In this document: in pieces, positions 1 through 18,341 of the stretch | How the letters are laid out: each line of letters begins with the position of its first letter | How positions within the stretch are numbered: position 1 is the first letter of the stretch | NCBI GenBank assembly: GCA_000433015.1 | Contig: HF998008.1 | Coordinates: forward strand, 244-18,584 | From: Firmicutes bacterium CAG:631 | Lineage (GTDB): Bacteria; Bacillota_I; Bacilli_A; RFN20; CAG-631 | DNA length: 18,341 nucleotides | Reading direction: 5' to 3' | Program-made: the position numbers and the translations under genes | The notes under the pieces: model-generated | Databases searched by the model: none | What the model saw: only the letters and a program-made list of their open reading frames with translations | Told to the model about the DNA's origin: nothing

Positions 1-482
1 CTTTGAATTGTTTGCACCATATCATGAATGGCCGCTCCATAAGGAGCCGTGATAATGCCAATCGTTTTTGGAAACAAAGGAAGAGTTTTTTTATGTTGAA
101 CATCAAATAGTCCTTCTGCTTCTAACTTCTTTTTTAATAATTCATATTTTTGATAGAGTAACCCTATAGAATCAAACAATACCTGATAGGCCTGAATTTG
201 ATAGGTTCCTCCTGCTTCATAAACACTAAGACGACCCTTTATTAAGACCAGTGCCCCATCTTTTAATTCTGTTACAATTTGATTGGCATAACTATTAAAC
301 ATGACAACATTAATGCGAGAAGTGGCATCCTTAATACTAAAATAAAGCGTCCCAGATTGATGTCTTTTAAAATTCGAAACTTCTCCTTTAACAAAAATTT
401 CTCTTAAAAAATAATTGTTTTCTAGATAAGTTTTAATATATTTATTAACTTCACTGACCGTTAAAAATTCTTGATTATCCAT
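1..482 (-). CDS. xseA: Exodeoxyribonuclease VII large subunit, N-terminal part (cut by window edge)
   Basis: Reading back from the ATG at 482-480 gives an open frame to the window edge (160 complete codons), beginning MDNQEFLTVSEVNKYIK. The first ~100 residues match the OB-fold nucleic-acid-binding domain of XseA (VKGEVSNFKRHQSGTLYFSIKD, then GRLSVYEAGGTYQIQ). The start of the catalytic part follows (FPKTIGIITAPYGAAIHDM). XseA pairs with XseB to degrade single-stranded DNA into oligonucleotides in the cytoplasm. Its ATG lies inside the last codons of nusB (8-base overlap), so the two are translationally coupled. In Bacillus folD lies between nusB and xseA; here it is absent. The C-terminal two thirds lie outside the window, so the integrity of the gene cannot be judged. 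Confidence 0.93.
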   Translation of the reverse strand, partial: MDNQEFLTVSEVNKYIKTYLENNYFLREIFVKGEVSNFKRHQSGTLYFSIKDATSRINVVMFNSYANQIVTELKDGALVLIKGRLSVYEAGGTYQIQAYQVLFDSIGLLYQKYELLKKKLEAEGLFDVQHKKTLPLFPKTIGIITAPYGAAIHDMVQTIQ

Positions 483-903
483 AATTTTTGCCCACTTTAT
501 CTAATACTGCATGAATGTATTTATAAGATGGATCATCACAATATTTTTTTGCTAAATCAACAGCAACATCAATCGCCACTTGGGTGGGAATCAAATGATT
601 ACAAATTTCATTACAAAATAATAATAAGATTGCTTGATCCACCAAAGAAAGACGATTAAAAGTCCATGTTTTAGATAAATATTCGCTAATGATTTGAATA
701 AATTCCTTTTTTTGACGAATCGTTTCAAAAAGAATTTGCTTAAAAAAGGGATCACATTCATCGTAAGGAATTTCCATGGTGTCATTTACAATTTCGTTCA
801 ATGACTTTTTATAGGTGGATGGCAATTTGGCATAAAACAAATGTTGATAGATACAAATCATTGCCATCTCATGTATTTTTGTGCGCGAAACTACATTTTC
901 CAT
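475..903 (-). CDS. nusB: Transcription antitermination factor NusB
   Basis: This 142-residue all-helical protein has the usual NusB length and pattern: an N-terminal helix with an EMAMICIYQHLF stretch, a central LSLVDQAILLLFCNEI segment and the C-terminal signature SYKYIHAVLDKVGK. NusB binds boxA RNA with NusE (ribosomal protein S10) and promotes antitermination of rRNA transcription. The start ATG at 903 is preceded by a modest Shine-Dalgarno (AGGGA, about 6 bases upstream). It lies only 14 bases after the stop of the large leucine-rich-repeat lipoprotein gene, with no terminator and no convincing promoter between them. It is therefore either co-transcribed with that gene or driven from inside its 3' end. 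It overlaps xseA downstream. The identification is from conserved sequence and context. Confidence 0.93.
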   Translation of the reverse strand: MENVVSRTKIHEMAMICIYQHLFYAKLPSTYKKSLNEIVNDTMEIPYDECDPFFKQILFETIRQKKEFIQIISEYLSKTWTFNRLSLVDQAILLLFCNEICNHLIPTQVAIDVAVDLAKKYCDDPSYKYIHAVLDKVGKNYG

Positions 904-917
904 ATAAAATCCCTAAA

Positions 918-3900
918 TTATGCTAAAACATCTTGGTATAAAGACCAAAGGATACTAGAAGAAATGTAAAGTTCTTTATCAGTAACTTGAACTTTAAAAT
1001 CATCTGATAAGGAATCAAAAACATTTAAGTCAATCTCTACTACAGTTGAACTATTTAAAACTAAACTTTCTAATGATGTTGCACTATCAAAGGCTCCACG
1101 ATTAATTTTTGTTAAATTTTCAGAGCCAATAATTTGCGTAACAGTGGCATTACCACTAAATGCACCACCTGCAATGGTCGTTACAGAATCAGGTAAAGTG
1201 ACAACTGCATCCTCTCCTTTGTATAAAATTAAAATTCCATTGACAATAATAAAGTCATCCTCTGATTGATTTAACCATTTTGTTGCAGCAAATGCCTTGT
1301 TTCCTGCGTTTGTTAAAGCGGTTAATGAAGCTGCATCAATTTCTAAATTCGTACAGCCATAAAAAGCTTCATCTCCGATAGTTTCTACATTCTTTAAATT
1401 AATGGTGGATAAATTTCTACAGCCATAAAAGGCTCCGTTACCAATAGTTGTAATCGTATCTGGTAATTCAATACTCTTTACAAAAGAATAACCATCAAAT
1501 GCATGATCTAAAATTATTGTTGAGCCATCTGAAATGATAATTTTTTCTAATGATGCAGGAATACTATTAATATTATTTCCAAAAGCTGTAAAAGTTAAAA
1601 TATTACTATTATGTTCAATTTCTTTTAATGAATTGGCACCATACAATACACCTAAATCAAAACTAACATTAAATTCAAAAGTAGCAGATTCTAATAATAA
1701 AGCATAACTAAATGCATATTCGCTTAAATGTAAATCCGTTTCTTTTGGTAAAACCAAATCAGTAATACTTGAACCGGCAAATCCATAACGACCAATACTT
1801 TGTAATTGACTATTAGATGAACCAATTGAAATTTGTTCTAAGGAATAACTATATCTTCCAGCATTAGAAAGAATAGAAGTTAAATGTGTTTCAATTTGAC
1901 TTAAAGCCGTTGTTTGATCATTGGTAATTGTTAAGTTGTTTGGATTTGAAGCCATATTGAATGCAAAAGCATAGTCGCCAATGCTAGTGACTTGATTTGG
2001 AATATCAATAGATGTTAATTGATCAAAATAGAAAGCACCAACATCAATGGATGTTAAAGTTTGTGGTAAATAAACGGTTTGTAATTGACGACAATTTGCA
2101 AAAGCAGCAAATGGAATCGTTTCTAATTGTGTATTGGCTAAATTAACATGTGTTAAAGATTGACAATTTGTAAAAGCAAATGTGCCAATTTCTTTTAATG
2201 AAGTTGGGAATGTAATTGATAATAAGGCACTACAATTATAAAATGCTGAAGTTCCAATACTTTCTAAAACAGAAGAAGAAGGAATCGTGACATTTTGCAA
2301 TGCCGTACAATTTGAAAAGGCATTATCTCCAATAGAGACTAAGGTGGAAGGTAAACTAATATTTACAATTCTTCTACCTTGGAATGCTTCTTGATTAATA
2401 TGTGTTACGCCTTCCGGAATGGTTACATCCGTTGCATTTCCGTTATAAACAATTAAAACATGATTTAAAATGACCATTCCATCTTCAAAAGAAGAAACAA
2501 AAGCAGTATTGTTAAATGCTCTTGGATGAATCACTGTTGCCGAAGTTGTAATTGTTCTTAAGTTCGTACAATTATTAAAAGCATTTTCTTGTATGGTATG
2601 AATAAATTCTGGCAAATGCATTTGAACTAATGAAGTACAGTTACTAAAAGTATTAGAATAAATTACTTGATTTTCTTGTTCAGCTTGGCTAAATGCATTC
2701 GCATCAAAAGAAGCATTTGTTAAATTACGAGCACTTTCAAATGCATTATTTCCTAAATATTTCATAGTGGCAGGCAGATGAATGCTTGTAATTCCACTAC
2801 TATAGAATGCACGTTCTCCAATGCTTTCTAATTGACTATTGGCTTCAATTGAAAATTCAGATAAATTCGTTGTATCAGCAAAAGCATAATTACCAATGCT
2901 TTTTAAAGAAGCAGGCAAAGTCATTTGTACTAATTGATCATTACCTTCAAAAGCATTATTTCCAATGCTTTCTAATTTTGCATTTGCACCAAAAGTAACA
3001 CTCGTTAAACCATTTCTACCTGTTAAAGTAGCAAATGCAGAATTACCAATACTAATCACACTTGATGGAATGTGTATCGTTTTTAAACTATATAACATTG
3101 AAAAAGCAGAATCACCAATGGTTTCTAATTGAGAGTTATTGGTAATTGTAAAAGTTGATAAATTGATATTATAAGAAAAGGCATTTGCACCAATCGTTAC
3201 TACTGAATCTGGTAATTGGATAGATTCAAGTTTTAAAGAAGTCGTATCTGTTCGTTGATCCAAACGAGAAAAGGCTCCTTCATCAATGGTTTGTAATTGA
3301 CTATTCGTAGCAAATTGGAGTGTATACACATTAGAACAACCTGAAAAAGCATTTTTTCCAATATAAGTAACATTGCTTGGAATCGAAATAGATGTAATTT
3401 GTGTATTGCTAGCAAACGCAGAATCATAAATACCTACCAAACTAGAAGGTAATGTAATGGATGTGAAATTTTTATTTTCGTAGACATTATTTGCAATATA
3501 GCGAATACCATTATCAACAACCAATTCCGTACCTGTAGCTGTTTCATCTTTAATCAAAATATTATTGACAATAATTTTATTTTGATTGCGATACCATGGT
3601 GTTGATGAAAAAGCAGTAGAATCAATTTCTACTAATTGATTATTCGTATTGTGGAAAGTGATATTTTCAACTTGTGAACAACTATTAAAGGCACTTGCCT
3701 TTATTCGTTGTAAAGATTCAGGGAAAGTAATGGTTGTTAATGAAGTATTTTGTGAAAAAGCAGAATCACCAATGATTTGAAGTTGACTGCCTTCTTCAAA
3801 AGTTAAGGTTGTCGCATTGGTGAATTCAAATGCATTTGCACCAATTTCTTGAATGCATTTTGGTAAGCGGATTACTTGCTGATCTGTTTCCGTGACGGAA

Positions 3901-5102
3901 TCAATTTGAGGCCCAAAATAAGTAAATGCATCACCATTCAATATTCTAGAAAAAGCAGAAGCACCAACTTTTTGTAATTGACTATCTGGTTCAAACATCA
4001 ATGTTTCTAGACTCGATGATTTTCCTGAAGTAATTCTAAAAGCGCCTTCTCCCAATTCTTTTAATGAAGCTGGTAAAACTAAAGATCTTAAAGAAATTGC
4101 ATCTAAAAATGCACTATCACCAATTGTTGTGACATTACTTTTTCGACCTTCATAATTAAACTCAATAGAAGTTAAGTCATCAATTCTTGAAAAGGCTTCT
4201 GTTTCAATCGTTGTAACAGATGGAGGTAAAACCACTGTTTCTAAATAAGTTTCAGAAAAACATAATTCTGGAATCGTAGATAAAGACATATTGGCATGAA
4301 AAGTTACACTTTCCAATCTAGAATCATAAAAAGCGCGACTACCTAATGTGGTTAAAGATTGAGGAAAAGCAATGGTTTCAATTCTTGAACCTTCAAAAGC
4401 AGAAGTTTCAATTGATTTTAAACCATCATTTAAGGTAATCTCTTCTAAATCAGAGTTATAAAATGCTTCTATACCGATAGATTCAATCGTTGAAGGAAGA
4501 ATTACACTTCTTAAAGAAGAAGCACTACGAAAAGCTTGATCGGCAATTCGTACGACTGTAAAACCATCAATTTCTGATGGAATTTCAATATCTTCTAAAT
4601 TTTCTTCATCCGCACTGGAACTAAAGCCTGTGACTTCAATAGTGATTTGATCTGCCGTATTCGTCCCATAATAACTATAAGCGAAATTTGAAGCAGCAGC
4701 TTCCTTGTTATAATAAATACTAGAATAAGAAGAATCATCGTATCCTCCTTCTGTACCCAATGCTTTGACACTAATCAAGTAAGCCTTTCCTTCTTCAAAA
4801 TCATCATAACGATAAGAAGTTTGTGTGACACGACTTTCAATTTCTTTTCCATCAATATTAATGACATAGCCACTTGCACCATAGACAATATTCCATTGAA
4901 TGGTTGATGTTCTAGAGTCATATGTCAATCCTGTTGGAGCAGTTAATTTTGAATAATCGCTGACAGGATCCTTATCAGAAGAATCTGGATCATTTGTCAA
5001 CCAGTTATCTGAAGAATTATTACATGCAGTTAGCATTAAAGCGCTACAAATAAACGCAATTGAAAGCCCTCTCAAAAACTTTTTTGATTTTTGTTGTTTC
5101 AT
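918..5102 (-). CDS. BspA-like leucine-rich-repeat surface lipoprotein
   Basis: A 1394-residue exported protein. Residues 1-27 form a lipoprotein signal peptide: basic start, hydrophobic core, lipobox LTAC with the lipidated cysteine at 27. A Ser/Asp/Asn-rich linker follows, then a fibronectin-III-like domain at about 53-131 (APTGLTYD, IQWNIVYGASGYVINIDG). From about 171 to 1380 there are roughly 45 LRR_5/BspA-type units of about 23 residues, with cores such as IGDSAFSQNTSLTTITFPESL. Three islands near residues 503, 870 and 1275 carry a variant module (for example IIVNGILILYKG). In known BspA-type proteins such arrays bind host or microbial surfaces; adhesion here is inference, and the ligand is unknown. 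The start is supported by AGGAGG at 5115-5110. No sortase motif is seen, so anchoring is by lipid. It lies between mtnN and nusB, two housekeeping genes, which suggests a lineage-specific insertion. Confidence 0.9.
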   Translation of the reverse strand: MKQQKSKKFLRGLSIAFICSALMLTACNNSSDNWLTNDPDSSDKDPVSDYSKLTAPTGLTYDSRTSTIQWNIVYGASGYVINIDGKEIESRVTQTSYRYDDFEEGKAYLISVKALGTEGGYDDSSYSSIYYNKEAAASNFAYSYYGTNTADQITIEVTGFSSSADEENLEDIEIPSEIDGFTVVRIADQAFRSASSLRSVILPSTIESIGIEAFYNSDLEEITLNDGLKSIETSAFEGSRIETIAFPQSLTTLGSRAFYDSRLESVTFHANMSLSTIPELCFSETYLETVVLPPSVTTIETEAFSRIDDLTSIEFNYEGRKSNVTTIGDSAFLDAISLRSLVLPASLKELGEGAFRITSGKSSSLETLMFEPDSQLQKVGASAFSRILNGDAFTYFGPQIDSVTETDQQVIRLPKCIQEIGANAFEFTNATTLTFEEGSQLQIIGDSAFSQNTSLTTITFPESLQRIKASAFNSCSQVENITFHNTNNQLVEIDSTAFSSTPWYRNQNKIIVNNILIKDETATGTELVVDNGIRYIANNVYENKNFTSITLPSSLVGIYDSAFASNTQITSISIPSNVTYIGKNAFSGCSNVYTLQFATNSQLQTIDEGAFSRLDQRTDTTSLKLESIQLPDSVVTIGANAFSYNINLSTFTITNNSQLETIGDSAFSMLYSLKTIHIPSSVISIGNSAFATLTGRNGLTSVTFGANAKLESIGNNAFEGNDQLVQMTLPASLKSIGNYAFADTTNLSEFSIEANSQLESIGERAFYSSGITSIHLPATMKYLGNNAFESARNLTNASFDANAFSQAEQENQVIYSNTFSNCTSLVQMHLPEFIHTIQENAFNNCTNLRTITTSATVIHPRAFNNTAFVSSFEDGMVILNHVLIVYNGNATDVTIPEGVTHINQEAFQGRRIVNISLPSTLVSIGDNAFSNCTALQNVTIPSSSVLESIGTSAFYNCSALLSITFPTSLKEIGTFAFTNCQSLTHVNLANTQLETIPFAAFANCRQLQTVYLPQTLTSIDVGAFYFDQLTSIDIPNQVTSIGDYAFAFNMASNPNNLTITNDQTTALSQIETHLTSILSNAGRYSYSLEQISIGSSNSQLQSIGRYGFAGSSITDLVLPKETDLHLSEYAFSYALLLESATFEFNVSFDLGVLYGANSLKEIEHNSNILTFTAFGNNINSIPASLEKIIISDGSTIILDHAFDGYSFVKSIELPDTITTIGNGAFYGCRNLSTINLKNVETIGDEAFYGCTNLEIDAASLTALTNAGNKAFAATKWLNQSEDDFIIVNGILILYKGEDAVVTLPDSVTTIAGGAFSGNATVTQIIGSENLTKINRGAFDSATSLESLVLNSSTVVEIDLNVFDSLSDDFKVQVTDKELYISSSILWSLYQDVLA
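960..4592 (-). repeat. Tandem leucine-rich-repeat array (about 45 BspA-type units, protein level)
   Basis: The encoded protein repeats a ~23-residue unit with consensus IxxIGxxAFxxCxxLxxIxLPxSL, varying in length where loops are inserted. The repeat is clear at the protein level, but neighbouring DNA units are diverged. This points to an old array rather than recent slippage or recombination. I counted about 45 AF-type cores by eye, a few of them degenerate (LCF, NVY, NTF). Confidence 0.8.
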
Positions 5103-5133
5103 TTTTTTACCTCCTAAATGAATACTTTCACTG

Positions 5134-5166
5134 TAGACTATATTTATTATATAATAAATAAGTCTA
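5134..5166 (-). promoter_or_regulatory. Palindromic promoter region of the LRR lipoprotein gene
   Basis: A 33-base near-perfect inverted repeat has outer arms TAGACT/AGTCTA and an AT-only centre; the arms differ by a single extra base. The centre holds TATAAT on the minus strand at 5151-5146, a perfect -10 hexamer about 44 bases upstream of the lipoprotein ATG. No good -35 lies at the expected distance (TAGTAA at 17 bases). The dyad could be an operator over the -10 or, less likely, an accidental AT palindrome. That a promoter lies here is probable; regulation through the dyad is inference. Confidence 0.5.
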
Positions 5167-5183
5167 TTTTACTAGAAAAATAT

Positions 5184-5221
5184 AAAAAAGAAAAGCCCTA
5201 TTAATCTTTGCTCCTCTTTTC
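5184..5221 (-). terminator. Weak intrinsic terminator after mtnN
   Basis: On the minus strand GAAAAG (5221-5216) can pair with CTTTTC (5195-5190), followed at once by six T residues (5189-5184). It sits 12 bases after the mtnN stop. The stem is only 6 bp with a 20-base loop, so read-through into the lipoprotein gene is possible. Confidence 0.4.
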
Positions 5222-5232
5222 AAATTTAAAAA

Positions 5233-5898
5233 TTAATGGATATTTTCAATGTATTGCATTGTTTTTTGTACACATATTTCCATTGCTTTTTGTTTTTGAT
5301 TCAAATAAGTTACCGTATTATTTTCACCAACAATATCAGAAATGGTGCGAATAATCATAAATTTTCTTTTAAAAAAGGATGAGACATGGGCAATACTTGC
5401 TCCTTCCATATCGCAAACCAAAGCTTTAGGAAAATGTTGTAAAATCAATGATTTTTGATCTTTAGTATGGACAAAAGTATCACTACTAACAATTAAACCA
5501 TGATAATCATTTGCCTCAAGAAGCAAATGTTTTTTATAGGGTTTAAAAAACAAATCCATATTATCGAGTTGCCCAAGTGGTAGTCCAAAGGCTGTTAAAT
5601 CCACATCAAAATAGGCAACTTTAGAAGAAAAAATAGTTGAAAACAAGGGAATTGTCGTATGCAAAGAGCCCCCAATTCCTGCATTAATGATGAGTTGTGG
5701 TTTAAGATAGTTTAGCCAAACGGTTGTTAAAATCGCTGCATTGACCTTCCCTACTTCTGTTTTCACTAAATAAATTTCTTTTTCATGTTTTTTTAAGTAA
5801 TAATAATCAAATCCTTGATGCAAAAGATGCTCATATTCATCATGATTTAAAAAAGACTGAAGTTCCTCTTGCATAGCAACAATCAATAAAATTTTCAT
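5233..5898 (-). CDS. mtnN: 5'-methylthioadenosine/S-adenosylhomocysteine nucleosidase
   Basis: A 221-residue cytoplasmic enzyme of the PNP/UDP phosphorylase superfamily. It cleaves MTA and SAH to adenine and the thioribose sugar, feeding methionine salvage and autoinducer-2 precursor formation. Hallmarks are the N-terminal IVAMQEEL with the catalytic-type Glu12, INAGIGGSL near residue 75, the substrate loop CDMEGASIAHV with Glu165, and RTISDIVG with the catalytic-type Asp188. The length is slightly below the usual 230. The ATG at 5898 comes one base after the rsfS stop, with AAGG about 9 bases upstream inside rsfS, so translation is coupled. It is the last gene of the yqeG operon, in the place where Bacillus has yqeM, a methyltransferase gene. 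Confidence 0.93.
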   Translation of the reverse strand: MKILLIVAMQEELQSFLNHDEYEHLLHQGFDYYYLKKHEKEIYLVKTEVGKVNAAILTTVWLNYLKPQLIINAGIGGSLHTTIPLFSTIFSSKVAYFDVDLTAFGLPLGQLDNMDLFFKPYKKHLLLEANDYHGLIVSSDTFVHTKDQKSLILQHFPKALVCDMEGASIAHVSSFFKRKFMIIRTISDIVGENNTVTYLNQKQKAMEICVQKTMQYIENIH

Positions 5899-5899
5899 A

Positions 5900-6238
5900 T
5901 TAATTGACCTTCACGATGGGATAATTCGCCCAAAGTTTTTCTAATCCATAATGAATTCGTGCTTCTTTTGTAAAAATATGAATAATGTAATCATTTGCGT
6001 CAACTAAAACCCATTCACTCGAACTTTTTCCTTCTACATTACGAATAGGAATATCATTGATTTCACAAGCTTCTTTCAATGCTTGCCCAATGGCTAAAGC
6101 ATGCCGATTACTTGTAACTGTCGTAATGATAAAAAAACGAGCTAAGGGATTGTTTTGACTGACATCAATATAAATGAGATCTTCACCCTTTTTATCTAAA
6201 ATGGTTTCAATTAAAATTTGCATTTTTTTATCTTCCAT
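5900..6238 (-). CDS. rsfS: Ribosomal silencing factor RsfS
   Basis: A 112-residue protein of the RsfS/DUF143 (Iojap) family. It binds ribosomal protein L14 and blocks joining of the subunits, damping translation in starvation. The family pattern is plain: IYIDVSQNNPLARFFIITT, NVEGKSSSEWVLVDANDYIIHIF, then YGLEKLW near the end. I choose the ATG at 6238 (MEDKKMQIL). An AAGGA sits 8 bases upstream, and this is the usual N-terminus; a start at 6268 would add ten non-conserved residues. It overlaps the nadD-yqeK stop by 11 bases and is followed by mtnN after 1 base. The linkage with nadD and yqeK is the standard Firmicutes arrangement. Confidence 0.95.
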   Translation of the reverse strand: MEDKKMQILIETILDKKGEDLIYIDVSQNNPLARFFIITTVTSNRHALAIGQALKEACEINDIPIRNVEGKSSSEWVLVDANDYIIHIFTKEARIHYGLEKLWANYPIVKVN

Positions 6239-7355
6239 TGTCCTTTTCCTTTCTTTTATAATAATCAATCATTAAAACGAGCCAAGGATCTATCCATTTT
6301 TGACTGTTTTTTAAGTAACGATATTGATCTTCCATTGTCCAAATAAAAGCTTTATCAATATTTTGGTAGGCCTCTTTACGAATGTCTGCAACTGCATTTG
6401 CAAATTCTCTTTCTTCTTCTAATTTATCAGCACAATAAATAATTTTATCTAGTTTAGACATTTTCTTACTAGAACGGCAATGGCTAGCTATTGCTTTTAA
6501 TGTTTTAACATCAGAAATGCCATAGATGGTTTTTGCTAAATAAGCACTTGCATATTGATGATGACAATATTCTGGTTTTTTTAATTTTGTAGGAAAGTGT
6601 TGTTCCATAATTTGTCGAATTTCATCTTTTGGCAAAGCTTTTGAGACATCATGCAAAATACCAGCTACATAAGCACGATTCGTATTTTGTTGATTTTTTT
6701 GTGCTAGTGCTTTAGCTAATCGTGCCGTAGATAAGCAATGAATAAATAATCGTTCAGGTAAATGAGGCATTAACCGTTCTTTTAAATATAATTCATGCTC
6801 TTTGATATATTGTTGAATGGATTCATCAATTTCATCATAATACCCCGCACGAACTTTTGTACTAGAAGCATCAATTTGTTTACCATCAATGATAAGAATA
6901 TGGTATTTTTGCGCCAATTTTTCATTAATGATATATCCAGGTCTTTTAAAACAAACAAATTGAAATAATTTTGTCAATTGATCAATCTTATACCATCGTT
7001 CTATATTATTTAATTGATCTGCACCAATTAAAAAATAAAATTGATACTGATTTTTATATTTTTTGTTCAAAAGACGAGCGGTATTATAAGTATAAATCAG
7101 TTTTTTATTTCGATCTTTAAGTTCAATATCACAAATTTTAAAATTTGGAAATTCTACTAAAGCCATTTTCATCATGGCTATTCGATGTTTTCCATCTAAT
7201 AGTAAAGAACCATCATAATTATATTTTCGTGGAATAAACCAAACTTCTTGACATTGCAAATAATTGGATGCATTTAATGCTGCATTAATATGTCCCTTAT
7301 GAATAGGGTTATACGATCCCCCAAAAAGTAATATTTTAGTTTGTTCCATAAGCAT
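6228..7355 (-). CDS. nadD-yqeK: Fusion of nicotinate-nucleotide adenylyltransferase (NadD) and YqeK HD-domain hydrolase
   Basis: One 375-residue chain joins two enzymes that are separate adjacent genes in Bacillus. Residues 1-190 are NadD, which makes deamido-NAD from nicotinate mononucleotide and ATP. They carry the nucleotidyltransferase motif GGSYNPIHKGH (12-22) and SSTKVR (164-169). Residues ~195-375 are a YqeK-type HD phosphohydrolase, the family that splits Ap4A symmetrically. Candidate metal ligands are His206, His235-Asp236, His265/266, His292 and Asp310 (in YCADKLE). No stop or frameshift separates the halves; the linker is only a few residues (ERLMPHLPERL). Start: ATG at 7355, with AAGGA 5 bases upstream; an ATG at 7349 is also possible, and a start at 7409 would overlap yhbY by 74 bases. 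It overlaps yhbY by 20 bases and rsfS by 11. From memory, a comparable fusion exists in Mycoplasma. Confidence 0.92.
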   Translation of the reverse strand: MLMEQTKILLFGGSYNPIHKGHINAALNASNYLQCQEVWFIPRKYNYDGSLLLDGKHRIAMMKMALVEFPNFKICDIELKDRNKKLIYTYNTARLLNKKYKNQYQFYFLIGADQLNNIERWYKIDQLTKLFQFVCFKRPGYIINEKLAQKYHILIIDGKQIDASSTKVRAGYYDEIDESIQQYIKEHELYLKERLMPHLPERLFIHCLSTARLAKALAQKNQQNTNRAYVAGILHDVSKALPKDEIRQIMEQHFPTKLKKPEYCHHQYASAYLAKTIYGISDVKTLKAIASHCRSSKKMSKLDKIIYCADKLEEEREFANAVADIRKEAYQNIDKAFIWTMEDQYRYLKNSQKWIDPWLVLMIDYYKRKEKDNGR

Positions 7356-7629
7356 TGATTTCCTTGTTCTTTTTATAAAGAATGATGGTTCGTCCAATGA
7401 TGAAAACAACCTCAGAAGAAGTAACAGAAGCTAATAATTCAGCTAATTCTTCCTTTTCTAATCCACTATAAGTTTTTAATATTGAAATTTTGATGAGTTC
7501 TTGTTTTTTGATGACTTGTTGAATACTTTGAATCACATTTTGAGTAATGCCATCTTTACCTATAAGTACAACTGGCTTTAAGTTTGTTGCCGCTTTTTTT
7601 AATTGATTTTTTTCTTTTTTTGTTAACAT
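7336..7629 (-). CDS. yhbY: CRM-domain RNA-binding protein YhbY (ribosome assembly)
   Basis: A 97-residue protein matching the whole CRM (YhbY) domain: LTKKEKNQLKKAATNLKPVV, the GKDGIT loop near residue 24, and the closing strand IIGRTIILYKK. Members bind precursors of the large ribosomal subunit and act with GTPases such as YqeH in ribosome maturation. The ATG at 7629 has GAGGTGG 4 bases upstream. It follows yqeH after 12 bases; in Bacillus aroE stands in that gap and is absent here. The 3' end overlaps nadD-yqeK. Confidence 0.93.
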   Translation of the reverse strand: MLTKKEKNQLKKAATNLKPVVLIGKDGITQNVIQSIQQVIKKQELIKISILKTYSGLEKEELAELLASVTSSEVVFIIGRTIILYKKNKEINAYGTN

Positions 7630-7641
7630 AATTCCACCTCT

Positions 7642-8718
7642 TTAAATCATGGCATCGCGAATCGTAATTTGACAATCTTTAAATGTATAAATTATAAATT
7701 CCCCAGGTTGCGTAACCGTAACAAAACCAAATCCTTCAATTACAATATCTTTTTTTCCTTCAGTAATCGTAATTGGATAAGCCGTTAAATCATTAAAAGA
7801 ATGAATCGAATTGACTTTAATGGAGTACTGACTAATTAAAGCATCAAAAGTAGAAATGGCATTTTGTAATTTTGTTCGTGTTAAAACACATTGCGGACTA
7901 TGATAAAAGATAATTCCTTGTTTATTTCCGTTCAAGTAATGAAAACTTAAAAAATTATTGATATGAATCGCTTGGCAAGCATTTAATTGATAAGCCGTTT
8001 GAACAATCTTTTTATCTAATTGTAAACGTTTAATGATTCCTTTAGGAAGATGGTGTAAAAAAGAGGTTTTACTTAAAATTCCTGGCGTATCATACAAATC
8101 ATGGTTATCATCAAAATGAATTTTTAAAGGCTGTAATGTCGTCCCAGGATAGATACTCGCCACTAATTGACTTTTTTGTTGCTTTCTTTGTTTTAATATT
8201 TTTTGAATAAGTGTTGTTTTACCTACATTTTCTATGCCAACTAAAGCTATATTTTGATGAGGATATTCGATTAAAATTTGGTCCATGAAAGATTCAATTT
8301 CATCTAAAAATATAATTTCTTTAAAATTGAGTTGAAATTTTTTACTCTCTTTACTTATAAAACGGAAGGCCTTTTCTTTAGATATAAAGGTTTGATATAA
8401 ATCAAAACGATTGACCAAAAGATAAAGATTAGGATAACGTTTTAATTCTTTAAAAGCATTTAAAAATGGTGTTAAAACTAACGGTAAATCCACTAAAAAT
8501 AAAACAACGTCTTCTTTTTTAATTGATTGATGTACCATTTTAATGGTATGAAAAGTGCTGTTTCCTTCAACAAATTTTCCATAATGTTTTAGTTGATAGC
8601 AGCGTTTACATAAAAAAGTTTCTCTTTGTAAGGCTTTTTTTTCAATATAACCATCTTTTGTTTCATCTTCAATTTGTAAGCGGGCCCCGCAGCCAGAACA
8701 ATATAATTCATCCATCAT
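7642..8718 (-). CDS. yqeH: Circularly permuted GTPase YqeH (ribosome biogenesis)
   Basis: A 358-residue GTPase needed in Bacillus for 30S subunit assembly. The N-terminus is a treble-clef zinc finger with Cys7, Cys10, Cys37 and Cys40. The G motifs then come in permuted order, typical of the family: G4 at 103-106, G1/P-loop GIENVGKT at 161-168, G3 DTPG at 210-213. The C-terminal third is the YqeH-specific domain. One oddity is that G4 reads NRFD rather than NKxD; the Lys-to-Arg change may alter guanine binding but does not by itself imply loss of function. The ATG at 8718 overlaps the yqeG stop in an ATGA junction; a second ATG follows at once at 8715. Confidence 0.93.
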   Translation of the reverse strand: MMDELYCSGCGARLQIEDETKDGYIEKKALQRETFLCKRCYQLKHYGKFVEGNSTFHTIKMVHQSIKKEDVVLFLVDLPLVLTPFLNAFKELKRYPNLYLLVNRFDLYQTFISKEKAFRFISKESKKFQLNFKEIIFLDEIESFMDQILIEYPHQNIALVGIENVGKTTLIQKILKQRKQQKSQLVASIYPGTTLQPLKIHFDDNHDLYDTPGILSKTSFLHHLPKGIIKRLQLDKKIVQTAYQLNACQAIHINNFLSFHYLNGNKQGIIFYHSPQCVLTRTKLQNAISTFDALISQYSIKVNSIHSFNDLTAYPITITEGKKDIVIEGFGFVTVTQPGEFIIYTFKDCQITIRDAMI

Positions 8719-9230
8719 ACAAATTCCCTCAAAAGATTCGCTTTTTTAAGTTTTTTACGAACAATTTTATCAATTCGCCTTGGAATAAAAGTAATCCATT
8801 GATCTTTATTTGTTTTTCGATCCACTAATAAAACATCAATTCCTGCACGATTCGCACAGACGACATCCGTCATGATTTGATCACCAATCAATAGAATGTG
8901 CGTTTTATCCATCGGTAACTTTTGAATCCATTGCAATAATTTTTTAGGATTTGGTTTTTTAGCACGATATAAATAAGGAACATCTAAAGCTGAAGCAAAG
9001 GTAGATACTCTTTTTTCATCATTATTCGAAATTAAAATCAGTTGTAAATGAAGTTTTTTTAGCTTTGTTACCCAATCTGTTACTTGCTTATCTGGCAAAG
9101 CAATATAGGGGGAACATAATGTATTATCAATATCACAAAAAATAACTTGATATTTTTTGTCTACAAACAATTGTGGATCAAGTTGCATTAAATCTTTAAA
9201 ATACCATGTAGGAATCAAGTTTTTATTCAT
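8715..9230 (-). CDS. yqeG: HAD-superfamily phosphatase YqeG
   Basis: A 171-residue HAD IIIA phosphatase, first gene of the operon. All motifs are present: motif I DIDNT (Asp33, Asp35, Thr37), motif II ISNN near residue 80, motif III Lys in KKPNPKK, and motif IV GDQIMTD near 117-123. The family resembles phosphatidylglycerolphosphate phosphatases; the substrate here is not shown by the sequence. The stop is TGA, overlapping the yqeH start (ATGA), which is direct evidence that TGA terminates in this organism. The ATG at 9230 has GGTGA 4 bases upstream. Confidence 0.92.
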   Translation of the reverse strand: MNKNLIPTWYFKDLMQLDPQLFVDKKYQVIFCDIDNTLCSPYIALPDKQVTDWVTKLKKLHLQLILISNNDEKRVSTFASALDVPYLYRAKKPNPKKLLQWIQKLPMDKTHILLIGDQIMTDVVCANRAGIDVLLVDRKTNKDQWITFIPRRIDKIVRKKLKKANLLREFV

Positions 9231-9246
9231 AAACTCACCAAAAATA

Positions 9247-9255
9247 AGTATAACA
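9247..9255 (-). promoter_or_regulatory. Extended -10 promoter candidate for the yqeG operon
   Basis: The minus strand reads TGTTATACT, an extended -10 (TGn-TATACT), 17 bases before the yqeG ATG. No good -35 lies upstream. The predicted transcript start would leave only about 10 bases of leader, just enough to include the GGTGA, so the true promoter may be elsewhere. Confidence 0.35.
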
Positions 9256-9297
9256 TAATTTTTTTTGAATACCTATAAAAAAAGCTGTTTTTTTTCT

Positions 9298-9323
9298 ATA
9301 AATGATGCTTTATAACATAAATT
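9298..9323 (+). promoter_or_regulatory. Possible sporulation-type (SigE-like) promoter of sigK
   Basis: ATA at 9298-9300 and CATAAATT at 9316-9323 are separated by 15 bases. This resembles the Bacillus SigE pattern (-35 ATA, -10 CATACAAT), which drives sigK there. A start near 9330 would give a ~30-base leader. The region is extremely AT-rich, so the match is suggestive only. Confidence 0.35.
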
Positions 9324-9360
9324 TCATTTTTTTTTGATATATTAGGATGAGGTGCTATGG

Positions 9361-10056
9361 ATGTTTCAAATCATTATTGAATTATTTAAAAATTTATCTT
9401 TGTATGTTGGCTATATTAAAAATGGGGTCTTTCATTCTCCATTAAGTCAAGAAGATGAAGAACGTTATATTAAAATGCTGTTTTCTGAAAAAAAAGAAGA
9501 AGCCAGAACAAAATTGATTGAACATAATTTACGTCTTGTTGCTCATATTTGTAAAAAATATGAAAATTGCAACGAACAATTTGATGATTTAGTGAGTATT
9601 GGAACAATTGGTTTAATTAAGGCCGTTGATACATTTAGTGAAGAAAAAGGTAGTAAATTGGCAACTTATGCTGCCCGGTGTATTGAAAATGAAATTTTGA
9701 TGCACTTAAGAAGCACGAAAAAAAAGAATAATGATGTCTATTTGTTTGATTCAATAGGCGAAGATAGTGATGGCAGTGACATTACTTTAATGGATGTTTT
9801 ACCCGCTCCTGTTGAAGATTTATCAGAAAAATTAGATAAAGAAAATAACATTAAATATCTAACGCAATTTCTTAAAATTCTTGATCCAACCGAATTAAAA
9901 ATTATTTCTTATCGCTATGGATTAAATGGCAAACCAGAAATGACGCAAAAAGAAATCGGGAAAATGTTTAACATTTCCCGATCGTATGTTTCTCGAATTG
10001 AAAAACGGGTATTAACAAAGTTACTTTTTGAATTTAGAAAAAATGGATTAGCCTAA
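9361..10056 (+). CDS. sigK: Sporulation sigma factor SigK (pro-sigma-K)
   Basis: A 231-residue sigma-70 family factor. Region 2 contains HNLRLVAHICKKYEN, the conserved SIGTIGLIKAVDTF and KLATYAARCIENEILMHLR. Region 4 ends with the helix-turn-helix MTQKEIGKMFNISRSYVSRIEKR. The LVAHI and MHLR wording and the KKxxxDVxLxDxIGxDxxG segment match SigK rather than SigE. The N-terminus, MFQIIIELFKNLSLYVGYIKNG, parallels the hydrophobic pro-sequence of Bacillus pro-sigma-K, which SpoIVFB clips before YVKNN. SigK drives late mother-cell genes for spore coat and cortex. The ATG at 9361 is chosen because GAGGTG lies 6 bases upstream; a GTG at 9352 is possible. The gene is whole, not split by a skin-type element. 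It ends directly against the parC stop. Confidence 0.92.
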   Translation: MFQIIIELFKNLSLYVGYIKNGVFHSPLSQEDEERYIKMLFSEKKEEARTKLIEHNLRLVAHICKKYENCNEQFDDLVSIGTIGLIKAVDTFSEEKGSKLATYAARCIENEILMHLRSTKKKNNDVYLFDSIGEDSDGSDITLMDVLPAPVEDLSEKLDKENNIKYLTQFLKILDPTELKIISYRYGLNGKPEMTQKEIGKMFNISRSYVSRIEKRVLTKLLFEFRKNGLA

Positions 10057-10058
10057 TC
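10038..10058 (-). terminator. Weak hairpin plus T-run at the sigK/parC junction
   Basis: GATTA and TAATC (10046-10058) form a 5-bp stem with a 3-base loop across both stop codons. On the minus strand it is followed by CCA and six T residues (10043-10038), so it could weakly terminate parC transcripts inside the 3' end of sigK. There is no T-run on the plus side for sigK. Confidence 0.3.
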
Positions 10059-12651
10059 ATTTAAATAAATCGTCAATAGAAATATTGGCGTATTTTTCTT
10101 TTTTACTAATTTCTTCATCTTGAATCTTATCATCAAATTTAGCAAATGAAGGATCTTCTTTTTTGATTTTTTTGGCTTTGATTTTTTGATCAATATAAGT
10201 CGTTTTAGCGATGGTTATAGCCTCTACTTTTTCTCTTTTTTCTAAAGTTAAAAAGGGCTTAATAATTTTATCAATCGGTTGATAAGGAACATCATCCACT
10301 AAAACATCCATCGATTTAAAATTTGTAACAACTTGTAAAATATCCCCTTCATTATAAGTAATAATGCCTACAGCATCGTGATGATCACTTCTAAAGGATT
10401 TAAAAGACAAGGTACCAACCGTTGTGCGATTGGTTTGATTAATATAGCGAGGATAAACGGGCTTTAATCCGCCCTTATCCGTAACGATCATCATATTCAT
10501 TTTCTTTTCTTCATCTAATGCAATACCGCCAACTAAATCACAATCTAAGGCACGAGATCCGCTACGCACGCCACCAGCTTTTAAACCAACAATACCGACT
10601 TGATTTTCATCATAGCGAACTAATGCGCCATTTTTATATAATACAACAATATCGCATCCGCCATTTGTTAAAAAGGCAGCAACTAAATTTTCACCTTCTT
10701 GTAATCTAAAACAAGAAACGGCTTTCGAATAACGTTGTAAAACAAATTCAGAAAGAGCGGTTCTTTTAATACTTCCTTTAGAAGAAGCTAAAGTGATATA
10801 TAAATCATCGCGAAATTCCTTGACAACAAAGGCATTGATAATCTTTTCATTGGATGGAAAAGAAGCAATTTTATTGATGTGAACACCTTCATCTTTCCAC
10901 TTATTTTCAACTAATTCATAAACTGGAAGATACATAAAATTTCCACCACTAGTAAATACGAGTAAAGTGTCTAACGTACTCGCTTGAGAGATAGCTACAA
11001 TCGCATCCGTTTGTTTATAACCTGGGAAGGTTGAATTACTACTATTATAAGATTTTAATTGACTCCGTTTTGCATAACCATCTCTAGAAATCGCAACCAT
11101 AACATCTTCTTTAATGACAGTAGAGACTTTATCGATGACAATTTCTTCAATTTCATCTTTTAAAACGGTTTTTCGAGGATGGCCATATTTGCTTTTAATT
11201 TCTTTTAATTCGGCAATCATGACATTCTTCAAAGCGGATTCTTGGGTTAAAATTTCTTTTAATTGAGCTAACTCTTGATGTAATAGTTCTTGTTCTTCAT
11301 TTAATTTTGTGATATCGGTAGAAGATAAGCGATAGAGTTGTAACATTAAGATGGCTTCAGCTTGTTTTTCACTAAAACCATATTTTGCAATAATATTTTC
11401 TTTGGCATCAGCCTTATTTTTACTTTTCTTAATCGTATCGATTAATTCATCTACAATGGAAATAGCTTTAATTAAGCCGTCAATAATGTGCAAACGTGCT
11501 GTTTTTTTATCAAAATTATATTGACTTTTTCTTAAAATAACTTCTTTTTTAAATTCAATATAAGCATCTAAAACCGCTAATAATCCGACTTGCTTTGGTG
11601 TTTTATGATCAATAGCGACCATATTATAACTATAACTCGTTTGCAAGTCACTTTCTTTATAAAGATAATTTAAAATTAATTGAGCATCAGCCTCATTGGT
11701 AATATCAATGACAATTTTTAAACCATTACGGTCACTTTCATCACGAACTTCGACCATTCCCCAAATTTCTTTGTTAAAACGAATTTCATCAATTCGTTTG
11801 ACAAGTGCAATTTTTATGATGTCATAAGGAATTTCAGTTATGACAATTTTACGATTGTTTTTTTCTTCAATGACTTCGGCCTTACCGCGAACAACAATTT
11901 TTCCTTTTCCTGTTGTAAACGCATCTATGATGCCTTTTTTACCAAAAACAATCCCTCCGGTTGGAAAATCAGGCCCCTTAATGAGTTCCATCATGGTTTC
12001 TAAACGGCAATTGGGATTTTTAATACGATGAATCGTTCCATCGATGACTTCGGATAAATTATGAGGTGGAATATCAGTAGCAAAACCGGCAGCAATTCCT
12101 TTCGCGCCATTAATAAGTAAAGCAGGAAAACGAGTTGGTAATACGGTTGGTTCTTTTAATGTATCATCAAAGTTAAACGTAAATTCAACGGTATCTTCAT
12201 CAATATCTTTTAATAATTCCATTGCCACAGAAGATAATCGTGCCTCAGTATAACGCATTGCAGCAGCCGGGTCATTATCCAAAGAACCATTATTTCCGTG
12301 CATATCAATCAAAACTTCATTACTTTTCCACCATTGACTCATTCGAACCATGGCATCATAAATCGAACTATCGCCATGTGGATGATATTTTCCCATGACA
12401 TCCCCAACAATACGAGCTGATTTTTTATACGGCGTATTGGCAACAATCCCTAATTCTTTCATGCCAAAAAGAATTCGTCTTTGAACTGGTTTTAAACCAT
12501 CGCGAATATCCGGTAAGGCTCGATCTTGAATAATATATTTAGAGTAAGCACCAAATCGTTCACTAATGATATCTTCAAAAGGTCCATAAATCATGGAGGT
12601 GTCTGTATTGGTTACAAATTCGTCATCCACTTTTGTTTTTCTTGTAGCCAT
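10057..12651 (-). CDS. parC: DNA topoisomerase IV subunit A
   Basis: This 864-residue subunit breaks and rejoins DNA in topoisomerase IV, which unlinks daughter chromosomes. The catalytic tyrosine is Tyr134 in [12 protein letters not shown]. The quinolone-resistance region reads [12 protein letters not shown], with Ser95 and Asp99 at the two hot spots, so no obvious resistance change is seen. A long coiled-coil tower spans about 350-480, followed by a C-terminal beta-pinwheel. I see no GyrA box (QRRGGKG), and the gene follows parE, which together favour ParC over GyrA. A Lys/Glu-rich tail closes the protein. The ATG comes 2 bases after the parE stop, with AGGAG inside parE. The stop is TGA and touches the sigK stop with no base between. 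Confidence 0.95.
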
Positions 12652-12653
12652 TT

Positions 12654-14612
12654 TTAGTCACGCTCCTTTGCAAAATCATCTTCTAATGTAAAATGAACAT
12701 TTTCTTCAATCCATTCTCTTCGTGGTTCTGGTTTATCTCCCATTAAAATGGACAAACGGCGATCTGCGATCGTGAAATCTTCAATATCTACTCGTAATAG
12801 AGTTCTGGTTTGTGGATTCATGGTTGTTTCCCATAATTGATCTGCATTCATTTCCCCTAACCCTTTATATCGTTGAATATAAGCATTTTCTCCAATTTCT
12901 TTTTTTGCTTTGGCTAAGTCTAAATCATTCCAAGCATATTTAAAAACTTCACCTTTACTTGTCTTTTTAGAAACTTTATAAAGAGGAGGTAAAGCAACAT
13001 AGACCATTCCATTTTCAATTAATGGTCGCATATATCTAAAAAAGAAAGTAAGCAATAAAACTTGAATATGTGCACCATCTGTATCAGCATCGGTCATAAT
13101 AATAATTTTACCATAGTTAGATTCTTTAACATCAAAATCTTGACCCACACCTGCACCAATCGTATAAATGATGGTATTAATTTCTTCATTTTTCATTAAT
13201 GTTGCCACATTTTGTTTTTCAGAGTTAATAACCTTTCCTCTTAATGGCAAAATAGCTTGATATTTAGAATTTCTACCTTGTTTTGCACTACCACCAGCAG
13301 AATCTCCTTCGACCAAAAATAATTCATTTAATTTTTGATCTTTACTTTGTGCTGGAGATAATTTATCGCTAATAATTCTTTCTGTCTTTACTTTTTTTCC
13401 AGAACGTGCTTCTTCTCTAGCTTTACGTGTTGCTTCACGAACTTGTTGTGCTTTAACTGCTTTTCCAACTAGTGTAGTAGCGATTTCTTTGTTTTCTTCT
13501 AAAAAATAAGATAATTTTTCATAGACAATATTTTCGACTACTGTTCGAGCAATTGGAGTTCCTAATTTACTTTTCGTTTGACTTTCAAATTGCAATAAAC
13601 TTTCTACAATCTTTACAGATAAGACAGCGTTAATTCCTTCACGAACATCGCGTCCATCTAAATTTTTATCTTTTGCTTTTAATAAATTATTATTTCTTGC
13701 ATAATCATTAAACGCTTTAGTAAAAGCTGTACGGAAACCCACTTCATGAGTTCCACCATCTTTGGTGCGAATATTATTAACAAAAGATAATACATTGCGA
13801 TCATCATCTTCATAATTATCACAATAAACAAAAGCTAAATCCACTTTAATGCCATCTGATTCGCCTTGAATCGTGACAATTTTATGAAGAGGTGTTTTCC
13901 CTTCACAAATAAATTTAACAAATTCTTCAACACCATTTTCATAGCAAAAAATTTCTTTTTTATTAATAATTTCATTTTCAAAAACAAATTTAATCCCTGG
14001 CATTAAAAAGGCCGTTTCTCTTAATCTTTCGCAAATTAAAGTATGTGAAAAAGTAGTGGATGTAAAAATATTGGCATCAGGTTTAAACCAAACCGACGTT
14101 CCACTGCGTTTATTGGCAACAACAGGAAGTTCTTTTAATCCAGAAACAATTTTTCCACCTTGTTTAAAATTAATTTCATAAGTTTTTCCATCTCGAATAA
14201 TGGTTACTTTCATCCATTCTGATAAAGCATTGACAACAGATGCACCAACACCATGCAATCCACTTGAAGTTTTATAACCGCCATCTTCTGAAAATTTTCC
14301 GCCAGCGTGTAAAACTGTATAGACGACAACCGGTGTCAATTGACCTGATTTATGCATTCCTACTGGGACACCACGTCCACTATCGGTTACCGAAACAGAA
14401 TTATCTTTATATAATTTGACGACAATTTCTTTTCCAAAGCCAGCCAAAGCTTCGTCGACAGCATTATCTACAATTTCCCAAAGTAAGTGATGTAATCCGC
14501 GCGAGTCAACAGAACCAATATACATTCCGGGTCTTTTTCTGACGGCCTCTAACCCTTCCAAAATTTGGATATCATCATCATTATAATGTGTAGAAACTCT
14601 TTTTTCTGCCAC
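12654..14612 (-). CDS. parE: DNA topoisomerase IV subunit B
   Basis: The ATPase subunit of topoisomerase IV, 652 residues. It has a GHKL ATPase domain ([13 protein letters not shown] with the catalytic Glu, [23 protein letters not shown]), a transducer domain, and a TOPRIM domain with [13 protein letters not shown] (Glu435) and the acidic triad TDADTDGAH (508-512). The family signature [17 protein letters not shown] lies near the C-terminus. The length and the lack of the long GyrB insert fit ParE. The GTG at 14612 is chosen because AGGAG stands 8 bases upstream; the in-frame GTG at 14621 overlaps that same Shine-Dalgarno. A good promoter lies just upstream, and parC follows after 2 bases. 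The layout divergent from plsY is the same as in Bacillus. Confidence 0.95.
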
Positions 14613-14634
14613 GACAACCACTCCTAACTAATTT

Positions 14635-14664
14635 ATTATATCGTATTTGAAATCTTTTTATCAA
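14635..14664 (-). promoter_or_regulatory. SigA-type promoter of parE-parC
   Basis: The minus strand has TTGATA (14664-14659), an 18-base spacer and a perfect TATAAT (14640-14635), about 22 bases before the chosen parE GTG. Confidence 0.7.
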
Positions 14665-14676
14665 GAAAAAACAACA

Positions 14677-14705
14677 TTGAATTTCATGGCTAATTGTTAT
14701 ATGAT
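14677..14705 (+). promoter_or_regulatory. SigA-type promoter of plsY
   Basis: TTGAAT (14677-14682), a 17-base spacer and TATGAT (14700-14705). Transcription would start near 14712, downstream of the in-frame TTG at 14694, which supports the ATG at 14739 as the plsY start. It is back-to-back with the parE promoter. Confidence 0.6.
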
Positions 14706-14738
14706 AATAAAGAAAAGATAAAGAAAATGGGTGAAAAT

Positions 14739-15422
14739 ATGTTTGTAATTTTACTAGCGTTATTTATAGCTGCCATATTTGGTTACTTAATTGGATCCAT
14801 TCCAAATGCTTTGATTATTGGAAAAATTTTTTATAAAACGGATGTAAGAACGCAAGGTTCAGGAAACTTAGGCGCTACAAATGTTGCACGAACTTTGGGG
14901 GCAAAACCTGGAATTATTGTTTTAGTTTTAGATATGCTAAAATCCATATTCACGAGCAATGTGATGTATCTTGTTGGTCTTTATCTTTTTAAATTTGATA
15001 GTAGTTTTTGGCTTGCGATGCTATTTATCACCGCTGGATTTATGACATGCATTGGCCATTGTTTTCCGTTATTTGCCCATTTTAAAGGAGGAAAAGCGGT
15101 TAGTGTCATTGCTGGCTTTGCCATCGGTTCGAATTATATTGTCACATTAGTGGGTCTTTTCATTTTTGCCCTTACCTTTGCTATCAAAAAAATTGTTTCT
15201 TTATCTTCCATTTGCATGGCTTTATTTACCTCCGTTCTCTCCTTTATTCCATTTTTTTATGAGGGATTTTATCTTTATCCAAAAGAACATGGATTATATT
15301 ATTCCATTACTCTTCTTGTCATTAGTATTCTTTTAATCATTCGACATCAAAAAAATATCATCAAATTATGGAAAGGCGAAGAAAAACCATTTCAATTTGC
15401 AAAAAAGAAAATAAAAGAGTAA
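14739..15422 (+). CDS. plsY: Glycerol-3-phosphate acyltransferase PlsY
   Basis: A 227-residue polytopic membrane enzyme that transfers the acyl group from acyl-phosphate to glycerol-3-phosphate, the first step of phospholipid synthesis. The family motifs are clear: GYLIGSIPNALIIGK (15-29), SGNLGATN (41-48) and CFPLFAHFKGGKAVS around residue 110. About five to six hydrophobic segments are visible, and the C-terminal tail is basic. The ATG at 14739 has GGTGA 4 bases upstream and fits the usual N-terminus and the promoter. Alternatives at 14727 (ATG) and 14694 (TTG) add non-conserved residues. The gene faces yneF across a shared terminator. Confidence 0.95.
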   Translation: MFVILLALFIAAIFGYLIGSIPNALIIGKIFYKTDVRTQGSGNLGATNVARTLGAKPGIIVLVLDMLKSIFTSNVMYLVGLYLFKFDSSFWLAMLFITAGFMTCIGHCFPLFAHFKGGKAVSVIAGFAIGSNYIVTLVGLFIFALTFAIKKIVSLSSICMALFTSVLSFIPFFYEGFYLYPKEHGLYYSITLLVISILLIIRHQKNIIKLWKGEEKPFQFAKKKIKE

Positions 15423-15446
15423 AAAAGCCATTTAAATGGCTTTTTT
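15421..15446. terminator. Bidirectional intrinsic terminator between plsY and yneF
   Basis: A perfect 26-base palindrome with core GCCATTTAAATGGC, flanked by six A on one side and six T on the other. It works as a hairpin with a U-tract on both strands. It overlaps the plsY stop by two bases and ends 4 bases before the yneF stop. Confidence 0.9.
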
Positions 15447-15450
15447 CATA

Positions 15451-15678
15451 TTAACGTTGTTGATTCATTGCATTCATGACTTGACGTATTTGCGCTTCAG
15501 ATGGGGTTCTTCCCATTTGTTTAAACATAACGCGAATCATTTTTTCATTAATCGGAGGATTCTTTTTTAGACTCCGTTTAAATAAACTTCTTGCAACAAA
15601 AAAACCAATAATGCCACCCACAACAAGTCCGATGGCACACCATAAAATTGAATTACCGACAGCACTAAAGATGATCAT
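15451..15678 (-). CDS. yneF: UPF0154 small membrane protein YneF
   Basis: A 75-residue protein with one N-terminal transmembrane segment (about 8-30, LWCAIGLVVGGIIGFFVARS). A conserved cytoplasmic tail follows: KKNPPINEKMIRVMFKQMGRTPSEAQIRQVMNAMNQQ. This is the UPF0154 family, whose function is unknown. The ATG at 15678 has AGGAGG 8 bases upstream. In Bacillus yneF follows tkt and sirA; here the same order is kept on the minus strand, but a plus-strand protease gene stands between. Confidence 0.92.
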   Translation of the reverse strand: MIIFSAVGNSILWCAIGLVVGGIIGFFVARSLFKRSLKKNPPINEKMIRVMFKQMGRTPSEAQIRQVMNAMNQQR

Positions 15679-15708
15679 CTTGAATCCCTCCTTTTTACCT
15701 TCGCATTC

Positions 15709-15737
15709 ATTGTACTATAAGATTTAAAAATAAACAA
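15709..15737 (-). promoter_or_regulatory. SigA-type promoter of yneF
   Basis: The minus strand has TTGTTT (15737-15732), a 17-base spacer and TACAAT (15714-15709), 30 bases before the yneF ATG. Confidence 0.6.
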
Positions 15738-15778
15738 GCACTCATTGTTTTGATTTTAGAAATTTCATCGTTTTGTCC

Positions 15779-15807
15779 TTGAAAAAACAAATTATATATT
15801 ATATAAT
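15779..15807 (+). promoter_or_regulatory. SigA-type promoter of the M6 protease gene
   Basis: TTGAAA (15779-15784), a 17-base spacer and a perfect TATAAT (15802-15807), giving a leader of about 20 bases before the ATG at 15835. Confidence 0.7.
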
Positions 15808-15834
15808 TTATTCCCTGAAAGGTAGTGTTAAAAA

Positions 15835-17430
15835 ATGAAAAAAAGATTATTTTTATGGGTCGGTTTATCATTGATAACGTCTCTTTCATTAGCCGGTTGT
15901 CAACAAAAAACATTGAATTCCAATACGATTCCTTCAAACTCAACGACCTCTAATTCTTCTAGCATTGAAAAAGAACCAATGATTATTCCTGAAAATAAAG
16001 CTACAGATAGTGAATATGCTTTTGAATTTGATAGTGTTACTTTTTCACCAAGTCCAACGCCTTCTTCTGGAACCAATTATTATACACCTGAAGAATTTGC
16101 CTTTACATATAAAGAAGTTCGTGATGGAGAAATTTATTTTGATCCTGCAACAACTGGAAGTCAACGTATTTTAGTGATTCCTGTTAAATTCCAAGACGAT
16201 GCAACAATATCTTCTTGTCGCAATTATGTTGGTGGATGCGACAAAGCATTAACTGATATTGAAAAAGCCTTTTTTGGAGACCCAAGTTATACGGGATGGG
16301 AATCCGTTAGTAGTTATTATTATAAATCAAGTTATGGCAAGTTAAAATTACAAGGTCGCGTGACGGATTGGTTTATAGTTGATAAAACAAGTCGTCAAGT
16401 TAATGGTTTATCTACACAAATCTATGCCGACCAATCTTATTATGTTTTAAGAGAAGCGGCAAAATGGTATGAACGAAATTATGGCGATTTAGAATATTAT
16501 GACCAAAATGATGATGGATATGTCGATGCCATTTGGTTAGTCTATGATCATCGTTATACGGGCTCAGATATTTGGTGGGCTTATACATTCTGGGATTATC
16601 AAAATACAGCTAGTGGATTAAAACCTTATACTTATGCCTGGGCAAGTGTTGACTTTTTATATGAAGGGTTATATCAACAAAATGGAGTTGCTGTTGCTGA
16701 TGCCCATACTTTCATTCATGAAACAGGACATGTTTTAGGTTTAGATGACTATTACAATTACGATGAAAATAGCACGTATGGAGCTGCTGGAAAAATTGAT
16801 ATGATGGATTACAACATTGGCGATCACAATGCTTATTCTAAAATGCTATTGGGTTGGACGATGCCAAAGGTCGTCACTGGTGATACGACCATTACCATTG
16901 CCCCTTTTGAATCAAGTGGGGATTGTATTTTAGTCCGTGGAGATTCAACATGGAATCAAACTGCAATGGATGAATATCTTTTAATTGAATTTAGTACACC
17001 AACTGGGCTAAATTATTTAGATTCTTTGCAACCTTATACCGGTGGTGTGCAACATTTTACAGAATCCGGAATTAAAATTTACCATATTGATTCTCGTCTT
17101 GGTGTTTTTGATTATTGGGGTAACTTATCTTATTATACAGATACTTTGACCGGAGAACCCTCTATTGTCCATTCTAATACTACACAAAGCAGAAGCACAG
17201 ATGAGTTTTTAATTCATCTTTTGGAAGCAACCGGAACCAATACTTTCCAATATGGAAGATCAGCAACCAATGAAACACTATTCCAAAAAGGAGATACATT
17301 TACTCCTAGTCAATTTGCAAACTTCTTTGCCAATGGCACACGTTTCAATGATGGAACAGAAATTGGTTATTCCATAACCATTGATGAAATTACAACTAAC
17401 AGTGCTACAATAACTTTTAAAAAGGTCTAA
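15835..17430 (+). CDS. M6-family (immune inhibitor A-like) zinc metalloprotease lipoprotein
   Basis: A 531-residue exported protein. Residues 1-22 are a lipoprotein signal peptide with lipobox LAGC (Cys22), followed by a Ser/Asn/Thr-rich linker to about residue 80. The catalytic domain shows HETGHVLGLDDYY at 295-307, the HExxH zinc site with Glu296 as likely general base. Downstream is DMMDYNIGDHNAYSKMLLGW (322-341), typical of M6 peptidases. Residues 223-231 (DQNDDGYVD) form an EF-hand-like calcium loop. Cys128 and Cys135 could form a disulfide. The region after ~345 is probably beta-rich. The protein would be membrane-anchored on the outer face and degrade extracellular proteins; the substrate is unknown. 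It has its own promoter and terminator, so it is a self-contained unit between yneF and the SirA-like gene. The Shine-Dalgarno (AAAGG, about 12 bases upstream) is weak. Confidence 0.9.
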   Translation: MKKRLFLWVGLSLITSLSLAGCQQKTLNSNTIPSNSTTSNSSSIEKEPMIIPENKATDSEYAFEFDSVTFSPSPTPSSGTNYYTPEEFAFTYKEVRDGEIYFDPATTGSQRILVIPVKFQDDATISSCRNYVGGCDKALTDIEKAFFGDPSYTGWESVSSYYYKSSYGKLKLQGRVTDWFIVDKTSRQVNGLSTQIYADQSYYVLREAAKWYERNYGDLEYYDQNDDGYVDAIWLVYDHRYTGSDIWWAYTFWDYQNTASGLKPYTYAWASVDFLYEGLYQQNGVAVADAHTFIHETGHVLGLDDYYNYDENSTYGAAGKIDMMDYNIGDHNAYSKMLLGWTMPKVVTGDTTITIAPFESSGDCILVRGDSTWNQTAMDEYLLIEFSTPTGLNYLDSLQPYTGGVQHFTESGIKIYHIDSRLGVFDYWGNLSYYTDTLTGEPSIVHSNTTQSRSTDEFLIHLLEATGTNTFQYGRSATNETLFQKGDTFTPSQFANFFANGTRFNDGTEIGYSITIDEITTNSATITFKKV

Positions 17431-17458
17431 AAAGTGGATTCACAAATCCACTTTTTTT
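17430..17458. terminator. Bidirectional terminator between the M6 protease and SirA-like genes
   Basis: AAAAGTGGATT (17430-17440) pairs with AATCCACTTTT (17445-17455) over a 4-base loop, giving an 11-bp stem. A T-run follows on the plus strand (to 17458) and a shorter one on the minus strand. It overlaps the stop codon of the minus-strand gene. Confidence 0.88.
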
Positions 17459-17831
17459 AGACAGTTATCAAATTTTTATCTTCACTTAATTGTTGATATT
17501 GGCTCAATAAAGAATTGCATTTTTTAAATAATATTTGGTGCGGATTATCATATTCATAACAAATATAATGTTCATAAAAAATCATTTGTTCAAAGATTTC
17601 CTCTCCAACAATGAGATGAATCACATTTTCGGCCACTGTCAATTTTTCTAAATCATGACATAAATTTTTACATTGTTGTAAAATAACTGGAATATTTTGC
17701 TTTTTTAAAACAATTTCTAATTGTTTTTGACATGATTCTAAATGAAAATTATCAAAAAGATTTTGAATTATGTCAGGACTTAATTGTTTGTCATAAGGTT
17801 CATTCCATTGATAAAATATAACTTTATGCAT
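17457..17831 (-). CDS. Small protein of unknown function; candidate divergent SirA (sporulation inhibitor of replication)
   Basis: A 124-residue cytoplasmic protein without signal, membrane segment or recognised catalytic motif; it is rich in His, Tyr, Gln and Cys. Position is the main clue: it directly follows tkt and, apart from the inserted protease, precedes yneF, the place of sirA in Bacillus. From memory of Bacillus SirA, the segment LFDNFHLESCQKQ (residues ~25-37) resembles LFQDYHWTSLEKQ. The later stretch MIFYEHYICYEY then ILFKKC vaguely follows the SirA C-terminal half. SirA binds DnaA domain I and blocks new initiation in cells entering sporulation. The similarity is weak, and the candidate is shorter than the ~148 residues of SirA. 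The ATG at 17831 has AGAGGTG 7 bases upstream. An unrelated protein in the same slot is a real alternative. Confidence 0.4.
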   Translation of the reverse strand: MHKVIFYQWNEPYDKQLSPDIIQNLFDNFHLESCQKQLEIVLKKQNIPVILQQCKNLCHDLEKLTVAENVIHLIVGEEIFEQMIFYEHYICYEYDNPHQILFKKCNSLLSQYQQLSEDKNLITV

Positions 17832-17832
17832 T

Positions 17833-17876
17833 AAAAAACACCTCTTTTTCTTTTTTTATTATAAGAAAAAGAAGTG
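17833..17876 (-). terminator. Intrinsic terminator of tkt, containing the next gene's Shine-Dalgarno
   Basis: On the minus strand, 17876-17863 and 17852-17839 form a 14-bp stem (one G-U pair) with a 10-base loop, followed by six T (17838-17833). The T-run ends one base before the start codon of the SirA-like gene. The 3' arm contains AGAGGTG, that gene's only Shine-Dalgarno. Read-through tkt mRNA should therefore fold the ribosome site into the stem. Confidence 0.8.
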
Positions 17877-17881
17877 TCGAA
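17858..17881 (-). promoter_or_regulatory. Candidate promoter with Spo0A-box match upstream of the SirA-like gene
   Basis: A perfect TATAAT lies on the minus strand at 17863-17858, in the loop of the tkt terminator. TGTCGAA (plus strand, 17875-17881) fits the Spo0A box TGNCGAA and covers the area just upstream. No SigA-like -35 lies at 17 bases, as is usual for activator-dependent promoters. The box sits at about -24 to -30 from the predicted start near 17851, a little closer than in classical Spo0A-activated promoters. AT-rich chance remains possible. Confidence 0.4.
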
Positions 17882-17900
17882 AAATCGCAAATGATAAGAT

Positions 17901-18341
17901 TTATAACATCTTTTTTACTTTTTGAACAATTGTTTCTACATCAAAATGGAAATAAGCGATGACATCTTCTGCTTTTCCGCTTTTACCAAATTCATGCATG
18001 CATAGAGTTTCTTTTGCGTATTTATGCCAACCAAATTCACTGGCCATTTCAATCGCTAATCGTTTTTGACAATAAGATGGCAAAACTTCTTCTTGATAAT
18101 CTTTTGATTGTTGTTCAAAAAGATAAAAAGAAGGCATAGAGACGACGCGAACATCAATATTTTCTTGCTTTAAAGCTTCTTTTGCTTGATAAGCTAAACC
18201 TACTTCACTGCCTGTTGCAATTAAGATGGCGTCTAGTTGTTTTTCTTCTGGCGCAATAACATAGGCCCCATATTGAACTTTTTTTGCACTAGACAAAGGC
18301 AATGTCGTCAAATTTTGTCTAGATAAGATAATGGCTGGTGG
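17901..18341 (-). CDS. tkt: Transketolase, C-terminal part (cut by window edge)
   Basis: The frame is open from the window edge to TAA at 17903-17901, giving 146 residues. It begins PPAIILSRQNLTTLPLSS, the conserved end of the pyrimidine-binding domain. The C-terminal transketolase domain follows: ILIATGSEVGLAYQAKEAL, VRVVSMPSFYLFEQQ, MASEFGWHKYA and FGKSGKAEDV. Transketolase moves two-carbon units between sugar phosphates with thiamine diphosphate in the pentose phosphate pathway. An in-frame TTG at 18311 could be mistaken for a start, but homology continues upstream, so this is a truncated view of a longer gene. A strong hairpin terminator follows. Confidence 0.95.
   Translation of the reverse strand, partial: PPAIILSRQNLTTLPLSSAKKVQYGAYVIAPEEKQLDAILIATGSEVGLAYQAKEALKQENIDVRVVSMPSFYLFEQQSKDYQEEVLPSYCQKRLAIEMASEFGWHKYAKETLCMHEFGKSGKAEDVIAYFHFDVETIVQKVKKML

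What the first reader, a model, noticed from the sequence alone, without database searches (positions are those of the whole stretch)
17457..17831. Unannotated 124-residue protein in the sirA slot between tkt and yneF
The minus-strand order tkt - this gene - (inserted protease) - yneF equals the Bacillus order tkt-sirA-yneF. The residues around LFDNFHLESCQKQ resemble my recollection of the SirA N-terminal half. The organism carries sigK and so probably sporulates, giving a replication-blocking sporulation protein a reason to exist. If correct, it extends SirA far outside Bacillaceae in a form too diverged for routine annotation.
Basis: partly seen in the sequence, partly recalled or inferred. 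Interest (0 to 1): 0.7.

Follow-up and report, generated by a model that had tools for sequence, protein, structure and literature searches.

The report
Diverged SirA replication-blocking sporulation protein
A small unannotated gene next to transketolase is very probably a strongly diverged version of SirA, the protein that stops a bacterium from starting a new round of DNA copying once it has committed to making a spore.

The parts
17457..17831 (-). diverged sirA (X), 124 aa; model order b1, short a1, a2, a3, a4, b2-b5, a5; SirA's b6 only a two-residue remnant and b7 absent
   Evidence: ORF; homologues; structure; synteny
17839..17844 (-). ribosome-binding site GAGGTG, 7 nt before the ATG
   Evidence: sequence
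17875..17881 (.). perfect 0A box (TTCGACA on the coding strand of X = TGTCGAA on the + strand), first base at -50 from the ATG
   Evidence: core motif from PMC3485338 (passages)
17885..17891 (.). possible second, imperfect 0A box (TTTGCGA), 3 bp from the first; also the possible -35
   Evidence: inference
17858..17863 (-). TATAAT, possible -10, 21 bp from TTTGCGA
   Evidence: inference
17434..17451 (.). hairpin GTGGATT...AATCCAC with flanking A/T runs between the ends of X and the M6 protease gene, a likely shared terminator
   Evidence: read from sequence
17901..18341 (-). tkt, transketolase C-terminal part (runs off the window)
   Evidence: Pfam E 9e-39
15835..17430 (+). M6-type metalloprotease; homologues at the corresponding place in the four held genomes of the family
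   Evidence: TIGR03296, E 1.7e-24, 87.2 bits, below its cut-off of 110.8
15451..15678 (-). yneF (UPF0154)
   Evidence: Pfam E 3e-30
9352..10056 (+). sigK-type sporulation sigma factor, supporting a sporulating host
   Evidence: NCBIfam PRK05803 300.8 bits (cut-off 252)

Best explanation
X is a diverged orthologue of SirA. Spo0A~P switches it on at the start of sporulation through the 0A box upstream (inferred). The protein binds domain I of DnaA through helices a1-a3 and keeps DnaD, hence the helicase loader, away from oriC, so that no further replication round starts in a cell committed to sporulate (inferred from B. subtilis SirA). Shown here: predicted fold, distant family relationship, slot, box position, and co-occurrence of relatives with Spo0A. 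Not shown: expression, DnaA binding, replication block.
Against: Direct profile scores of the window protein are not significant: 79 of 2000 shuffles do as well on a profile of 24 SirAs and 218 of 2000 on that plus 8 slot proteins, 184 of 2000 on the largest profile (P0002 282 of 2000). hhalign of 6 X rows against 24 SirAs failed (prob 0.2), and 10 rows against SirAs plus slot proteins gave only prob 20, P 0.001. The X profile finds no slot SirA: none of G404, G350, G336, G028, G109, G157 has a match at E <= 10, and no SirA came among 489 database candidates. AlphaFold2 was trained on the PDB, presumably with 4tps, and three of five models per run were poor (pLDDT 35-55). X lacks b7. DnaA domain I of X-bearing G398 and G399 has S47 and V50 where B. 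subtilis has N47 and A50; N47S and A50V escape SirA in B. subtilis (PMC10201431). The same residues occur in G396 and G397, which lack X. The promoter patterns were chosen after seeing the data, and the window has no -10 at 20-22 bp from its perfect box. The window's genome is not held, so its Spo0A and DnaA were not seen.
Confidence: 0.85

Rival explanations
1. X descends from SirA but no longer binds DnaA domain I; it has drifted to another partner or is being lost in this family.
For: Fast divergence, and absence in 2 of the 4 held family members that still have Spo0A. Strand b7 is missing, and DnaA has S47/V50 in X-bearing genomes.
Against: The frame is intact and 29 columns are invariant in a 10-row alignment, some rows being near-copies. 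The Gln that I pair with SirA Gln48 is invariant there. The 0A box is kept at -50 in the window. Slot proteins of six other Spo0A-bearing genomes also end before b7.
Confidence: 0.12
2. X is an unrelated small alpha/beta protein that happens to sit in the sirA slot and to resemble SirA's KA1-like core.
Against: The 4tps match spans 119-121 residues from end to end and stands about 6 Z units above the rest. hhalign against slot SirAs exceeds all 100 shuffles.
Confidence: 0.03

Closest known systems
SirA (YneE) of Bacillus subtilis, PDB 4tps, Pfam PF10747
   Same: Same predicted fold order, length class, tkt-sirA-yneF slot (B. subtilis order recalled), a Gln on helix a3 at the place I pair with Gln48, and an upstream Spo0A box (B. 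subtilis SirA is produced under Spo0A~P regulation, PMC4285326 section 3).
   Different: 10-15% identity in the structural alignments; below Pfam detection; no b7; Y13 and L17 (F13 and F17 in G398/G399) where SirA has F14 and Y18; an antisense protease between it and yneF; DnaA of relatives has F27, S47, V50.
Pfam-detectable SirA of other genomes of the class (24 sequences of alignment A3)
   Same: tkt-sirA-yneF slot in most loci, box at about -50 in many, Spo0A present.
   Different: Most keep the C-terminal CDF..DYFWL stretch. The a3 position of Gln48 is Leu in 12 of 24 by my reading (register), other hydrophobic residues in nearly all the rest. DnaA has Met or Leu at 47 and Ile at 49 in the two genomes looked at.
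tkt-yneF slot proteins of G336, G028, G377, G157, G109, G260
   Same: KQ at a3 in four of the six, end before b7 in all six, same slot.
   Different: Of the four given to Pfam, one scored 21.6 bits for SirA, one 15.0, two nothing, cut-off 26. DnaA_N was not found in the four of these genomes searched.

Membership tests
SirA (PF10747) | Match to the Pfam SirA model | tested here: not met
   No SirA hit for X, P0001-P0003, P0007 or the G398 homologue. I read this as a limit of sensitivity: slot relatives G404 (34.3 bits, over the cut-off) and G336 (21.6, below it) do hit. The model is a detection aid, not a property of the protein.
SirA (PF10747) | SirA fold b1-a1-a2-a3-a4-b2-b3-b4-b5-a5-b6-b7 | tested here: met
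SirA (PF10747) | Sequence homology to SirA | tested here: met
   Indirect, via the family: hhalign prob 73-88, P 3e-5 to 3.5e-6 against slot proteins; HMM 27.6 and 30.2 bits for the G398/G399 homologues, 0 of 2000 shuffles each. The window protein alone is not significant (184 of 2000) but is 39-40% identical to those homologues. Comparisons with SirA proper were weak (prob 0.2; prob 20).
SirA (PF10747) | tkt-sirA-yneF gene order | tested here: met
   Window; of 30 Pfam-SirA loci fetched, 26 have yneF, 17 tkt and 16 both within about 1.5 kb.
SirA (PF10747) | Control by Spo0A | tested here: inconclusive
   Perfect 0A box at -50, but no expression data; the corresponding sites in G398 and G399 are degenerate (ACTGACA, TATGACA).
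SirA (PF10747) | DnaA-contact residues (core F14, Y18, Q48, I52) | tested here: inconclusive
   Inferred pairs Y13/F13, L17/F17, invariant Q37, V41/M43; aromatic and Gln positions partly kept (residue list from PMC4285326).
SirA (PF10747) | Binds DnaA domain I and blocks replication initiation | not testable with these tools
   Needs the bench; no complex modelling was available.
SirA (PF10747) | Host is a spore former | tested here: inconclusive
   sigK in the window and Spo0A in all four held family genomes favour it. The window's own genome is not held and sporulation itself was not observed.

The most novel reading that the evidence does not exclude
A Spo0A to SirA to DnaA switch is ancestral to a wide sweep of small-genome Bacilli-type lineages. 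In it the SirA-DnaA interface has been rewritten several times: Gln with Asn, Leu with Met or Leu, and in X's family Gln with Ser at DnaA 47. This would make X a natural escape-and-recapture variant that binds a DnaA form (S47, V50) resembling B. subtilis SirA-resistance alleles.
Probability: 0.4. Interest if true: 0.65.

Novelty: new member of a known kind. Interest (0 to 1): 0.42.

Why it matters
It gives a name and a testable job to a gene that none of the family libraries searched here recognises. It indicates that the sporulation brake on replication exists in relatives with genomes near 1.5 Mb. Many sirA promoters of these genomes share a fixed layout (box at about -50, 20-22 bp to the -10), and the spread of residues at DnaA positions 47 and 50 offers a natural experiment on how an inhibitor and its essential target change together.

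Tried and rejected
Single-sequence searches: Pfam, NCBIfam and PDB gave nothing useful for X (PDB best E 1). A direct hhalign with 6 rows was not significant. A PDB search with the 6-row profile gave only weak unrelated hits (MAT1 E 0.1). X in genome contigs: no relative found. X elsewhere in G396 and G397: best partial hits E 0.23 and 0.0019, the latter in a 260-aa frame, not accepted. G435 hit at E 0.005 inside a 628-aa frame: dropped from the count of 9. Six of the 30 Pfam-SirA loci (L076, L087, L093, L096, L101, L103) were left out of the 24-row alignment. I tried to cite the 21-22 bp spacer of Spo0A-activated promoters such as spoIIG; two searches and the passages gave nothing, so that comparison is recalled. 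No paper on SirA outside Bacilli appeared in searches; of the listed papers I opened only those named here, and the library lacks most subscription papers, so this is weak. The one 'sirA' match in PMC10294663 was an author name. 'ZipA' and 'KA1' rows in the VIA lists I take as the shared core, not a rival name.

Full report
The ORF at 17457-17831 (-) is genuine. It starts with ATG, has GAGGTG 7 nt upstream, and ends at a hairpin shared with the opposing gene. A search of 5.8 billion proteins found three homologues (98, 72 and 73% identity), and a second search with a six-row alignment raised this to seven, some of them near-copies. No whole genome is held for the window. I therefore reached relatives through ParC and then tkt. 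The nearest family holds four genomes, G396-G399. G398 and G399 carry X right after tkt with an opposing M6 protease behind it. G396 and G397 have tkt facing the protease directly, with no X, and no X elsewhere that I accept. So the protease is old at this site and X is the part that comes and goes. In G399 yneF is on another contig, so the full order is seen in three of the four.

What the sequence alone says is weak. Pfam and NCBIfam are silent at E 10. On a profile of 24 Pfam-detected SirAs from the class 79 of 2000 shuffled copies score as well as the window protein. The first profile-profile comparison failed (prob 0.2), and the X profile finds none of the slot proteins of G404, G350, G336, G028, G109 and G157 at E 10. 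Read by itself, X would stay unannotated.

The sequence link exists through the family. In related genomes the tkt-yneF gap holds proteins of 116-139 aa. Of these G404's passes the Pfam SirA cut-off (34.3 bits) and G336's comes close (21.6 against 26). The profile of class SirAs hits 4tps at E 5e-9. The X family (10 rows) against eight slot proteins found by synteny alone gives hhalign probability 73 and P 3e-5 over 122 columns; against those plus 20 SirAs and the B. subtilis one it gives only 20 and 0.001, score 25.3 against at most 20.2 in 60 shuffles. Adding five further members to the slot set gives 87.6 and 3.5e-6, score 39.6 against at most 18.3 in 100 column shuffles. Those five were found with an alignment that contained X rows, so the second figure is partly circular. 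The G398 and G399 homologues score 27.6 and 30.2 bits on the joint profile without X (0 of 2000 shuffles each), P0007 9.1 (4 of 2000), the window protein 3.0 (184 of 2000), P0002 2.2 (282 of 2000).

The slot and the host fit. Pfam SirA is found in 42 of 395 genomes sampled from the class, 29 over the cut-off, with B. subtilis as the only positive among 14 controls. Of the 30 loci fetched, 26 have yneF and 17 a detectable tkt within about 1.5 kb, 16 both. All 42 have Spo0A, and so do 10 of the 11 other genomes put into the same call, G350 being the exception (52 of 53). Of 70 genomes that one search does not list as hits (G004-G080 without the hits and without G028), 22 have Spo0A. In the order of G396 a joint profile finds SirA-like genes in 10 of 196 genomes. 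Four of these (G350, G404, G398, G399) supplied rows of that profile, and I drop one (G435) as a hit inside a 628-aa frame. Of the nine, seven have Spo0A, against 20 of the other 187 (Fisher p 1.3e-5). G350 and G401 have a SirA-like gene but no Spo0A hit; whether they are incomplete or non-sporulating I cannot tell. In G474, G449 and G490 the gene is not seen beside tkt and lies 8-10 kb from spo0A.

An unexpected finding is the promoter. X has a perfect Spo0A box (TTCGACA, i.e. TGTCGAA on the other strand; core motif per PMC3485338, passages read) beginning at -50 from its ATG. The window holds three such perfect 7-mers in all. Among 35 upstream regions of sirA-type genes (24 class SirAs, 8 slot proteins, window, G398, G399) 15 have the perfect 7-mer on either strand within 150 bp, against a background of 0.02 per 150 bp in the held loci. 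Twenty have TTYGACA within 100 bp against 3 of 140 control ORFs, and 27 have GACA-N20..22-TANNNT against 1 of 140. The controls are mechanical ORFs of the same loci, many not genes, and I framed the patterns after seeing the sequences. The 27 begin at -40 to -60, mostly at -49 to -52. The window itself is not among them. There the TATAAT is 21 bp from an imperfect TTTGCGA that sits 3 bp from the perfect box, which could be a tandem 0A arrangement. G398 and G399 keep the 22 and 21 bp layout with degenerate boxes. Of five further SirA-like genes, three have TTCGACA at -50 with the 21 bp layout, one a degenerate box with it, and one TTCGACA at -56 without it. Long spacers are, from memory, typical of Spo0A-activated sigma-A promoters such as spoIIG; I found no passage to cite.

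Mechanism. In B. subtilis SirA binds DnaA domain I and keeps DnaD off, which stops helicase recruitment (PMC10201431, passages read). The contact core is F14, Y18, Q48 and I52 on SirA and T26, W27, F49 on DnaA (PMC4285326, passages read). By end-anchored alignment X has Y13 (F13 in G398/G399), L17 (F17), an invariant Q37 and V41. DnaA of G398 and G399 has T26, F27, S47, F49 and V50; G396 and G397, without X, have the same. N47S and A50V are B. subtilis alleles that escape SirA, so either X's surface has adapted or binding has weakened. In G076 and G299, where SirA has Leu at the Gln48 position, DnaA has Met or Leu at 47; two genomes are too few to call this covariation. I commit to a Spo0A-controlled DnaA domain I inhibitor: that X belongs to SirA I hold at about 0.95, with retained DnaA function 0.85.

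Novelty. A 2012 survey lists sirA under genes of most bacilli and no clostridia, and had no completely sequenced spore-former from Erysipelotrichi (PMC3533761, passages read). X is therefore a new diverged member rather than the discovery that SirA leaves Bacillaceae.

Noticed in passing
upstream of sirA genes, e.g. L079, L090, L099, L134-L136, and window 17858-17891: Recurrent promoter layout: a TTYGACA-like box at about -50 with TANNNT 20-22 bp downstream before sirA-type genes, 27 of 35 in the relaxed GACA form against 1 of 140 control ORFs.
   Followed up: partly
L134, L135, L136 (G474, G449, G490): SirA-like genes not seen beside tkt but 8-10 kb from spo0A on the same contig, with the same -50 box; in L134 and L136 they lie near an Asp23-like ORF (label recalled) and nusB.
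   Followed up: partly
L118-L122, L124 (DnaA of G260, G157, G109, G028, G377, G336): DnaA with a diverged N-terminal part; Pfam DnaA_N was not found in the four of these six genomes searched, all of which carry a slot SirA.
   Followed up: no
L108, L109 (DnaA of G076, G299): DnaA domain I positions 47, 49 and 50 are Met or Leu, Ile and His instead of Asn, Phe and Ala, in genomes with a Pfam-detected SirA that has Leu at the Gln48 position.
   Followed up: partly
window 6228-7409 (-): NadD-like nucleotidyltransferase fused to an HD (YqeK-like, label recalled) domain in one 393-aa ORF (Pfam CTP_transf_like and HD).
   Followed up: partly
window 918-5102 (-): 1394-aa likely lipoprotein with 12 BspA-type LRR_5 stretches.
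   Followed up: no
G350 (L054/L129) and G401 (L132): SirA-like gene without a Spo0A hit; in G401 it lies beside an aspS-like ORF and no tkt is seen on the fetched piece.
   Followed up: no
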